A stretch of DNA of 64,000 nucleotides from Simplicispira suum (GTDB lineage Bacteria > Pseudomonadota > Gammaproteobacteria > Burkholderiales > Burkholderiaceae_C), in the NCBI RefSeq assembly GCF_003008595.1, contig NZ_CP027669.1:2356001-2420000 (forward strand). The letters run 5' to 3'. Every line of letters starts with the position of its first letter. Positions within the stretch are counted from its first letter, which is position 1. Below the pieces are notes generated by a model. The model was not told where the DNA came from. It saw only the letters and a program-made list of their open reading frames with translations, and made no database searches. Below are positions 1 through 64,000 of the stretch, one piece after another. The position numbers and the translations under genes were made by a program.

Positions 1-399
1 GACTTCACGCAGGACGTGGATCACGAACCTTCCCCGGAGCACATGATGTCTTTTAGCGCCCCCAAAAGCGCGTCGCCCGAGTCTGCGGCTGCGCGCACCG
101 AGCTGCGCAACTTGCTGCAGTCCGCCATCGAAGGCCTGCCGCCGATCTACCGCAGCGTGTTCATGCTGCGCGCCGTGCAGGAAATGAGCGTGGACGAAGC
201 AGCGTACTGCCTGCAGGTGAGCGATGCGGTGGTCAAAACGCGCTACCTGCGCGCCCGCTCCATGCTGCGCGATGCCCTTGGCGCGCAAATCGAATCCCAT
301 GCCGAGAGCGTCTTTGCCTTTGCTGGCGAGCGCTGTGACCAGGTCGTGCGCCACGTGCTGGCCGAACTGGAGCAGCGCAATCGCATTGTGCGGCCCTGA
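1..399 (+). CDS. ECF-type RNA polymerase sigma factor, C-terminal part (cut by window start)
   Basis: The reading frame is open from the first base and ends at 397-399, so only the C-terminal part (about 132 residues) is visible. A GTG at 16 is available but is unlikely to be the true start. The visible part fits sigma-70 region 4: a helix with LPPIYRSVFMLRAVQEMS is followed by the helix-turn-helix stretch DEAAYCLQVSDAVVKTRYLRAR, which in ECF factors reads the -35 element. Residues after about 95 form a tail typical of betaproteobacterial ECF factors. The two genes downstream on the same strand encode exported ferritin-like and cytochrome c proteins, so they may belong to its regulon or operon. 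No anti-sigma gene is visible in the window. The family call is firm; the subgroup cannot be given. Confidence 0.85.
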   Translation, partial: DFTQDVDHEPSPEHMMSFSAPKSASPESAAARTELRNLLQSAIEGLPPIYRSVFMLRAVQEMSVDEAAYCLQVSDAVVKTRYLRARSMLRDALGAQIESHAESVFAFAGERCDQVVRHVLAELEQRNRIVRP

Positions 400-437
400 A
401 TGCGGGGTCCAAGTTTTATCAACCCACGGAGAACATC

Positions 438-1031
438 ATGAAGAACACTTCCATCTACGTCCCTTCGCAAGCCCTGTTCCTCTCGCGCCGCCGCGCCATG
501 TCGGTCTCTGGTGCGGCCGTGCTCTCGGCAAGCGCCGTGGCCTTGCTGGGCGGGCGCGACGCGCTGGCGGCCGGCGCCAAGGTCAGCGGCAAAGAGCTCG
601 AGGCCGATGTGCGCATCCTCAATTCCGCGCTGGGCGCCGAACTGGAGGCCATTGCCGCCTACCAGGTGGGGGCCGAGAGCGGATTGCTCAGCAAAGGCGT
701 GTTGCCGGTGGCTGTGCAGTTCCAGGGCCACCACAAGGAGCATGCGGCCGCGATTGCCGCGGTGGTGGAGAAACTCGGCGGAAAGCCTGTAGCTGCCAAG
801 GAAAAGTACCAGTTTCCAGTGGAAAAACTCAAAGCGGAAGCCGATGTGCTGCGTTTTGCCGCAGGTCTGGAGCGCGGCGCGATCTCGGCCTACCTGGGCG
901 CTGTGCCCCTGTTTGCCGACCGCAACCTGGCGCAAGTGGCGGCCAGCATTCTGGGCGACGAAGCCATGCACTGGGCCGTGCTGCGCCAGGTGCTCGGCGA
1001 GTCTCCTGTGCCTTCGGCTTTCATGTCATGA
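438..1031 (+). CDS. Tat-exported ferritin-like domain protein
   Basis: The 197-residue product starts with a twin-arginine-like signal (SRRRAM near residue 17, then a hydrophobic stretch ending in DALAAG around residue 45), so it is probably exported folded. The mature part is a four-helix ferritin-like domain: LGAELEAIAAYQ in helix 1, HHKEHAAA in helix 2, LERGAISAY in helix 3 and GDEAMHWAVLR in helix 4. The acidic and His residues, including an ExxH pattern in helix 4, could hold a di-iron centre. The stop codon overlaps the next start (ATGA at 1028-1031), so it is translationally coupled to the cytochrome gene. Role inferred: periplasmic metal or redox stress protein. The substrate is unknown. 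Confidence 0.8.
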   Translation: MKNTSIYVPSQALFLSRRRAMSVSGAAVLSASAVALLGGRDALAAGAKVSGKELEADVRILNSALGAELEAIAAYQVGAESGLLSKGVLPVAVQFQGHHKEHAAAIAAVVEKLGGKPVAAKEKYQFPVEKLKAEADVLRFAAGLERGAISAYLGAVPLFADRNLAQVAASILGDEAMHWAVLRQVLGESPVPSAFMS

Positions 1032-1438
1032 AACCGTGCTGGCTTTCTCTGGCTCTGGGGCTGGCAGGCAGCCTGCTAGCGACCACAGCCAGCGCGGCGC
1101 CGGACGCAGCGGCGCTGGCACGCGGCGAGCAGGTCTATGCGCGCTGCGCCGCCTGCCACGCCATTGAGGCCAACCGGACCGGCCCGCAGCACTGTGGACT
1201 GTTTGGGCGCCGCGCCGGGACGGCGCCTGGGTACGCGGACTATTCCAAGGCGATGCGCGCAAGCACTACGGTGTGGAATGAGAAGTCGCTCAACGTCTTT
1301 CTGAGAGATCCCATGAAAGCCGTGCCCGGAACCGCCATGGGCTATGCCGGAGTGAAGGACGACGCCGAGCGTGCCGACCTGATCGCGTGGTTGAAACAGG
1401 CTTCGCGTCCCGGTGTGGCGTGCACCGTTCGGCACTGA
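1028..1438 (+). CDS. Small periplasmic class I cytochrome c
   Basis: The 136-residue protein begins with a Sec signal peptide (about 23 residues, ending in TASAAPD). It carries one heme c site, CAACH, shortly after the signal, and a downstream Met in PGTAMGYAG that can act as the distal ligand. The overall plan matches cytochrome c2/c550-type electron carriers (GLFGRRAGTAPGYADYS and W in LIAWLKQ). The start was chosen at 1028 because it follows a signal peptide and overlaps the stop of the ferritin-like gene by four bases. The same frame is open far upstream, but that part is a shadow of the other two genes. It probably exchanges electrons with the ferritin-like protein or a periplasmic oxidase; this is an inference from coupling. 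Confidence 0.88.
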   Translation: MKPCWLSLALGLAGSLLATTASAAPDAAALARGEQVYARCAACHAIEANRTGPQHCGLFGRRAGTAPGYADYSKAMRASTTVWNEKSLNVFLRDPMKAVPGTAMGYAGVKDDAERADLIAWLKQASRPGVACTVRH

Positions 1439-1478
1439 GCCAGGTTTGCACGGGGACTTCGTGCTGCTTCGGTGGTTC

Positions 1479-2084
1479 TCAGGCCAATCGCAGAAACCGC
1501 GCTACATCAGGCAGATGCTGCGCGAAATTGCTTAGTGCATGGTCACCGCCTTCGAGCAGGGTGATTTGCGCATCCGCGTAACGTCCCGCCATTTCACGCC
1601 AGTCCAGCACCTCGTCCCCTTTGGCGATGATGGCCATCTGTCGTGCTGCCGGGGGCCGGCCCCGCAGGTCCAGGGCGCGCAGCTCATCGACGAACTCCGG
1701 CGCGAAATAGAAATGCTCGGCCGGGTCGTGCCAGCTGGTCTGGTCCCCAATGTGGTGCGCCAGATCGCGCGCCGGGTCCACGGCCGGGTTCAGCAATACG
1801 CTGGGGCAGCGCGCCTGCTGCGCCACCCAGTTGGCGTAGTAGCCGCCCAGCGAGGAGCCTATGACGGCCATGCTGGCGTGGGGCCAGGGGGCAATGCCTT
1901 GGCTTAGCATGTTCATTGCAGTGCGGGGGGATGGAGGCAGCTGCGGGCACCAGAATTGGACGCGGGGATGCTGTTCTGCCACATACGAGGCCATGAGGCG
2001 CGCCTTGGCCGATTGGGGCGATGAGCGAAAGCCGTGCAGGTAAAGCAGGTGCGTGGTGGGGACGGACGTATGCAGCGATTCCAT
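1479..2084 (-). CDS. YqiA-type alpha/beta-hydrolase esterase
   Basis: The 201-residue protein belongs to the YqiA/UPF0227 esterase family, a small alpha/beta hydrolase of the cytosol. Visible landmarks are LLYLHGFRSSP near the N terminus (oxyanion-hole strand), the nucleophile elbow GSSLGGYYA, an acid residue in AKGDEVLDW, and the catalytic His in GGDHALSNF near the C terminus. The frame is open further upstream, but ATG at 2084 places the hydrolase core immediately after a short leader, as in family members. It is convergent with the cytochrome gene and divergent from rodA. The physiological ester is unknown. Confidence 0.85.
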   Translation of the reverse strand: MESLHTSVPTTHLLYLHGFRSSPQSAKARLMASYVAEQHPRVQFWCPQLPPSPRTAMNMLSQGIAPWPHASMAVIGSSLGGYYANWVAQQARCPSVLLNPAVDPARDLAHHIGDQTSWHDPAEHFYFAPEFVDELRALDLRGRPPAARQMAIIAKGDEVLDWREMAGRYADAQITLLEGGDHALSNFAQHLPDVARFLRLA

Positions 2085-2139
2085 CAAGTGATTGTCTGCG
2101 AGCCGGACGCAAAAGGGCGGGCCGCGATAATCGCCCCCC

Positions 2140-3300
2140 ATGGAAACCACGATCAACCAACCTACGCTGCTGGCACGCGTCCTGCCGCTGTTTCGTGGCT
2201 TTGACGGCTGGCTGCTGCTGCTGGTGCTGGTTCTGGCTGGTGCGGGGCTGCTGGCGATGTACTCCTCCGGCTACGACCACGGCACCCGCTTTGCCGACCA
2301 TGGACGCAACATGCTGATTGCTCTTGCGCTGCTGTTTGTCGTGGCGCAGATTCCGCCGCAGCGGTTGATGGCGTTGGCTCCGCCGATCTACGCCGCTGGT
2401 GTCGCGCTGCTGGTGGCCGTGGCGGTGGCCGGCATCACCAAGAAGGGCGCGCAGCGCTGGATTGACCTGGGGGTGGTGATCCAGCCGAGCGAGCTGCTCA
2501 AAATCGGCATGCCCTTGATGCTGGCATGGTGGTTCCAGAAACGCGAGGGACAACTGCGTGCGGTGGACTTTGCCGTGGCAGGGCTGCTGCTGGCCATGCC
2601 GGTGGGCCTGATCATGAAGCAGCCCGATTTGGGAACGTCGCTTTTGGTGCTGGCGGCGGGCCTGTCAGTCATCTTTTTTGCCGGCTTGTCCTGGAAGCTG
2701 GTGCTGCCGCCCGTCTTGCTGGGCGCCGTCGGCATTGCGCTGATCGTCGGGTTCGAGCCGCAGTTGTGCGCCGAAGGCGTGCGCTGGCCGGTGCTGCACG
2801 ACTACCAGCAGCAGCGCATCTGCACGCTGCTGGATCCGACGCGGGATCCGCTGGGCAAGGGCTTTCACATCATTCAGGGGATGATCGCCATCGGTTCCGG
2901 GGGGACCTTTGGCAAAGGCTTCATGGCTGGCACGCAGACACACCTGGAGTTCATTCCCGAACGCACAACAGACTTTATTTTTGCCGCATTTTCCGAGGAG
3001 TTCGGTCTGATCGGCAATCTGGTGCTTATCGCCTGCTTTCTGCTGCTGGTCTGGCGCGGCTTGGCCATTGCCATGCACGCGAGCACCTTGTTTTCCCGCC
3101 TGATGGCTGCGGCTGTTTCCATGATTTTCTTCACCTACGCCTTCGTCAATATGGGCATGGTGAGCGGTATCTTGCCGGTGGTGGGCGTGCCCCTGCCTTT
3201 CATCAGCTACGGCGGTACGGCCATGGTGACGCTGGGTTTGTCGCTGGGCATTCTGATGTCCATCGTGCGCTCGCAGCGTGATCTGTCCCAGGCACGCTGA
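2140..3300 (+). CDS. rodA: Rod shape-determining SEDS glycosyltransferase RodA
   Basis: The 386-residue integral membrane protein has about ten hydrophobic segments and the SEDS family signature. RodA polymerises lipid II glycan strands in the elongation complex together with PBP2, MreB, MreC and MreD. Characteristic stretches are KKGAQRWIDLG with the following QPSEL, a conserved MKQPDLGTSL, a periplasmic loop with DPTRDPLGKG, the EFIPERTTDF segment, and a final GVPLPFISYGGTAM. The usual partner genes mreBCD and mrdA are not in view, and probably lie outside the window or elsewhere. The gene stands alone, divergent from the YqiA gene, with only 55 bases between the starts. Confidence 0.95.
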   Translation: METTINQPTLLARVLPLFRGFDGWLLLLVLVLAGAGLLAMYSSGYDHGTRFADHGRNMLIALALLFVVAQIPPQRLMALAPPIYAAGVALLVAVAVAGITKKGAQRWIDLGVVIQPSELLKIGMPLMLAWWFQKREGQLRAVDFAVAGLLLAMPVGLIMKQPDLGTSLLVLAAGLSVIFFAGLSWKLVLPPVLLGAVGIALIVGFEPQLCAEGVRWPVLHDYQQQRICTLLDPTRDPLGKGFHIIQGMIAIGSGGTFGKGFMAGTQTHLEFIPERTTDFIFAAFSEEFGLIGNLVLIACFLLLVWRGLAIAMHASTLFSRLMAAAVSMIFFTYAFVNMGMVSGILPVVGVPLPFISYGGTAMVTLGLSLGILMSIVRSQRDLSQAR

Positions 3301-3386
3301 TGGGCGTTGGCGGGCGCCTTGCCATATCGACTCCCGGAAGGTACAAGGCAGGGGCCAAGCCGTTTTGGTGCAATGAGGAGATCCGC

Positions 3387-3722
3387 ATGGCCGCAAGGTT
3401 CGAGCTGAAAAAAACCCGGAACGAAAAATTCGTGTTCAACCTGCTGGCGGCGAACGGCCAGGTGGTGTTGACCAGCGAGACCTATGAGTCCAAAGCCAGC
3501 GCGCTGGGCGGCATCGAATCGGTGCGAAAAAACGGGCCCGACGACACGCGCTACGGCCGGCTGTCGGCCAAGGACGGCTCCCCTTACTTCACGCTCAAGG
3601 CGCTCAACGGCCAGGTCATCGGCCAAAGCCAGATGTATTCGGGCGCCAAAGCGCGCGATGGCGGCATCGAGTCGGTGCAGGCCAACGCCGCCAGCGCGGC
3701 ACTGGACGATCAGACGCTCTGA
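3387..3722 (+). CDS. YegP-like DUF1508 tandem-domain protein
   Basis: The 111-residue protein contains two copies of the small DUF1508 fold, each with an F-x-L-x-A-x-NGQV-type strand: FVFNLLAANGQVVL in the first half and YFTLKALNGQVIGQS in the second. Each copy ends in a GGIESV helix. The start at 3387 is supported by GAGGAG at 3374-3379, seven bases upstream. The longer upstream reading is not family-like. YegP homologues are small cytosolic proteins of unknown biochemical role. Nothing in the neighbourhood (rodA before, tldD after) points to a function. Confidence 0.85.
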   Translation: MAARFELKKTRNEKFVFNLLAANGQVVLTSETYESKASALGGIESVRKNGPDDTRYGRLSAKDGSPYFTLKALNGQVIGQSQMYSGAKARDGGIESVQANAASAALDDQTL

Positions 3723-3789
3723 GCGTTCCCCGGTGTGGGAACTGCGGCGCGCTGGGCGGGGTTTTGGGGCCGCGCCCTAAAATGCCTTG

Positions 3790-5274
3790 ATGAGTACCCG
3801 TACCCCTTCTGCCGCATCCCACGCGGCCCCCACGCGCGAGCGCATCGACCTGGCCGCGAGCCTGCTGCTGACCCCTTTCGGTCTGGACGAGAGCCACCTT
3901 GCACGCGCGCTGGCTGAGATTCGCGCGCACCGCGTGGACGACGCCGATCTGTACTTTCAGACGACCCGCAGCGAGGGCTGGAGCCTGGAGGAGGGGATCG
4001 TCAAGACCGGCTCCTTCTCGATTGACCAGGGCGTGGGCGTGCGCGCCGTCAGCGGCGAGAAAACGGCGTTTGCCTATTCCGATGACATTTCTGAAGCCTC
4101 GCTGCTTGATGCGGCCCGAACCGTGCGGTCAATTTCGGCATCCGCGCAGCAGGGACGCGCGCGAATAGCTTCTAAAAAGATAGCAAAAAGCCGATCGCTG
4201 TATGTCGGCATTGACCCCATTGGCACCCTGGGCAGCGCCGACAAGGTGGCACTCCTGGAGCGTGCCGAGCAGCGCGCCCGCGCCAAGGACCCGCGCGTGG
4301 CGCAGGTCATGGCCGGGCTGGCGAGCGAGTACGACGTGGTGCTGGTGGCGCGCGCCGACGGCACGCTGGCAGCCGACATCCGCCCCCTGGTGCGCCTGTC
4401 GGTCACGGTGATTGCCGAGCAGGACGGCCGGCGCGAAATGGGTTCGGCGGGCGGCGGCGGACGCTTTGGCCTGGCGTATTTCGACGACGAACAAATCGCC
4501 CAGTACGTGGACGAGGCCGTGAATGCAGCCCTGGTCAATCTCGAGTCGCGCCCGGCGCCGGCCGGCGAAATGACGGTGGTCCTCGGCCCCGGATGGCCCG
4601 GCATCCTGCTGCACGAAGCCATCGGCCACGGTCTGGAGGGCGACTTCAACCGCAAAGGGTCCAGCGCTTTTAGCGGCCGCATTGGCCAGCGCGTGGCGGC
4701 CAAGGGCGTCACGGTGCTCGACGACGGCACGCTGCCAGACCGGCGCGGCTCGCTCAACGTGGACGACGAGGGCCACACCAGCGGGCGCAACGTGCTGATC
4801 GAGGACGGCATTCTCAAGGGCTACATCCAGGATTCGCTCAATGCCCGCCTGATGGGCGTGGCCCCCACCGGCAACGGCCGGCGCGAGAGTTACGCGCACA
4901 TCCCCATGCCGCGCATGACCAACACCTACATGCTGGGCGGCGACAAGGACCCCAAGGAAATCGTCGCCAGCATCAAGAAGGGCCTGTACGCCACCAACTT
5001 CGGTGGGGGGCAGGTGGACATCACCTCGGGCAAATTCGTGTTCTCGGCCAGCGAAGCTTTCTGGGTCGAAAACGGAAAGATCCAATACCCGGTCAAGGGC
5101 GCCACCATCATTGGCAGCGGTCCCGAATCGCTCAAGCGCGTGGGCATGATCGGCAACGACATGCGGCTCGACAGCGGTGTCGGCACCTGCGGCAAGGAAG
5201 GCCAAAGCGTGCCTGTCGGCGTTGGCCAGCCCACCCTGCGCATCGATGGGCTGACGGTGGGCGGAACCGCGTAA
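3790..5274 (+). CDS. tldD: Metalloprotease TldD
   Basis: The 494-residue protein is a member of the TldD/PmbA peptidase family. It carries the zinc motif HEAIGHG at residues 275-281 and the conserved C-terminal segments SASEAFWVENG and GIGND-like MIGNDMRLDSGVGTCGKEGQSVPVGVGQPTLRI (read as separate strands). TldD works with TldE (PmbA) to degrade small unfolded or modified peptides; pmbA is not in this window. ATG at 3790 is preferred over the TTG three bases upstream. A short AT-rich insertion-like patch at 4160-4192 encodes a Lys/Ser-rich loop and resembles an end of the dispersed repeat found elsewhere here. A -10-like TAAAAT lies a few bases before the start. Confidence 0.94.
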   Translation: MSTRTPSAASHAAPTRERIDLAASLLLTPFGLDESHLARALAEIRAHRVDDADLYFQTTRSEGWSLEEGIVKTGSFSIDQGVGVRAVSGEKTAFAYSDDISEASLLDAARTVRSISASAQQGRARIASKKIAKSRSLYVGIDPIGTLGSADKVALLERAEQRARAKDPRVAQVMAGLASEYDVVLVARADGTLAADIRPLVRLSVTVIAEQDGRREMGSAGGGGRFGLAYFDDEQIAQYVDEAVNAALVNLESRPAPAGEMTVVLGPGWPGILLHEAIGHGLEGDFNRKGSSAFSGRIGQRVAAKGVTVLDDGTLPDRRGSLNVDDEGHTSGRNVLIEDGILKGYIQDSLNARLMGVAPTGNGRRESYAHIPMPRMTNTYMLGGDKDPKEIVASIKKGLYATNFGGGQVDITSGKFVFSASEAFWVENGKIQYPVKGATIIGSGPESLKRVGMIGNDMRLDSGVGTCGKEGQSVPVGVGQPTLRIDGLTVGGTA

Positions 5275-5315
5275 ACCAAGGTCCGAGCCGCAGCAGCCTC
5301 GCGCACAATGCGGCC

Positions 5316-5867
5316 ATGGTCGCATCGCGTTCCCGCTCGCAGCTCACCGTCCAGTCGTTTGGCGACGTCAGCCGCTTTTTGCGCTCGGGCGTGGCCGACG
5401 AAGAGTCGCGCCAGCTGCGCGACAGCATCGGTGCACTGGCTCTGCAGATAGACGACGCCATCACTACCCGCCGCGCGGCGCCAACCGCGCCGGCCGTGCC
5501 GGACACCCCGGAGATCACGCGCCAGGCGGCCAACCTGATGAAGTGCGTGCGCGAGCACCAGTTGTTCGTGACCGGCATGGGCTCGGCCTGGCACGCGCTG
5601 TACGAGATGGGTTCTTACCAGCTCGCGTTGCGCAGCCTGCGCCGTGCCGTCGAGGCCTGGCACCATGCGTTGGCGCAACGCAGCCCGCTGGAGGGGCCAG
5701 CGTTTGATCGTGTGGAGTTGCTGTCCTGGCGGACCCTGGGCGAGGGGCTGCTACTGATCGACATGTACGAGCAGGGCGAGAACGTGCACAGCGAGCCGGC
5801 TTCTCGCCCCAAGCCCGGCAGCGCTTGGCAGCGTGCACTGGCCTGGTTGCGCCGCAGAAGAAAATAA
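5316..5867 (+). CDS. Conserved hypothetical protein
   Basis: I do not recognise this 183-residue protein. It is predicted to be soluble and mostly helical, with no signal peptide, no Cys-rich motif and one Cys. A Pro/Ala-rich linker sits around residues 50-68. A helical block follows (ITRQAANLMKCVREHQLFVTG, then YQLALRSLRRAVEAWHHAL). The end is very basic (WLRRRRK). It starts 42 bases after tldD on the same strand and ends just before the aroG leader, so it may be co-transcribed with tldD. The reading frame has normal high-GC codon use, which supports it as a real gene. Confidence 0.65.
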   Translation: MVASRSRSQLTVQSFGDVSRFLRSGVADEESRQLRDSIGALALQIDDAITTRRAAPTAPAVPDTPEITRQAANLMKCVREHQLFVTGMGSAWHALYEMGSYQLALRSLRRAVEAWHHALAQRSPLEGPAFDRVELLSWRTLGEGLLLIDMYEQGENVHSEPASRPKPGSAWQRALAWLRRRRK

Positions 5868-5908
5868 ACTGGCAAATGACGCACCGGCGCTGTGATACAT
5901 TCGCGCCC

Positions 5909-5965
5909 ATGCATTTGCGCAGCGCTTTCTACTTTTGGTTTTGGTTCTCGGTCCCTGGCGGATGA
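5909..5965 (+). CDS. Aromatic-rich leader peptide of the DAHP synthase gene
   Basis: A short frame of 18 codons reads MHLRSAFYFWFWFSVPGG. Seven consecutive codons (5927-5947) specify only Phe, Tyr or Trp. It sits 112 bases ahead of the DAHP synthase start and directly upstream of a perfect intrinsic terminator. This is the layout of transcription attenuation by ribosome stalling, where scarcity of charged aromatic tRNA would halt translation and prevent termination. There is no clear Shine-Dalgarno before the ATG. A -10-like GATACAT ends only eight bases before it, so the leader might be read from a nearly leaderless transcript. Confidence 0.75.
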   Translation: MHLRSAFYFWFWFSVPGG

Positions 5966-6040
5966 GAGGCAAGCGCGCAAGCACCTGAACACTTCCCACC
6001 CAACCGCCGACGCTGCAAAGCCCGGCGGTTTTTTGTTTTT
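5956..6040 (+). promoter_or_regulatory. Transcription attenuator ahead of aroG
   Basis: The terminator stem is AACCGCCG at 6002-6009 with CGGCGGTT at 6023-6030, a perfect 8-bp helix, followed by TTTTGTTTTT. A competing pairing is possible between UGGCGG at 5956-5961, inside the last leader codons, and CCGCCG at 6004-6009 (five Watson-Crick pairs plus one wobble). A ribosome stalled on the aromatic codons would leave 5956-5961 free and favour this antiterminator. A ribosome reaching the stop at 5963 would cover it and allow termination. The pairing is seen in the sequence; the regulatory logic is inference. Confidence 0.72.
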
Positions 6041-6077
6041 CCGATCTCCTCTTTTTTACATTTTTCGAAAGAGTTCC

Positions 6078-7205
6078 ATGACTGCAGCAGCACACCCTTC
6101 CAGCGATGCCTGGTACCGAAGCGTCGAGAAAACCAGCGAAACCGACGACGAACGCATCAAGGAAATCACCGTGTTGCCACCCCCAGAGCATCTGATCCGC
6201 TTCTTCCCGATTCGCGGAACCAAGGCCGAGAGCCTGATCAAGCGCACGCGGCGCAGCATCCACGACATCATGGCCGGCAAGGACGATCGCCTGCTGGTGG
6301 TCATCGGTCCGTGCTCCATCCACAACCCGGAAGCGGCGCTGGACTATGCCCGCAAGCTGCAGACGGCGCGCGAAAGGTACAAGGACACTCTGGAAATCGT
6401 GATGCGCGTGTACTTTGAAAAACCGCGCACCACGGTGGGCTGGAAAGGCCTCATCAACGATCCCTACCTGGACGAGAGCTACCGCATCGACGAAGGCCTG
6501 CGCATCGCGCGCCAGCTGCTGATCGACATCAACCGCCTGGGCGTGCCGGCGGGCAGCGAGTTCCTCGACGTGATCTCGCCCCAGTACATCGGTGATCTGA
6601 TCAGCTGGGGCGCCATCGGCGCGCGCACCACCGAAAGCCAGGTGCACCGCGAGCTGGCGTCGGGCCTGTCGGCACCCATCGGCTTCAAGAACGGCACCGA
6701 TGGCAACATCCGCATCGCCACCGACGCCATCCAGTCGGCCAGCCGCGGTCACCACTTTTTGTCGGTGCACAAGAACGGCCAGGTGGCGATTGTCGATACC
6801 AAGGGCAACAAGGATTGCCACGTGATCCTGCGCGGCGGCAAGACGCCCAACTACGACGCCGCCAGCGTGGCGGCTGCGTGCAAGGACCTCGGAGCCGCCA
6901 AACTGCCAGCGACCTTGATGGTCGACTGCAGCCACGCCAACAGCAGCAAACAGCACGAACGCCAGCAGGATGTGGCGCGCGACATTGCGGCGCAAGTGGC
7001 TGCGGGCTCGCGCAGCGTCTTCGGTTTGATGATCGAGAGCCATCTGGTGGCGGGTGCCCAGAAGTTCACGCCCGGCAAAGACCAGCCCGCAGCGCTGACC
7101 TACGGTCAGAGCATTACCGATGCCTGCCTGGGCTGGGACGCGTCACTGGCCACGTTGGAAGAACTCGCGGCTGCGGTCACCACCCGGCGCAAGGCGGCGG
7201 TGTAA
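6078..7205 (+). CDS. aroG: 3-deoxy-7-phosphoheptulonate (DAHP) synthase, class I
   Basis: This 375-residue enzyme condenses phosphoenolpyruvate with erythrose 4-phosphate, the first committed step of the shikimate pathway. Class I motifs are clear: VVIGPCSIHN near residue 75, YFEKPRTTVGWKGLINDP near 120, GARTTESQ near 185, GFKNGTDG near 205 and VDCSHANSSK near 285. The length equals the family norm of about 350-370. The start at 6078 follows a GAAAGAG ribosome site. The aromatic leader and terminator just upstream suggest attenuation control by several aromatic amino acids. Which amino acid inhibits the enzyme cannot be told from this reading, so the choice of aroG over aroF or aroH is by similarity only. 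Confidence 0.93.
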   Translation: MTAAAHPSSDAWYRSVEKTSETDDERIKEITVLPPPEHLIRFFPIRGTKAESLIKRTRRSIHDIMAGKDDRLLVVIGPCSIHNPEAALDYARKLQTARERYKDTLEIVMRVYFEKPRTTVGWKGLINDPYLDESYRIDEGLRIARQLLIDINRLGVPAGSEFLDVISPQYIGDLISWGAIGARTTESQVHRELASGLSAPIGFKNGTDGNIRIATDAIQSASRGHHFLSVHKNGQVAIVDTKGNKDCHVILRGGKTPNYDAASVAAACKDLGAAKLPATLMVDCSHANSSKQHERQQDVARDIAAQVAAGSRSVFGLMIESHLVAGAQKFTPGKDQPAALTYGQSITDACLGWDASLATLEELAAAVTTRRKAAV

Positions 7206-7265
7206 GCTTGTTTTTGTGAAGCCGGGCAGGCGCCCGACCCGTTCGTTTCAAAAGAAAGGCCCACC

Positions 7266-7577
7266 ATGCACAGCGAAGTGTCGGTCACCGTCGACCGCAA
7301 CCAGGAATTTCGTTTCGACCTCGAAGGCCACGAGGCGATGCCATCCGATGTGGCGCGCCGCTGGCTGGACGATGAATTCACGCGCCTCGAATGCGAGCCC
7401 CTGCGCGCCAGCGGAAAACTGCTGCTGGCCGACAAGGTGCTGACCGTGGCGCGCGCAGCCGGACCGGTATTGTTGGCCGACCCGGACTGGTTTCAGAAAT
7501 TTGCGCGCGCCACCAGCGGCGCCCTGGCCAAGACCGTGGTGCGCATCGACCTGCCTTCCATGGCCATCAGTTATTAG
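7266..7577 (+). CDS. Small conserved hypothetical protein
   Basis: The 103-residue acidic protein is not recognised. It starts well (AAGAAAGG upstream at 7253-7260) and reads with codon use like its neighbours. The N-terminal half holds VSVTVDRNQEFRFDLEGHEAMPSDVARRWLDDEF. The C-terminal half has GKLLLADKVLTVARA and a possible amphipathic helix WFQKFARATSGAL. There is no signal peptide, membrane segment or Cys. It follows aroG by 60 bases on the same strand and ends against a dispersed repeat shared with the convergent mpl gene. Co-transcription with aroG is possible. No function is proposed. Confidence 0.6.
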   Translation: MHSEVSVTVDRNQEFRFDLEGHEAMPSDVARRWLDDEFTRLECEPLRASGKLLLADKVLTVARAAGPVLLADPDWFQKFARATSGALAKTVVRIDLPSMAISY

Positions 7578-7633
7578 AAAAAATGGCATTTAGCGCTTAC
7601 TACGTAAGCGTTGAACGCTATTTAAACAGTAGC
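7578..7633 (+). repeat. Dispersed palindromic repeat, copy 1 (direct orientation)
   Basis: The copy has the core TAGCGCTTACTACGTAAGCG, an almost perfect inverted repeat, followed by a decayed arm ending in AACGCTATTTAAACAG. It fills the space between the convergent unknown gene and mpl. The TAA stop of mpl (7622-7624) lies inside it. Confidence 0.65.
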
Positions 7634-9046
7634 AGATGAATGCGCCAGCGCTTCGAGCAGGCGCGCGTGCACGCCGCCGAAGGCCCCGTTGCTCATGCAC
7701 ACAATGTGGTCTCCGGGCAGCGCTGCCTGGGTGATCTGCTGCACCAATTGATCCAGCGTGGCAGCAGTTTGGGCGCGCCCGCCTGGACCGGTACCCATGG
7801 GCGCCAGCGCGGCGTCGGCATCCCAGTCCAGCCCCGCAGTATGGCAAAACGCCAGGTCGGCGCTCTCCAGAGCCCAGGGCAATTGGGCCTTCATGGTGCC
7901 CAGCTTCATGGTATTGCTGCGCGGCTCGAACGCCGCAAGGATGCGCGCCTGGCCGCCCAGGCTGCGGCGCAGGCCGTCCAGGGTGGTGCGTATGGCGGTC
8001 GGGTGGTGGGCAAAGTCGTCGTACACCGCAATGCCGCGCACCGTACCGCGCAGTTCCATGCGCCGGCGCACGTTTTGAAAGGTCTGCAGTGCCTGCGCCG
8101 CCACTGCCGGCTCTACGCCCACATGCGCTGCTGCGGCGATGGCCGCCAGGGCATTGAGCTGGTTGTGCGTGCCGGTCAGTGCCCACTCCAGACGCGCGAC
8201 GCGCTGGCCGCGCAGCAAGATGTCGAAGGCGCCTGGCTCGCCACTTGCGCTCCAGTCGCTGACCGCACTGCCAAAACTGCTGACCGGACTCCAGCAGCCC
8301 GCGTGCAGCACGCGTGCCAGGCTTTCTTCCAGGCCATTCACCACCACGCAGCCTGACGCCGGCACGGTGCGCACCAAGTGGTGGAATTGGCGCTCGATGG
8401 CAGCAAGATCGTCAAAGATGTCGGCGTGATCGAACTCCAGGTTGTTGAGCACGGCGGTGCGCGGCCGGTAGTGCACGAACTTGCTGCGCTTGTCGAAGAA
8501 CGCCGTGTCGTACTCGTCGGCCTCGATGACAAAGAGCGGTGCACCACCCTGCGTTCCCGGCTGCTCGCTCGACCCCAGGCGAGCCGAAACGCCGAAGTTG
8601 AGCGGTACGCCCCCCACCAGAAAGCCCGGTGCCAGGCCGCTGGACTCGAGAATCCAGGCCAGCATCGAGGTCGTTGTCGTCTTGCCGTGCGTGCCTGCCA
8701 CCGCCAGCACGTGGCGGCCGGCCAGAATGTGCTCGCTCAACCACTGGGGACCGCTGGTGTAGCGTGCGCCGGCGTCCAGAATCGCTTCCATCAGCGCAAA
8801 CTTGGGACTGCCGTCTGGCAGGTGGGCGCGACTGACGACGTTGCCGACCACGAACATATCGGGGGCCAGCGCCATTTGGTCAGCGCCAAACCCTTCGATC
8901 AGATCGATGCCCAGTGCGCGCAATTGCTCGCTCATGGGCGGGTAAACACCCGCATCGCAACCGGTTACGCGGTGGCCGGCCTCGCGCGCGAGTGCGGCCA
9001 GGCCACCCATGAAGGTGCCGCAGATGCCGAGAATGTGAATGTGCAT
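7622..9046 (-). CDS. mpl: UDP-N-acetylmuramate:L-alanyl-gamma-D-glutamyl-meso-diaminopimelate ligase
   Basis: The 474-residue cytosolic Mur ligase reattaches the recycled tripeptide to UDP-MurNAc, allowing cell-wall peptide reuse. The N-terminal nucleotide-binding motif HILGICGTFMGG replaces the MurC version and is typical of Mpl. The ATP loop GTHGKTTTTS is at residues 118-127. The ligase core continues with VIEADEYDTAFFDKRSKF near 190 and NNLEFDHADIFDD near 220. The conserved DDFAHHPTAIRTTL and FEPRSNTMKLG follow in the C-terminal domain. AmpD, another recycling enzyme, is encoded 12 kb away. The stop codon falls in a dispersed repeat. The gene is divergent from the gene at 9243. Confidence 0.95.
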   Translation of the reverse strand: MHIHILGICGTFMGGLAALAREAGHRVTGCDAGVYPPMSEQLRALGIDLIEGFGADQMALAPDMFVVGNVVSRAHLPDGSPKFALMEAILDAGARYTSGPQWLSEHILAGRHVLAVAGTHGKTTTTSMLAWILESSGLAPGFLVGGVPLNFGVSARLGSSEQPGTQGGAPLFVIEADEYDTAFFDKRSKFVHYRPRTAVLNNLEFDHADIFDDLAAIERQFHHLVRTVPASGCVVVNGLEESLARVLHAGCWSPVSSFGSAVSDWSASGEPGAFDILLRGQRVARLEWALTGTHNQLNALAAIAAAAHVGVEPAVAAQALQTFQNVRRRMELRGTVRGIAVYDDFAHHPTAIRTTLDGLRRSLGGQARILAAFEPRSNTMKLGTMKAQLPWALESADLAFCHTAGLDWDADAALAPMGTGPGGRAQTAATLDQLVQQITQAALPGDHIVCMSNGAFGGVHARLLEALAHSSATV

Positions 9047-9098
9047 GGGCGCAAGTTTAGTGGCACGTGGAGCGCGAGAGTAAACAGGAACTTGAATG

Positions 9099-9151
9099 AA
9101 ATTGGCCTCTGGCGCTTATGCATCAATAGGACCATGCTACTGTTTTAATAG
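9099..9151 (+). repeat. Dispersed palindromic repeat, copy 2 (decayed)
   Basis: The left arm TTGGCCTCTGGCGCTTATGC is well kept. The right arm has drifted, leaving ATGCTACTGTTTTAATAG. It is the only copy that lies between divergent genes (mpl and the gene at 9243), so it may sit within their promoter region. Confidence 0.55.
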
Positions 9152-9242
9152 TTTTTGACTTGTGGAGCCGAGCGCAAGTGACGCGCTGGGGCCAAAAAAC
9201 CGTCTGCCGCGTGCGGTCTGCCTGGCCGGCGACAATGCAAGC

Positions 9243-9848
9243 ATGCATGCTGCCGAATCATCCTTCTCTTTGGAGGTCGCCCGCACCGCCGCCCGACTGG
9301 TAGTGGAGGATGGCCTTGAACTGGGCCGCGCCAAGCGCCGTGCGCTGGAGCAACTCGGCGCCTCCGAGCGCACCCCACTGCCCGACAACAAGGCAGTGGA
9401 AGAAGCGATTCGCGAGCACATTGCGCTGTTCTGCGCCGACACGCAGCCTGAAGAATTGCGTGCCTTGCGCGTGTTGGCGCTGGAATGGATGGAGCGCATG
9501 CAGCGTTTCCGCCCGCACCTGGGAGGCGCGGTGTGGCAAGGAACCGCGACCCGCCATTCCGATATTTTCCTGCAATTGTTCTGCGATGACCCAAAGTCAG
9601 CGGAAATTGCGCTGATTGACCAGGGTGTGAGCTATGCGTCCGCCACAGTGCGTGGTCTGCACGGGCAACCCGTGGAGGCGCTAAGTGTCGCCTTGCCCAA
9701 CAGCACAGGCGGCGAGCGGGTCGGTTTGCACCTGCTGATCTACGATCATGACGATCTGCGCGGCGCACTGCGCGCTGGCAGCGACGGCCGCGCGCCCCGC
9801 GGCAATGCACAGGCCGTGCGCAAACTTCTGATGGAGCCAATGACGTGA
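9243..9848 (+). CDS. Conserved hypothetical protein encoded beside mpl and a TlpA-like gene
   Basis: The 201-residue soluble protein is not assigned a function. The first 60 residues form helices (EVARTAARLVVEDGLELGRAKRRALEQLG), the middle holds PDNKAVEEAIREHIALF, and the centre has a striking block HSDIFLQLFCDDPKSAEIALID near residue 100-120. That block is reminiscent of a minimal nucleotidyltransferase-type loop, but this is only a resemblance. Start at 9243 is chosen because upstream codons are less gene-like. An alternative start at 9162 would add 27 residues. Its stop overlaps the next start (GTGA at 9845-9848), so it is translationally coupled to the TlpA-like protein. Confidence 0.75.
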   Translation: MHAAESSFSLEVARTAARLVVEDGLELGRAKRRALEQLGASERTPLPDNKAVEEAIREHIALFCADTQPEELRALRVLALEWMERMQRFRPHLGGAVWQGTATRHSDIFLQLFCDDPKSAEIALIDQGVSYASATVRGLHGQPVEALSVALPNSTGGERVGLHLLIYDHDDLRGALRAGSDGRAPRGNAQAVRKLLMEPMT

Positions 9849-10423
9849 CCGAACCCCTTCGCCCCTCTGCCGACGTGCCTGGCGTGCCGCACCCGAGCCG
9901 GCGCCGTCTGCTGTACGCAGGGGTGGCCGCCGCCGCTGCAGCCACGGGGGCTGCGTGGGCCTGGTGGCGCCTGCAGCCCCATGGCGATCCTGCCGCGTCG
10001 GCGGGCGATGCGGCGTTTTTCGAGCAAAGTTTTGAGACCCCCGATGGCGTGCCGCTGGTGGCCGCAGCCTTTCACGGCAAGCCGCTGCTGCTCAATTTCT
10101 GGGCCACCTGGTGCCCGCCCTGCATCGCCGAACTGCCTTTGCTGAACGGTTTCTATGGCGAGCAGCGGGCGAAGGGCTGGCAGGTGCTGGGACTGGCCGT
10201 GGACAAGGCTCCTGCAGTGCGCAAGTTCCTCGAGCGCAGTCCGGTGGACTTTCCCATAGGTATGGCGGGTCTGAGCGGTACAGAACTCTCGCGTTCGCTG
10301 GGCAACCTGGCAGGCGGACTGCCGTTCAGCGTGGTGTTTGCCGCCGATGGCAGGGTGGTGCACCGTAAAATGGGGCAGATCAAGCCAGAAGATCTGCAGG
10401 CCTGGACCGCGACGGTCCGCTGA
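9845..10423 (+). CDS. Membrane-anchored TlpA/ResA-type thioredoxin-like protein
   Basis: The 192-residue protein has an N-terminal basic stretch (HPSRRR) and an Ala-rich hydrophobic anchor at about residues 22-41, so the catalytic domain faces the periplasm. The redox site WCPPC uses Cys90 and Cys93 in the stretch NFWATWCPPC. The rest is a short thioredoxin fold with the cis-Pro region GLPFSVVFAADG. Proteins of this family reduce apocytochrome c or other periplasmic disulfides. GTG is the start and overlaps the previous stop. No cytochrome maturation cluster is adjacent, so the client is not known. Confidence 0.88.
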   Translation: MTEPLRPSADVPGVPHPSRRRLLYAGVAAAAAATGAAWAWWRLQPHGDPAASAGDAAFFEQSFETPDGVPLVAAAFHGKPLLLNFWATWCPPCIAELPLLNGFYGEQRAKGWQVLGLAVDKAPAVRKFLERSPVDFPIGMAGLSGTELSRSLGNLAGGLPFSVVFAADGRVVHRKMGQIKPEDLQAWTATVR

Positions 10424-10555
10424 TTTCTCAATGCAAACGGCGGTCCTGCTGGCTGCGAGTTGACAGAAATTGCGTGGGAAAACGCGAAATTGCATGTAAT
10501 AGTTGGAAATTAGAGTAAATTCGCCCCCTGTTCTGAATCAGCTGCGGGAGCTTCC

Positions 10556-11014
10556 ATGGATCTTCGAAAACTCAAAACCCTGATCGACCTCGTCTCCGAA
10601 TCCAACGTCTCGGAGCTTGAGATCACCGAGGCCGAAGGGAAAGTGCGCATCGTCAAGAGCGGCGGCACTGTGGTTCAGCAGATGGTACCGGCCACTGCGC
10701 CTGCCACTGCTGCACAACCTGCGGCGGTGGCTGCGGTACCCGGACTGCCGGCCCCGGCTCCCGTCCCTGAGGAGCCGGCAGGGCATATCGTAAAGTCACC
10801 AATGGTTGGTACTTTTTACCGCGCCTCCAGCCCGGGAGCCAAGGCCTTTGTCGAAGTAGGCAGTGTCGTCAAGGAGGGTGAGACGATCTGCATTATCGAG
10901 GCGATGAAGATCCTCAACGAGATCGAATCGGACAAGTCGGGTACGGTGACCCGTATCTTTGGTGAAAACGGGCAGGCCGTCGAATATGGCCAGCCGCTCT
11001 TTGTGGTCGAGTAA
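10556..11014 (+). CDS. accB: Biotin carboxyl carrier protein of acetyl-CoA carboxylase
   Basis: The 152-residue carrier has an N-terminal helical part ([30 protein letters not shown]), a Pro/Ala-rich linker at about residues 50-80, and the biotinyl domain. Lys118 in the motif EAMKI is the biotinylation site. The protein shuttles carboxybiotin between AccC and the AccA/AccD carboxyltransferase in fatty acid synthesis. accC follows after 47 bases, the usual pair. The 130-base upstream gap is AT-rich for this genome and holds TTGACA at 10460-10465, but no well-spaced -10 matches it, so the promoter is not resolved. Confidence 0.96.
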
Positions 11015-11061
11015 GGTTCCCATGAGCACGAACGCGACGGCCTTGTGCCGGAAGGGGGCCC

Positions 11062-12411
11062 ATGTTTAAGAAGATTCTGGTTGCGAATAGGGGGGAGATC
11101 GCCCTCCGTATCCAGCGTGCCTGCCATGAACTGGGTGTCAAGGCAGTGATGGTGTATTCCGAGGCCGATCGCGACGCCAAATACATCAAGCTGGCCGAAG
11201 AAGCCGTGTGCATCGGGCCGGCCCCTTCGCCGCTGTCTTACCTCAATATGCCTGCCATCATCTCGGCAGCCGAAGTGACAGACGCAGAAGCCATCCATCC
11301 TGGCTATGGTTTTTTGAGCGAGAACGCCGACTTTGCCGAGCGTGTGGAGAAAAGCGGCTTCCAATTCATCGGCCCGACGCCGGAGTCGATCCGGACCATG
11401 GGCGACAAGGTGTCGGCCAAGCAGGCCATGATCAAGGCGGGCGTGCCATGTGTGCCGGGCTCGGAAGGGGAACTGCCGGAAGACCCGGTGCAGATTCGCC
11501 GCATTGCCAAAAGCGTGGGCTACCCCGTCATCATCAAGGCGGCGGGCGGCGGCGGCGGGCGCGGCATGCGGGTGGTGCACACCGAAGCGGCACTGATCAA
11601 CGCGGTGCAGATGACCAAGGCGGAGGCTGGGGCGGCCTTCGGCAATCCGGCGGTGTACATGGAGAAATTTCTCCAGAACCCGCGCCATATTGAAATTCAG
11701 GTGCTGGCCGACAAGCACCGCAATGCGGTGTACTTGGGTGAACGCGACTGCTCCATGCAGCGGCGCCACCAAAAAGTGATCGAAGAGGCGCCCGCGCCTG
11801 GCATTGCGCGCAAGCTGATCGAAAAAATTGGCGAGCGTTGCGTGGCAGCCTGCAAAAAAATCGGCTACCGCGGCGCTGGTACGTTCGAGTTTCTGTACGA
11901 GAACGGCGAGTTCTATTTCATCGAGATGAACACCCGCGTGCAGGTGGAGCACCCGGTGACCGAGTGGATTACGGGCGTGGACATCGTGCGCACCCAGATC
12001 ATGGTGGCTGCTGGAGAGAAGCTGCCGTTCACGCAGCGCCAGATTCAAATTCGCGGCCATGCGATCGAATGCCGCATCAACGCCGAAGATCCGTACAAGT
12101 TCATTCCGTCACCGGGACGTATCACCACCTGGCACGCACCGGGCGGGCCGGGGGTACGGGTTGATTCGCATGTCTATACCAACTACTACGTGCCACCCAA
12201 CTACGACTCGATGATCGGCAAGATCATTGTGCACGGCGATACGAGGGACCAGGCGCTCGCGCGCATGCGCACGGCCTTGTCCGAGACGGTGATCGAGGGC
12301 ATCAACACCAACGTGCCGCTGCACCGTGAGCTGATGGTGGATGCCAACTTCGTCACGGGTGGCACCAACATCCACTATCTTGAAGAATGGCTGTCGCAGC
12401 GCAAGCGCTGA
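11062..12411 (+). CDS. accC: Biotin carboxylase subunit of acetyl-CoA carboxylase
   Basis: The 449-residue enzyme uses ATP and bicarbonate to carboxylate biotin on AccB. It opens with [20 protein letters not shown], then shows [15 protein letters not shown] near residue 80, the glycine-rich ATP loop [12 protein letters not shown] near 160, [18 protein letters not shown] near 230, and [14 protein letters not shown] near 290. Length matches the standard 445-450. It lies in an accB-accC-prmA order common in betaproteobacteria. prmA begins 18 bases after its stop. Confidence 0.97.
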
Positions 12412-12429
12412 CGCGTGCCAGCGAGCACC

Positions 12430-13326
12430 ATGAGCATGCATGAACTGAGCCTTGCCTGTCCGCAAGAGCAGGTGGAGCTGTTGAGCGACGCGCTGGAGGC
12501 CCTCGATGCCTTGAGCGTTTCCGTTGAGGACGCTGATGCGCATACTGACGCCGAACAGGCCTTGTTTGGCGAACCGGGCATGCCCGCGCCGCGAAACGCC
12601 TGGCAGCGCAGCCGTGTGCTGGCGCTGTTCGCGACGCAGGCGCTGGCGCAAGACGCGGTGGACTTGCTCAGCGCGCAGGACTTTTTCTCGCACTGCGATG
12701 TCGTGGGCCTGGCGCCGCTGGCCGAGCAGGACTGGGTGCGGCTGACCCAGTCGCAGTTTGCGCCAGTGTCGATCACCCCTGACTTCTGGATCGTTCCGAC
12801 CTGGCACGAGCCACCGGCCGAGGCCCGATACGTGATTCGCCTGGACCCTGGGCTCGCCTTTGGTACCGGAACGCACCCCACAACCCGCATGTGTCTGCGC
12901 TGGATCGCAGCGCATGCCAGTGAAATGGCTCCCGCAAGGGTGCTTGACTATGGTTGTGGCTCCGGCATTCTGGCCATTGGCACCGCAAAGTTCGGTGCGC
13001 GCGACATTGACGCGGTGGATATTGACCCGGCCGCAGTGGAGTCAACACGTTACAACGCCGATGCCAACAGCGTGCAACTGCGATCGGGCCTGCCTGACGG
13101 CGCGACGGGCACTTACCAGGTGGTTCTGGCGAACATTCTGGCGACACCCCTGCGGGTGCTTGCGCCGCTGCTTTGCGCGCATGTGGCCGATGGGGGACAC
13201 CTGGTGTTGGCCGGCATACTCGATCGTCAGGTAGCCGAACTGCAGGAGGCGTACGCACCCTGGCTGACCCTCTCGGTGGCCGACAGCGAGGACGGCTGGG
13301 TTCTGATGACGGCCCAGCGCGGTTGA
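12430..13326 (+). CDS. prmA: Ribosomal protein L11 methyltransferase PrmA
   Basis: The 298-residue product fits PrmA (about 293 in E. coli). The N-terminal substrate domain is followed by PGLAFGTGTHPTTRMCL and the SAM motif VLDYGCGSGILAIGTAKFG at about residue 170-190. Then come the acidic loop AVDIDPAAVE and the catalytic-region ANILATPLRVLAP. ATG at 12430 is preferred over a GTG at 12415 and an ATG at 12436 on length grounds. The gene ends 37 bases before the zinc-ribbon gene, and the two are likely co-transcribed. PrmA trimethylates L11; loss is usually tolerated. Confidence 0.94.
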   Translation: MSMHELSLACPQEQVELLSDALEALDALSVSVEDADAHTDAEQALFGEPGMPAPRNAWQRSRVLALFATQALAQDAVDLLSAQDFFSHCDVVGLAPLAEQDWVRLTQSQFAPVSITPDFWIVPTWHEPPAEARYVIRLDPGLAFGTGTHPTTRMCLRWIAAHASEMAPARVLDYGCGSGILAIGTAKFGARDIDAVDIDPAAVESTRYNADANSVQLRSGLPDGATGTYQVVLANILATPLRVLAPLLCAHVADGGHLVLAGILDRQVAELQEAYAPWLTLSVADSEDGWVLMTAQRG

Positions 13327-13363
13327 CGCCGCTTTCCGCAGCGGTTTCTACAATCGAAAGCCG

Positions 13364-15069
13364 ATGAGCCAGACCACCCGCTGCCCAGCCTGCCACACGC
13401 GCTTCAAGGTGGTGGCGGACCAATTGCGCATTTCCGATGGCTGGGTGCGCTGCGGACACTGTAAACAGGTATTTGATGCGTCGATCTCCCTGGAGCCGGC
13501 GGCGCCCGAGCCCATGCTGCCTGAGATGCCGCTGGACCGGTTGCGTGGGCCGGTTGAACGCGCCGTGGGGCCGTTGTCCGAGCCGCGCGCCTGGGGCAGC
13601 AGTGCCAGCGTTGGCGACGGCGGCGCCTCTTCTCGCGCTGTCGCCCAACCCTTGGAGATTTCAGAGCCTGAGGATTCCGAAGACCTGGACGATGGTTTTG
13701 CAGTCACACAAATCGGTGCGTTCGATCCGGAGCCTGCGGTGCCAATCCCTGCGGTTCCTGAGCATGTTCCGGCGTTTTTGAAGACCCCCCTGACGCGCGA
13801 GCCAGATTTCCTTCGCCCCCCGTGGCGCAGCCGCTTCACGACGGGGGAGGGCTCAGCAGGCAAGAGGAACGGCAGGGTGCGGCCGCGAACGACAAGGCGC
13901 AGGACGTGCTGCACTCGCCTGATGGCTCCCGCCATCGCATCGATCCCACCTGGCAAGACCCTTGGCGCACCTCCGTTCGACATCCCGACGGGCCCGCCGC
14001 AGGGCGCGCAGCAGCGCAGGTCGGCTATGAGCTGCCTGGCGCTCAGATTGAGGATACCGACAGCGATTGGCCCGCACTTTTCGAGGACATGCCTGCCGCA
14101 CCAGCAGACTTGGTGACGAAGGCGGAACGAAAGGAACGTGGGGTCGATGCTGCTGAACCCGATCTGGCTCACTTCATCGCTGAGGTGGCCGAGTGGTCCA
14201 CAGAGCAATCCGGAAAGGCCGCGCCAACACCCGCGGTCCCGTCTGCGTCTGCGCCGCCTGCTACCGTCCCACCGTCGTCGGTAGCAACCCCTGCGGCTGC
14301 GTCCGCAGTGGCTGCGGCAAGATCGGTGGCGCAAGAAGTGCGCACCGTGCCCACCGCGCCTCCATTGCCTTCCGAGGCCGAGCCGGACCAAGCGCCGCCA
14401 GACTCGGAAGATCCCGACTGGACATTGGTGCAGGACGATCTGCTGCACGAACCTTTGTCAGCACCAGCCGAGGTGGCCAATCCCTTCAAAGAGCAGTTGT
14501 CCGGCCAAGAAGGGGTGCCAGTGACGGAGCCGCAAGAGCTTGTTGAGTCGGATCTGGAGCTGTCTTTTGTCCGCCACGCACGACGGCGTGCCTTCTGGTC
14601 TGGCACAGGGGTGCGAGCCGGATTGCTCGTGACCGTGCTTGTGCTGCTACTGGGTCTGGTCGCACAGATCGGTTTGCATGAACGTGCCCGCCTCACTGCC
14701 CAGTGGCCGCAAAGCCGGGCGCTGTGGTCCTTTGTCTGCGGGTATTTGCAATGCACCGTGGGCGCGTACCGGGACATGGGTGCTGTGGTGGTGGATGGCT
14801 CCTCGTTCAACCGTGTGCAGGGCGAGCGCTACCAGTTCGCTCTGACACTGCGCAACCGCGCTGCGTTGCCTGTGGAAGCGCCCGCCATCGAATTGACGCT
14901 CACAGACACCGAAGACCAGCCAGTGCTGCGCCGGATACTGATGCCGGCCGAACTCGCCGTGCCCGACCCGCTGCTGCCTGGCGCTGAATGGAGTGCCGTG
15001 ATTCCTATGGCCATTGGGTCGGGTGCACAGCGCATTGCCGGCTACCGGGTGCTGGCTTTTTATCCTTGA
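13364..15069 (+). pseudogene. Zinc-ribbon (MJ0042) plus DUF3426 membrane protein, frame-disrupted
   Basis: The first part (from 13364) begins with CPACHTRFKV and WVRCGHCKQVFDA, a four-Cys zinc ribbon of the MJ0042 type. The last part (to 15069) carries a membrane helix (LLVTVLVLLLGLVAQIGL) and the DUF3426 domain. These two modules normally form one protein, but here they lie in different frames. The total length is one base short of a multiple of three. After about 13820 the first frame turns Arg/Pro-rich and implausible, while the second frame becomes family-like (GYELPGAQ, DSDWP). A run of six C at 13816-13821 is the likely site of a missing base, and a GGGGG run at 13843-13847 is a second candidate. 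This may be a sequence error and not a decayed gene. Function is unknown; a regulatory membrane role is often guessed. Confidence 0.82.
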
Positions 15070-15099
15070 TGGAGCTGCGGCTTCGAACGATTGATTTTC

Positions 15100-15999
15100 A
15101 TGGCAGTACTGATTTGCGGCTCTCTGGCTTTTGACACCATCATGACCTATGAAGGGCGTTTTGCCGATCAAATCCTGGCCGAGCAGTTGCACATTCTCAA
15201 TGTCTCTTTTCTGGTGCCCTCGCTGCGGCGAGACTTTGGTGGTTGTGCCGGGAACATCGCCTACAGCCTGAATCTGCTGGGGGGCAAGGCGCTACCGATG
15301 GCGACCTTGGGAAGCGACGGGGCGGAGTACCGTGAGCGGCTGGAAGCATTGGGAATTGGCACACCATTCGTGCGCCAGGTGGACGACGCCTACACGGCCC
15401 AGGCCATGATCATGACGGATCTGGACAACAACCAGATCACGGCATTTCATCCTGGCGCCATGATGCAGGCCCACGCCAACCGAATTGAGCATGCCTCAGC
15501 GCATGGCATTCGCCTCGGCATCGTCGCACCGGATGGGCGCGAGGCCATGCTGGAACACGCCACCCAATTTCACGCGGCGGGAATCCCTTTTGTATTCGAC
15601 CCTGGCCAAGGCCTGCCGATGTTTTCAGGCGACGAGCTGGCGCATTTCGTAGACCTTGCTACCTGGGTCACCGTCAACGACTACGAAGGAAAAATGCTGT
15701 GTGACCGTACGGGCCTGGATTTGGCCGAGCTGTCCGAGCGCGTGCAAGGGCTGGTCGTCACCTTGGGCGCCGAGGGCTGCGAGGTGTGGGAGGCAGGCTC
15801 GAAAACTGCTGTCGAGCCGGTGCGGGCTCTGCGGGTGGTTGACCCGACAGGTTGTGGCGATGCCTGGCGCGGTGCGCTATTGTTTGGTCTGGAGCAGGGC
15901 TGGTCGTTGCCGCGATGTGCAGCACTTGGCAACCGAATGGGCGCGCTGAAGATTGCAAGCCGCGGCCCGCAAAACTACCAGCTCGACGACGTTCCCTAA
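15100..15999 (+). CDS. PfkB/ribokinase-family carbohydrate kinase
   Basis: The 299-residue protein is a ribokinase-fold kinase, nearest in look to bacterial adenosine-kinase-like members. The N-terminal signature is FGGCAGNIAYSLNLLGG at about residue 45-60. The C-terminal signature is DPTGCGDAWRGALLFG near 250, with the anion hole and catalytic Asp in GCGD. The centre contains DPGQGLPMFSGDEL and VNDYEG. ATG at 15100 is chosen over TTG at 15091. The gene follows the DUF3426 gene by 30 bases and is followed by a minus-strand terminator. The sugar or nucleoside substrate cannot be read from sequence. Confidence 0.88.
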   Translation: MAVLICGSLAFDTIMTYEGRFADQILAEQLHILNVSFLVPSLRRDFGGCAGNIAYSLNLLGGKALPMATLGSDGAEYRERLEALGIGTPFVRQVDDAYTAQAMIMTDLDNNQITAFHPGAMMQAHANRIEHASAHGIRLGIVAPDGREAMLEHATQFHAAGIPFVFDPGQGLPMFSGDELAHFVDLATWVTVNDYEGKMLCDRTGLDLAELSERVQGLVVTLGAEGCEVWEAGSKTAVEPVRALRVVDPTGCGDAWRGALLFGLEQGWSLPRCAALGNRMGALKIASRGPQNYQLDDVP

Positions 16000-16065
16000 C
16001 GCAAAGCGGGGGCTGTAGCGGCCTTCGCCCTCGACCTGCGTGGCAGGCCGGCGCCAAGCGCAACA

Positions 16066-16095
16066 CCCAAAAAAAACCGGCGCCAGGCGCCGGTA
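16066..16095 (-). terminator. Intrinsic terminator of the histone H1-like gene
   Basis: The arms ACCGGCGCC (16076-16084) and GGCGCCGGT (16086-16094) form a perfect GC-rich hairpin. On the minus strand it is followed by a run of eight U (A run at 16069-16076). It lies 20 bases after the stop of the histone-like gene. Confidence 0.85.
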
Positions 16096-16114
16096 GACAA
16101 GATCGCGATCTGTC

Positions 16115-16720
16115 TTAGGGCTTGGTGCCCGTGGGAAAGGGCCAGGCCGCTTGCGGGTTGATCTTTGTCTGTGGGGCTGCCTCGGGAGCCTTGCTGGCCG
16201 CTGGCTTCTTTGCTGGCGGTGATTTTGCAGCTGGCGCGGCCTTTTTGGCTGGCGCAGCGGCCTTCTTCGCGGGAGCAGCCTTCTTTGCTGGAGCAGCCTT
16301 TTTCGCTGGAGCAGCCTTCTTCGCTGGAGCAGCCTTCTTCGCTGGAGCAGCCTTCTTCGCTGGAGCGGCCTTCTTCGCTGGAGCGGCCTTCTTCGCTGGA
16401 GCAGCCTTCTTCGCTGGAGCAGCCTTCTTCGCTGGCGCGGCCTTCTTCGCTGGCGCGGCCTTCTTCGCTGGCGCGGCCTTCTTCGCTGGCACGGCCTTCT
16501 TCGCTGGAGCAGCCTTCTTCGCCGGAGCAGCCTTCTTCGCTGGTGCGGCAGCCTTCTTCACGGGCGCAGCTTTCTTCGCTGCTACCGGTGCTTTTGCTGG
16601 TCCAGCAGCCTTTTTTACGGCGGCCTTTGCAGGTGCTTTTTTTGCTGCGGCAGTCTTGGCAGGCGCAGCTTTCTTCACGGGGGTTGCGGCCTTGGCGGCC
16701 GGCTTCTTCGTAGTTGCCAT
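16115..16720 (-). CDS. Histone H1-like Lys/Ala/Pro-rich DNA-binding protein
   Basis: The 201-residue protein is almost entirely Ala, Lys and Pro. A block of PAKKAA hexapeptides fills its middle, flanked by less regular KKAA motifs and a short ordinary C-terminal tail (PQAAWPFPTGTKP). Such proteins resemble the C-terminal domain of eukaryotic histone H1 and bacterial AlgP/HctB/BpH1-type proteins, which bind DNA non-specifically. Two ATGs are adjacent; 16720 is preferred because GGAG at 16727-16730 then lies six bases upstream. A clear intrinsic terminator follows. The position next to nrdBA is common in Comamonadaceae. Repeat number is likely to vary between strains. Confidence 0.9.
   Translation of the reverse strand: MATTKKPAAKAATPVKKAAPAKTAAAKKAPAKAAVKKAAGPAKAPVAAKKAAPVKKAAAPAKKAAPAKKAAPAKKAVPAKKAAPAKKAAPAKKAAPAKKAAPAKKAAPAKKAAPAKKAAPAKKAAPAKKAAPAKKAAPAKKAAPAKKAAPAKKAAAPAKKAAPAAKSPPAKKPAASKAPEAAPQTKINPQAAWPFPTGTKP
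16261..16548. repeat. Array of sixteen 18-bp tandem repeats within the histone-like gene
   Basis: Sixteen consecutive units of the form CCTTCTTCGCTGGAGCAG (plus strand) keep an exact 18-bp period. Several neighbours are identical, and variants such as GGAGCGG or GGCGCGG are clustered. This suggests recent local duplication. Each unit encodes one PAKKAA hexapeptide on the minus strand. Less regular related units continue on both sides. Confidence 0.95.
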
Positions 16721-16905
16721 CATGTTCTCCTTGGGTCAATGAGCAAAGAGCACTCCACGCCTGCATCGGACACGGAGAGATTCACGGACCCGGAGCGGCG
16801 CTCCAGGCCATGAATGCTGGGGCACGCCTGCCGCATCGGCTTGCCAGCCTGAAGCGCGGAGGAATGCATCAAATGTGTTCATTGAAGAGGATGGCAAGGC
16901 GGGTT

Positions 16906-18075
16906 TTAGTCCCAGGCCAGTGCGCCGCCCGACTGGTATTCAATGACGCGTGTTTCGAAGAAGTTGCGTTCCTTCTTCAGGTCGATCATTTCGCTCATCC
17001 ACGGGAAGGGGTTTTCCTCGTTGGGGAACAGCGCTTCCAGGCCGATCTGCGACGCGCGGCGGTTGGCGATGTAACGCAGGTAGCCCTTGAACATGGAGGC
17101 ATTCATGCCCAGCACGCCGCGCGGCATGGTGTCTTCAGCGTAACGGTATTCGAGCGCAACGGCTTCGCGAAACAGCGCTTCGATTTCGTCCCTGAAAGCA
17201 GAGGTCCAGAGATGCGGATTCTCAAGCTTGATCGTGTTGACCAGATCGATGCCGAAATTGCAGTGCATGGACTCGTCACGCAGGATGTACTGGTACTGCT
17301 CGGCAGCGCCGGTCATCTTGTTCTGCCGTCCGAGCGCAAGAATCTGCGCGAAACCGACGTAGAAGAAAAGCCCCTCCATCAGGCATGCAAAGACGATCAG
17401 CGACTTGAGCAGTGTCTGGTCGGCCAGTGGCGTACCGGTGTTGAATGCCGGATTCATGATCACGTCGATGAACGGAATAAGGAATTCGTCCTTGTCCCGG
17501 ATCGAGGGGATCTCGTTGTAGGCATTGAATATCTCGCCTTCGTCCAACCCCAGGGATTCGACGATGTACTGGTAGGCGTGGGTGTGGATCGCCTCTTCGA
17601 ACGCTTGGCGCAGCAAAAACTGGCGGCATTCAGGTGCGGTGACGTGCCGGTAGGTGCCCAACACGATGTTGTTGGCAGCCAGCGAATCGGCGGTCACAAA
17701 GAAACCCAGATTGCGCTTGACGATGCGTCGCTCGTCTTCGGTCAATCCATGGGGATCGCGCCACAGGGCAATGTCGCGTGTCATGTTGATTTCCTGCGGC
17801 ATCCAGTGGTTTGCGCAGCTGGCAAGGTATTTGTTCCAGGCCCATTGGTATTTGAATGGCACCAACTGGTTGACGTCGGTCTTGCCGTTGATGATGCGCT
17901 TGTCGGTGGCGTTCATGCGACGCGCGCCGGGCACTGTTGTGACCGCCGCAGCTGCACCGGCTTGCATTGCAGCGCCTTGCGTCGTCGACGCTGCGGCAGA
18001 CTGCGGCGCAGCGTGCGCTCCGCGGTCGGTAGAAATTTGCGAAAGCGTTGTGACTTCGTCGTCCCAGGTCAGCAT
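16906..18075 (-). CDS. nrdB: Ribonucleoside-diphosphate reductase class Ia, beta subunit
   Basis: The 389-residue protein carries the di-iron/tyrosyl-radical domain. Visible family stretches are the helix with [34 protein letters not shown] with its Glu and His ligands, [17 protein letters not shown], and [13 protein letters not shown]. The region after residue 380 ([13 protein letters not shown]) is the C-terminal tail that docks into NrdA. The start at 18075 was chosen because the upstream in-frame extension is Cys-rich and not family-like. The first 50 residues are Ala-rich and variable. nrdA lies upstream on the same strand with 122 bases between, so both are likely driven by the nrdA promoter. 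Confidence 0.96.
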
Positions 18076-18197
18076 GGTTTTTCCAGTGCTCGCATTATGA
18101 GAGCACTGCTCCGAAATGAAAAGCGCGCAAGCGCGGCGCGACGCGGTTTCTGTTGCTTCACAGCACAAGAACAAGCAGGTTGGCGTGTTCTCTGCGC

Positions 18198-21083
18198 CTA
18201 CTGACAAGCCTCGCACTCGGGGCTGTCGATGGCGCAGAACGCAACATCACTGCCAGACATCGACGTGTCCCTAACGGGTATCTCGTCTGCTTGGCTGGAT
18301 ACGGCGTTGAGTTGCCGCGAATGCACGGTGCTCATCTCCACATGGGTGGCCGATTGCGTGCGCAGGTAGTAGGTGGTTTTGAGGCCGCGTATCCAGGCGA
18401 GTTTGTAGGTTTCATCAAGCGTCTTACCGGAGGCTCCGGCCATGTAAATGTTCAGACTCTGTCCTTGATCGATCCACTTCTGCCGGCGCGCAGCCGCTTC
18501 CACCAGCCAGTGCGGCGCGATCTCGAAAGCCGTTGCGTAGAGGTTCTTGAGTTCCTGGGGGACCCGGTCAATGCACTGGAGCGAACCCTTGAAGTGCTTG
18601 AGGTCCATGAGCATCACCTCGTCCCAGATGCCTGCACGCTCGAGGTCTCGCACCAGCCCATGATTGACGATGGTGAATTCGCCTGAGAGATTGGACTTCA
18701 CGGAAAGATTGCCAAAGCACGGTTCGATCGATGCGTCGACTCCAATGATGTTGGAGATGGTGGCTGTCGGCGCAATGGCTACGCAGTTGGAGTTGCGCAT
18801 GCCGTCGCGCGCGATCTTGCTGCGCAGCGCCTCCCAGTCCAGGCGCGATGAGCGATCGACTTCGACATATCCGCGGCGTTCGTTGTTTAGCAAGTCGAGC
18901 GTGTCGAGCGGAAGAATTCCGCGATCCCAGAGCGATCCATTGAAGCTGCTGTAGCGTCCTCGCTCCACTGCCAGATTCGACGAGGACTCGTAGGCGTAGT
19001 AACACAGCGCCTCGGCAGACTCGTCGGCAAACAACACGGCCTCCTCAGAGGCGTACGGGATGCGCAGCGCGTACAACGCGTCCTGGAAACCCATTAGCCC
19101 CAGCCCGACAGGGCGGTGACGCAGGTTGGCGTCGCGTGCCTTCTTCACTGCGTAATAGTTGATGTCGATGACGTTGTCGAGCATGCGCATCGCTGTGGTC
19201 ACCGTGCGGCGCAGTTTCGCGTGGTCCAGCGCCAGAACGCCTCGCTCATCCCGTGCAAGGTGATTGAGCAGATTCACCGAACCCAGGTTGCAGACAGCGG
19301 TTTCGGTATCACTTGTGTTGAGCGTGATTTCGGTGCACAGGTTGCTGGAATGCACCACCCCCACGTGCTGCTGCGGGGACCGCAGGTTGCAGGCGTCCTT
19401 GAACGTAATCCAGGGATGACCGGTTTCGAACAGCATGGTCAGCATTTTTCGCCACAGGTCGGTGGCCTCTATCGAGCGAGATTGGGGAATTTCTCCGCGT
19501 TCCGCTTTCGCTTCGTATTCGACATACGCTGCTTCGAACTCCGTACCGAAAAGATCGTGCAAATCGGGAACATCCGATGGCGAAAACAATGTCCATCTTC
19601 CTTTCTCCAGAACGCGCCGCATGAATAGATCCGGGATCCAATTGGCGGTATTCATGTCGTGCGTGCGGCGTCGATCGTCGCCCGTGTTTTTGCGCAGATC
19701 CAGAAACTCCTCGATATCCAGGTGCCATGTTTCGAGATAGGCACATACGGCTCCTTTGCGCTTTCCTCCCTGGTTGACGGCGACGGCTGTATCGTTCACC
19801 ACTTTGAGAAAGGGCACGACACCTTGCGACTCGCCATTGGTTCCCTGAATGTGGCTACCGAGGGCTCGCACACGGGTCCAGTCGTTGCCCAAGCCTCCGG
19901 CGTATTTGGAAAGCAGGGCGTTTTCCTTGATCGACTCGTAGATGCCATCGAGATCGTCAGGCACCGTAGTCAGGTAGCAACTGGAGAGTTGTGAGCGACG
20001 GGTTCCGCTGTTGAACAAGGTGGGTGTGCTCGACATGAAATCGAAGGCCGAAAGCAACTCGTAGAACTCGATGGCGCGCGCTTCGCGATCGATTTCGTTC
20101 AGTGCCAGGCCCATGGCTACCCGCATGAAAAAGCTTTGCGGCATTTCGATCCGACGTTTCTGCACGTGCAAAAAGTAGCGGTCGTACAAGGTTTGCAGTC
20201 CAAGGTAATCGAATTGCAGATCGCGCTCCGGGCGCAGCGCAGCCGCCAGTCGCTCCAGATCGAACTGCAACAGGCGCTCGTCCAACAGGCCGTGGTTCAC
20301 GCCCTCATGCAGACGTTCTGAAAATGCATGCCGATAGACGGCATCATGCTGATCGATGGACGTTTCGTTACCCAGAACCTCGCGTGCAATGGTGTGCAGC
20401 AGCAGTCGTGCCGTCGCGAAACTATAGTCCGGGTTTCTTTCGATCCTTGTGCGCGCGGCAAGAATTGCAGCCTTGAAGACCTCGTCCAGCGCAATACCGT
20501 CGTAGAGGTTGCGCAAGGTCTCCTGCACGATAGGCTCTGCCGCGACATGATCTCCTAGGTTGTGGCAACTGGCGTTCACCAGCGCGCGGAGCTTGTCCAT
20601 GTCCAGGGGCACGCGTTCCCCGCTGTGCAGGACATGCAGTACTGGGGCGCCAGCGTGGTCTTGAGCGGGGTGCTGGCGCGCTCTCTCCTGGGATCGCTGC
20701 TCGCGGTACAGCACGTAGGCGCGCGCGACGTCATGCTGCTCTGCGCGCATCAGACTCAGCTCGACTTGGTCCTGCACGTCCTCGATGTGAAAGGTGCCAC
20801 CGCTGGGGCGTGAACGCTGCAGCGCACGCACCACGGTCTGGGTGAGTGCCTCTACGGATTGGCGAATGCTGGCCGATGTGGCGCTCTGCGGGCCGCGCAC
20901 GGCCAGAAAGGCTTTCAGCATGGCCACTGTGATTTTCTGCGGTTCGAAAGGCACGACGGAGCCGTTGCGGCGGATGATTTGGTACTGCGCCAAGTCACGG
21001 GGTGCGTCTTGTCGCACGGGCTCGCTGAATGGCGGAAGCGGCGGCCTCTGGCCAAGATGGGGAGCGACGATGGTGGGCGGCAT
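18198..21083 (-). CDS. nrdA: Ribonucleoside-diphosphate reductase class Ia, alpha subunit
   Basis: This 961-residue catalytic subunit reduces ribonucleotides to deoxyribonucleotides. An N-terminal ATP-cone ([24 protein letters not shown]) implies allosteric on/off control. Core stretches include [42 protein letters not shown] with an active-site Cys, and [19 protein letters not shown]. The C terminus PECEACQ carries the swinging Cys pair that accepts electrons from thioredoxin or glutaredoxin. ATG at 21083 is the most likely start; the upstream in-frame codons lie over the promoter and NrdR boxes and are AT-rich. The length is longer than E. coli NrdA (761), as in other betaproteobacteria. 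Confidence 0.96.
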
Positions 21084-21115
21084 GGGTTCTGAGTCCGAAG
21101 AATTTGAAGGTGTTA

Positions 21116-21163
21116 TTACTATATATAGTGTTTGAATAAATTTCAATGCACTATAGGTAGTGT
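21116..21163 (-). promoter_or_regulatory. nrdAB promoter with two NrdR boxes
   Basis: Two 16-bp palindromes match the NrdR box: TTACTATATATAGTGT at 21116-21131 and GCACTATAGGTAGTGT at 21148-21163. Their equivalent positions are 32 bp apart, about three helical turns, as in known NrdR sites. On the minus strand a sigma-70 promoter reads TTGAAA (21141-21146), 17-base spacer, TATAGT (21118-21123). The proximal box covers the -10 and the distal box lies just upstream of the -35. NrdR is a dATP/ATP-sensing repressor, so repression by promoter blockade is expected. Confidence 0.88.
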
Positions 21164-21338
21164 TTTCAAATACAAAATTCTTCACGCAGGCCGTGTTTCC
21201 CAGATGGGGTCGTCAGACTGCTGCCGCAGCGCATATCCAAGTCGTCCTGCGCCATGCCGATGAATTTGGCCCGCGAAGCCGCGTGGCGCCTGCAAGTCGC
21301 CTTCGCAAATAAACTTCTTGCACGCTGCCGCCCGCCGG

Positions 21339-21926
21339 TCAGCGAGCGGGAAAGTGCAGGCTGGGCAGGTCGAGCCCCTGCTGGAGCAGCAGCCAATCAA
21401 ACGCAGCACCGGGGTCCGCCTTGCGGCCGGGGGCGATGTGTTCGTGCCCCGCAATAAAGGCGATGGAATAGCGCTGGGCAAGTGCCTGGCACAGCTGCGT
21501 GAGCGCGGCATATTGGGCGGGTTCGAAGGCTTCGCCCTCCAGGCCTTCGAGCTCTATGCCGATCGAGTCGTCATTGCATCGACTGCGGCCGCGGTAGTGT
21601 GATTCGCCAGCATGCCAGGCGCGCTGATTGCAACCGACAAACTGCACCACGGTGCCTGATCGTCGGACAAAAAAATGGGCCGAAACGCGCAGGCCGCGCA
21701 AGCGCTCGAAGTAGGGATGGGAAGCGCAGTCGAGCGTGCCAAGAAACAGCGCGGCCACCTCGTCTCCCCCGTAGTGCCCTGGTGGCAGGCTGATGGAATG
21801 CACCACGATCAGATCGGTCTGGGCGTCCGCTGGTCGGGGGTCGCAATGGGGTGATGCCAGGGCGATGGCAGGGCGGTACCAGTCGTCCTGCCAGAGATCG
21901 GGGCCTTCAGGCGTCCTCGTCGGCAT
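21339..21926 (-). CDS. ampD: 1,6-anhydro-N-acetylmuramyl-L-alanine amidase AmpD
   Basis: The 195-residue cytosolic zinc amidase cleaves the peptide from anhydroMurNAc-peptides during murein recycling. The first zinc ligand is His43 in IVVHSISLPPG; the others lie in GHEHIAPGRKADPG. The substrate loop SIGIELEG with its Glu is present, as is the strand AHFFVRRSGTVVQFV. No signal peptide is present, consistent with AmpD and not AmpDh2/3. The start at 21926 overlaps the end of the upstream pilR gene by 20 bases, suggesting translation coupling to the PilSR operon. AmpD activity indirectly limits AmpR-driven beta-lactamase expression where that system exists; no ampR or ampC is visible here. Confidence 0.92.
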   Translation of the reverse strand: MPTRTPEGPDLWQDDWYRPAIALASPHCDPRPADAQTDLIVVHSISLPPGHYGGDEVAALFLGTLDCASHPYFERLRGLRVSAHFFVRRSGTVVQFVGCNQRAWHAGESHYRGRSRCNDDSIGIELEGLEGEAFEPAQYAALTQLCQALAQRYSIAFIAGHEHIAPGRKADPGAAFDWLLLQQGLDLPSLHFPAR

Positions 21927-23370
21927 GGTTGTCGCCAGGCGCGCTGATGTTGAGCCGTGCAATGCGATAGCGGATCTGGCGCAGGCTGATGCCCAGGCGC
22001 GCTGCGGTCGCGGTGCGGTTGAAATGGTTTTCTTGCAGCGCGCGAACGAGAATGCTGCGTTCCTGCTGATCCAGCCAGCCCTGCAGATCGCGCGGCAGGG
22101 GCTCCGGCACAAGAGCTGCGGCAGGGGCAGAGGCCTCCAGCGGTGCGGTGGCCGCGAGCGTGGGCAGCGATGTAACGCTGGACACCGCGCAGTCCACATG
22201 CAATTCGTCGCCGTCGCCCAGCGCCACCGCTCGGTGCAGCAGGTTCTCCAGTTCGCGCACGTTGCCGGTCAATGGATGGGCTGCGATGGCTTGCACCATG
22301 GAGTCGGTCAATTCGGGTGCAGTGGTCCCTGACTCATGGGCGATGCGTGTCAGCAGGGCGCGGCACAAGGCGGGCAGGTCTTCGCGGCGCTCACGCAGCG
22401 GGGGGATCACCACTTCAATGACGTTGAGGCGGTAGTACAGATCCTGTCGGAAGCGTCCCGCCTGGACGTCAGCCGCCAGGTCACGGTGGGTCGCGCTCAC
22501 GATGCGCACGTCCACCGGCTCTTCCTGCGTGGCGCCGAGCGGGCGCACGCTGCGCTCCTGGATCGCGCGCAGCAGTTTGGATTGCATGGCAAGTGGCAGG
22601 TCGCCAATTTCATCCAGAAAAAGGGTGCCGCCTTGCGCGGCCTGGAAGTAACCGGCGCGGTCCTGCGTGGCACCGGTGTAGGAGCCTTTGCGTGCGCCAA
22701 AGAATTCGGCTTCCAGCAGGGCTTCCGGGATCGCACCGCAGTTGACAGCAACCATCGGTCCGGCAGCACGCTGGCTGTTTTCATGCAGGGCACGCGCTAC
22801 CAACTCCTTGCCCGTGCCCGACTCGCCACGCACCAGCACTGGCGCCATGCCGCGTGCCACCTTGGCTACGCGCTGCTTGACATTGCGTATGGCTTCGGAC
22901 TCGCCTACCAAGCGCTCCAACGCAGTGCCGCCGATGCGGCTGGCTGTGCCTGGCGCGCCGGGTCGGCCCGTCGCAGCGCGGGGAGGCTGGACGCCCTCTG
23001 TCCCCTGAACGGCAGAGGCCACCACGGCACGGAACTGTTTGAGATCCACCGGTTTGGTCAAGTAGTCGAAGGCACCGGCACGCAAAGCCTCCACTGCGTT
23101 CTCGGCGGAGCCGTAAGCAGTCATCACCAGGCAGCGTTCGGGCCGCTGCTGCTGGCGCAGATCGTGCAGCAATTCCATGCCAAAGCCATCGGGCAGACGC
23201 ATGTCGGTAATGACGACGTCGTAGCTGTGGGTTGCAAGCAGCTCCCGCGCTTGCGCGACAGTGCCGGCCGTGTCGATGCGATAGCCCTCGCGCAGCAGCG
23301 TCAGTTCATACAGCGTGCGCAGGTCGGGCTCGTCGTCAACCACCAAAATGGATGCGGGCTGGGAGTTCAT
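21907..23370 (-). CDS. pilR: Sigma-54-dependent response regulator PilR
   Basis: The 487-residue protein has a receiver domain (ILVVDDEPDLRTLYE, phospho-acceptor Asp in VVITDMRLPDG, Lys in YLTKPVDL). It is followed by a sigma-54 AAA+ domain with Walker A GESGTGKE and the sigma-54 contact loop reading GSYTGA in place of the consensus GAFTGA. A Fis-type helix-turn-helix ends the protein (FNRTATAARLGISLRQIRYRI). PilR activates pilin (pilA) transcription in twitching bacteria. It follows pilS directly: the pilS stop lies 15 bases before the chosen ATG at 23370. The assignment to PilR rests on domain order plus the PilS-type partner. Confidence 0.92.
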   Translation of the reverse strand: MNSQPASILVVDDEPDLRTLYELTLLREGYRIDTAGTVAQARELLATHSYDVVITDMRLPDGFGMELLHDLRQQQRPERCLVMTAYGSAENAVEALRAGAFDYLTKPVDLKQFRAVVASAVQGTEGVQPPRAATGRPGAPGTASRIGGTALERLVGESEAIRNVKQRVAKVARGMAPVLVRGESGTGKELVARALHENSQRAAGPMVAVNCGAIPEALLEAEFFGARKGSYTGATQDRAGYFQAAQGGTLFLDEIGDLPLAMQSKLLRAIQERSVRPLGATQEEPVDVRIVSATHRDLAADVQAGRFRQDLYYRLNVIEVVIPPLRERREDLPALCRALLTRIAHESGTTAPELTDSMVQAIAAHPLTGNVRELENLLHRAVALGDGDELHVDCAVSSVTSLPTLAATAPLEASAPAAALVPEPLPRDLQGWLDQQERSILVRALQENHFNRTATAARLGISLRQIRYRIARLNISAPGDNHADEDA

Positions 23371-23384
23371 CAGGCGGGAGGGAG

Positions 23385-25115
23385 TCAAACCACAACGGTA
23401 TCAAAAAGAGAGGCGTCCGGCGGGGGCAGGATACCGGTACTGCGAAAGCGCACGGTAAACGCATTGCCGCTGCACTCCCTCTCGGCGATATTGCGTTGCA
23501 GGCGCTGGTAGCTGATGCTGGCCCCGTGGCGCTCGCACAAGCCGCGGCAGATGTACAGCCCGAGCCCGCTGGAACGACTCTCTGAAGAGAAAAACGGTTC
23601 GAACAAATGCCGCTCCACCGATTGGTCCATGGGTGGACCGTTGCTCCAGACCTGCACGCTGGCCTGCCCAGGTGACTCCATGCGTGTGTGCAGTTGCAGC
23701 GATTCCACGCTGCCAGAACGGTAGCGCAAGGCGTTGTCCAGCAGGTTCACCAAGACCCTGCGCAAATGCTCGGCGTCAAACTCCACTTGTATGGCGGGGG
23801 CACCCAGGCGCAGCAGGCCCTCGCGCTGGGCGGGCGCATGGGCTTGCCAATCGCGCCAGATCTGAGCCACCGATTCGTCCAGCGTTACGGTGGCGGCGGG
23901 CGCATGGTCCATTTGGTGTTGCACCCGGGCGATGTCCAGGATTTCTTCTGCAATATGCGCCAGCCGGTCTGCGTTTTGCCCAATCATTTGCGCCAGGCGC
24001 TTGTGGGATGGCTCGTGCAGGTCCTCGTCCAGCAAAGCATTGGCTTGCACGATGGCCGCCAATGGGTTGCGGATTTCGTGGGCCACAGCGGCCGACATGC
24101 GGCCCATGGCAGCGAGTTTTTCTGTCCGCAGGCGCGCTTCGAGTTCGCGCAAATCGTGTAAAAACATCACGCACAGGCGCTGCCCTGGTGCATCGGAGAC
24201 AGACGCAAGCGGCGCCGTCAACCAGGTGCGCACATGCAGGCCGATCGGGTTCTGGTGTTCGCTGATCAGGTTGATGTCCGCCACCTGCGGCATGCTTTGC
24301 CGAAAGCTGCGCCGCGCCAGCGCGGCAAGGGCTTGCCAGGCGAGCCGTGACTGCAAGGCGAACGGCGGGTTCAGGCCGGCTTGCGAGCCCAGCATCAGCA
24401 GCCCGGCAGGGTTGGCTGTTCGCACCTCGAAAGCTTCATCCACCACCAGAACCCCCTCGGTAAGGTTTTGAATGACCAGCTCGCTGACCTGGCTTTGCAC
24501 CAGAGCTGTCGCCTGGCTGCTCTGGGCGATATGCTGCTCACGCACCAGTCGCAGCGCCAACTGCTGCACCATGAAGGCGACGATGAAGTAGCCGGTGCCT
24601 GTGAGCGCAGCCTGTAGCGAGCGTTGCGTAGCCTCGCTGCCACTGGGATCACCGAACCACCAGGCCCATGCCAGCAGCAGCAGCGTGACGGCTGCGGTGG
24701 TTCCCATCGCCAGCGTGAGCGTGCCCAGCACGGAAGCCATGAGGATGGGCAGCCCAAACAAGGGGGTGAAGCTCATGCTGCCGTTGTGCAAGAGCTGCAG
24801 CGCGCAAACCAAGGCCAGATCGACACCGATCGAGGACAGCCAATGCACGCCGGCTTCGGGAGAAGGCGCTACGTTGCCCGCCACCAGGCGCACTGCCACC
24901 GTGGCGCCCAGATACAACATGCACACCAGAACGACCACCAGCTCCGCATTCTGGTTGAGCATCTGACTGGCGAGCTGGAGCGTCAGCAACGCCAGTGCTA
25001 CCACCACCCGCCCGGTCAGGAAGCCTTGCCACAGACGCAGGAAGGCCGCGTCCTGTCCCGCCCCCCGGCGTCGGGGCGGCATCGGCGTGCTGGGCGTCCC
25101 GACGTCAGCGGCCAT
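23385..25115 (-). CDS. pilS: Sensor histidine kinase PilS
   Basis: The 576-residue kinase has six hydrophobic segments in its first 200 residues and then a PAS-like part (LTEGVLVVDEAFEVRTANPAGLLML). The dimerisation helix with the phospho-acceptor His is AAVAHEIRNPLAAI at about residue 350. The ATPase domain shows LLDNALRYR and SSGLGLYICRGLCE. A multi-pass membrane sensor followed by PAS and HisKA fits PilS, which in Pseudomonas senses pilin in the membrane. The start overlaps the end of the small gene at 25105-25329 by 11 bases. pilR lies immediately downstream. Confidence 0.92.
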   Translation of the reverse strand: MAADVGTPSTPMPPRRRGAGQDAAFLRLWQGFLTGRVVVALALLTLQLASQMLNQNAELVVVLVCMLYLGATVAVRLVAGNVAPSPEAGVHWLSSIGVDLALVCALQLLHNGSMSFTPLFGLPILMASVLGTLTLAMGTTAAVTLLLLAWAWWFGDPSGSEATQRSLQAALTGTGYFIVAFMVQQLALRLVREQHIAQSSQATALVQSQVSELVIQNLTEGVLVVDEAFEVRTANPAGLLMLGSQAGLNPPFALQSRLAWQALAALARRSFRQSMPQVADINLISEHQNPIGLHVRTWLTAPLASVSDAPGQRLCVMFLHDLRELEARLRTEKLAAMGRMSAAVAHEIRNPLAAIVQANALLDEDLHEPSHKRLAQMIGQNADRLAHIAEEILDIARVQHQMDHAPAATVTLDESVAQIWRDWQAHAPAQREGLLRLGAPAIQVEFDAEHLRRVLVNLLDNALRYRSGSVESLQLHTRMESPGQASVQVWSNGPPMDQSVERHLFEPFFSSESRSSGLGLYICRGLCERHGASISYQRLQRNIAERECSGNAFTVRFRSTGILPPPDASLFDTVVV

Positions 25116-25329
25116 CTTGTTGCTGGTGCTCGCGGCAGCAATAGCTGCGCCCGTCGCTTATCCAGGCGTCGCTGCGCGGCACGTGGACACCGCAACGCGC
25201 GCAGGCCAGCATGTCCTGCGGCGCAGGCAATGCCCGCGCTGGCGGGCGTGGCGGATTCTTCTTCACCCGTTTGCCGCGCCAAACGAGGTAGGCTACGAAC
25301 AGGACTGCCAGCAGGACGAGAAATTTCAT
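25105..25329 (-). CDS. PP0621-family small membrane protein with a Cys cluster
   Basis: The 74-residue protein has one N-terminal membrane helix (MKFLVLLAVLFVAYLVW), a basic linker (RGKRVKKNPPRPP), and a C-terminal metal-site-like part (CARCGVHVPRSDA, then YCCREH). The CxxC plus CC/H pattern suggests a small zinc ribbon in the cytosol. It is translationally linked on both sides: ATGA with the CcsA-like gene upstream (25326-25329) and an 11-base overlap with pilS downstream. This gene is easily missed because a longer in-frame reading starts at 25482. Function is unknown, but the order ypjD-like/small ribbon/pilS/pilR is stable in related genomes as I recall it. Confidence 0.85.
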   Translation of the reverse strand: MKFLVLLAVLFVAYLVWRGKRVKKNPPRPPARALPAPQDMLACARCGVHVPRSDAWISDGRSYCCREHQQQDGR

Positions 25330-26123
25330 GGTGCACGTCCCAGAACGACTTCCAGCGCGAAGCGCGAACCCACGTAGGCCAGCAGCAGCAGCACGGCGCC
25401 GGCGTACAGCACGCGCACGGCGCTGCGTCCGCGCCAGCCAAAGCGCCGGCGCCCAAGGAGAAGAGCGGCAAAGGTCAACCACGAGAGGACCGAGAACACC
25501 GCCTTGTGGTCCCAGCGCCAGGCGCGGCCATAGAGCACTTCGCTGAACAGGACGCCGGCGACCAGCGTCGCGGTCAGCAACACAAAGCCGGCCGTGACAA
25601 AGCGAAACGTGAGGCGTTCAAGCGTCAGAAGCGGCATGCCGCTGTGCGTATCTTCCGCCAGGCGAAGGCGCTTTTCCGCACGCGTCATCAACGCCGCATG
25701 AACGACGGCAGCGCCAAACAGGCCGTAGGCTGAGATGCCCAGTGCCAGATGCAGCGGCAGCCAGGCGGTTGCGCTGACATGCAGCGGCTGACCAGGGAAC
25801 ACCAGCGCCAGCACCACCGCCAGCGCGCCCAATGCAGCCAGCACCCAGCGGGTGCGCAACTTGGGAAAGAGCTCGCGCTCGATCGCGTACACCGTCAGCA
25901 CCAGCCAGGCCGTCACCGACAGCGCGGGTGCGAAACCGAAGCGTGGGGCGCTTTGCAGCATGCCTGCGGCCAGCATGGCGCCGTGCAGCGCCCAGGCCAG
26001 CCAGAGTGCCAGGCGCGCGCCGGTTTCGCCCAGGCGTGATGCAAACGCTGCAGGCAACGCGTAGGCTGCTGCGGCCGCTATCCCCAGCAGCAAGGCGGAG
26101 GGAGAGCTACTAGCTAAAATCAT
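25326..26123 (-). CDS. CcsA/YpjD-type inner membrane protein (cytochrome c assembly family)
   Basis: The 265-residue protein is predicted to span the membrane about eight times. The WHxxDxK-like segment WRWDHKAVFSVLSW and the His in LPLHLALGISAYG recall the heme-handling family that includes CcsA and YpjD. Unlike true CcsA it is short and lacks the large periplasmic tryptophan-rich domain, so it is better called YpjD-like. It is divergent from ffh with 84 bases between starts, a frequent arrangement (ypjD-ffh) in Proteobacteria. Heme transport is not demonstrated for this branch. Confidence 0.85.
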   Translation of the reverse strand: MILASSSPSALLLGIAAAAAYALPAAFASRLGETGARLALWLAWALHGAMLAAGMLQSAPRFGFAPALSVTAWLVLTVYAIERELFPKLRTRWVLAALGALAVVLALVFPGQPLHVSATAWLPLHLALGISAYGLFGAAVVHAALMTRAEKRLRLAEDTHSGMPLLTLERLTFRFVTAGFVLLTATLVAGVLFSEVLYGRAWRWDHKAVFSVLSWLTFAALLLGRRRFGWRGRSAVRVLYAGAVLLLLAYVGSRFALEVVLGRAP

Positions 26124-26207
26124 GGGCGCAGTTTACCTTTCGCCCAGGCACGCATCCTGGCGCCCCACAGCTCGCAGCCGCGAGCGCTTACCCGGAATTT
26201 CCCTATC

Positions 26208-27587
26208 ATGGCCTCCGCCCTTACCGACAAACTCACGCGCCTGGTGAAAGAGATGCGTGGCCAGGCCCGCATCACCGAATCGAACGTGCAGGACATGCTG
26301 CGCGAGGTGCGCATGGCGCTTCTGGAAGCCGACGTGGCGCTGCCCGTGGTGCGCGACTTCATTGCCCGCGTGAAGGAAAAGGCGCTGGGCCAGGACGTGC
26401 TGGGCTCGCTCAAGCCCGGCCAGGCCCTGGTGGGAATTGTCAACCGCGAGCTTGCGGCCACCATGGGCGAAGGTGTCGCCGACATCAACCTCCATGCCCA
26501 GCCACCGGCCGTGATCCTGATGGCCGGTCTGCAGGGCGCGGGCAAAACGACGACAACGGCCAAACTGGCCAAGCACCTGATTGAAAAACGCAAGAAGAAG
26601 GTGCTGACCGTCTCGGGCGACGTGTACCGGCCAGCGGCCATTGAGCAGCTCAAAACCGTCACTGCCCAGGCAGGCGCCGAATGGTTTCCGAGCACGCCGG
26701 ACCAAAAACCGCTGGACATAGCCCGCGCCGCGCTTGACTACGCCAAGAAGCACTACTTTGACGTGCTGCTGGTGGACACCGCCGGCCGCCTGGCCATTGA
26801 CGAGTTGCTGATGCAGGAAATCAAGGACCTGCACGCTGCCATCAAACCGGTGGAAACGCTGTTTGTGGTGGACGCCATGCAGGGCCAGGACGCCATCAAC
26901 ACGGCCAAGGCCTTCAAGGAGGCATTGCCGCTGACCGGCATCATCCTGACCAAGCTCGACGGTGACTCGCGCGGCGGCGCGGCACTGTCGGTGCGCCAGA
27001 TCACGGGCGCGCCGATCAAGTTTGCCGGCGTGTCGGAAAAGCTCGATGGCCTGGAGGTGTTCGACGCCGAGCGCCACGCCGGCCGCATTCTGGGCATGGG
27101 CGACATCGTCGCCCTGGTCGAGCAGGTGTCGGCTGGCGTCGACATGGAGGCCGCGCAGAAGCTTGCCGCCAAGGTGAAAAGCGGCGATGGCTTTGACCTG
27201 AACGACTTCCTCGGCCAGTTGCAGCAGATGAAGCAAATGGGCGGCTTGTCGAGCCTGATGGACAAGCTGCCTTCGCAATTGATGGCCAAGGCCGGCGCGG
27301 TGGACATGGACCGGGCTGAGAAGGACATCAAACGCAAGGAAGGCATCATCCAGAGCATGACGCCCAAGGAGCGCCGCAAGCCCGAGCTCATCAAGGCCAC
27401 CCGCAAGAAGCGCATCGCAAACGGCGCCGGTGTCCAGGTTCAAGAAGTCAACCGCCTGCTCAAGGAGTTCGAGCAGATGCAGGGCATGATGAAGAAGATG
27501 AAGGGCGGCGGCCTGATGAAGATGATGAAGAAGATGGGCGGTATGAAGGGCATGGGCGGTGGTGGAATGCCCAAGATGCCCTTCTAG
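26208..27587 (+). CDS. ffh: Signal recognition particle GTPase Ffh
   Basis: The 459-residue protein has the N domain, then the GTPase domain with GLQGAGKTTTTAKLA near residue 107, DTAGRLAIDE near 190, TKLDGDSRGGAA near 248, and GVSEKLDGLE. The C-terminal Met-rich M domain (QMQGMMKKMKGGGLMKMMKKMGG, given in pieces) binds signal sequences and 4.5S RNA. Ffh delivers nascent membrane proteins to FtsY and SecYEG. The last gene segment is dominated by Met/Gly/Lys codons, normal for the family. A dispersed repeat follows seven bases after the stop. Confidence 0.97.
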   Translation: MASALTDKLTRLVKEMRGQARITESNVQDMLREVRMALLEADVALPVVRDFIARVKEKALGQDVLGSLKPGQALVGIVNRELAATMGEGVADINLHAQPPAVILMAGLQGAGKTTTTAKLAKHLIEKRKKKVLTVSGDVYRPAAIEQLKTVTAQAGAEWFPSTPDQKPLDIARAALDYAKKHYFDVLLVDTAGRLAIDELLMQEIKDLHAAIKPVETLFVVDAMQGQDAINTAKAFKEALPLTGIILTKLDGDSRGGAALSVRQITGAPIKFAGVSEKLDGLEVFDAERHAGRILGMGDIVALVEQVSAGVDMEAAQKLAAKVKSGDGFDLNDFLGQLQQMKQMGGLSSLMDKLPSQLMAKAGAVDMDRAEKDIKRKEGIIQSMTPKERRKPELIKATRKKRIANGAGVQVQEVNRLLKEFEQMQGMMKKMKGGGLMKMMKKMGGMKGMGGGGMPKMPF

Positions 27588-27593
27588 ATTTCA

Positions 27594-27649
27594 AGTATTT
27601 TAGGCCTCTAGCGCTTATTGGATAAGCGTTAGAAGCTATAAAAATAGAA
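27594..27649 (+). repeat. Dispersed palindromic repeat, copy 3 (best preserved)
   Basis: The core CTAGCGCTTATTGGATAAGC continues with GTTAG to make a stem of about eleven pairs. It is flanked by TTTTAGGCCT on the left and AGAAGCTATAAAAATAG on the right. It lies between the convergent ffh and miaB genes and could act as a bidirectional transcript end. Confidence 0.75.
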
Positions 27650-27698
27650 GCAAAACGGCACTTGACCCTGTTCGTGCTTCAGGGGCAGTTTCGGTGTT

Positions 27699-29033
27699 CT
27701 ACGCCGCCTCGCGCACCAGCACTTCGCCGCGCAAGGTGTAGGCCTTGGCTTCGGTGATGGTGACGTCCACCATCTGCCCCACCAGCCTTGGCTGGCCGGC
27801 GAAGTTCACCACGCGGTTGCACTCGGTGCGGCCCATCAGCTCGTCCGCGTCGCGCTTGGATGCGCCTTCCACCAGAATGCGCTGCACCGTGCCGACGCGT
27901 TGCTCACTGATCGTTTTGATGTTGGTGTTGATGACGGCCTGCAACTGGTGCAGACGCTTGAGCTTCACGTCGCCCGGCGTTTCGTCGTGGAGGTTGGCGG
28001 CGGGCGTGCCGGGGCGGGGGCTAAAGATGAAACTGAAGGAGTTGTCGAAGCCAATGTCGTCGATCAGCTTCATCATCTTGGCGAAATCCTCTTCGGTCTC
28101 ACCGGGGAAGCCGACGATGAAGTCGCTGCTCATCGCCAGGTCAGGCCGGATGGCGCGCAGCTTCTTCACCGTGCTCTTGTATTCCATGGCCGTGTAACCG
28201 CGCTTCATGGCCATCAGGATGCGGTCCGAGCCGTGCTGCACAGGCAGGTGCAGGTGGTTGGCTAATTTGGGAATGCGCGCGTAGGCCTCGATCAGGCGCG
28301 GCGTGAACTCGTTCGGGTGGCTGGTGGTGAAGCGCAGGCGCTCGATGCCGGGAATCTCGGCCACGTACTCCAGAAGCAAGGCGAAATCGGCGATTTCGGC
28401 CGTGTCGCCCATGGGCCCGCGATAGGCGTTGACGTTCTGGCCCAGCAGGGTGATTTCCTTCACTCCCTGGTCGGCCAGGCCCGCCACTTCGACCAGCACG
28501 TCGTCAAACGGTCGGCTGACTTCTTCGCCGCGGGTGTAAGGCACCACGCAGTAGCTGCAGTACTTGCTGCAGCCTTCCATGATGGAGACAAAGGCCGATG
28601 CACCCTCGACACGCGCGGGCGGCAGGTGGTCGAATTTTTCAATTTCGGGGAAGCTGATGTCCACCTGCGGGCGGGCCTGCACGCGGCGCTGCTCCAGAAG
28701 CTGCGGCAGACGGTGCAAGGTCTGCGGCCCGAACACGATGTCGACATACGGCGCGCGCTTGATGATCTCCGCGCCTTCCTGGCTGGCGACGCAGCCGCCC
28801 ACACCGATTTGCACGCCGCGCTCCTTGAGGTGGCGCACCCGGCCCAGGTCGGAAAACACCTTTTCCTGCGCCTTTTCGCGCACCGAGCAGGTGTTGAACA
28901 GGATCAGGTCGGCTTCTTCAACGTCCTGTGTCGGTTCGTAGCCTTCCGCAGCGCGCATCACGTCCAGCATCTTGTCCGAGTCGTACTCGTTCATCTGGCA
29001 GCCAAAGGTTTTGATAAAGACTTTTTTGCTCAT
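27699..29033 (-). CDS. miaB: tRNA-2-methylthio-N6-dimethylallyladenosine synthase MiaB
   Basis: The 444-residue radical-SAM methylthiotransferase modifies i6A37 of tRNAs reading UNN codons. The N-terminal UPF0004 domain has [22 protein letters not shown] and GGCVAS, which together hold the auxiliary iron-sulfur cluster. The radical SAM motif is [15 protein letters not shown] near residue 160. The C-terminal TRAM domain ends in [20 protein letters not shown] at 29033 gives the family-typical [11 protein letters not shown] start. It is convergent with ffh and precedes a small secreted protein gene on the same strand. Confidence 0.96.
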
Positions 29034-29102
29034 GAAGAAATCTCGCAGGGCCATGCCCCAAGCCGCCGCCAGCCCTGGCACAGCTCAAAAAATGCCCGCG
29101 GT

Positions 29103-29531
29103 TTATCGCGGATCGGCGTCGCTCTCAAAGCGAAAGTTGCGCTGCGCTGTGCTGCCGGGGCGCGGCAGGGCGATTTCGGCTTTGTTCAGAATCCAGGCGG
29201 TGTGGAGCATGCCTGTGCTGGGCTCCATCCGGTAGTTCACCACGTACTGCTTGCCGATCACGGTGTGCAGCATGATGAGCGAATTTTGCGGGCTGAGCAG
29301 CCGCATGCCCGGCGCCATGCGCACGGGTTTATCGTCGATTTCCGCATTCACGGTGGACAAAACGGTAAGCGTGCCGCGCTTGGCCTGATCGGGGAAAGTG
29401 CGCGAGCCGCCCAAGTCGCCGGGCACTTGGGCCAGCGCCGGGGCGGCGGGCAGCAGGCCTGCCGCACACAGGGTGAGCAACACGGCAAGGGTTGGACGGC
29501 GAAACGCGCGGGGGCGGCTGCAGCGGGTCAT
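29103..29531 (-). CDS. Secreted conserved hypothetical protein
   Basis: The 142-residue protein has a classical signal peptide: basic start (CSRPRAFRRPT), hydrophobic core and an AxA site (APALAQ) near residue 35. The mature part is about 107 residues with no Cys and a pattern of beta strands (GTLTVLSTVNAEIDDK, MRLLSPQNSLIML, QYVVNYRMEP). I do not recognise a family. It lies 69 bases upstream of miaB on the same strand. It is probably periplasmic. Confidence 0.72.
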   Translation of the reverse strand: MTRCSRPRAFRRPTLAVLLTLCAAGLLPAAPALAQVPGDLGGSRTFPDQAKRGTLTVLSTVNAEIDDKPVRMAPGMRLLSPQNSLIMLHTVIGKQYVVNYRMEPSTGMLHTAWILNKAEIALPRPGSTAQRNFRFESDADPR

Positions 29532-29591
29532 GGGTCTATCCAGGGGCTGAAAAGAAGGATTCTAGGCTTGCAAGCTTGCGGCAGACAAAGC

Positions 29592-29622
29592 AAAAACCCC
29601 TTGCAGGCAGCCTGCAAGGGGT
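29592..29622 (-). terminator. Intrinsic terminator after the tRNA gene
   Basis: CCCCTTGCAGGC and GCCTGCAAGGGG form a 12-bp perfect stem around one central base. On the minus strand it is followed by five U. It starts seven bases after the tRNA 3' end, so it closes the tRNA transcript. Confidence 0.9.
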
Positions 29623-29628
29623 TGAATC

Positions 29629-29705
29629 TGGTGGTGATAGGTGGACTTGAACCACCGACATCAGCATTATGAATGCTGCGCTCTAACCAACTGAGCTATA
29701 TCACC
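29629..29705 (-). tRNA. tRNA with anticodon CAT, read as elongator tRNA-Met
   Basis: The 77-nt cloverleaf folds completely: acceptor GGTGATA with TATCACC, D stem GCTC/GAGC, anticodon stem CAGCA/TGCTG around loop TTCATAA, and T stem GGTGG/CCACC around TTCAAGT. The 3' CCA is encoded. Anticodon CAT can mean elongator Met, initiator Met or lysidine-modified Ile2. The paired 1-72 position rules out an initiator. Elongator Met is favoured, but Ile2 is not fully excluded without a profile search. Confidence 0.92.
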
Positions 29706-29755
29706 GAGAGCAAAATTATAGAACAGATTTCCGGGTGAAATCTTGGAACGCGCTA

Positions 29756-30535
29756 TCAAAGATGCGTGAACACGGCCTTGCGCTTGTTGACGAAGGCGTC
29801 CATGCCTTCCTTCTGGTCTGCTGTGGCAAACAGCGCGTGGAACAGGCGCCGCTCAAACATCACGCCGTCCGACAGGCCGCTCTCGAAGGCGCGGTTGACA
29901 GATTCTTTGGCCGCCATCACGGCAATGCGCGAAAAATCGCTGATGACCAGCGCAGCGCCCAAGGCTTCGTCCTGCAGTTTGTCCAGCGGCACGACGCGGC
30001 TGACCAGTCCGGAGCGCTCGGCTTCCACGGCATCCATCATGCGGCCGGTGAGGGCCATGTCCATGGCCTTGGACTTGCCCACTGCGCGCGGCAGGCGCTG
30101 CGTGCCTCCGGCGCCGGGAATCACGCCCAGCTTGATCTCGGGCTGGCCAAACTTGGCGTTGTCAGCGGCAATGATGAAGTCGCACATCATCGCCAACTCG
30201 CAGCCGCCCCCCAGCGCAAAGCCGCTGACGGCGGCGATGACCGGTTTGCGAATGGAACGGATGGTTTCCCAGTTGCGTGAGATGTAGTCGCCCTTGTACG
30301 CATCGGCAAAACTGAACTTGGCCATGGCGCCAATATCCGCGCCAGCGGCAAAAGCCTTCTCGCTGCCGGTGAGGACGATGCAGCCGATGCCCTCGTCGCT
30401 GTCAAAAATGTGCAGGGCCTCACCCAGCTCGTCCATGAGCTGGTCGTTGAGCGCATTGAGCTGTTTGGGACGGTTGAGTGTGATCACGCCGACTTTCTCG
30501 GCTTCGGTGCGCACTTCGATCGAGGTGTAGGACAT
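29756..30535 (-). CDS. Enoyl-CoA hydratase/isomerase (crotonase family)
   Basis: The 259-residue protein hydrates trans-2-enoyl-CoA in fatty acid or related beta-oxidation. Both catalytic Glu are visible, in [12 protein letters not shown] and FGQPEIKLG. The oxyanion-hole stretches are [10 protein letters not shown] and GFALGGGCE, followed by [17 protein letters not shown]. The gene stands alone between a tRNA and the M61 peptidase gene, so the pathway cannot be set by context. It could serve general fatty acid oxidation or phenylacetate-type degradation, and no symbol is given. Confidence 0.92.
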
Positions 30536-30591
30536 ACTATTTCTCCCATCAATGCCAAACAGGAAACTATACCGAAAGGGCGGGCGCGCCC

Positions 30592-32403
30592 CTAGCTCGC
30601 CGAAAGCCAGCGTGCCGCCAAGTTCGGGTCGGTCAATCGCAGCTGCACGGTGTCGCTTGCAGCGTCCGGACCGGCCGAGAGCTCAAGGGGCAGGCGAAGC
30701 AGCCGCTGGTCGCGTGCAACGAGGGCCGTCACCTGTGCCGTGTCGGGCGGCGCATACAGCGGCAAATCGTCCAGGCGCAACAGGCGCCAGGCTCCGGCAG
30801 ACGTTTCAATGCCCAGCCATTCGTCCCCCGCGGCCAGCCCGGCGCGCTCGGCCAGGCCGCCGCGCAGCACGGTCTTGATGCGCACGCCATCGCCCGGCAC
30901 CACGCGCAGCCCCAGGCGTTGTGCCGGCTGCGCTGCGTCGGCCTGCATCTGCACCCCATGTGCTGCAAGCAGTTCGCTAAGTGGTAGTTCGTCCATCGAA
31001 TGGACCCAGACCTTGATCTCACTGGCGTAGCTGCGCCCCGAAAGCTCCTGCAGCACCGCCAGCACATCGGATTCCTGCATCGGGCCACCTTGGCAGCGCT
31101 GCCACAGTGCGCGCATCACCGCGTCCAGCGTGGTGTGGCCTTCGCGCCGCAAGCTGAGGTCCAGGCACAAGGCCACGAGAGCGCCCTTGGTGTAGTAGCT
31201 GACCGTGGCGTTGGGGGTGTTTTCGTCCTGACGGTAGTACTTCACCCAGGCGTCAAAGCTGGCCTGGGCGACGCTTTGCTGGAGGCGTCCAGGCGTCTGC
31301 AGCACCTGGTTGATGGTTTTGGTCAGCAGCTTGAGGTAACCGGCGGCGTCCACCAAGCCGGCACGCACCAGCAGCAGGTCGTCGTAGTAGCTGGTGAAGC
31401 CTTCGAAGAACCACAAGAGCTGGGTGTAGTTCTCGTGGGCGTAGTCGTAATGTTCGAACTCGCTGGGCCGCAGGCGCTTGACGTTCCAGGTGTGGAAATA
31501 CTCGTGGCTGATGAGGCCGAGCAGTGTGATGTAGCCGTCGCCGGGTTTCCAGGTGGCTTCGCCGTCGCCGTGGCTGCGCGGGAGGTCGCGCCGGGCGGCG
31601 ATCAATGCCGTGGAGCTGCGGTGCTCGAGCCCGCCGTAGCCGTCGTCCACGGCATTGAGCAAAAAGACGTAGTCGCACAGCGGCGGGGTCTCCGCGCCGT
31701 GCCAGAACGCAATGGCTGCAGCACAGATTTTTTGCGCGTCGGCCAGCAGCCGCGCTCCGTCAAAGGACGGCGCGGCGCCGCTTACTACCCAACGGTGGTG
31801 GATTCCGCCGGTGTCAAACGCTCCTTCCCAGAACGGACCTATCTCCACGGGGCAGTCCACGAGTTCGTCGTAGTTGCCGGCGCTGTAACGCCCAAATCCG
31901 CTGCCGTCCACCTTTTCAGCGCAAAGCGCCGTGGCCAGGCGCCAATCTGGCTTTCCAGCCGGTGCGACGATCTCCACAGTGTGCGGCGCTTGCTCAAACC
32001 CAAGCGCCCGCAAGAACACGCTGGTGCCATTGAAAAAAGCACGTGAGGCGTCCAGCCACGCGCTGCGCACGGAGGTGTCGGCCGCGTAGACCTCGTAGCG
32101 CAATTCCAGGGCGGCATTGCTGGCGCCATCGGTGCGCCAGGTGCATTTGTCCAGTTGCGTCAGGGTGATGGGTTGGCCGCCTTGCCAAGCCTGCAGTCCC
32201 TGCAGATGCTTGGAAAATTCGCGCAGCAAATAGCTGCCGGGAATCCAGGCGGGCAGCTGGAACGTTTGCTTCGCTTGCGGCTGCGGCAAGTGCAGCGTGA
32301 TGGCGAAGAGGTGCGCGTGCAGATCGCGCAGCTCAACGCGGAAATGCACGCCCGATGCAGGCTTGTGGGTGAGCGCGACCGGCGGGCTGCGGCGGGCGCT
32401 CAT
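30592..32403 (-). CDS. M61-family metallopeptidase with PDZ domain
   Basis: The 603-residue protein fits the M61 (glycyl aminopeptidase) family. An N-terminal beta domain is followed by the gluzincin active site [11 protein letters not shown], with HEYFH at residues 300-304, and a downstream Glu in [15 protein letters not shown]-terminal PDZ-like domain starts near residue 480 ([37 protein letters not shown], read in pieces). No signal peptide is obvious, so it is probably cytosolic. Its start overlaps the dsbC stop by four bases, forming a chain with dsbC and the hydroxylase gene. Confidence 0.92.
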
Positions 32404-33119
32404 TTCGCGGACGATTGCGCCTGCGCCAAACGCATTTCAACTTCTACGTCGTTGATGGCCCCTGGCACGCGGCTGCCATCGACAAAGATCAGCGTCGGCG
32501 TGCCGGTGATCTTGTGCTTCTTGCCAAACGCCAGGTTGCGTTGCAGCGCGCTGGTGTCGCAACTGGCCGGGGGCGTGACTTTCTCGCGAAGCATGTGGTC
32601 TTGCCAGGCGGCCACGCGGTCCTTGGCGCACCAGATGTTGCGCGACTTTTCGGCCGAATCGGGGCTGAGAATGGGGTAGAGGAAGGTGTAGATCGTCACG
32701 TCCTGCACCTTCTGCAAATCGCGCTCGAAACGCTTGCAGTAGCCGCAGTTGGGGTCTTCGAACACGGCGAGCTTGCGCGAGCCGTTGCCATGCACCACGG
32801 TGAACGCGTCGGCCAGCGGCAGGGCGGCAAAATCGACAGCGCTCAGCTTGGCAATGCGGTCCTCGGTGAGGTTGCGGCGCGCCTTGGTGTCAATCAACTC
32901 GCCCTGAATCAGGTAGTTGCCTTTGGCGTCGGTATAGAACACATCGGTTCCGATGCGTACCTCGTACAAGCCGGGCATCGGCGTACTTTGGATTTCGTCA
33001 ATTTTTTCCAGCTGCGGAATGCGTTCGGCCAGGGTTTTTCGAATGGCGCCTTCTTGTGCAGATGCGAACAAGCTGGTGGCCAGGGCCGCGCTGGCCAGCA
33101 GCCAATGGAGAGTCTTCAT
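32400..33119 (-). CDS. dsbC: Periplasmic disulfide isomerase DsbC
   Basis: The 239-residue protein has a cleaved signal peptide (ALATSLFASAQEG, about 20 residues). An N-terminal dimerisation domain comes next, with MPGLYEVRIGTDVFYTDAKGNYLIQGELID in its typical order. The thioredoxin domain contains the active site CGYC in EDPNCGYCKRFE. The cis-Pro loop is GTPTLIFVDG. DsbC reshuffles wrong disulfides and is kept reduced by DsbD, which is not seen here. It is translationally coupled by ATGA overlaps to the hydroxylase upstream and the M61 peptidase downstream. Confidence 0.95.
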   Translation of the reverse strand: MKTLHWLLASAALATSLFASAQEGAIRKTLAERIPQLEKIDEIQSTPMPGLYEVRIGTDVFYTDAKGNYLIQGELIDTKARRNLTEDRIAKLSAVDFAALPLADAFTVVHGNGSRKLAVFEDPNCGYCKRFERDLQKVQDVTIYTFLYPILSPDSAEKSRNIWCAKDRVAAWQDHMLREKVTPPASCDTSALQRNLAFGKKHKITGTPTLIFVDGSRVPGAINDVEVEMRLAQAQSSAK

Positions 33120-34294
33120 GGGGCAGTGTTTCCTTGAAATGCTGCTGCAAAGCTTGCAGCCGGGTCGGTGTTCATGGCCTGGCGTGCCATCCAGTGCTTG
33201 AGCGGACCGCTGTGGTCAAAACCTTGCATGCCCCAGTTGCGCAGTGTTTGCAAAGGCGCCTCAACGCGCCCAAACAGCTGTGCCAGGGCGTCGGTGGTCA
33301 GGCGCATGGGCAGCAAGGCGCTTTTGCGCTCGCGTTCGTACTGGCGCATGACCCGCAGATCGGCCATGCTGCGCCAACTGCTGCGCGCAGTGAGCAGCCG
33401 GGCCAGCGCCTGCACGTCGCCCAGGCCCAGGTTGAGCCCCTGCCCCGAGAGGGGATGCACCGTGTGGGCAGCATCTCCTGCCAGCACCCAGGCCTGCCCA
33501 GCGCCTGCGGCGTCTGCCATCGGTCCGCACCAGCGCTTGGCACGGGCCAGTTGGAGCGGCCAGGCGCGGCGCTCACCATGCACTTGCAAGGTGCCCAGGA
33601 CGCCGCCGCTGGCTTGTGCGAGTTCGCTGGCGAAGACCTGATCGCTGTGCGCAAGCAGTTCGCGGGCGCGTTCGGGCGCGACGGACCAGACCACCGCGAC
33701 TTCCTTGCCCTGCGCGCCGCCGAGCGGCAGAAAAGCCAGAATGCCATCGGTTGAAAACCATTGCCGCGCCGTCTGCTGGTGTTCCAGCGTGCAGACGATG
33801 CGTGTCGCAATGGCCGTTTGCGGGTAGGGCGAAACGTCAAATTGAACGCCGAGTTCCTCGCGCGTGCGGCTGGCACGCCCCTCGCAAACCACGGTCAAAG
33901 GTGCGTTGACGGGGCTCGCCACCTGCTCGACGCGCGGCTGGTAGCGCACCGCCTCGGCCAGGCGGGCTTCCAAAGCAGGCACATCGGCGATCCACGCAAG
34001 CGCCGGCACCTGCTGGGTTGCAGCGTCGAAATGCACTTTCCCGCCGCGATCTCCGCAGACGTGCATGTGCAGTACGGCAGTGGCGTGTTCAGGCTCGGGC
34101 CAGCAACGCAGCGAGTCGAGCAGGGCGTGAGAGGCTGCGTTGAGCGCATAGGCACGGATGTCGGCATGCCCGGTGCCCGAAGTGGAGGGGTCGTTGACCA
34201 GAGCAACACTGAAGCGTTCGCGCGCCAGCAGCAGTGCCAAGGTGCGGCCCACAATGCCTGCGCCGCGGATACAGATGTCATAGGACTTGGCCAT
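33116..34294 (-). CDS. UbiH/UbiF/COQ6-family FAD-dependent monooxygenase
   Basis: The 392-residue flavoprotein has the N-terminal Rossmann motif CIRGAGIVGRTLALLLARE and the second FAD motif GDAAHTVHPLSGQGLNLGLGD near residue 285. The family hydroxylates the aromatic ring during ubiquinone synthesis. Members differ in ring position (UbiH, UbiF, UbiI, UbiL, UbiM) and this cannot be told by eye, so no symbol is given. The motif GxGxxG reads GAGIVG. It begins the operon with dsbC and M61. It is divergent from ychF. Confidence 0.88.
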   Translation of the reverse strand: MAKSYDICIRGAGIVGRTLALLLARERFSVALVNDPSTSGTGHADIRAYALNAASHALLDSLRCWPEPEHATAVLHMHVCGDRGGKVHFDAATQQVPALAWIADVPALEARLAEAVRYQPRVEQVASPVNAPLTVVCEGRASRTREELGVQFDVSPYPQTAIATRIVCTLEHQQTARQWFSTDGILAFLPLGGAQGKEVAVVWSVAPERARELLAHSDQVFASELAQASGGVLGTLQVHGERRAWPLQLARAKRWCGPMADAAGAGQAWVLAGDAAHTVHPLSGQGLNLGLGDVQALARLLTARSSWRSMADLRVMRQYERERKSALLPMRLTTDALAQLFGRVEAPLQTLRNWGMQGFDHSGPLKHWMARQAMNTDPAASFAAAFQGNTAP

Positions 34295-34441
34295 GAGGGG
34301 ATTGTAGGAGCCTGCTCCTCAACGCCCTGGCGGCTAAAATCATGGGCTTTCCCGTAGCAGCCTGCCGGAGCGGCACGAGATGGCCGCCCGCAGCGCGGCA
34401 ACCTCTCTTCGCGGCGCGCGATCTCACCACAAGGATTTTTC

Positions 34442-35536
34442 ATGAGCCTCCAATGCGGCATCGTGGGCCTGCCCAACGTTGGCAAGTCCACCCTCTTCAA
34501 TGCCCTGACCAAGGCTGGCATTGCGGCCGAGAACTACCCCTTTTGCACCATTGAGCCCAATGTGGGGGTGGTGGAGGTCCCAGACCCGCGCCTGCAGCAG
34601 CTCGCCGAGATCATTCGACCCGAACGTATCGTTCCGGCAATTGTCGAATTTGTCGATATTGCAGGCCTGGTTGCTGGAGCGAGCAAGGGGGAGGGCCTGG
34701 GCAACCAGTTTCTGGCGCACATCCGCGAAACGGACGCCATCGTCAACGTGGTGCGCTGTTTTGACGATGAGAACGTGATCCACGTTGCTGGTCGGGTTGA
34801 TCCGATTTCGGACATCGAGGTCATCCAGACGGAACTGTGCCTGGCCGATCTGACGACGGTGGACAAGGCGCTCAACCGCTACAGCAAGGCAGCCAAGTCG
34901 GGCAATGACAAGGAAGCGGCCAAACTGGTGACCCTGCTCACGCGCATCCAGGAGGCGCTCAACGAAGGCAAGCCGGCGCGCTCGGTCGAGATGAGCAAGG
35001 AAGAGCAGCCGCTTCTCAAGCCGTTTTGCCTTATTACCGCCAAGCCTGCCATGTTTGTCGGCAACGTCAGCGAAGACGGTTTCGAGAACAACCCCTATCT
35101 GGATCGCCTCAAAGAATATGCCGCCGGCCAGAATGCACCGGTGGTTGCGATCTGCGCAAAGATCGAAGCCGAAATGGCTGAAATGAGCGACGAAGACCGC
35201 GACATGTTCCTGGCAGAGATGGGGCAAAGTGAGCCCGGTCTGGCACGGATGATCCGCGGCGCCTTCAAGTTGCTTGGCCTTCAGACCTATTTCACCGCCG
35301 GAGTCAAAGAAGTGAGGGCCTGGACCATCCACATTGGCGACACTGCGCCGCAGGCCGCTGGCGTCATTCATGGCGACTTCGAGCGGGGCTTCATCCGGGC
35401 GCAGACGATTGCGTTCGATGACTTCATTGCACTGAAAGGCGAGCAGGGCGCAAAAGACGCTGGAAAGATGCGCGCCGAAGGCAAGGAATACGTCGTAAAA
35501 GATGGGGATGTGCTGAATTTTCTATTCAACGTCTGA
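34442..35536 (+). CDS. ychF: Ribosome-associated ATPase/GTPase-like YchF (Obg family)
   Basis: The 364-residue protein carries the P-loop [14 protein letters not shown] at residues 8-21 and the G2/G3 region with [20 protein letters not shown]. The NxxE-type recognition segment lets YchF prefer ATP over GTP. The C-terminal TGS domain ends in [18 protein letters not shown]. The length equals the family norm of 363. A -10-like TAAAAT at 34335-34340 lies about 100 bases upstream, without a clear -35. YchF binds the ribosome and affects stress responses; the gene stands alone here. Confidence 0.96.
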
Positions 35537-35685
35537 TCAGTGGCAAAATCTCCGTCCGATGGCTTGTAACAATCCGTACTAATCCCCCACAAGCTGTTAT
35601 CTTCGGTCTGGTTCCCTCCGGTCCCTGCAAAGGCGCCGCTCAAGCGTTTCCGTAACTCTTCCGCTTTCATTCAGCGGCAAATGTC

Positions 35686-37038
35686 ATGGGTGCATTCGGT
35701 TTCCGCTCCATGTTCTCGGCGCGCCGGGACGTTGGTTTCGCGATGAGCGAAGGGTTTCCCCTGTCCGACACCATGGCCTCGGGATTTAACGACTCCGCAG
35801 ATCATTCGGGTCAGTTTTCACGCCGGCAGTCGGACGCCGTTCGATTGCGTCGCCAACGCTCCAACGCGCAAAAATGGGTGATCGTGTTGTCACTCATTGG
35901 CGGCTTTGGGGCCGTGACACTGCTGGTTCATCTGCTGGGCTATGTGCAGATGCGTACGCTGCTGGCCTTGCTGGGTATGGTCGCTGTCGGTCTGGTGGCG
36001 TTCCTGCTGCTGTTTCGCACGGGGCTGCATCTCAAGTTTCGTGAAAAGCGTCTGAAGCTCCCTATCGTTGTGTGCTGTCTCGCTGGCATGCTGGGGCTGG
36101 TGTATCTGGACCCGGCGATGCAGATCCTGCTGGCTCCTTTTACTTTCGTGGCTCTGGCGTACGGCATGTACCGGATTTCGCGCAACACGGCGTTCGTGCT
36201 GGTCGGTGCCGAATTGCTGGGTTACGCGGGTGTGATTGCCTTGCACTATTTCGAGCAGCAAAACCTCGCCTTGTTCAAGCTTGAAGCCATGCACTTTGCC
36301 GCCTTGGCTGTGGCGCTTCCTGGCTTTGTGTATTTGACTGGAAAGGTGCCTTTGTTGCACATGGTGCTCAACCAGGCCAGCCGAAAGATTCGCACCATCG
36401 AGGCGGACGCGCGGCGCGATACGCAGCTGGGCTGCTACAACCGACGCTACATTGTGGCGGCGCTGGAAGAGCAAAAGCAATTGGCTGACGAGCTCGGTAT
36501 GCCGCTGTGCATTGCGATTCTGGATCTCGACCATTTCAAGCGCATCAACGATGAAATGGGGCACTTGGGCGGAGACGAAGTGCTGCGCACCTTTTCGCGC
36601 GTGGCCCAGCAAAGCGTGCGGGACGAGGACATTTTTGGCCGCTACGGGGGCGAGGAGTTTCTGCTGATCTTCCCTGGTACCTCGCTGCTGCCGGCACTCA
36701 ACACCTGCGAGCGCGTGCGCGCCCAGGTCGAGGATCACGTATGGTCCGACGGCATGCGTTGCCGGGTGACGGTTTCGATTGGCGTGACGCAGTACGTTCA
36801 CGGCGAATCGGTGCTTGAATTCTTCTCGCGCGCAGACACCGCCACCTATCTGGCCAAGGAAGGCGGACGCAATCAGGTCGTTGTTGAGGAGCCGGTCGAG
36901 CGCAGCAAGAATGCCGATTTTGCTGCCACCGGCGACGTGCTGAGCGAAGACGCGGGAGAAGGCACCGACGAAGATTTTCTGCTTCTTGAAGAAGCCGGAC
37001 TCATCGAAAGCAGTCGCGCTCCACTCAGCAATGTCTGA
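35686..37038 (+). CDS. Membrane-bound diguanylate cyclase (GGDEF)
   Basis: The 450-residue protein has about 70 cytosolic N-terminal residues, six membrane helices (residues about 65-230) and a GGDEF domain. The active-site loop reads GGEEF at 321-325 in RYGGEEF, which is a functional variant. The inhibitory site RxxD is present as RDED at 312-315, five residues upstream, so product inhibition by cyclic di-GMP is expected. The substrate Asp/Asn segment DLDHFKRINDEMGH is intact. A 55-residue acidic tail follows the domain. An alternative start at 35743 would remove 19 residues. Cyclic di-GMP often governs pili and biofilm, and the window holds two pilus control systems, but no direct link is visible. 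Confidence 0.93.
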   Translation: MGAFGFRSMFSARRDVGFAMSEGFPLSDTMASGFNDSADHSGQFSRRQSDAVRLRRQRSNAQKWVIVLSLIGGFGAVTLLVHLLGYVQMRTLLALLGMVAVGLVAFLLLFRTGLHLKFREKRLKLPIVVCCLAGMLGLVYLDPAMQILLAPFTFVALAYGMYRISRNTAFVLVGAELLGYAGVIALHYFEQQNLALFKLEAMHFAALAVALPGFVYLTGKVPLLHMVLNQASRKIRTIEADARRDTQLGCYNRRYIVAALEEQKQLADELGMPLCIAILDLDHFKRINDEMGHLGGDEVLRTFSRVAQQSVRDEDIFGRYGGEEFLLIFPGTSLLPALNTCERVRAQVEDHVWSDGMRCRVTVSIGVTQYVHGESVLEFFSRADTATYLAKEGGRNQVVVEEPVERSKNADFAATGDVLSEDAGEGTDEDFLLLEEAGLIESSRAPLSNV

Positions 37039-37041
37039 TGA

Positions 37042-37094
37042 TTTGCCCCCTGGCGCATATTCAGCGCCCCTGCGTAGCTACCAAAACCAGAGCA
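37042..37094 (+). repeat. Dispersed palindromic repeat, copy 4 (divergent)
   Basis: The copy reads TTTGCCCCCTGGCGCATATT then CAGCGCCCCTGCGTAGCTAC. It matches the plan of the other copies with several substitutions. It fills the space between the convergent cyclase gene and the YqaA gene. The TAG stop of the latter (37078-37080) lies inside it. Confidence 0.5.
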
Positions 37095-37581
37095 TTTGAG
37101 CGAGCCCCTCGCTTTTTCCAGGCACCATGGCCAGCAAGGCCGTTGTCATAGCCAGGTAGCGCAGAAACTTGCCGATGGCCATGTAGAAAACACAGGGCCA
37201 AAACGGCAGCTTCAGCCAGCCAGCTACAGCGCACAAAGGATCGCCCACCACCGGCAACCAGCTGAGCAGGCAGGCACGCGGACCAAAGCGTTCAAGCCAT
37301 GCCAGCGCCTGCGATTCGGTCTTCCTGCCGCGCAACCGGTTTGTCACCTGGTGTGCGCCCCGGCCCATCCACCAGCTGACTGCGCCGCCCAGGGTGTTGC
37401 CAGTGGAAGCTACCAGAATGGCTGGCCAAAACAGCTCCGGGTTGAGCTGAATCAGCCCGAAGACGGCCGGCTCGGAACCCAGCGGGAGAAGCGTGGCGGA
37501 GACAAAAGACACCACCAGCACGGTGCTGAGCCCGAACTGTGGCAGGGCGAGCCATTCCAGCAACTGTGACCAAGCTTCCAT
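37078..37581 (-). CDS. YqaA-type DedA/SNARE-associated membrane protein
   Basis: The 167-residue protein has four to five hydrophobic segments and the SNARE-associated-like pattern: GSEPAVFGLI, ASTGNTLGGAVSWWMGRG and LLSWLPVVGDPLCAVAGWLKL with a conserved Gly-Asp-Pro. This is the short YqaA branch of the DedA superfamily; those proteins are thought to move phospholipids or undecaprenyl phosphate. The start at 37581 begins right at the family region; the frame is open to 37803 but reads as low-quality sequence. Stop lies in a dispersed repeat. Confidence 0.88.
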   Translation of the reverse strand: MEAWSQLLEWLALPQFGLSTVLVVSFVSATLLPLGSEPAVFGLIQLNPELFWPAILVASTGNTLGGAVSWWMGRGAHQVTNRLRGRKTESQALAWLERFGPRACLLSWLPVVGDPLCAVAGWLKLPFWPCVFYMAIGKFLRYLAMTTALLAMVPGKSEGLAQMLWFW

Positions 37582-37729
37582 AGGGGAGCGAGTGTAGGCG
37601 GGACGGCGGGTCGGCCATTTGCCGCGCGGCGCTGTCCTACGGCGTTCTGCGTCGGACTCCCAAGACTGCCACGCGCCAACTTTGTATCGTTGGGCTTCTC
37701 TCAACCAAGCGCGAGCGCAAGGGGCACCC

Positions 37730-38218
37730 ATGAGTTCAACGTTCCGATTTGCGTACGCCAGTGCCCTGGGTGTGCTGGCGGCGATTCTGGCTGCTGGATG
37801 CATTCAGGGACCGCAGTCCTTTGCAGGCGCCTTGCCCTTGGGTGCGCAGTCAAGCGGCTGCCTCGCTGCCAGCAAGCAGCAAGCGAACTGGCTTGCTCTG
37901 GCGGCCGATCTGCACGCACAGGGCCTGGCGCTGGAGGTCCGATGTGCACGGCCGCCCGCTGACCGGACGGTGCAACTGCTCGTTCTCGATTCGACCCGCG
38001 CCAGCCAGGTGCTGCGTGGGCCGCTGGCCGATGGTGAACACGTGGACATGGGCGACGCGCCTGGTGCAGCCGCTCTCGCGGAGCTCTCGCCCGACGTGCT
38101 CTACAACCGCAGTTGGCTGCGCGCGGCACTGCTGCGCCACCGACTCGAAGCGGTGTCCGCCGATAGGCGCCAGTCCGAGCCGACTCCTCCGTTCGTGCTT
38201 GAGATCGCCGCGCACTGA
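37730..38218 (+). CDS. Putative lipoprotein, unknown function
   Basis: The 162-residue protein begins MSSTFRFAYASALGVLAAIL followed by AAGCIQG, a signal peptide with a lipobox-like Cys near residue 24. The mature part holds two further Cys (SSGCLAASKQQ and LEVRCARPP), possibly a disulfide, and then a region LQLLVLDSTRASQVLRG-like with alternating strands (VQLLVLDSTRAS). I do not recognise a family. It is divergent from yqaA and lies upstream of dusB on the same strand with 105 bases between. Start at 37730 is favoured by the signal peptide. Confidence 0.62.
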   Translation: MSSTFRFAYASALGVLAAILAAGCIQGPQSFAGALPLGAQSSGCLAASKQQANWLALAADLHAQGLALEVRCARPPADRTVQLLVLDSTRASQVLRGPLADGEHVDMGDAPGAAALAELSPDVLYNRSWLRAALLRHRLEAVSADRRQSEPTPPFVLEIAAH

Positions 38219-38323
38219 GCGCTTGGGAAGGGCTTGCTCCCGGCGCACGCAGCGCCGGTCAGGTTGCTGAAATTTTGAGCAGCTACAATGCCGCCTCTCT
38301 CTCCTGCGCGCTCTCAGATTTTC

Positions 38324-39373
38324 ATGCACATCGGGTCTTTCCTGCTGCCCAACCGGTTGTTTGTCGCGCCCATGGCGGGCGTCACCGACCGGCCGTTTCG
38401 CATGCTGTGCAAGTCGCTTGGCGCGGGCTACGCGGTCAGCGAGATGGTGACCTCGCGGCGCGATCTGTGGAACAGCCTGAAGACCTCACGCCGTGCCGAC
38501 CACAGCGGTGAACCGGGCCCGATTGCGGTGCAGATTGCCGGCACCGACGCCACGATGATGGCCGAGGCCGCCGTCCACAACGTGGAGCGCGGCGCACAGA
38601 TCATCGACATCAACATGGGCTGTCCAGCCAAGAAGGTGTGCAACAAATGGGCCGGCTCGGCGCTGATGCAGGACGAAGCCCTGGCGGTCTCCATTGCGCG
38701 CGCCGTGGTGGACGCCTGCGCCCCGCGCGGCGTGCCTGTCACCCTCAAGATGCGCACCGGCTGGTGCCAGCAGCACAAAAATGCCGTGGCGCTGGCCACC
38801 CGGTTTGAAGCGGCCGGGATCGCGATGCTCACCGTGCACGGTCGAACGCGTGAGCAGGGCTACCGCGGCGCCGCCGAATACGAAACGGTGGCGGCCGTGA
38901 AGGCGGCGGTGTCTATTCCCGTAGTGGCCAATGGCGACATCGATTCACCGCAGAAAGCGTGCGATGTGCTCGCCGCTACCGGTGCCGATGCCTTGATGAT
39001 CGGGCGCGCGGCGCAGGGGCGGCCCTGGATTTTTCGCGAAATCGGCCACTTTCTGGCGACCGGAGAACATCTTGCGCCACCGCTGATCGCCGAGCTGGAG
39101 CGCGTGCTGCTGGCGCACCTGGAAGACCACTACCGCCTCTATGGAGAAGAGACCGGCGTGCGCAGTGCGCGCAAGCACATTGGCTGGTATCTGCGGGCGC
39201 TTCCTGGCGGAGAGGCCTTTCGCCAGCGCATGAATGGCTTGGACGACAGCGCTGCGCAACACCGTGCGGTGGCGCAATTCCTGCAGATGCTGGGAAGGCA
39301 GATGGACCGACTGCCGCAGATGGGCGCGACAGCCAGAGATGAATTACAAGAAACAGAGGGATGGGCGGTATGA
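38324..39373 (+). CDS. dusB: tRNA-dihydrouridine synthase B
   Basis: The 349-residue flavoprotein reduces uridine in the D loop of tRNAs. Marks are PMAGVTDRPFR, EMVTSRRDL, QIAGTDATMMAEAA, NMGCPAKKVCNKWAGSAL with the catalytic Cys, HGRTREQGYRGAAEY and NGDIDSPQKA. The length (321 in E. coli) is slightly larger at the C terminus. It is coupled to fis by an ATGA overlap at 39370-39373, the classic dusB-fis operon. ATG at 38324 is preferred, since the 12 in-frame codons upstream are not family-like. Confidence 0.95.
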   Translation: MHIGSFLLPNRLFVAPMAGVTDRPFRMLCKSLGAGYAVSEMVTSRRDLWNSLKTSRRADHSGEPGPIAVQIAGTDATMMAEAAVHNVERGAQIIDINMGCPAKKVCNKWAGSALMQDEALAVSIARAVVDACAPRGVPVTLKMRTGWCQQHKNAVALATRFEAAGIAMLTVHGRTREQGYRGAAEYETVAAVKAAVSIPVVANGDIDSPQKACDVLAATGADALMIGRAAQGRPWIFREIGHFLATGEHLAPPLIAELERVLLAHLEDHYRLYGEETGVRSARKHIGWYLRALPGGEAFRQRMNGLDDSAAQHRAVAQFLQMLGRQMDRLPQMGATARDELQETEGWAV

Positions 39374-39603
39374 GCCGGCAACACATTGATGCATGCGTGC
39401 GCGAGAGTCTGCACAGCTACTTTCAGGATCTGGACGGCGAGGCGCCCGACGGCATGTACGACATGCTGGTGCGCGCTGTTGAAAAACCGCTGCTGGAAGT
39501 GGTAATGAGCCACGCCGACAACAACCAGTCGCGCGCAGCCGAATGGCTGGGGCTGAACCGCAACACCCTGCGAAAAAAGCTGCTGGAGCACAAGTTGCTT
39601 TAA
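39370..39603 (+). CDS. fis: Fis-family DNA-binding nucleoid protein
   Basis: The 77-residue protein is a short Fis. The C-terminal helix-turn-helix reads HADNNQSRAAEWLGLNRNTLRKKL, with an N-terminal dimerisation part LDGEAPDGMYDMLVRAVEKPLL. Fis bends DNA and helps site-specific recombination, rRNA transcription and chromosome folding. It is the second gene of the dusB-fis pair. E. coli Fis has 98 residues; betaproteobacterial versions are shorter at the N terminus, as here. A dispersed repeat follows the stop. Confidence 0.95.
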   Translation: MSRQHIDACVRESLHSYFQDLDGEAPDGMYDMLVRAVEKPLLEVVMSHADNNQSRAAEWLGLNRNTLRKKLLEHKLL

Positions 39604-39610
39604 AAGCGCT

Positions 39611-39664
39611 CTTTTATTTGTAGCTGCTAGCGCTTGCTGGATAAGCGCTGGAGCCGAATTTTAT
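39611..39664 (-). repeat. Dispersed palindromic repeat, copy 5 (inverted orientation)
   Basis: Read on the plus strand it shows GTAGCTGCTAGCGCTTGCTG followed by GATAAGCGCTGGAGCCGAATT, the reverse of the arrangement at 27594. It lies between fis and purH, directly after the fis stop. Confidence 0.7.
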
Positions 39665-39686
39665 TCAAAACTCTGCGGCCCAAGCC

Positions 39687-41288
39687 ATGAATGCACTCCT
39701 CTCCGTCTCCGACAAGACCGGCATCGTCGAATTCGCCCAAACCTTGCACGCGCTGGGCATCAAGCTCCTGTCCACTGGCGGCACCGCCAGGCTGCTGCAG
39801 GAAGCGGGCCTGCCCGTCACGGAAGTGGCCGAAGTCACGCAATTTCCCGAAATGCTGGACGGCCGCGTCAAGACCTTGCACCCCAAAGTGCACGGCGGCC
39901 TGCTGGCCCGGCGCGCACTGCCCGAGCACATGGCGGCGCTCAAGGAGCACGGCATTGACACCATCGATCTGCTGGTGGTCAACCTCTACCCCTTTGAAGC
40001 CACCGTGGCCAAGCCCCGCTGCACGCTCGCCGACGCGATCGAGAACATCGACATCGGTGGCCCTGCCATGGTGCGCAGCGCTGCCAAGAACTGGCAGGAC
40101 GTGGGTGTGCTGACCGATGCCTCGCAGTACCCCGCTGTGCTGGAAGAATTGAAAGCGAACGGAAAATTGTCCGACAAGCTGCGCTTTGCGCTGTCGGTGG
40201 CCGCATTCAATCGGGTAGCCCAGTACGACGGCGCCATCAGTGACTATTTGTCGTCGGTCACGTTCGAAGCTGAACAACTGTCGGAAACCTATGTGCCTCA
40301 GCGCAGCCTGTTTGCCGGGCAGAGCAATGGCATTTTCACCAAGGTGCAAGACCTGCGCTATGGCGAGAACAGCCATCAGCAGGCTGCGCTGTACCGCGAC
40401 CTCTACCCGGCACCGGGCTCACTGGTGACGGGCGTGCAACTGCAGGGCAAAGAGCTTTCTTACAACAACATCGCCGACGCCGATGCCGCCTGGGAATGCA
40501 TCAAAACGTTCGAGGCCGCAGCCTGCGTCATCGTCAAGCACGCCAACCCGTGTGGCGTGGCTGTGGGTCTGGACGCGCTTGGTGCCTACACCAAGGCGTT
40601 CCAGACCGATCCCACCAGCGCCTTTGGCGGCATCATCGCGCTCAACCGGACGCTCGATGGCGCAGCGGCGGCACAAATCAGCAAGCAGTTTGTCGAGGTG
40701 CTGATGGCGCCGGACTTCAGCCCGGAGGCGCTGGAGGTGTTCAAAGCCAAGGCGAATGTGCGCTTGCTCAAGATTGCACTGCCTGCGCACGGCGGCAAGA
40801 CCGATTGGGAGCGTGGCCGCAACGCCATGGATGCCAAGCGCATTGGCTCGGGCCTGCTGCTGCAGACAGCGGACAACCACGAGATCTCGCTCATCGACCT
40901 CAAGGTGGTGACCAAGAAGCAGCCCACCCTCGAAGAGATGGAAGACCTGCTGTTTGCCTGGAAGGTGGCCAAATACGTCAAAAGCAACGCCATCGTGTTC
41001 TGCAAGGGCGGTATGACCATGGGCGTCGGTGCCGGGCAGATGAGCCGGCTCGATTCCGCGCGCATTGCCAGCATCAAGGCGCAGCATGCGGGTTTGAGTC
41101 TGCAAGGCACGGCGGTGGCGAGCGATGCGTTCTTCCCCTTCCGCGACGGCCTGGACGTGGTGGTGGATGCAGGAGCGAGCTGCGTCATCCAACCCGGTGG
41201 CAGCATGCGCGATCAGGAAGTCATAGCCGCTGCCGACGAGCGCGGCGTGGCCATGGTGTTTTCCGGCGTGCGGCACTTCCGCCATTGA
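39687..41288 (+). CDS. purH: Bifunctional AICAR transformylase/IMP cyclohydrolase
   Basis: The 533-residue protein catalyses the last two steps of de novo purine synthesis. The N-terminal cyclohydrolase domain shows [40 protein letters not shown] and [16 protein letters not shown]. The C-terminal transformylase domain has [27 protein letters not shown] with the catalytic Lys-His pair, [13 protein letters not shown] and [12 protein letters not shown]. Length is the family norm (about 529). A strong bidirectional terminator follows. The gene follows fis by 83 bases and a dispersed repeat. Confidence 0.97.
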
Positions 41289-41302
41289 GTTCGCGAGGGC
41301 TT

Positions 41303-41337
41303 CAACAAAAAAAGCGGCTGAGGCCGCTTTTTTGTTG
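41303..41337. terminator. Bidirectional intrinsic terminator between purH and the acyltransferase gene
   Basis: A stem of CAACAAAAAAAGCGGC (41303-41318) with GCCGCTTTTTTGTTG (41323-41337) surrounds the loop TGAG. A-rich and T-rich arms on both sides allow it to end transcripts from both convergent genes. Confidence 0.92.
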
Positions 41338-41354
41338 GGCTCGAGCGAAACCGA

Positions 41355-42227
41355 TCAGGCGGTTGGATCTTTGCCGGGGGCAAGCAGCTGCGTGATCTCT
41401 CCGTCCTTGGCCTGCCACAGCTCGTTCACCCAGGCCTGCACCGCAGCGCGGGGGACGGGCTCGCCTGCGGGCGGCAGCACTTGCGGTGGGATGGCACGCA
41501 GATGGGCGCGAACCACCACATCGCCCATGCGCCCTGCCATGGCGTCGGTGAAGGTGGGCGTGCCCTGCGGGTAGACGATGGTGACGTCAAGAAAGCCCGT
41601 GAACGCATCGCCCAGCGATTCCAGCGCCATGCCAATGCCGCCCACCTTGGGTTTGAGCAAGTGGCGGAAGGGCGAATTTTGCTTTGCGTGCTTGGCGGGG
41701 GTGAAACGCGTTCCCTCGACGAAGCTCATGACCGACGTTGGCACCAGCCGAAACTTGGCGCAGGCCTTGCGTCCGGCTTCCAGGTCGGCCCGTGCACTGG
41801 CGCCGCCTTTGCGCTGCATGAAAGGAAAATCGAGCGCCCACCAGGCAAAGCCGATCACCGGTACGTAGATCAGCTCTTTCTTGGTAAAGAATTTGAGCAT
41901 CGGAATGCGGCGGTTGAAGACCCGCTGCAGCACCACGATATCAACCCAGCTTTGGTGGTTGCTGGCTACCAGGTACCAGCCGCGCGGGTCCAGCCCGTCC
42001 ACCCCGGAGACGTCCCAGTGGCCGCGGTTCACAGCGCCCAGCCAGAAACCGTTGATGTCCATCCACAAGGCAGCAATACCCATCAACGCGCGGTCGCAGG
42101 CCCGGCGCACGCCCTGCACGGGCAGCACCAACTTGACGAGGGCGACCGGAATCATGGAGGTCACCAGAACCAGGGTGTTGACGGCAAGAACCAACGTGGC
42201 AAAAAGAAACTTGAACGCAGCAGACAT
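41355..42227 (-). CDS. Lysophospholipid acyltransferase (PlsC/YihG type)
   Basis: The 290-residue membrane protein carries the four acyltransferase blocks: NHQSWVDIVVLQ (block I, catalytic His and Asp), KFFTKKELIYVPVIGFAWW (block II), SFVEGTRFTP (block III) and VTIVYPQG (block IV). A hydrophobic N terminus (LFATLVLAVNTLVLVTSM) anchors it. The family transfers acyl groups to lysophosphatidic acid or related lipids. The KQNSPFRHLLKPKVGG segment resembles the YihG/LCLAT1 branch more than standard PlsC. It lies downstream of hemL with a dispersed repeat between. Confidence 0.92.
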   Translation of the reverse strand: MSAAFKFLFATLVLAVNTLVLVTSMIPVALVKLVLPVQGVRRACDRALMGIAALWMDINGFWLGAVNRGHWDVSGVDGLDPRGWYLVASNHQSWVDIVVLQRVFNRRIPMLKFFTKKELIYVPVIGFAWWALDFPFMQRKGGASARADLEAGRKACAKFRLVPTSVMSFVEGTRFTPAKHAKQNSPFRHLLKPKVGGIGMALESLGDAFTGFLDVTIVYPQGTPTFTDAMAGRMGDVVVRAHLRAIPPQVLPPAGEPVPRAAVQAWVNELWQAKDGEITQLLAPGKDPTA

Positions 42228-42254
42228 GGATGGACGTGCCAGAAGAAAGTTAAG

Positions 42255-42310
42255 TGTTTTTGGCCTCCAGCGCTTATATGTAAATCGCTGGAAGCTATGT
42301 AATTTATAGC
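42255..42310 (+). repeat. Dispersed palindromic repeat, copy 6 (direct orientation)
   Basis: It reads TTTGGCCTCCAGCGCTTATA then TGTAAATCGCTGGAAGCTAT and ends with AATTTATAGC. The TAA stop of hemL (42304-42306) lies inside it. Confidence 0.7.
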
Positions 42311-43608
42311 GTTCTGAACACTTCGCGGGTGGCCGCTACGGTAGCAGCGATATCCTCGTCCGTGTGGGCCGCGCTGACAAACCCGGCCTCGTACAGCGCT
42401 GGCGCGATGTAGACGCCGCGATCGAGCAGACCGTGAAACAAGCGATTGAAGCGCGCGCCATCGGTGCGCATCACCTGCGCGTAGTTCTGCGGCAGTTCGG
42501 GCAGCAAGAAAAAGCCAAACATGCCGCCTTCGCTGTCGCCGCAGAAGGGAACGCCCTCGTCAGCCGCTGCCGCTTCCAGCGCCGTGACCAGTGCCCGCGT
42601 GCGGCTTGCCAGTGCGTCGTAAAAACCCGGTCTGGAGACTTCCTTCAGCGTCGCCAGCCCGCAGGCCGTGGCCACCGGATTGCCCGAGAGCGTACCCGCC
42701 TGGTACACAGCGCCCAATGGCGCCAGCAGCTCCATGACCTCGCGCCGGCCGCCAAAGGCCGCCAACGGCATTCCACCGCCAATGACCTTGCCCATGACCG
42801 TGATGTCGGGTGCAAACCCTGGAATGTGCTGGGCGTAGACGCTTTGCGCGCCGCCCAGCGCCACGCGAAAGCCGGTCATGACCTCGTCGTAGATCAGCAG
42901 TGCGCCGTATTCGGTGCACAGCTCACGGCAGCGGCGGGTGAATGGGACGCTGGCGCGCACGAAGTTCATGTTGCCGGCGATGGGCTCCATCATCAGACAG
43001 GCAATCTCGCGGCCGTGCAGGGCGAAGGCCTCTTCCAGCTGCACCACGTTGTTGTACTCGAGCACCAAGGTATGTTGAATCACCTCGGGTGGCACCCCGG
43101 CGCTGGTGGCGTTGCCAAAGGTGGCCAGGCCCGAGCCGGCCTTGACCAGCAGTGCGTCGGCGTGGCCGTGGTAGCAGCCTTCAAACTTCAGGATCTTGCT
43201 GCGCCCGGTGGCACCGCGCGCCAGGCGGATGGCGCTCATCCCGGCTTCGGTGCCTGAGCTGACCAGCCGCACCATGTCCATTGACGGCACCCGCTCAATG
43301 ATGGCCTCGGCCAGCTCCACTTCGCGCTCGGTGGGCGCGCCGAAGGAAAAACCGTCAAGCGCGGCCTTTTGTACGGCCCCCAGCACGGCGGGATGGCCAT
43401 GGCCAAGAATCATCGGACCCCAGGACCCGATGTAGTCGATGTACCGCTGATCGTTGGCGTCCCAGAAGTAGGCGCCCTGGGCACGCTTGACAAAGCGCGG
43501 CGTGCCACCCACGGCCTTGAAGGCGCGTACAGGCGAGTTGACGCCGCCGGGGATCACAGCCTTGGCGCGCTCGAAAAGTGAAAGGTTGTAGTCAGTGTTT
43601 TGTGTCAT
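42304..43608 (-). CDS. hemL: Glutamate-1-semialdehyde 2,1-aminomutase
   Basis: The 434-residue PLP enzyme forms 5-aminolevulinate, the first tetrapyrrole precursor by the C5 route. Family blocks are [75 protein letters not shown] and the PLP Lys in [18 protein letters not shown] at 43608 gives the standard N terminus; the upstream in-frame start at 43623 adds only five residues. Its start overlaps the end of thiD by 17 bases. The stop codon comes from a dispersed repeat. Confidence 0.96.
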
Positions 43609-44532
43609 GCGGGGGTAGGCCAAACTCTATTGGGGTTGGCGGTTCTTCGTTGTCAGGTGGGGGCTCGTCGGAATCATCGGCTTCGGCCCAGAACATGCGG
43701 TCAGGCACCACATGCCCCATGCCGGGCCGAAACCCCGCTTCAAGGCAGCCGTCGAGGTAGCCCAGGGCTTCGGTGCAGGCTTCAGACAGATCGCAGCCGG
43801 TCGCTAGCAGGGCGGCGAGCGCGGCAGACAGCGTGTCGCCCGCGCCAGTGAACGTAGCGTCAAACAATTCAACGCGCCCGCTGCAGAGAACGGTTTCGGG
43901 CGAGGCCAACGCATTGTCCACAAACTGTTCTGGCAGCGCGATTCCGGTCACCAGCGTGTAGGGCACGCCCACTTCCGCCGCTGCCGCAGCAAGATCGCGC
44001 GGGCCGGGGCTGGCGTCCTTGTCCCAGTCCGGAAGCAGCCAGCGCCACAGCGTACTGTGGTTTCCTACCAACACTGTGGTTTGCGGTAGCACAAGTTCTT
44101 TGAATGCGTCCAGATAGAGATCGATGCGCTCCTCTTCCCACCAAGACAGGTTGGGCATGTACGAGACCACGGGCAGTTCTGGGTAGTCGGACATCAGTTC
44201 AGCCAAGGCGCTGAGGTTCTCTGGCGTGCCGACAAAACCGATTTTGATGATTTGCACCGGAAGATCTTCAAGGGCTGCCCGCGCCTGTTCCATTACCGCT
44301 TCGTCATCCAGTGCGTAATAGTCGAAGATCTGCGCTGTGTCGCGTATATAGGTTCCCGCCACTACGGCGACGGGATGTCCCCCACCGAGGCCGTCGTCGC
44401 AATGTCGGCCGTGAGCCCTGCGGCGCCGCTCGGGTCGTTGGCATTGATCAGCATCACGCAGGCTGGAGTGCGGGTCTGCCCCAGCTTGGCGACCAGGTCA
44501 GGCTGGGGAACGAAATGGGAGTTGTCCGTCAT
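43592..44532 (-). pseudogene. thiD: Hydroxymethylpyrimidine/phosphomethylpyrimidine kinase ThiD, frame-disrupted
   Basis: From ATG at 44532 the frame reads about 55 residues of a ThiD N terminus (ACVMLINANDPSGAAGLTAD, ATTASVG) and then meets TAG. From about 44384 another frame continues with HPVAVVAGTYIRDTAQ and the rest of a ribokinase-fold kinase, ending with the anion-hole motif DATFTGAGDTLSAALAALL. One extra base in the run of five C at 44379-44383 (five G on the coding strand) joins them perfectly as ASVGGHPVAVV. The kinase phosphorylates HMP-P in thiamine synthesis. The last 30 residues are an acidic Pro-rich tail. A sequence error is more likely than a lost gene, since both halves are well conserved. 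Confidence 0.85.
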
Positions 44533-44628
44533 GAGCCCTAAAGACGCAGGGGAAGGTGGCGCAAAAACGGCAGGCTGTCGTTTTGCCTGGATACAATCGT
44601 TGCATTCTATGTGAAGCCCCCTTAAGCT

Positions 44629-44802
44629 GTGATCGAACCAAAAACCTGGATGTGTCTGATTTGTGGCTGGCTATATGAAGAGGTCAAGGGTTATCCCGAA
44701 GAAGGGATACCTGCGGGCACGCCATGGGAGCAGGTTCCAGACAGCTGGCTGTGTCCTGAATGCGGGGCCGGCAAGCAGGATTTTGAGATGGTCCAGATTT
44801 GA
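44629..44802 (+). CDS. Rubredoxin
   Basis: A frame of 57 residues encodes a textbook rubredoxin: WMCLICGWLYEE at the N-terminal iron site, the central GYPEEGIPAGTPWEQVPDSWLCPECG with the second Cys pair, and the C-terminal GKQDFEMVQI. Four Cys in two CxxC pairs bind one iron. The start is GTG at 44629, and no in-frame ATG fits except the internal Met8. Rubredoxins carry electrons to alkane hydroxylases, oxygen reductases or superoxide reductase. It is divergent from thiD and lies 49 bases upstream of pilG, so it is probably the first gene of the pilus chemosensory transcript. Its short length hides it from ordinary gene calls. Confidence 0.93.
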   Translation: MIEPKTWMCLICGWLYEEVKGYPEEGIPAGTPWEQVPDSWLCPECGAGKQDFEMVQI

Positions 44803-44851
44803 ATTACGGGCTCTTTCTCACGTGTTTTATTTTCCATCGGAGCAGTGACAA

Positions 44852-45250
44852 TTGACTACAACCGGTGCCTCCTTCAAAGTGCTCGTGGTGGACGATAGCA
44901 ATACCATTCGGCGAAGTGCCGAGATTTTTCTGAAGCAAGGTGGGCACGAAGTGCTTCTTGCCGATGATGGATTCGATGCCTTGGCAAAGGTCAACGATTA
45001 TCATCCTCAGGTGATTTTCTGCGATATTTTAATGCCCAAGCTTGACGGTTATCAGACTGTCGCCATCATCAAGAGAAATCCGAATTTCGCGCAAACACCA
45101 GTCGTCATGCTGTCGTCAAAGGACGGCGTATTCGACAAAGCGCGCGGCAGGATGGTTGGATGCCAGGATTATCTGACCAAACCGTTTACCAAAGATCAAT
45201 TGCTGCAGGCAGTGCAGCAATTTGCCAGTGTTTCCCAAGGAGCGATGTGA
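44852..45250 (+). CDS. pilG: Twitching motility response regulator PilG
   Basis: The 132-residue protein is a lone receiver domain: VLVVDDSNTIRRSAEIFL at the start, the phospho-acceptor Asp in VIFCDILMPKLDGYQ, a Thr/Ser in MLSSKDG and Lys in YLTKPFTKDQL. The start is an unusual TTG at 44852, with GGAG at 44839-44842 nine bases upstream; no ATG or GTG fits in frame. PilG receives phosphate from ChpA and promotes pilus extension in Pseudomonas. The pilG-pilH junction overlaps (GATGTGATGG), implying translational coupling. Confidence 0.93.
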   Translation: MTTTGASFKVLVVDDSNTIRRSAEIFLKQGGHEVLLADDGFDALAKVNDYHPQVIFCDILMPKLDGYQTVAIIKRNPNFAQTPVVMLSSKDGVFDKARGRMVGCQDYLTKPFTKDQLLQAVQQFASVSQGAM

Positions 45251-45615
45251 TGGCTATTCAGAAAGTACTGGTCGTCGATGATTCGAAGACTGAATTGATG
45301 TTCCTCACGGATTTACTGCAGAAAAAGGGCATGCAGGTGCGGACTGCGGAAAATGCCGAAGAGGCATTCCGACGATTGGCCGAGGAGAAGCCTGATCTCA
45401 TTTTGATGGATGTAGTGATGCCGGGACAAAACGGCTTTCAACTTACGCGCGCCATCAGCCGCGATCCACAGTATGCCGATGTGCCCATCATCATGTGCAC
45501 GAGCAAGAATCAGGAAACCGATCGGGTCTGGGGTATGCGCCAGGGTGCGCGCGGGTACATCACCAAGCCTGTGGATCCCGTGGAGCTTCAGGCCAAGATC
45601 GACGCGCTCAACTAG
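45250..45615 (+). CDS. pilH: Twitching motility response regulator PilH
   Basis: The 121-residue protein is a second lone receiver: KVLVVDDSKTELMFLTDLL, Asp in LILMDVVMPGQNGFQ, Thr in IMCTSKNQ and Lys in YITKPVDPVELQ. In Pseudomonas PilH acts as phosphate sink or supports retraction, opposing PilG. ATG at 45250 overlaps the pilG stop by one base. The order pilG-pilH-pilI-pilJ is the one in Pseudomonas. Confidence 0.93.
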   Translation: MAIQKVLVVDDSKTELMFLTDLLQKKGMQVRTAENAEEAFRRLAEEKPDLILMDVVMPGQNGFQLTRAISRDPQYADVPIIMCTSKNQETDRVWGMRQGARGYITKPVDPVELQAKIDALN

Positions 45616-45631
45616 GCGGCGCCGAGTTTCT

Positions 45632-46159
45632 ATGGCAAATCGTGAAGCACTCCGCGAACTACAAATTCGTCTGGCCAGCCGTTTGCAGGCGGCGCGCAGT
45701 GAAAATCTGTCCGTTTCTTCCTGGCTGGCTGTGGAATCGGCCGGCCAGAACTATTTGATGCCTTTGGCGCAGGCTGGCGAGATATTCCCGTGGACGTCTG
45801 TGCAAGCCGTGCCTTACACGCGCGACTGGTTTCTGGGGGTGGCCAACTTGCGGGGCGGCCTCACCGGCGTGGTGGACTTGGCGCGATTGTTGGGTCACGG
45901 CACAGTGCGCAGCGAGCAGGCGCTGGGTGAATCGAGTCTGCTTGCCTTGAATGCTGCGTTGGAAGTCAACGCAGCATTGCTCGTCGATCGGTTGGCGGGG
46001 CTGCGCAGCACCGACGTGTTTGTGAACTCCGAGCCTCCCGCCGGGGATGCCCCCGATTTTTTTGGGACTACCTATATTGACGCTGGCGGCGCTCGCTGGC
46101 AGGAGCTCAATTTGCAGGTGCTCTCGCAGCACCCCGCATTTCTGAGCATCAGTGCTTGA
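45632..46159 (+). CDS. pilI: CheW-like coupling protein PilI
   Basis: The 175-residue protein has a CheW domain: AGQNYLMPLAQAGEIFP, RDWFLGVANLRGGLTGVVDLARLLG and LLVDRLAGLR. CheW proteins tie chemoreceptors (here PilJ) to the histidine kinase (here ChpA). ATG at 45632 is chosen because the upstream in-frame stretch is Arg-rich and not family-like. The next gene, pilJ, starts 21 bases after its stop. Confidence 0.92.
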   Translation: MANREALRELQIRLASRLQAARSENLSVSSWLAVESAGQNYLMPLAQAGEIFPWTSVQAVPYTRDWFLGVANLRGGLTGVVDLARLLGHGTVRSEQALGESSLLALNAALEVNAALLVDRLAGLRSTDVFVNSEPPAGDAPDFFGTTYIDAGGARWQELNLQVLSQHPAFLSISA

Positions 46160-46180
46160 ATTTCTCTGTAAGGCTGCTCC

Positions 46181-48445
46181 ATGTCTGTCGCTCAAAATTT
46201 TGGAAAACTGTTCAATCGCACTCCGGCTGCTACCGACGATGGTGCACTGTCCGCTGAGCAAGGTGCTGCGGGGCCTCTCATGAGTGATCCGCTGCGTGAG
46301 CACTATCCGGGCGATGCGCTCAACAGCGTGCAAGGAAGTCCAGAGCCGGCCGATGCGGCGTTGCCGGAGTCGTCCATTGATCGCATCTCCCTGCCTTTGC
46401 TGGGAGAGGCCACAGCGGCGGCGCACCAGCGTCGATTGCTGACACTTCTGGCATTGGGGGTGGTGCTGCTGGCACTGATTGCCGGCTGGGTCTTGCGTCA
46501 GTCGGAGCGGTCGGCGCAGCAGCTGGCGGCCACCGGACAGTCGCTGATGCAGTCGCAGCGACTTGCCAAATCTGTGTCCCAGGCCTTGGTGGGAAGCCCC
46601 CAGGCCTTTCCCGACGTGGTGGAAAGCTCGGGGGTGCTGGCTCGCAACGTGCGCGCTCTGCAGGCCGGCGACAGCGAACTGGGCGTGCAGGAGCTGGGTG
46701 AAAGCTACCAGTCCGACCTCCAGTCGATCCAGCCATTAATGGAGCGGGCCGAGCGCAATGCCAGTGTCGTGATGGGGCAGCAGAAAATTTTGACCCAGGT
46801 GGGTGATGCGCTGCGCACCATTAATCGACAGTCGTCCGATTTGCTTGAGATTGCGGAAACCGTCTCGTCGCTCAAGCTGCAGCAAAACGCACCCGCTTCA
46901 GAAATTTCAGCGGCCGGACAGCTTGTGATGCTGACGCAGCGTATCGGCAAATCTGCCAACGAGTTTCAAACGACTGAAGGCGTGAGCCCGGAGGCGGTGT
47001 TTCTTCTGGGCAAGGACTTGAACTCGTTCAAGGAAATCGCGCAGGGCCTGCTCGATGGAAGTCCGGAGCTGCGCTTGAGTGCGACGCGCGATCCACAAAC
47101 GCGCGAGCAACTTACTGCGTTGATCAAGCTGTATGAAGAAACCCGGACACAGGCCAGCGCCATTCTTGGCAATCTGCAAGGCCTGGTTTCGGCGCGCGAA
47201 GCGCAAACTGCCATCATTGGCGACAGCGAACCACTGCGTCGCCAACTCGAAGCCCTCCAAAACCGCCTCACGGCCCAGACCGGCATGGGGGCCGGGCAAC
47301 TCGCCGCACTGGTGTTGGCAGGTCTTTTCGTGATTTTGTGCGGCGTGGGTATTTCCCGTGTGCAACTGCTTGACAGCCGCAGTCGCCAGCAGGTTGCGGA
47401 AGCGCAGCACCGGGACGCACAGCGCCAGGAGCATGAGGCCAAGCGGATCAACGATGCCAACCAGGCGGCCATTTTGCGACTCATGAATGAACTGCAGTCG
47501 GTCGCTGAAGGCGATCTGACCCAGGAAGCCACCGTGACCGAAGACATCACAGGCGCTATTGCCGATTCGGTCAACTACACCGTGGAAGAGCTGCGGCAAA
47601 TTGTGGGCAGCGTGCAAAACACGGCAACACGCGTGGCACAGACCACGGCGCTGGTTGACAACACGTCTACGGAACTGCTCGCTGCCTCGACGGAACAACT
47701 GCGCGAAATTCGTGAAACAGGTCGCTCGGTGCTGGACATGGCTTCGCGCATTAACGAGGTCTCCACCCAGGCGCAGGAATCGGCCACAGTGGCGCGTCAG
47801 TCGCTGCAGGCTGCTGATTCGGGTCTGCAGGCTGTGCAGAATGCCATCGGCGGTATGAACTCCATCCGTGATCAGATTCAAGACACCTCCAAGCGGATCA
47901 AACGCCTGGGCGAGTCGTCGCAGGAGATTGGCGAAATCACTGAGCTGATTTCAGACATTACCGAGCAGACGAACGTGCTGGCCCTGAATGCCGCCATTCA
48001 GGCGGCATCCGCCGGTGAAGCTGGACGAGGCTTCTCGGTGGTGGCGGAAGAAGTGCAGCGCTTGGCTGAGCGATCAGGCGATGCCACGCGACAGATTTCT
48101 GCCCTTGTGAAAGCCATTCAGACCGACACACAGGACGCCGTGGCCGCCATGGAGCGGTCTACGCAGGGTGTGGTGGAGGGGGCTCGACTGTCCGACAGCG
48201 CCGGCACGGCCTTGTCAGAGATTGATCGGGTGTCCCGACGCCTTGCCGAGCTGATCGAGTCGATTTCCTCTTCCACTTCCCGTGAAGCCACGCTGGCCAA
48301 CGAGGTGGCCGACAACATTCAGCACATTTTTGCCGTGACCGAGCAAACAGGCGAAGGCACCCGGACGACGGCCCAACAGGTGCGCGAGCTCTCCACGATG
48401 GCGGAGGAGCTGCGTCAGTCTGTTGCACGCTTCAAGATCGCCTGA
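46181..48445 (+). CDS. pilJ: Methyl-accepting chemotaxis protein PilJ
   Basis: The 754-residue receptor has a first membrane helix at about residues 86-108 ([20 protein letters not shown]). A periplasmic domain with two related helical modules follows; these are type IV pili sensor modules, with [15 protein letters not shown] as one repeated element. A second membrane helix is at about residues 371-391 ([20 protein letters not shown]). A HAMP-like segment ([18 protein letters not shown]) leads into the signalling domain with the hairpin [22 protein letters not shown] Pil-Chp receptor of this type monitors pilus tension or surface contact through pilin. No CheR- or CheB-type gene accompanies it here. 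Confidence 0.94.
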
Positions 48446-48492
48446 TCTCTGTCTGATTACTGAACAGGCCGCGCGCCGCCGGGAACGAATCC

Positions 48493-51400
48493 ATGTTGCC
48501 AAATGATGTCGCCAACGTTGCCGTAGCCGAAGGTGGGCACGGCGAGCTGGATCTGGGGCCTTTGGCCTGGGTGCTGGACGAATTGCGCAAGTCGCTCGAC
48601 GGTGCCGTCAAAGCGCTGCGGCGATTCGTCTATGACGCGGAGATTGCGCGTGAGTCCGATCTCGCCACCCTGGACGCCGCTACGTTGCGCATGGCACGCC
48701 AGCAGCTGCACCAAGCCAGCGGTGCGCTGGAAATGGTCGGCATGACGGCCCCCGCCCTGTTGCTGCGTGCCATGGAAAATGCCGTGCAGCGCTTTGTGCA
48801 GCGCCCCGAACTTTGCTCGGACGACGCCGCAGGGGCCATTGAACGCGCCAGCTTTGCCTTGAGCGAGTACCTTGAAATTGTGTTGGCAGGCAAGGCGGTG
48901 TCTCCCGTCGCACTGTTTCCTCAGTACCGCGATGTCCAAGCGCTGACTGGGGCCGAGCGGGTGCATCCCGCCGATCTGTGGCCAGCCGAGCGACGTTTCC
49001 GCGAGCCCGATTTTGCGATTTCGCAGCCACCTGTTGCCTATAGTCCCGAAACGCGAAGCCGGCTCGACCAGGCGGTACTGCGTATCGTCAAGGACGGTGA
49101 TTTCGATGCGGCCCGTGACTTGGCCGATCTGTCACTGGGGCTTGCTGCCTCGCAGGAGGATCGTCAGGGCCGCGCTTTCTGGAAGATATGTGCGGCTTTT
49201 TTCGACGCTTTTTCTCGCGGCATGTTTGTGGCCGATGTGTACGTCAAGCGTGTCGCATCGCGCGTCCTCATGCAGTACGCGGCAATGGCGCGCGGGGAGA
49301 GCGCGATTGCAGACCGTTTGGTGCAGGACCTCCTGTTCTTCTGCGCCCAGGCCAGACCGAGCGAGGGAGAGTCGCTGCCGCTTCTGGCTGCAGTGCGCCA
49401 GTCCTTTGGGCTGCAACGCTTTCAGCCGGTGGACTACGAAGCTCGCCGCTTTGGACGCTTCGATCCTGCAGTTCTTGCTCAGGCGCGCAAGCGCATCGCG
49501 GCAGCGGCTGAAACTTGGTCAGCGTTGGCTGGCGGGGATCGCAACAAGCTCAAGCCTGCAGCTGATCAGTTCAGCCTGGTGTGCGATTCCCTGCGCAAAC
49601 TCAATCGCAATAGCGAAAGTCTCGCGCAGGCACTGACACGCACGCTGGATCAGACAGTGCGCTCGGCCGAGCCGCCCTCAGCCGCGTTGGCTATGGAGGT
49701 CGCGACCTCGGTCCTCTATTTGCAGGCTGCACTCGACGAGACGGATACGGCCGACGATCAACTGGTTGCACGCGCAGGGCATCTGGCGCAGCGCCTGGAC
49801 CGCGTGAGTGCGGGACAGGAGCCAGAGCCTCTGGAGCCCTGGATGGAGGATCTGTATCGCCGTGTCAGCGATCACCAGACCATGGGCAGTGTGGTCGATG
49901 AATTGCGTGTCACGCTTGGCGAAGCGGAACGCTCCATGGACCAGTTCTTTCGCAATCCTGAAGACACTGCGCCGCTGGCAGCGGTGCCGGGCCGCTTGGC
50001 GCAGATGCGCGGCGTGCTCTCGGTGCTTGGACTCGACCAGGCATCGCTTGCTGTATTGCGGATGCGCGATACGGTCGAGCGCCTGTTGATTGGCGATGTG
50101 GTCGACGCCGACGAGCGCAAAGCACTTTTTGAGAAGCTGGGCAACAGCCTGGGCGCTCTGGGCTTCATGATCGACATGCTCAGTTACCAGCGTGCCATGG
50201 CGCGCAAACTGTTTGTCTATGACGAGGAGCTGGGCGAGCTTCGATTGATTGCTGGGCGTGCACGCACGCGTGCTACCGACAGCCCAGTCGATGCGGAAGA
50301 TGTCGCGCAAAAGGTGGAAGAGCGCGCTGCGGTGCCCCTGCCCGATGTGGTTCCCCGGCTTGGTCCGAAAGCACTTTCTGAAGCAATCGTTGCAGAAGTC
50401 TCTTTGGAAGTGCCGCCGATTGAAGTTGAGCCAGAGCCAGAGCCGTTTGTGGACGACAGCCAGAAGCCGCTCGCTGAGGGGTCGGCCGAAATGGAAGTCG
50501 AACCGGATGCGGCCCAGATTCATGTGCGCGGGCCTGAAGTCGAGGATGAGCTGCTTGAGATATTTCTTGAGGAGGCGCGCGAGGTGGTGGAGAACGGTCT
50601 CAATGCAGTGGCCGCTTTGCAGGCCGCGCCTGGCGACCTGAGCGAGCAAACCACCCTGCGCCGTGCGTTCCATACCCTCAAGGGCAGTTCGCGCATGGTG
50701 GGGCTGAACAATTTCGGTGAGGCGGCCTGGTCTATGGAGCAATTGCTCAATGGCTGGCTTGCAGAGCAAAAGCCGATGGAGCCTCCTTTGCTGGAGACTT
50801 CACGCCAAGCCCTGGACGGTTTTGGTCGCTGGGCACTGGATATTGCCGCCGGCGACGACTCAGCCTGGGATGCAAACGCCTTTCGCAGCGTGGCCGAGGC
50901 CATGCGGCTGGACGGAAATGTGCTGCCCCTCGTCCTGCCGGCTGCACGCGACAGTGCCGAAGGCGCCAGTGAGCTGCTTGAGCCGCCTGAGGTGGGAGCC
51001 GCTCAAGAGTCGGCTGCGGTGCTCGAGAATCTCCCGCCCACGGCGGACGTGCTTGAAGCGGCAGACGCTGAGCCTGCAGCGCAATTCGACGAATTGCCCG
51101 AGCTTGCATCCAGCCAGATTGTCGCTGACGATGAAGCACGCGTGTCTGCCGATACGGCGGATGCGAGCAATTTCTCCGAAGAGCAGATAGCTCTGGATTC
51201 CGGCAGCGACATCGATTTCGCCGAGTTTGAAGCCGCACTGGAGGCTTCGGAGGCAGAGGGTGACAAAGGATCCGAATTGTTGAGCGCGTCGGATGGGGCG
51301 GTGCGTGACGAAGACCTTGTGCAAGGCAATGGGCCAGCTTCTGATTTGCTCTCCGGTGAAGAGATGGGAGAGCTGCAGCCCGTGGAACGCGCTGAAGCGC

Positions 51401-54400
51401 CACACGAGGCAGACAGCGACGCCGTCGCTGAGGCCGCAGAACCGTTCCCAGAGATATCAGCGGACCAGTTGCCTCAACGTGATGTGGTCAGCACAGACGA
51501 CAACGTCAAGGTCATTGGCCACCTCACTATCGGCATCCCGCTCTACAACGTCTATCTCAACGAAGCCGACGAATGGTCGCGTCGGTTGACCACCTGTCTT
51601 CAGGAATGGGAGTTGGAACTTCACGAGCGCTTGCCTGACACGGCAGTCGCGCTGGCGCACTCGCTTGCTGGCAGTTCTGCCACAGTGGGCTTCGATGCAT
51701 TGTCCCAAACCGCTCGGGTGCTCGAGCATGCGCTTGAGCATGTGCAACTGCAGCCTATGGGGGAGCCAGAGCAGGCAGCGGTGTTTCTTCGCGCGGCCGA
51801 AGAGGTTCGGCGTCTTTTGCACCAGTTTGCCGCAGGTTTTCTCAAGGAAGCCGACGCACAGGTGCTGCAAGATCTGCGTGATATTTTGGAAACCGAGATC
51901 AGCACCACGCTTTCGCCCTCGCTGCCCGATGGAGACGTGCAAGCTGAGGACCGTACGGAGACGGAGCAAGAAGCCCAAGAGCCGCAGTCGCAGGACGACG
52001 CGCTTAAGGCACCGGAAACGCATCAGGAGTCGCAAGACCTGGATGAGCTGGACGGGCCGGAGCAGGTGCAAGCGATTGCCCCAACCATGTCTGCGGGACC
52101 TCTGGCGGGTACCGTCGTTCCCGCGCTTTCTGTACCGGTGCGCGATCACGATCAGCAGCTCGATGATGCAATCTCCCGGGCCGTAAGCCTCGGGTCGGAT
52201 CTTGATGACGACATTGATGCCCTCGACGTCATTGATCCCGACCTTTTTCCCATTTTCGAAGAAGAGGCAGCCGAGCTATTACCTCATTTGGGCGGAGCCT
52301 TGCGACAGTGGGCTGCGCGCCCCGACAACCTGGGTGCGCGCAGCGAAGTGCTGCGGGCATTGCACACGCTCAAGGGAAGTTCTCGTCTTGCCGGGGCAAT
52401 GCGACTTGGAGAAATGGCCCACCGCCTCGAGTCTGCCATCGAGGCCCTGGATGCAGAGACCGTTCGCTCCGACGAGATCGAACCGCTGCTGGGGAGCTTC
52501 GATGCACTGCAGGCGAACTTCCGGGTACTGCGCGCTGTCGACGGTGAGTTGAAGGACGACGCAGCATCAGAGCTGCTCGCGACCACAAGCCCGCTGCCTA
52601 GCCAAGCCTCGCAGGACACCGAAACCCCGAGCAGCCGCGTCCAGCCTTCAATCCTTGTGCGTCCCCTCGGCGCTCCCAAGGCGTCGGCGGCGCGTGCGGC
52701 GTCCCAGCAATCGGTGCGTGTGCGCGCCCAGTTGCTTGACCGACTGGTCAATCAGGCCGGCGAGGTCATGATCACCCGCTCGCGGCTGGAGTCGCGGCTG
52801 GGGTTGCTCAAAGGTTCGATGGGCGACCTCTCCATCAACCTTGACCGACTGCGCCAACAACTGCGCGACATTGAAGTGCAGTCCGAATCGCAGATGCAGT
52901 CGCGTCTGGCCCTGTCAAAAGACAGCGCAGCGGGGTTCGACCCTCTTGAATTCGATCGCTTCACGCGGGTGCAGGAGCTGACCCGAATGATGGCTGAATC
53001 AGTCAATGACGTGGCCACTGTGCAGCGCAACCTGCAGCGGGTCGTGGAAGGGACCGAGGATGATTTGATCGCTCAGGGGCGGCAGGCACGGGAGCTGCAG
53101 CGCGATTTGCTGCGCACCCGCATGGTGGAGTTCGAGGGCATCGCGGAGCGACTGTACGCAGTGGTGCGCCAGTCGTCGAAGGAAACAGGCAAACAGATCA
53201 AGCTCGATATTACGGGCGGCTCCATCGAAATGGACCGTGGTGTCTTGGATCGTATGACGCCTGCCTTCGAGCACCTGCTGCGAAATTGTGTAGCCCATGG
53301 CATCGAATCGCCCGATGTGCGCACAGCCGCCGGCAAGCCAGCCATGGGCACGGTCAGTGTGGGTCTGCGCCACGAGGGCAACGACGTTTCAGTTGAGTTC
53401 CGGGACGACGGTGCAGGGCTTGATCTGACGGCCATCCGCAACCGTGCAGTTGCGCAAGGACTTATCGCCTCGCCGTCCGATGCCAGCGACGAGGAAGCGG
53501 CCAACTTGATTTTCATGCCCGGCTTCACTACGGCAAGTGAAATCACAGAGTTGGCAGGCCGCGGAATCGGAATGGACGTGGTGCGTGCCGAAGTCCAGGC
53601 TTTGGGTGGTCGCATCGAAACCCACAGCGAGGCAGGTGCTGGTGCCGCCTTCCGCATGGTACTTCCGCTCACAACGGCGGTGACGCAGGTGGTCATGCTG
53701 CGCGCTGGCGAGCTTGCATTTGGCGTTCCGGCCAATGTCGTCGAACTCGTGCGTCGGGTGCCTGTAGCAGATATCGAGGCGGCCTACCAAACAGGTCAAT
53801 TTGACGTGTCGGGCGAGAGTATTCCCTTCTTCTGGGCGGGGGCGCTTTTGCAGGCGTCCAGGCGCAGTCAGGAAGGTGCCGGCAAGACGCGGCCGGTAGT
53901 CATCTTCCGCAGTGCCTCGCAGCGTATCGCCATGCATGTGGACGACGTGCTGGGAAACCAGGAAGCCGTGGTGAAGAACCTGGGGCCACAGCTCTCGCGG
54001 CTGCCCGGGCTGGCGGGCATGTCGGTGCTCGCGTCGGGTGCTGTGGTGCTGATCTACAACCCGGTTGCGTTGGCTACGGTGTATGGAGAGCAGCTGCGCA
54101 GTCTTCAGGATGCAGAGCTTGTCAGCGAGCCAGGCGCGGGCGCAGCAGCTCCCACAACAGCATTGGCGCCAGCAGGGCAGGTGCCGCTGGTCCTTGTGGT
54201 GGACGATTCCATCACCGTGCGCCGCGTCACGCAGCGTTTGCTGCTGCGCGAAGGCTACCGCGTGGCGCTCGCTGCCGACGGCCTGCAGGCGCTCGAACGC
54301 CTGCAGGAAGAACGTCCCACGGTGGTGTTGTCGGACATCGAGATGCCGCGCATGGACGGTTTCGATCTGGCGCGCAATATCCGTGCCGATGCCACGCTGC

Positions 54401-54570
54401 GCGATCTACCTATCGTCATGATCACGTCGCGTATTGCCCAGAAGCACCGCGATCATGCGATCGAACTGGGCGTCAATCACTATCTTGGCAAGCCATACTC
54501 CGACGAGGAATTGCTCAGCCTGGTCAGGCACTACGCCCAGGCTGTCACGGACGAGGCGGTGAGCGTTTGA
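48493..54570 (+). CDS. chpA: Hybrid chemotaxis histidine kinase ChpA/PilL
   Basis: The 2025-residue protein is the core of the Pil-Chp relay. Its first 640 residues are helical and FimL-like, with no clear phospho-His. Three Hpt domains follow with His727 (FHTLKGSSRMVG), His1056 (AHSLAGSSATVG) and His1291 (LHTLKGSSRLAG), separated by long acidic linkers rich in Glu, Ala and Pro. A CheA-type part follows: dimerisation near 1420, ATPase at about 1590-1705 (NCVAHGIE, DDGAGLD, AGRGIGMDVV) and a CheW-like domain near 1725-1865. A receiver closes the protein, with Asp1948 (LSDIEMPRMDG) as acceptor. Pseudomonas ChpA is longer (about 2470) with more phosphotransfer modules. The next gene starts within its stop codon. 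Confidence 0.94.
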   Translation: MLPNDVANVAVAEGGHGELDLGPLAWVLDELRKSLDGAVKALRRFVYDAEIARESDLATLDAATLRMARQQLHQASGALEMVGMTAPALLLRAMENAVQRFVQRPELCSDDAAGAIERASFALSEYLEIVLAGKAVSPVALFPQYRDVQALTGAERVHPADLWPAERRFREPDFAISQPPVAYSPETRSRLDQAVLRIVKDGDFDAARDLADLSLGLAASQEDRQGRAFWKICAAFFDAFSRGMFVADVYVKRVASRVLMQYAAMARGESAIADRLVQDLLFFCAQARPSEGESLPLLAAVRQSFGLQRFQPVDYEARRFGRFDPAVLAQARKRIAAAAETWSALAGGDRNKLKPAADQFSLVCDSLRKLNRNSESLAQALTRTLDQTVRSAEPPSAALAMEVATSVLYLQAALDETDTADDQLVARAGHLAQRLDRVSAGQEPEPLEPWMEDLYRRVSDHQTMGSVVDELRVTLGEAERSMDQFFRNPEDTAPLAAVPGRLAQMRGVLSVLGLDQASLAVLRMRDTVERLLIGDVVDADERKALFEKLGNSLGALGFMIDMLSYQRAMARKLFVYDEELGELRLIAGRARTRATDSPVDAEDVAQKVEERAAVPLPDVVPRLGPKALSEAIVAEVSLEVPPIEVEPEPEPFVDDSQKPLAEGSAEMEVEPDAAQIHVRGPEVEDELLEIFLEEAREVVENGLNAVAALQAAPGDLSEQTTLRRAFHTLKGSSRMVGLNNFGEAAWSMEQLLNGWLAEQKPMEPPLLETSRQALDGFGRWALDIAAGDDSAWDANAFRSVAEAMRLDGNVLPLVLPAARDSAEGASELLEPPEVGAAQESAAVLENLPPTADVLEAADAEPAAQFDELPELASSQIVADDEARVSADTADASNFSEEQIALDSGSDIDFAEFEAALEASEAEGDKGSELLSASDGAVRDEDLVQGNGPASDLLSGEEMGELQPVERAEAPHEADSDAVAEAAEPFPEISADQLPQRDVVSTDDNVKVIGHLTIGIPLYNVYLNEADEWSRRLTTCLQEWELELHERLPDTAVALAHSLAGSSATVGFDALSQTARVLEHALEHVQLQPMGEPEQAAVFLRAAEEVRRLLHQFAAGFLKEADAQVLQDLRDILETEISTTLSPSLPDGDVQAEDRTETEQEAQEPQSQDDALKAPETHQESQDLDELDGPEQVQAIAPTMSAGPLAGTVVPALSVPVRDHDQQLDDAISRAVSLGSDLDDDIDALDVIDPDLFPIFEEEAAELLPHLGGALRQWAARPDNLGARSEVLRALHTLKGSSRLAGAMRLGEMAHRLESAIEALDAETVRSDEIEPLLGSFDALQANFRVLRAVDGELKDDAASELLATTSPLPSQASQDTETPSSRVQPSILVRPLGAPKASAARAASQQSVRVRAQLLDRLVNQAGEVMITRSRLESRLGLLKGSMGDLSINLDRLRQQLRDIEVQSESQMQSRLALSKDSAAGFDPLEFDRFTRVQELTRMMAESVNDVATVQRNLQRVVEGTEDDLIAQGRQARELQRDLLRTRMVEFEGIAERLYAVVRQSSKETGKQIKLDITGGSIEMDRGVLDRMTPAFEHLLRNCVAHGIESPDVRTAAGKPAMGTVSVGLRHEGNDVSVEFRDDGAGLDLTAIRNRAVAQGLIASPSDASDEEAANLIFMPGFTTASEITELAGRGIGMDVVRAEVQALGGRIETHSEAGAGAAFRMVLPLTTAVTQVVMLRAGELAFGVPANVVELVRRVPVADIEAAYQTGQFDVSGESIPFFWAGALLQASRRSQEGAGKTRPVVIFRSASQRIAMHVDDVLGNQEAVVKNLGPQLSRLPGLAGMSVLASGAVVLIYNPVALATVYGEQLRSLQDAELVSEPGAGAAAPTTALAPAGQVPLVLVVDDSITVRRVTQRLLLREGYRVALAADGLQALERLQEERPTVVLSDIEMPRMDGFDLARNIRADATLRDLPIVMITSRIAQKHRDHAIELGVNHYLGKPYSDEELLSLVRHYAQAVTDEAVSV

Positions 54571-55763
54571 TGGGTGGGGAGACGGAGAAGGCTCTGCACG
54601 GCGCAGCGGGACCGGTTTTCACCGGTCTGCTCGACCTGCTGTCGGCCATGGTCCGTGAGGAGGCCTCAGACCTGTTCTTGATCGCAGGAGCGCCGCCCAC
54701 GGTGCGCCGCCACGGGGACTATCTGGCGCTCAAGCACCCCGTTCTGGCGGGGCCGGATATCCAGGCCTTTGCTGCGTCGGTCATGAGTGCAGCGCAGGCG
54801 GAGGTATTTGAAAACCGGAAGGAATGCGATTTGGCCCTGCAGGTGCCGGGGACAGGCCGCTTCCGTATCAACGTGCACATGCAGCGTGGACAGCCCGGCA
54901 TGGTGGTCCGCTATGTTTCGTCGCACATCGCCTCCATCGAAGCCTTGGGTTTACCGCCTGCGGTGCAGCAGCTCGCTTTTCTCAAGCGTGGACTGGTGCT
55001 GGCTGTGGGCGCCGCTGGCGCTGGAAAAACTACCACATTGGCGGCGCTGCTTGATCACCGCAATGCGCGCATTCCGGGTCACATTCTCACCATTGAGGAT
55101 CCCATCGAGTATGTGCATACGCACCAGCGGTCCCTGGTCACGCAGCGCGAGGTGGGGCTCGATACCTTGTCTTACGACGAGGCCTTGCGCCACGCGATGC
55201 GCGAAGCGCCCAGCGTGATCATGATCGGTGAAATCCGCGACCGCGAGACCATGCAGCACGCCATGCATTACGCCGAATCGGGCCATTTGTGCGTCTCCAC
55301 GCTGCATGCCAACAACGCCAGCCAGTCGATTCAGCGCATTCTTAACTTCTTTCCAGAAACGGCGCATGCGCAAATTCTTTTAGACCTTTCGCTGAATTTG
55401 AAAGCAGTCATTGCACAGCGCTTGCTGCCGGGCCTACAGACCCGCCAAGTGCCGGCGGTGGAGCTCCTGCTGCTGACCAATTTCGTCGCGGATTTGCTGC
55501 AGAAGGGCCAGATTCACGAGATTCGCACGGCACTGGAACGAAGCACCCAGGTGGGGATGTGCACTTTTGATCAATCGCTGTTTGCGCTCTTTGAGCGGGG
55601 TGCCATCAGCCGCGAAGAAATGCTGGCCCACGCGGACAACCGAACCGATTTGACGCTGCGCCTGCGTCTTGCTGCGGGCGCGCCCCTGGAAGTGGCCGGC
55701 ATGCGCATGGCCGACCTGGAGTCCAATTCGGGGCGCGCATCGTCACCTGCGCCTCTGGGCTGA
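54570..55763 (+). CDS. PilT/PilU-family pilus retraction ATPase
   Basis: The 397-residue AAA+ secretion ATPase carries Walker A GAAGAGKTTTLAAL near residue 150, Asp box TIEDPIEYVH, Walker B SVIMIGEIRDRETM and the His box HLCVSTLHANNASQ. The N-terminal part (ASDLFLIAGAPPTVRRHGDYLAL) is typical for the family. Its length is nearer PilU (about 380) than PilT (about 345), so PilU-like is preferred. Members drive or assist type IV pilus retraction at the inner membrane. It starts at ATG overlapping the chpA stop by one base (TGATG), so it belongs to the chemosensory operon. Confidence 0.9.
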   Translation: MGGETEKALHGAAGPVFTGLLDLLSAMVREEASDLFLIAGAPPTVRRHGDYLALKHPVLAGPDIQAFAASVMSAAQAEVFENRKECDLALQVPGTGRFRINVHMQRGQPGMVVRYVSSHIASIEALGLPPAVQQLAFLKRGLVLAVGAAGAGKTTTLAALLDHRNARIPGHILTIEDPIEYVHTHQRSLVTQREVGLDTLSYDEALRHAMREAPSVIMIGEIRDRETMQHAMHYAESGHLCVSTLHANNASQSIQRILNFFPETAHAQILLDLSLNLKAVIAQRLLPGLQTRQVPAVELLLLTNFVADLLQKGQIHEIRTALERSTQVGMCTFDQSLFALFERGAISREEMLAHADNRTDLTLRLRLAAGAPLEVAGMRMADLESNSGRASSPAPLG

Positions 55764-55773
55764 CGCGCTTCGC

Positions 55774-57255
55774 TTAACAAGCGTCGCTGGCCTGTTCCTT
55801 CACCACCGCGTAGCGGGCCAGGGTGCGTTCGCGTGCCTGCGCGTGGTCTACGATGGGCAGCGGATAGTTCTCGCCAAGCACCACACCCGCTGCCTGCAAG
55901 GCGTCGGCAGGCGCAGCCCACGGCGCGTGGATGTGCTTTTCGCTCAAAGCCGCAAGCTGTGGCAGATAGCGGCGAAGAAAGCGCCCCTGCGGATCGAACT
56001 TGAGACTCTGGGTTACCGGGTTGAAGATCCGAAACCAGGGCTGTGCGTCACAACCGCTTGAACTCGCCCATTGCCATCCGCCATTGTTCGATGCGAGTTC
56101 GTAGTCATTGAGCCATTCTGCGAAATGGGCCTCTCCGCGACGCCAGTCCAGCCCCAGGTCTTTCACCAGGAAGCTGGCCACCACCATGCGCAGGCGGTTG
56201 TGCATGTAGCCCGTCTGATGGAGCTGCTCCATGGCGGCGTCCACCAACGGAAAGCCAGTCCGGCCAGTGCACCAAGCGACCCAAAGAGCCTCGGCCTGCG
56301 CGCCAGTCTCCCAGGCAATGGCGTCGTAGGCTGGCTTGAAACTGCGCTCCATGGCGTGGGGGAAGTGCGCCATCAGCTGCAGGTAGAAGTCGCGCCAGAT
56401 CAGTTCTGACAGCCAGGTAGCGGCCCCCTGGCTGCCCGCCCGCATGCGCTTGTACGCGTCGCGCGCCAGTTCGCGGATCGAGAGGGTGCCAAAGCGCAGA
56501 TGAACGCCAAGATAGCTCGGGCCTTTGACGGCTGGAAAATCCCGAGCACGGTCATAAGTGTCAATTCGGGCGGTGAAGTCCTGCCATAGCACTTGCCCGC
56601 CGGAGGTGCCGGACGGCACCTTCAAGGCGAGTTCTGCGCTGGGTCCGAAGCCGATGGCAGCGAGACTGGGCACACCTTCCTGTGCCCAAGGAGGGCAGGG
56701 CGCAAGATTTCCCTGGCCACCGGCTACGGCGTAGGAGGCCAAGAAGTACCCGTCGATCTCGCGCAGCCATGCCTTTTTGTAAGGCGTGAAAACCGTATAC
56801 GGCGATGCCGCCTGCGTCAGCAATTCGGAGCGCTCAAACACCGTGTGATCCTTGAAGAGTCGCAGTTCACGCCCGTGTTGCGCCAGGGCGGTGCGTACGT
56901 ATGCGTCGCGCTCGAGTGCCCCCGGCTCGTCGTCCCGGCCGGCGTATACCGCCTGCGCGCCGAGCCTATGGGCCAGCTCAGGCACGGCAGTGCGCGCGCT
57001 GGCGTGCAGCACGATCAATCCGACATGGGCATCCTGTGCCAGGGTGCGCAAGGCTTGATCGAGTTCAAGCAGGCTTTCATGGATGAAGAGAACGCGCCGG
57101 TCGGCGCGCGGCAGGCGTGAGAGGATGTCTTCGTCAAACACAAAAACGCAATGCACCTCTGAGCACTCGCGCAGGGCATGGTGCAGGGCAGGGTGGTCAT
57201 GCGCGCGCAGATCGCGCCGGAACCACACCAGTCCGCGGGAAAAGGGAGCAGGCAT
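55774..57255 (-). CDS. phrB: Deoxyribodipyrimidine photolyase
   Basis: The 493-residue flavoenzyme repairs cyclobutane pyrimidine dimers with blue light. An N-terminal antenna-binding domain starts LVWFRRDLRAHDHPALHHAL. The FAD domain contains YLGVHLRFGTLSIREL, LIWRDFYLQLMAHFP, WCTGRTGFPLVDAAMEQL and DYELASNNGGWQW with its Trp residues for electron transfer. CPD class I is indicated. The antenna (methenyltetrahydrofolate or deazaflavin) is not determined by eye. It is convergent with the pilus ATPase gene (11 bases between) and divergent from yqgE. Confidence 0.94.
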   Translation of the reverse strand: MPAPFSRGLVWFRRDLRAHDHPALHHALRECSEVHCVFVFDEDILSRLPRADRRVLFIHESLLELDQALRTLAQDAHVGLIVLHASARTAVPELAHRLGAQAVYAGRDDEPGALERDAYVRTALAQHGRELRLFKDHTVFERSELLTQAASPYTVFTPYKKAWLREIDGYFLASYAVAGGQGNLAPCPPWAQEGVPSLAAIGFGPSAELALKVPSGTSGGQVLWQDFTARIDTYDRARDFPAVKGPSYLGVHLRFGTLSIRELARDAYKRMRAGSQGAATWLSELIWRDFYLQLMAHFPHAMERSFKPAYDAIAWETGAQAEALWVAWCTGRTGFPLVDAAMEQLHQTGYMHNRLRMVVASFLVKDLGLDWRRGEAHFAEWLNDYELASNNGGWQWASSSGCDAQPWFRIFNPVTQSLKFDPQGRFLRRYLPQLAALSEKHIHAPWAAPADALQAAGVVLGENYPLPIVDHAQARERTLARYAVVKEQASDAC

Positions 57256-57296
57256 GTTGAACGTAAAATCGACCGATGTCCGCCGATTTTGCGCCC

Positions 57297-57869
57297 ATGA
57301 ATTTAACGAACCACTTCCTGATTGCCATGCCTGGCATGCAGGACGCTTCGTTTGCGCGCAGCGTCGTCTATGTGTGCGAACACAGCGAGCGTGGCGCGCT
57401 CGGTCTGATCATCAACAAGCCCACCGACATCAACCTTGATGGCTTGTTTGAAAAGGTCGAACTGTCGCTCGGGCGCAGCGATCTGCAGGGCGCGCCGGTG
57501 TTTCTTGGCGGACCGGTGCAGACCGAGCGCGGTTTCGTCTTGCACGAACGGGTGCAGCTCGAATCCGACGACGAGCCCGCCTATGCGTCCACCATGGTGA
57601 TTCCCGGCGGACTGGAGATGACGACCTCCAAGGACGTACTGGAGGCGCTCGCCACCGGCGCCGGCCCGCGCCGCGTGCTGGTGACGCTGGGCTACTCCTC
57701 CTGGGGCGAGGGGCAACTGGAATCGGAAATGGCCGAGAACAGCTGGCTCAGTGTCGGGGCCGATCTGGCCGTCATTTTTGATACCCCGGTGGACTCGCGC
57801 TACGACAGCGCCCTGGGTTTGCTGGGGCTCGAAGCCTGGCGACTCGCCCCTGGGGCCGGGCGCGCATGA
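57297..57869 (+). CDS. YqgE/AlgH family protein (UPF0301)
   Basis: The 190-residue protein matches the YqgE family from its first residues: NLTNHFLIAMPGMQDASFARSVVYVCEHSERGALGLIINKP (read in order, given here as one family block in pieces), then GGPVQTERGFVLH and GYSSWGEGQLESEM. ATG at 57297 aligns with the E. coli start; an upstream ATG at 57276 adds seven residues. Its biochemical role is unknown. yqgE next to ruvX (yqgF) is a widespread pair, and the stop overlaps the ruvX start by four bases. Confidence 0.93.
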   Translation: MNLTNHFLIAMPGMQDASFARSVVYVCEHSERGALGLIINKPTDINLDGLFEKVELSLGRSDLQGAPVFLGGPVQTERGFVLHERVQLESDDEPAYASTMVIPGGLEMTTSKDVLEALATGAGPRRVLVTLGYSSWGEGQLESEMAENSWLSVGADLAVIFDTPVDSRYDSALGLLGLEAWRLAPGAGRA

Positions 57870-58294
57870 CGCAGGGAAGCGCACGCGCAGAGGCGCCGGC
57901 GGTTCCCCTCCATTGCCAGAGTTTTCTGGCTTTTGATTTTGGTCTCAAGCGCACCGGGGTGGCCATCGGCACGCGGATGCTGCGCAGCGCCAGTCCACAG
58001 CCTACGCTGCGCGCCGAAGGCGAAGCCCGGTTTGCCGCAGTGGCCGAGCGCATTCGCGAATGGCAGCCCGACGCGCTGGTGGTTGGCGTGCCCTACCACC
58101 CAGACGGCGCGAGCCACGAGAACACGCGCCGTGCCCAGCGCTTTGCCCGGCAATTGCATGGGCGGTTTCACTTGCCGGTGTTTGAGGTGGACGAGCGCTA
58201 CAGCACGACCGAAGCGCTGTCGCAAGGCGCGAGGGACGCCGACGCCGCATCGGCTTGCATCATTCTGGAGCAATTTTTGAGGACTCTTCCATGA
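57866..58294 (+). CDS. ruvX: Holliday junction resolvase-like YqgF/RuvX
   Basis: The 142-residue RNase H-fold nuclease has the first acidic residue in FLAFDFGLKRTGVAIG, a Glu-containing middle strand (DALVVGVPYHPDG) and the closing block FEVDERYSTTEA plus DAASACIILEQF. Its known role in several bacteria is pre-16S rRNA 5' maturation, with Holliday junction activity also reported for some. It is coupled to yqgE upstream and pyrR downstream by four-base ATGA overlaps. Confidence 0.94.
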   Translation: MTQGSARAEAPAVPLHCQSFLAFDFGLKRTGVAIGTRMLRSASPQPTLRAEGEARFAAVAERIREWQPDALVVGVPYHPDGASHENTRRAQRFARQLHGRFHLPVFEVDERYSTTEALSQGARDADAASACIILEQFLRTLP

Positions 58295-58827
58295 CCACCC
58301 GTTCTGCAAGCGACGCTCCGCCGGGCGGCCCGTCGCTCGATGCCGAGGCACTCTACCTGGCGCTTGTCGATGGCGTGCGGGCCCTTCGCCGCTCTGATAC
58401 GCAACTGGCCGGTATTGCCTCGGGGGGCGCCTGGCTGGCCGAACGCCTGCAGCGCGATCTCGGCCTCGCAGGCGACGCCGGCATTCTCTCGTCGAGCATG
58501 CACCGCGACGACTTCGCCCAGCGCGGCTTGGCCGCCAGCACCCAGACGCGCCTGCCCTTCGATGTCAACGGAGCCGACATCCTGCTGCTGGACGATGTGC
58601 TGTACACCGGCCGCACCGTGCGCGCCGTGCTCAACGAGTTGTACGACTACGGAAGGCCGGCGCGGGTGCGGCTGGCCGTGCTGGTGGACCGGGGCGGGCG
58701 CGAACTGCCTGTGCAGGCGGACTTCGCCGCAGCACGCGTCACGCTGCCGCCATCACAGGCTCTGGCCCTGGCGCAAGGGGAAGCCGGCGGATTCGTATTC
58801 GAACTGCGGGAGGCCGAGCCGTGCTGA
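58291..58827 (+). CDS. pyrR: PyrR-type uracil phosphoribosyltransferase/regulator
   Basis: The 178-residue protein has the type I PRTase fold with the PRPP loop [18 protein letters not shown] near residue 100. Near the N terminus it shows [12 protein letters not shown] and [13 protein letters not shown]. PyrR in Gram-positives binds pyr mRNA to attenuate transcription; in Proteobacteria the mechanism is less certain. No attenuator hairpin is evident here before pyrB. The gene lies inside the yqgE-ruvX-pyrR-pyrB-pyrC' string, overlapping pyrB by seven bases. Confidence 0.92.
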
Positions 58828-59783
58828 ACCAGCGCAATCCCCAACTCAACCGCAACGGCGAACTGGTGCATCTGCTCTCGGTCGAGGGTTTGCCGCGCGA
58901 CATCGTTACGCACATTCTTGACACGGCCGCAACCTTTGTCTCGGTCAACGATCGTGAAGTCAAAAAGGTACCGCTGCTGCGCGGCAAGAGCGTTTTCAAC
59001 CTGTTTTTCGAGAACAGCACGCGCACTCGCACCACGTTCGAGATTGCCGCCAAGCGCCTGTCGGCCGACGTGTTCAATCTCGACATTGCGCGTTCCTCAG
59101 CCAGCAAGGGCGAATCCTTGCTCGACACGATCGCCAATCTTTCGGCCATGGCGGCGGACCTGTTTGTGGTGCGGCACAGCGAATCGGGTGCGCCCTATCT
59201 GATCGCGCAGCATGTGGCGCCGCATGTGCATGTGATCAATGCCGGCGATGGGCGCCATTCGCACCCCACGCAGGGCCTGCTCGACATGCTGACGATCCGG
59301 CATTTCAAGAAGGATTTTTCCAATCTCACCGTCGCCATCGTCGGCGACGTGCTGCACTCGCGCGTGGCTCGCTCGGATATCCATGGCCTGACCACGCTCG
59401 GCTGCGCCGAGGTGCGGGTTGTGGGCCCACGCACCCTGGTGCCCGCAGACATGGCGCCCATGGGCGTGCGCGTCTGCCATACGCTGGAAGAAGGGCTCAA
59501 GGATGCCGACGTGGTCATCACCCTGCGACTGCAGAACGAACGCATGAGCGGCGCGCTGCTACCGTCCAGCCAGGAGTATTTCAAGAGTTTTGGCGTCACG
59601 CCCGAGCGCATGCGGCTGGCCAAGCCGGACGCCATCGTCATGCATCCGGGGCCGATCAATCGCGGCGTCGAGATCCATTCCGCCGTGGTGGACGGGCCGC
59701 AAAGCGTGATCCTGCCGCAGGTGGGCTTTGGCATTGCCGTGCGCATGGCCGTGATGTCCATCGTGGCGGGAAATACGGCATAG
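58821..59783 (+). CDS. pyrB: Aspartate carbamoyltransferase catalytic subunit
   Basis: The 320-residue enzyme joins carbamoyl phosphate with aspartate in de novo pyrimidine synthesis. The carbamoyl phosphate site shows [12 protein letters not shown] near residue 62 and [14 protein letters not shown]. The catalytic stretch is [13 protein letters not shown]. The aspartate site is at LRLQNERM and [11 protein letters not shown]. The start is GTG at 58821, chosen because it matches the family N terminus. Unlike E. coli no pyrI regulatory subunit gene follows; instead a dihydroorotase-like gene does, as in Pseudomonas. Confidence 0.95.
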
Positions 59784-59790
59784 AAAGCGC

Positions 59791-59846
59791 ACTATTGTTT
59801 TGATAGCTTCTGGCGCATGCTGGATAAGCGATAGAGGCCAATTTAG
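59791..59846 (-). repeat. Dispersed palindromic repeat, copy 7 (inverted orientation)
   Basis: Plus-strand sequence TGATAGCTTCTGGCGCATGC then TGGATAAGCGATAGAGGCCA and AATTTA matches the reverse complement of the copies at 27594 and 42255. It lies between pyrB and pyrC', eight bases after the pyrB stop. Confidence 0.7.
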
Positions 59847-59855
59847 CACAAAATT

Positions 59856-61151
59856 ATGAAGATACTTATCCAGAACGGCCGGGTGCTCGACCCCGCTAGT
59901 GGGTTCGACCAGACTTGCGACGTGGCCCTGGCGGCAGGGCGCATCGTCGGCCTAGGACGCGCGCCGGTCGACTTCGCGCCAGCGCGGCGCATTGACGCCG
60001 CCGGCTGCCTGGTGTTGCCGGGTCTGGTGGATCTCGCTGCCCGCCTGCGCGAGCCGGGGCACGAACACGAGGGCATGCTCGAATCCGAGATGGCGGCGGC
60101 CGTGGCGGGTGGCATTACCAGCCTGGTCTGCCCGCCCGATACCGACCCGGTGCTCGATGAGCCGGGCCTCGTCGAAATGCTCAAGTTCCGCGCTGAAAAA
60201 CTGCACCAGGCGCGCCTGTTTCCGCTGGGCGCCCTGACCCGTGGCCTGGCCGGAGAGGTGTTGACCGAAATGGCCGAGCTGACCGAATCGGGCTGCGTGG
60301 GCTTCGGTCAGGCCGAGGTGGCGCTGGCAAGCAACCAGGTGCTGCAGCGCGCGCTGCAGTACGCCGCCACCTTTGGCTACACGGTCTGGCTGCGCCCACA
60401 GGATCTGAGCCTGGGCAAGGGCGTGGCGGCCAGTGGCGCTCTGGCCACCCGCCTGGGTCTGGCCGGGATTCCTGTAGCCGCAGAAACCATTGCCATGCAC
60501 ACCATCTTCGAGCTGCTGCGTGGCACGCAGGCGCGTGTGCACTTGTGCCGCATCAGCAGCGCGGCCGGCGTGGAACTGGTGCGCCGCGCCAAGCAAGAAG
60601 GCTTGGCCGTCACCTGCGACATCAGTGCCAACAGCTTGCACCTGACAGAAAACGACATCGGCTTCTTCGACAGCCGCGCGCGCCTCGCGCCACCCTTGCG
60701 CCAGCAGCGCGATCGCGACGCGCTGGCGGCGGGGCTCCTGGACGGCACCATCGATGCGCTGGTCTCGGACCACAACCCGGTGGACGAAGACGCCAAAACT
60801 TTGCCCTTTGCCGAGGCCGAGACCGGTGCCACGGGCCTGGAGCTGCTGCTCAGCCTGGCATTGAAATGGTCCCAGGATGCTGGCGTGCCGCTGGCGCGCG
60901 CACTCGGCGTGGTGACCTGCGAGCCGGCGCGGGTGCTCGGCGGGGCGCTTGGAACCTTGTCCGCCAGCGTTGGCAAGCTGGTGGAGGGTGGCGTGGGCGA
61001 TGTGTGCATCGTCGATCCGCGGGCCCATTGGACGGTGGCGCCAGGCACGCTGTGCAGCCAGGGCAAGCACACTCCCTTTGGCGGCTACGAACTTCCCGGT
61101 CAGGTGCGCTTGACGCTGGTAGGCGGACAAGTCGCGTTCGAACGCGAGTGA
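59856..61151 (+). CDS. pyrC': Dihydroorotase-like protein PyrC' lacking the metal site (pseudo-DHOase)
   Basis: The 431-residue protein has the amidohydrolase fold of class I dihydroorotase, with VDLAARLREPGHEHE where active enzymes have an HxH metal pair before LREPG. Other active-site residues are also changed: the segment normally holding a His (HCED) reads WLRPQDLS, and SDHNPV stands in place of TDHAPH. It is therefore unlikely to hydrolyse dihydroorotate. Such inactive partners assemble with PyrB into the dodecameric complex in Pseudomonas. The gene follows pyrB after a dispersed repeat. An active dihydroorotase must be encoded elsewhere. Confidence 0.9.
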   Translation: MKILIQNGRVLDPASGFDQTCDVALAAGRIVGLGRAPVDFAPARRIDAAGCLVLPGLVDLAARLREPGHEHEGMLESEMAAAVAGGITSLVCPPDTDPVLDEPGLVEMLKFRAEKLHQARLFPLGALTRGLAGEVLTEMAELTESGCVGFGQAEVALASNQVLQRALQYAATFGYTVWLRPQDLSLGKGVAASGALATRLGLAGIPVAAETIAMHTIFELLRGTQARVHLCRISSAAGVELVRRAKQEGLAVTCDISANSLHLTENDIGFFDSRARLAPPLRQQRDRDALAAGLLDGTIDALVSDHNPVDEDAKTLPFAEAETGATGLELLLSLALKWSQDAGVPLARALGVVTCEPARVLGGALGTLSASVGKLVEGGVGDVCIVDPRAHWTVAPGTLCSQGKHTPFGGYELPGQVRLTLVGGQVAFERE

Positions 61152-61329
61152 GCGCCAGAGTCCTGGAGACCTAGGCCGGCCGGACGGTGGGCGGCAGTGC
61201 CTGAAGCGGACATATTGCACGCTTGCGCGGCGCATTCTGCGCCAGCCCTTGCCCCGCAGGCAGTCCGCGCTTATGGTTCGCCCTTTCGCCGGCCCGCAGT
61301 CTGCGGGTCTATTCCGACAGGGAGGAACC

Positions 61330-62559
61330 ATGAACATCGTCGAACGCGCCAAATCCATCTTGCTATCGCCCCGGCCGACCTGGGAGGTGATTGATACCGA
61401 ACAGACCGATACCGCCAGCCTCTACACCGGCTACCTCATGATTCTGGCCGCCATTCCCGCAGTGTGCGGTTTCATTGGCATGTCGATCATTGGCATGGGA
61501 ATGTTTGGCGTATCCATGCGCGTTCCTTTCTTCGCGGGCCTTGCCAATATGGTTGTGTCGTATGTACTGAGCCTGGTGGGCGTGTACATACTGGCGGTGA
61601 TCATCGACTTTCTGGCACCTCGCTTTGGCGGTGTCGGCAACCGGCTGCAAGCATTGAAGGTGGCGGTCTATGCCAGCACCTCAGCCATGCTGGGGGGCGT
61701 GTTTGCGCTGCTTCCCATGCTGGCCATGTTGAGCGTGCTCACCGGCCTTTACTCTATTTACCTGCTTTACGCTGGCTTGCCGATTTTGATGAAGAGTGCG
61801 CGCGAGAAGTCGGTCGGTTATACGGCGCTGGTGATCGTCGCTGCCATCGTGCTCGGCCTGATCGTGGGCGCCATCAATGCGCTCTTCATGCCGCGCGGTG
61901 TCGGTCCCTGGGCTTCCGGTGATACGCCCAACGTCTCGGTGCGCACGCCGGGCGGTGAGGTCACCATCGATGGCGGGGGGATCGCTGCCATGCAGCGCAA
62001 GATGGAAGAGGCCGCGCGCAGCATGGAGAAGGCCAGTGCGCAGAAAGACCCTGCAGCCATGGCCGCCGCAACCCGCGATGCCACAGCCGCCGCCGCCAGC
62101 ATGTTGGGTGGTGGCAAGGCCCTGGGCGCGCAAACGCTCAAGGCGGCGCTGCCCGAGCAGCTTGGTGGCCTGGCGCGCACCGGTTTTGAGGTGCAGGATG
62201 GTACCGCACTGGGCCTGCCCACCAGTCAGGCCAGCGCCGACTATGGAAGTGGTGAGCGAACGGTGCATGTGGAGATCATGGATCTGGGTGGCCTGGGCGC
62301 CATGGCGGCAGCCGCTTTCGGCATGGCCCAGGGCGAAAAGGAAGATCAGCACCATGCCGAGAAGACCTGGCAGGAGGGTGGGCGCACCCTGCACGAGAGC
62401 TACGCCAAGGACGGCAGCTCAGCGGAGCGCAAGATGGCGCTGAAGAACGGCGTTTTGATCAGCATTTCTGCGGACAACATGGATATTGCTGCGCTGCGCA
62501 GCGTGGCCTCACAGCTCGATATTGCTGCACTGGAGCGGCTCCAGCGCCCCGCCAACTGA
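61330..62559 (+). CDS. YIP1-family membrane protein with a soluble C-terminal domain
   Basis: The 409-residue protein begins with a YIP1 domain: NIVERAKSILLSPRPTWEVI, then five membrane helices to about residue 190. The remaining 200 residues are soluble. They carry a helical Ala/Met part (MQRKMEEAARSMEKASAQKDPAAM) and a domain with AQTLKAALPEQLGGLARTGFEV. The latter looks like a quality-control or lipoprotein-like module, but I cannot name it. ATG at 61330 has GGAGG directly upstream (61321-61325). The 178 bases before it hold no other gene. Function is unknown. Confidence 0.85.
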   Translation: MNIVERAKSILLSPRPTWEVIDTEQTDTASLYTGYLMILAAIPAVCGFIGMSIIGMGMFGVSMRVPFFAGLANMVVSYVLSLVGVYILAVIIDFLAPRFGGVGNRLQALKVAVYASTSAMLGGVFALLPMLAMLSVLTGLYSIYLLYAGLPILMKSAREKSVGYTALVIVAAIVLGLIVGAINALFMPRGVGPWASGDTPNVSVRTPGGEVTIDGGGIAAMQRKMEEAARSMEKASAQKDPAAMAAATRDATAAAASMLGGGKALGAQTLKAALPEQLGGLARTGFEVQDGTALGLPTSQASADYGSGERTVHVEIMDLGGLGAMAAAAFGMAQGEKEDQHHAEKTWQEGGRTLHESYAKDGSSAERKMALKNGVLISISADNMDIAALRSVASQLDIAALERLQRPAN

Positions 62560-62647
62560 ATGGGTGCGCCAGCCGGCTTGGGCTGCATGCTGTGTGACCC
62601 AGGGTGACCGATAAAATCGTCCTTTGTCTGCCACCCGGTGCCCGCCC

Positions 62648-63271
62648 ATGACTTCGTCTCTCTGTTCGCCTGCGGGCGCCTCTTCCTTGCGCAGCGCCGC
62701 CGATGCCGGTGTCGTGCAAGACACCGTACGCTGGCTTGAGCGTGCAGTGATCGGGCTGAATTTGTGTCCGTTTGCCAAGGGCGTGCACAGCAAGCAGCAA
62801 ATCCATTACGTGGTGTGCCGCGCGCGCAGTGCCGAGGAGGTGTTGGCCGTGCTCGAGTCAGAACTGCTTGCGCTTGCTCGATTACCTGCACAGGAGCGTG
62901 ATACCAGCTTGCTGATGCTCCCCAACAGCTTCACGGATTTCCTGGATTTCAATGACTTTCTGGACGAGTGCGAATCCCTCCTCAGCTCGCTGGACCTCGC
63001 CGGAGTCTTGCAGATCGCCAGTTTCCACCCGCAGTTTCGTTTTGCTGGAACCGCAGAGGACGATGTCAGCAACTGCACCAACCGCGCACCGTATCCCACG
63101 CTGCATCTGCTGCGCGAAGACAGCATCGATCGGGCTGTCGAAGCTTTTCCGCAGGCCGAAGCGATTTTCGAGCGCAACGTGGAGCAGCTTGAAGAACTGG
63201 GCATGGACGGCTGGACTGCATTGGGTGTGGGTGCCCAGCGTTCTCCAGTGGGTGAGGGCGAAGGTGTATGA
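62648..63271 (+). CDS. DUF1415 family protein
   Basis: The 207-residue soluble protein has the family pattern VRWLERAVIGLNLCPFAKG, then MLPNSFTDFLDFNDFLDECESLL, IASFHPQFRFAGTAEDD and NRAPYPTLHLLREDSI. The conserved His and acidic residues (HPQF, DDVSN) suggest a metal or phosphate site, but no activity is known. ATG at 62648 fits the family better than the TTG upstream at 62624. A -10-like TAAAAT lies about 35 bases before it. The next gene starts within its stop codon. Confidence 0.9.
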   Translation: MTSSLCSPAGASSLRSAADAGVVQDTVRWLERAVIGLNLCPFAKGVHSKQQIHYVVCRARSAEEVLAVLESELLALARLPAQERDTSLLMLPNSFTDFLDFNDFLDECESLLSSLDLAGVLQIASFHPQFRFAGTAEDDVSNCTNRAPYPTLHLLREDSIDRAVEAFPQAEAIFERNVEQLEELGMDGWTALGVGAQRSPVGEGEGV

Positions 63272-64000
63272 AAGCGCGCAAGGCAGAGAAAGGACCTGAC
63301 AGTACAGTGGCCGACCTGCCTGAACTGAGGCCCGGACAGTCGGTGGAACTGCTCAAGGAACTCCATATACTGACCCGGGACGGCCGCCTGAACCAGGATT
63401 CGCGCCGCAAGCTCAAGCAGGTCAGCCATTTGTTCCAGTTCATCGAGCCGCTGCTCGAAGAGTCAGCGGCCGGCGGTCATGCGCCTTCATTGGCCGACCA
63501 CGGTGCGGGCAAATCGTATCTCGGCTTCATCCTCTATGACCTGTACTTCAAGGCGCTGGGGCGCGGGCAGATCTACGGCATTGAAACCCGCGCTGACCTG
63601 GTGGACAAATCGCGCCAGCTTGCAAAGCGCCTAGGTTTCGACCGCATGGCGTTTCTCAACCTCTCGGTGGCTGAATCGGCCGACGCTGCCGAACTGCCCG
63701 AGCGCATCGACATCGTCACCGCCTTGCACGCCTGTGACACCGCCACCGACGACGCCATTGCGTTCGGGCTGCAAAAGCGTGCGCGCGCCATGGTGATCGT
63801 GCCCTGCTGTCAGGCAGAAGTGGCCGCGTGCCTGCGCGCCGGCAAGGCGCTGCAACTGGCGCGCACGCCGCTCGCGGAGTTGTGGCGCCATCCGCTGCAC
63901 ACGCGCGAGTTGGGCAGCCAGATCACCAACGTGCTGCGCTGCCTGTACCTGGAATCCAGTGGCTACCAGGTCACGGTCACCGAGCTGGTGGGCTGGGAAC
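63268..64000 (+). CDS. SAM-dependent methyltransferase (cut by window end)
   Basis: The frame runs from ATG at 63268, overlapping the preceding stop by four bases, to the window end with no stop, giving 244 residues so far. The first 60 residues are basic and helical. The SAM-binding loop reads LADHGAGKSYLGFILYDLY near residue 80-98. It is followed by an acidic residue in GIETRADLVDKS and by IDIVTALHACDTATDDAIAFG. The CC in VPCCQAE near 170 is typical of the Methyltransf_32-like branch. The true target (RNA or small molecule) is unknown. The gene is truncated only because the window ends. Confidence 0.85.
   Translation, partial: MKARKAEKGPDSTVADLPELRPGQSVELLKELHILTRDGRLNQDSRRKLKQVSHLFQFIEPLLEESAAGGHAPSLADHGAGKSYLGFILYDLYFKALGRGQIYGIETRADLVDKSRQLAKRLGFDRMAFLNLSVAESADAAELPERIDIVTALHACDTATDDAIAFGLQKRARAMVIVPCCQAEVAACLRAGKALQLARTPLAELWRHPLHTRELGSQITNVLRCLYLESSGYQVTVTELVGWE

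Follow-up and report, generated by a model that had tools for sequence, protein, structure and literature searches.

The DAHP synthase gene of Simplicispira suum found in the analysed window (the whole stretch of 64,000 nucleotides, or 64 kb, from contig NZ_CP027669.1) is preceded by a short element that is very probably a ribosome-mediated transcription attenuator of the trp type, which would answer the supply of aromatic aminoacyl-tRNAs. This reading is built on the anatomy of the element, its deep conservation, constraint at the coding level, compensatory changes, the spacing of its parts and modelled switching.

The gene (6078–7205) encodes a class I 3-deoxy-7-phosphoheptulonate (DAHP) synthase of the aroFGH type with 375 aa, which matched TIGR00034 (aroFGH) at 534.3 bits (cut-off 173.2) and also PF00793. 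Upstream of the attenuator lies tldD (3787–5274), and between the two is an ORF of 183 aa (5316–5867) with no match in Pfam or NCBIfam. The preliminary description had called an 18-codon leader with seven consecutive aromatic codons, an 8-bp terminator stem with a U tract ahead of DAHP synthase, and a pairing that competes with the terminator, and all of these were confirmed, with the elements and the gene lying on the forward strand. The leader ORF (5909–5965) comprises 18 codons and a TGA stop, has no Shine-Dalgarno sequence and encodes the peptide MHLRSAFYFWFWFSVPGG, in which codons 7–13 (5927–5947; TTC TAC TTT TGG TTT TGG TTC) read Phe-Tyr-Phe-Trp-Phe-Trp-Phe and form the putative regulatory codons. 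An in-frame ATG 33 nt further upstream could lengthen the ORF to 29 codons, and the conserved -10 element falls inside that possible extension. The left arm of the terminator (AACCGCCG, segment 3, 6002–6009) and its right arm (CGGCGGTT, segment 4, 6023–6030) enclose a 13-nt loop and are followed by the U tract, a T-rich stretch in the sequence (6029–6040); a possible, weak ribosome-binding site of DAHP synthase (GAAAGAG, 6067–6073) was also read from the sequence, and the ATG of the gene is at 6078. Segment 2, the 5′ strand of the predicted antiterminator (5956–5968), contains UGGCGG (5956–5961) and GAGAG (5964–5968) and overlaps the leader stop codon. The competing pairing of 5956–5961 with 6004–6009 consists of five Watson-Crick pairs and one U-G pair at the end.

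The window and shuffled sequence served as the background for chance. When the 210-nt intergenic stretch was dinucleotide-shuffled 2000 times, a short ORF (8–45 codons) with seven aromatic residues in eight never arose (six in eight were reached by 6/2000), and the leader is the only short ORF of such composition on either strand of the window, so the aromatic run is genuine and not a chance occurrence.

Relatives were regarded as near when their DAHP synthase was at least 80% identical to that of the window. Near loci comprised the best 80 of 567 confirmed named loci, complemented by a search of 26 genomes of the genus; the named loci include members of Acidovorax, Giesbergeria, Simplicispira, Paenacidovorax, Polaromonas, Rhodoferax, Hylemonella, Comamonas, Variovorax, Delftia, Curvibacter, Ramlibacter, Diaphorobacter, Extensimonas and Xenophilus, and some loci are shared between the two collections (L003 and L083 have the same reading). 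Since these loci were collected by the DAHP protein, they were not selected for the leader, except that 13 of the 112 near sets came from a search with the element model. The leader was found in 78 of the best 80 named loci (all except L011 and L059) and in 101 of 105 near loci (93 distinct regions), and it was aromatic-rich in 101/101 of those with enough upstream sequence. The other four loci cannot show it: L011 has only 31 nt upstream, L091 and L106 have too little upstream DNA, and L059 carries a group II intron (RF00029, 47.3 bits, L059:70–141) directly upstream of DAHP synthase, in the usual place of the attenuator, so that a leader cannot be seen. Group II introns often sit behind terminators.

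Comparisons of the parts of the element were made on 198 sets, near and far, chosen for having the leader. These exclude L028 and L097 (region containing N), L187 and L210 (leader not properly called), L112 (equal to L001), L217–L219 (gene absent), L011, L091 and L106 (short upstream sequence), L059 (intron), and L002 and L107–L111 (paralog only); L220–L248, L269–L272 and L284–L288 are also outside the 198 sets.

The aromatic run is kept through synonymous change across relatives. Inside the runs of 176 distinct leaders, TTN codons were TTT in 494 cases, TTC in 273, TTA in 2 and TTG in 2; third positions were thus T or C in 767 cases and A or G in 4, which indicates that the leader frame is read, as a merely U-rich RNA would differ. 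This distribution argues against the idea that the leader is untranslated and that its U-rich stretch binds a protein or Hfq, which would choose between the hairpins. Such binding would fit the U-rich run, the missing Shine-Dalgarno sequence and a few far loci (L187, L210, L288) that lose the frame or the aromatic codons and keep the hairpins; the near-set ATG, however, also coincides with the predicted transcription start, and we consider this alternative highly improbable. Furthermore, Phe was encoded by TTT in 495 of 777 leader codons, compared to 279 of 1556 codons in the DAHP genes that these loci carry, which were used as codon background. The less-used Phe codon thus appears to be favoured in leaders, a bias expected if slow decoding were useful.

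A translated leader could also act as an arrest peptide, the nascent chain and a small molecule jointly halting the ribosome, as in the case of TnaC and free Trp, with the terminator being controlled by this halt. Recurrent run patterns among near relatives (FYFxYFWF, FYFWFWF) are in line with this. Arrest peptides usually need specific residues, whereas here Phe, Tyr and Trp interchange between families and the part downstream of the run varies with the reading frame. As the preference for TTT moreover points to decoding, an arrest peptide is very unlikely.

Among the 176 distinct leaders Phe occurs in 176, Tyr in 170 and Trp in 123. The proposal in the preliminary description that one leader senses all three aromatic amino acids fared differently with distance: it is likely to hold for the relatives of the window, as 89 of 91 distinct near leaders contain all three, but only 33 of 85 distinct far leaders do so and Trp is missing from 51 of them. 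A narrower version, nested within the attenuator reading, is that Phe supply alone, perhaps together with Tyr, is sensed, and that the Trp codons are bystanders or of minor weight. The universal presence of Phe speaks for it, as does the C. glutamicum aroR-aroF leader, described as Phe-Tyr-Phe (in the accessible parts of PMC4046766 and PMC11802643), for which the latter, in the same part, reports that transcription rises when ribosomes stall upon Phe limitation and that Tyr has no effect. The near leaders argue the other way, both in holding all three amino acids and in often placing a Trp codon 12–15 nt before GGCGG (in those read by eye), a good place for stalling. This narrower version is less likely than not.

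The observation that a -10-like element lies just upstream of a leader without a Shine-Dalgarno sequence extends well beyond the window. In the window, the extended -10 element TGATACATT (5893–5901, forward strand; mostly TGCTACATT in relatives) lies 7 nt 5′ of the leader ATG, and the best -10 hexamer ends 6–8 nt 5′ of this ATG in 103/103 distinct near upstream regions and in 43/86 far ones. Transcription is predicted to start at 5909 or within about a base of it. Shine-Dalgarno matches of at least 5 nt before the leader were found in 0/189 distinct upstream regions and those of at least 4 nt in 9/189 (2/103 near, 7/86 far). Between terminator and DAHP gene, matches of at least 4 nt were seen in 82/103 near and 63/86 far regions, which is a rough comparison as that stretch is longer; before the DAHP start itself, similar words were present in 97/101 relatives by a loose rule and in 73/101 by a strict one. 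The leader is apparently translated without a ribosome-binding site, probably as a leaderless ORF. There is precedent for both features, with trpL of S. meliloti being a leaderless leader peptide (PMC7298713, accessible part) and leaderless genes with a promoter motif directly upstream having been mapped in B. cenocepacia (PMC4603805, accessible part).

A strong terminator was called in 198/198 sets, and the lowest real score was reached by 7 of 594 shuffled regions. Because the model that retrieved the far sets already contained the terminator, evidence free of such selection comes from the near sets collected by the DAHP protein; the GGCGG motif of far sets was likewise partly selected for, the search model having been built on the element. 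In an alignment of 43 sequences, 98.5% of terminator cells were paired, with 20 doubly changed cells (0/500 shuffles) and two pairs changed on both sides (reached by 41/500 shuffles). For the antiterminator, the same alignment gave 92.6% paired cells, 13 doubly changed cells (1/500 shuffles) and one pair changed on both sides (reached by 440/500 shuffles). Covariation is therefore thin by number of pairs, since most core positions hardly vary.

The motif GG(C/T)GG after the run is retained across different reading-frame tails (GG*, GGREASA*, PAVERSERT*, PAEER*) and is thus conserved as RNA; exact GGCGG is present in 188 of 198 sets. The core of the antiterminator (P1, GGCGG with CCGCC of the terminator left arm) was part of the minimum-energy fold in 164/164 distinct stretches holding both cores. 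The base beside the core across segments 2, 3 and 4 was C-G-C in 70 and T-A-T in 36 of 176 leaders, and this position can pair in the antiterminator in 132/176 (counting U-G) and in the terminator in 166/176. Beyond the core, a second helix is formed by GAGAG with a pyrimidine stretch near home and by other sequences elsewhere, a pairing that is absent from every search model. Among 37 representatives, its mean energy was -9.7 kcal/mol for cognate strands and -7.6 kcal/mol for swapped ones, with the observed mean reached by 0/20000 permutations; shuffling either strand gave 0/400. In the window, this helix is weak and ranks 25 of 37.

We propose that transcription would start at or beside the leader AUG and that the leader would be translated as a leaderless ORF directly behind RNA polymerase. 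With charged Phe, Tyr and Trp tRNAs plentiful, the ribosome would reach the stop codon and cover segment 2 (GGCGG..GAGAG), segments 3 and 4 would pair, and transcription would end upstream of the gene. If any one of these charged tRNAs were short, the ribosome would stall on the aromatic codons and leave segment 2 free just past its leading edge; segment 2 would then capture segment 3 ahead of the synthesis of segment 4, allowing DAHP synthase to be transcribed.

The arrangement of the element agrees with the earlier suggestion that a stalled ribosome exposes the competing segment. The last aromatic codon ends 8–12 nt before GGCGG in 165/188 sets (near 104/109, far 61/79), and 8–12 nt beyond the last aromatic codon is the distance at which footprint size would place the front of a stalled ribosome. 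The stop codon lies 1–17 nt past GGCGG in 152/188 (near 104/109, far 48/79) and 20–28 nt past it in the other 36/188, where a finishing ribosome might uncover GGCGG. In the folding model, the probability of P1 before the right arm is made was 0.15 (near, n=97) and 0.19 (far, n=83) for ribosome-free RNA and 1.00 with a stalled ribosome, and the terminator formed with 0.96 when the ribosome sat at the stop codon; the window itself gave 0.01, 1.00 and 0.96, respectively. One near relative (L129) was counted with the far sets in the averages from this model and from the minimum-energy folds. At equilibrium, with the right arm present and the ribosome stalled, the terminator had 0.92 versus 0.02 for the antiterminator in near sets, and 0.91 versus 0.05 in far ones. 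As the terminator thus wins at equilibrium even with a stalled ribosome, the antiterminator must act kinetically, with trapping being assumed. The E. coli trp leader behaved similarly in the same model (antiterminator 0.05 free and 0.62 stalled; terminator 0.96–0.98 at equilibrium). A search for a selected 1:2 protector hairpin gave none: pairing of GGCGG with the leader sequence before it had 0.72, as opposed to 0.79 for shuffled leaders, and the low P1 of the free leader is therefore not due to such a hairpin, as shuffled leaders hide segment 2 at least equally.

Covariance models built from 41 sequences (R1) and, more broadly, from 43 (R2) were run on 399 Burkholderiales genomes, with strict filters that lose weak matches. 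R2 matched at least 123 of the 399 genomes at E ≤ 1e-4, and full-length matches at E ≤ 1.1e-9 occurred in at least 107 of them under 14 family labels. At 101 of the 104 full-length R1 places examined (L116–L219), the stretch contained DAHP synthase. The gene was absent from the stretch examined at the remaining places, L217–L219, with E values of 0.0015–0.0019. Of 370 genomes drawn from the class, 16 had a model match at E ≤ 1e-4, three being of the window's family. Four full-length matches (L269–L272; E ≤ 1e-14) were outside the order, in two families of other orders, and 4/4 precede DAHP synthase; the remaining nine were partial.

It has also been considered that the element mainly yields a terminated small RNA, or a peptide, that is released to act at other sites, as rnTrpL and peTrpL do in S. 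meliloti, with gene control being secondary. A probably leaderless transcript of about 130 nt with an intrinsic terminator would be suited to this, as for rnTrpL (PMC7298713, accessible part). Nearly all full-length places examined in the order (101/104) nevertheless stand before DAHP synthase, the antiterminator pairing is under selection, and the model search found one full-length copy in the organism's own genome and no second, the next matches being partial (E ≥ 0.04); a product acting chiefly in trans is thus extremely unlikely.

The attenuator does not accompany every DAHP gene. Such a leader is absent from the paralogous DAHP synthase of the organism itself (57%, L002) and from four chromid- or plasmid-borne DAHP genes (Cupriavidus, Burkholderia arboris, Caballeronia, Mycetohabitans). 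Among 80 drawn Burkholderiales genomes, 60 had a DAHP synthase match at E ≤ 1e-80, and the leader was placed before the best match in 18. In a group of 29 loci (L220–L248), it was present in 12, absent in 16 and doubtful in L239, and in 20 short stretches (L249–L268) it was seen in 0 of the 8 that could be judged, the gene start not being found in the other 12. In two small-genome relatives of one genus (L221, L222), DAHP synthase follows closely behind a tldD-like end, and a leader was not seen. Relatives lacking the aromatic codons or the terminator had been named in the preliminary description as counter-evidence; none was seen among near relatives. At greater distance, the leader is missing from many DAHP genes of Burkholderiales, and broken leaders occur at L187, L210 and L288. 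Under one family label (f43), four model matches have no clear aromatic run and still have the hairpins: the run of L187 is cut by a stop once three Phe have been read, a single Phe is left in each of L210 and L288, and L287 reads MKTCYAHFTF. The leader can thus decay, and L187, L210 and L288 are possible natural cases of loss of sensing.

Fourteen further R2 places were inspected, with the DAHP gene present in five (L284–L288) and absent in nine (L289–L297). Five of the latter (L289, L290, L292, L293, L295) have a related-looking element, with an aromatic-run leader (e.g. MVTFSVVYNVYFYWYRSSGGAKGC), a GGCGG/CGGCGG core and a terminator, before an uncharacterised protein of 175–206 aa, which gave no Pfam match over cut-off (two tested) and no NCBIfam match (one tested). 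Homologues of one such protein are found in Aquitalea, Chromobacterium and Paludibacterium, one being named type III secretion protein in UniRef. On the reverse strand of L291, one frame read by eye gives Arg-Tyr-Tyr-Tyr-Tyr-Pro ahead of a terminator and may be a further Tyr leader.

The attenuator resembles trpL and pheL of E. coli in its regulatory codons and mutually exclusive antiterminator and terminator, with E. coli trp switching likewise in the folding model; the two E. coli leaders differ in that each responds to one amino acid and precedes terminal-branch genes. They also have a Shine-Dalgarno sequence and a 1:2 protector. For C. glutamicum, an aroR-aroF attenuator was reportedly described by Neshat et al. 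in 2014. As far as the accessible parts of the sources (PMC4046766, PMC11802643) describe it, that system is like the window in having Phe and Tyr codons in succession within a short leader that precedes a DAHP synthase gene, but belongs to another phylum, has a leader described as Phe-Tyr-Phe and is reported to be unaffected by Tyr. In S. meliloti the first bases of the trpL/rnTrpL transcript are the ATG of its leader ORF, as is predicted for the window; the S. meliloti leader differs in serving a trpE(G) operon, and trans-acting RNA and peptide functions are reported for it (PMC7298713, accessible part). The uORFC-13-1 motif before aroF in Acholeplasma similarly places a predicted Phe-coding uORF with a terminator ahead of a DAHP synthase gene, but is described with an RBS and at least one Phe codon, comes from a different phylum and is a prediction only (PMC8632094, accessible part).

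Enterobacteria control aroF, aroG and aroH by TyrR/TrpR, thus acting on the same step in answer to the same amino acids, but through DNA-binding regulators (PMC5343134, accessible part). In the organism's own genome, TrpR was not found (the E. coli control was detected), which favours the attenuator reading, and none of five matches to the TyrR model was over cut-off. The earlier view that the leader is a distinct solution is to be qualified as regards attenuation, for which DAHP synthase has precedents in C. glutamicum aroR-aroF (PMC4046766, PMC11802643) and in the predicted Acholeplasma case (PMC8632094), as given in the accessible parts of these papers.

No Rfam family matched the leader at gathering score, neither in the window (5500–6500, E up to 10) nor at 20 loci (E up to 0.5). 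A match of the Rfam Trp_leader on L036 (3927–3993) was rejected, as it was below gathering score and far from the leader at 1313. No account of the leader in betaproteobacteria was found in the open-licence literature, and it was not found in the accessible parts of PMC2965389, PMC1262725, PMC1173090, PMC10219788, PMC4603805 and PMC12125101. The attenuator family is genuine and widespread and of a mechanistic kind already known (trp, pheA, C. glutamicum aroR-aroF), comparison gives good support to the proposed mechanism, and the RNA family is apparently new, being absent from Rfam and without a description found in the open-licence literature.

Tentatively, and with slightly less than even confidence, we suggest that the levels of charged Phe, Tyr and Trp tRNA are combined by one leaderless leader peptide into a single cis switch at the entry step of the whole shikimate pathway, that in much of the Burkholderiales this switch stands in for the TyrR/TrpR repressors as main control of transcription, and that related aromatic leaders have been placed before other genes, as in Chromobacteriaceae. 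In the accessible literature, control of the entry into aromatic biosynthesis is little described in beta-type proteobacteria, the TyrR/TrpR regulons in the accessible part of PMC5343134 being those of gammaproteobacteria, and for part of the Burkholderiales the element is a concrete, conserved answer. According to its prediction, a regulatory ORF would be translated leaderlessly; the element also contributes an RNA family absent from Rfam and provides a compact, natural means of sensing aromatic amino acids. The leader probably lets many beta-type proteobacteria switch on DAHP synthase only when aromatic amino acids are scarce.
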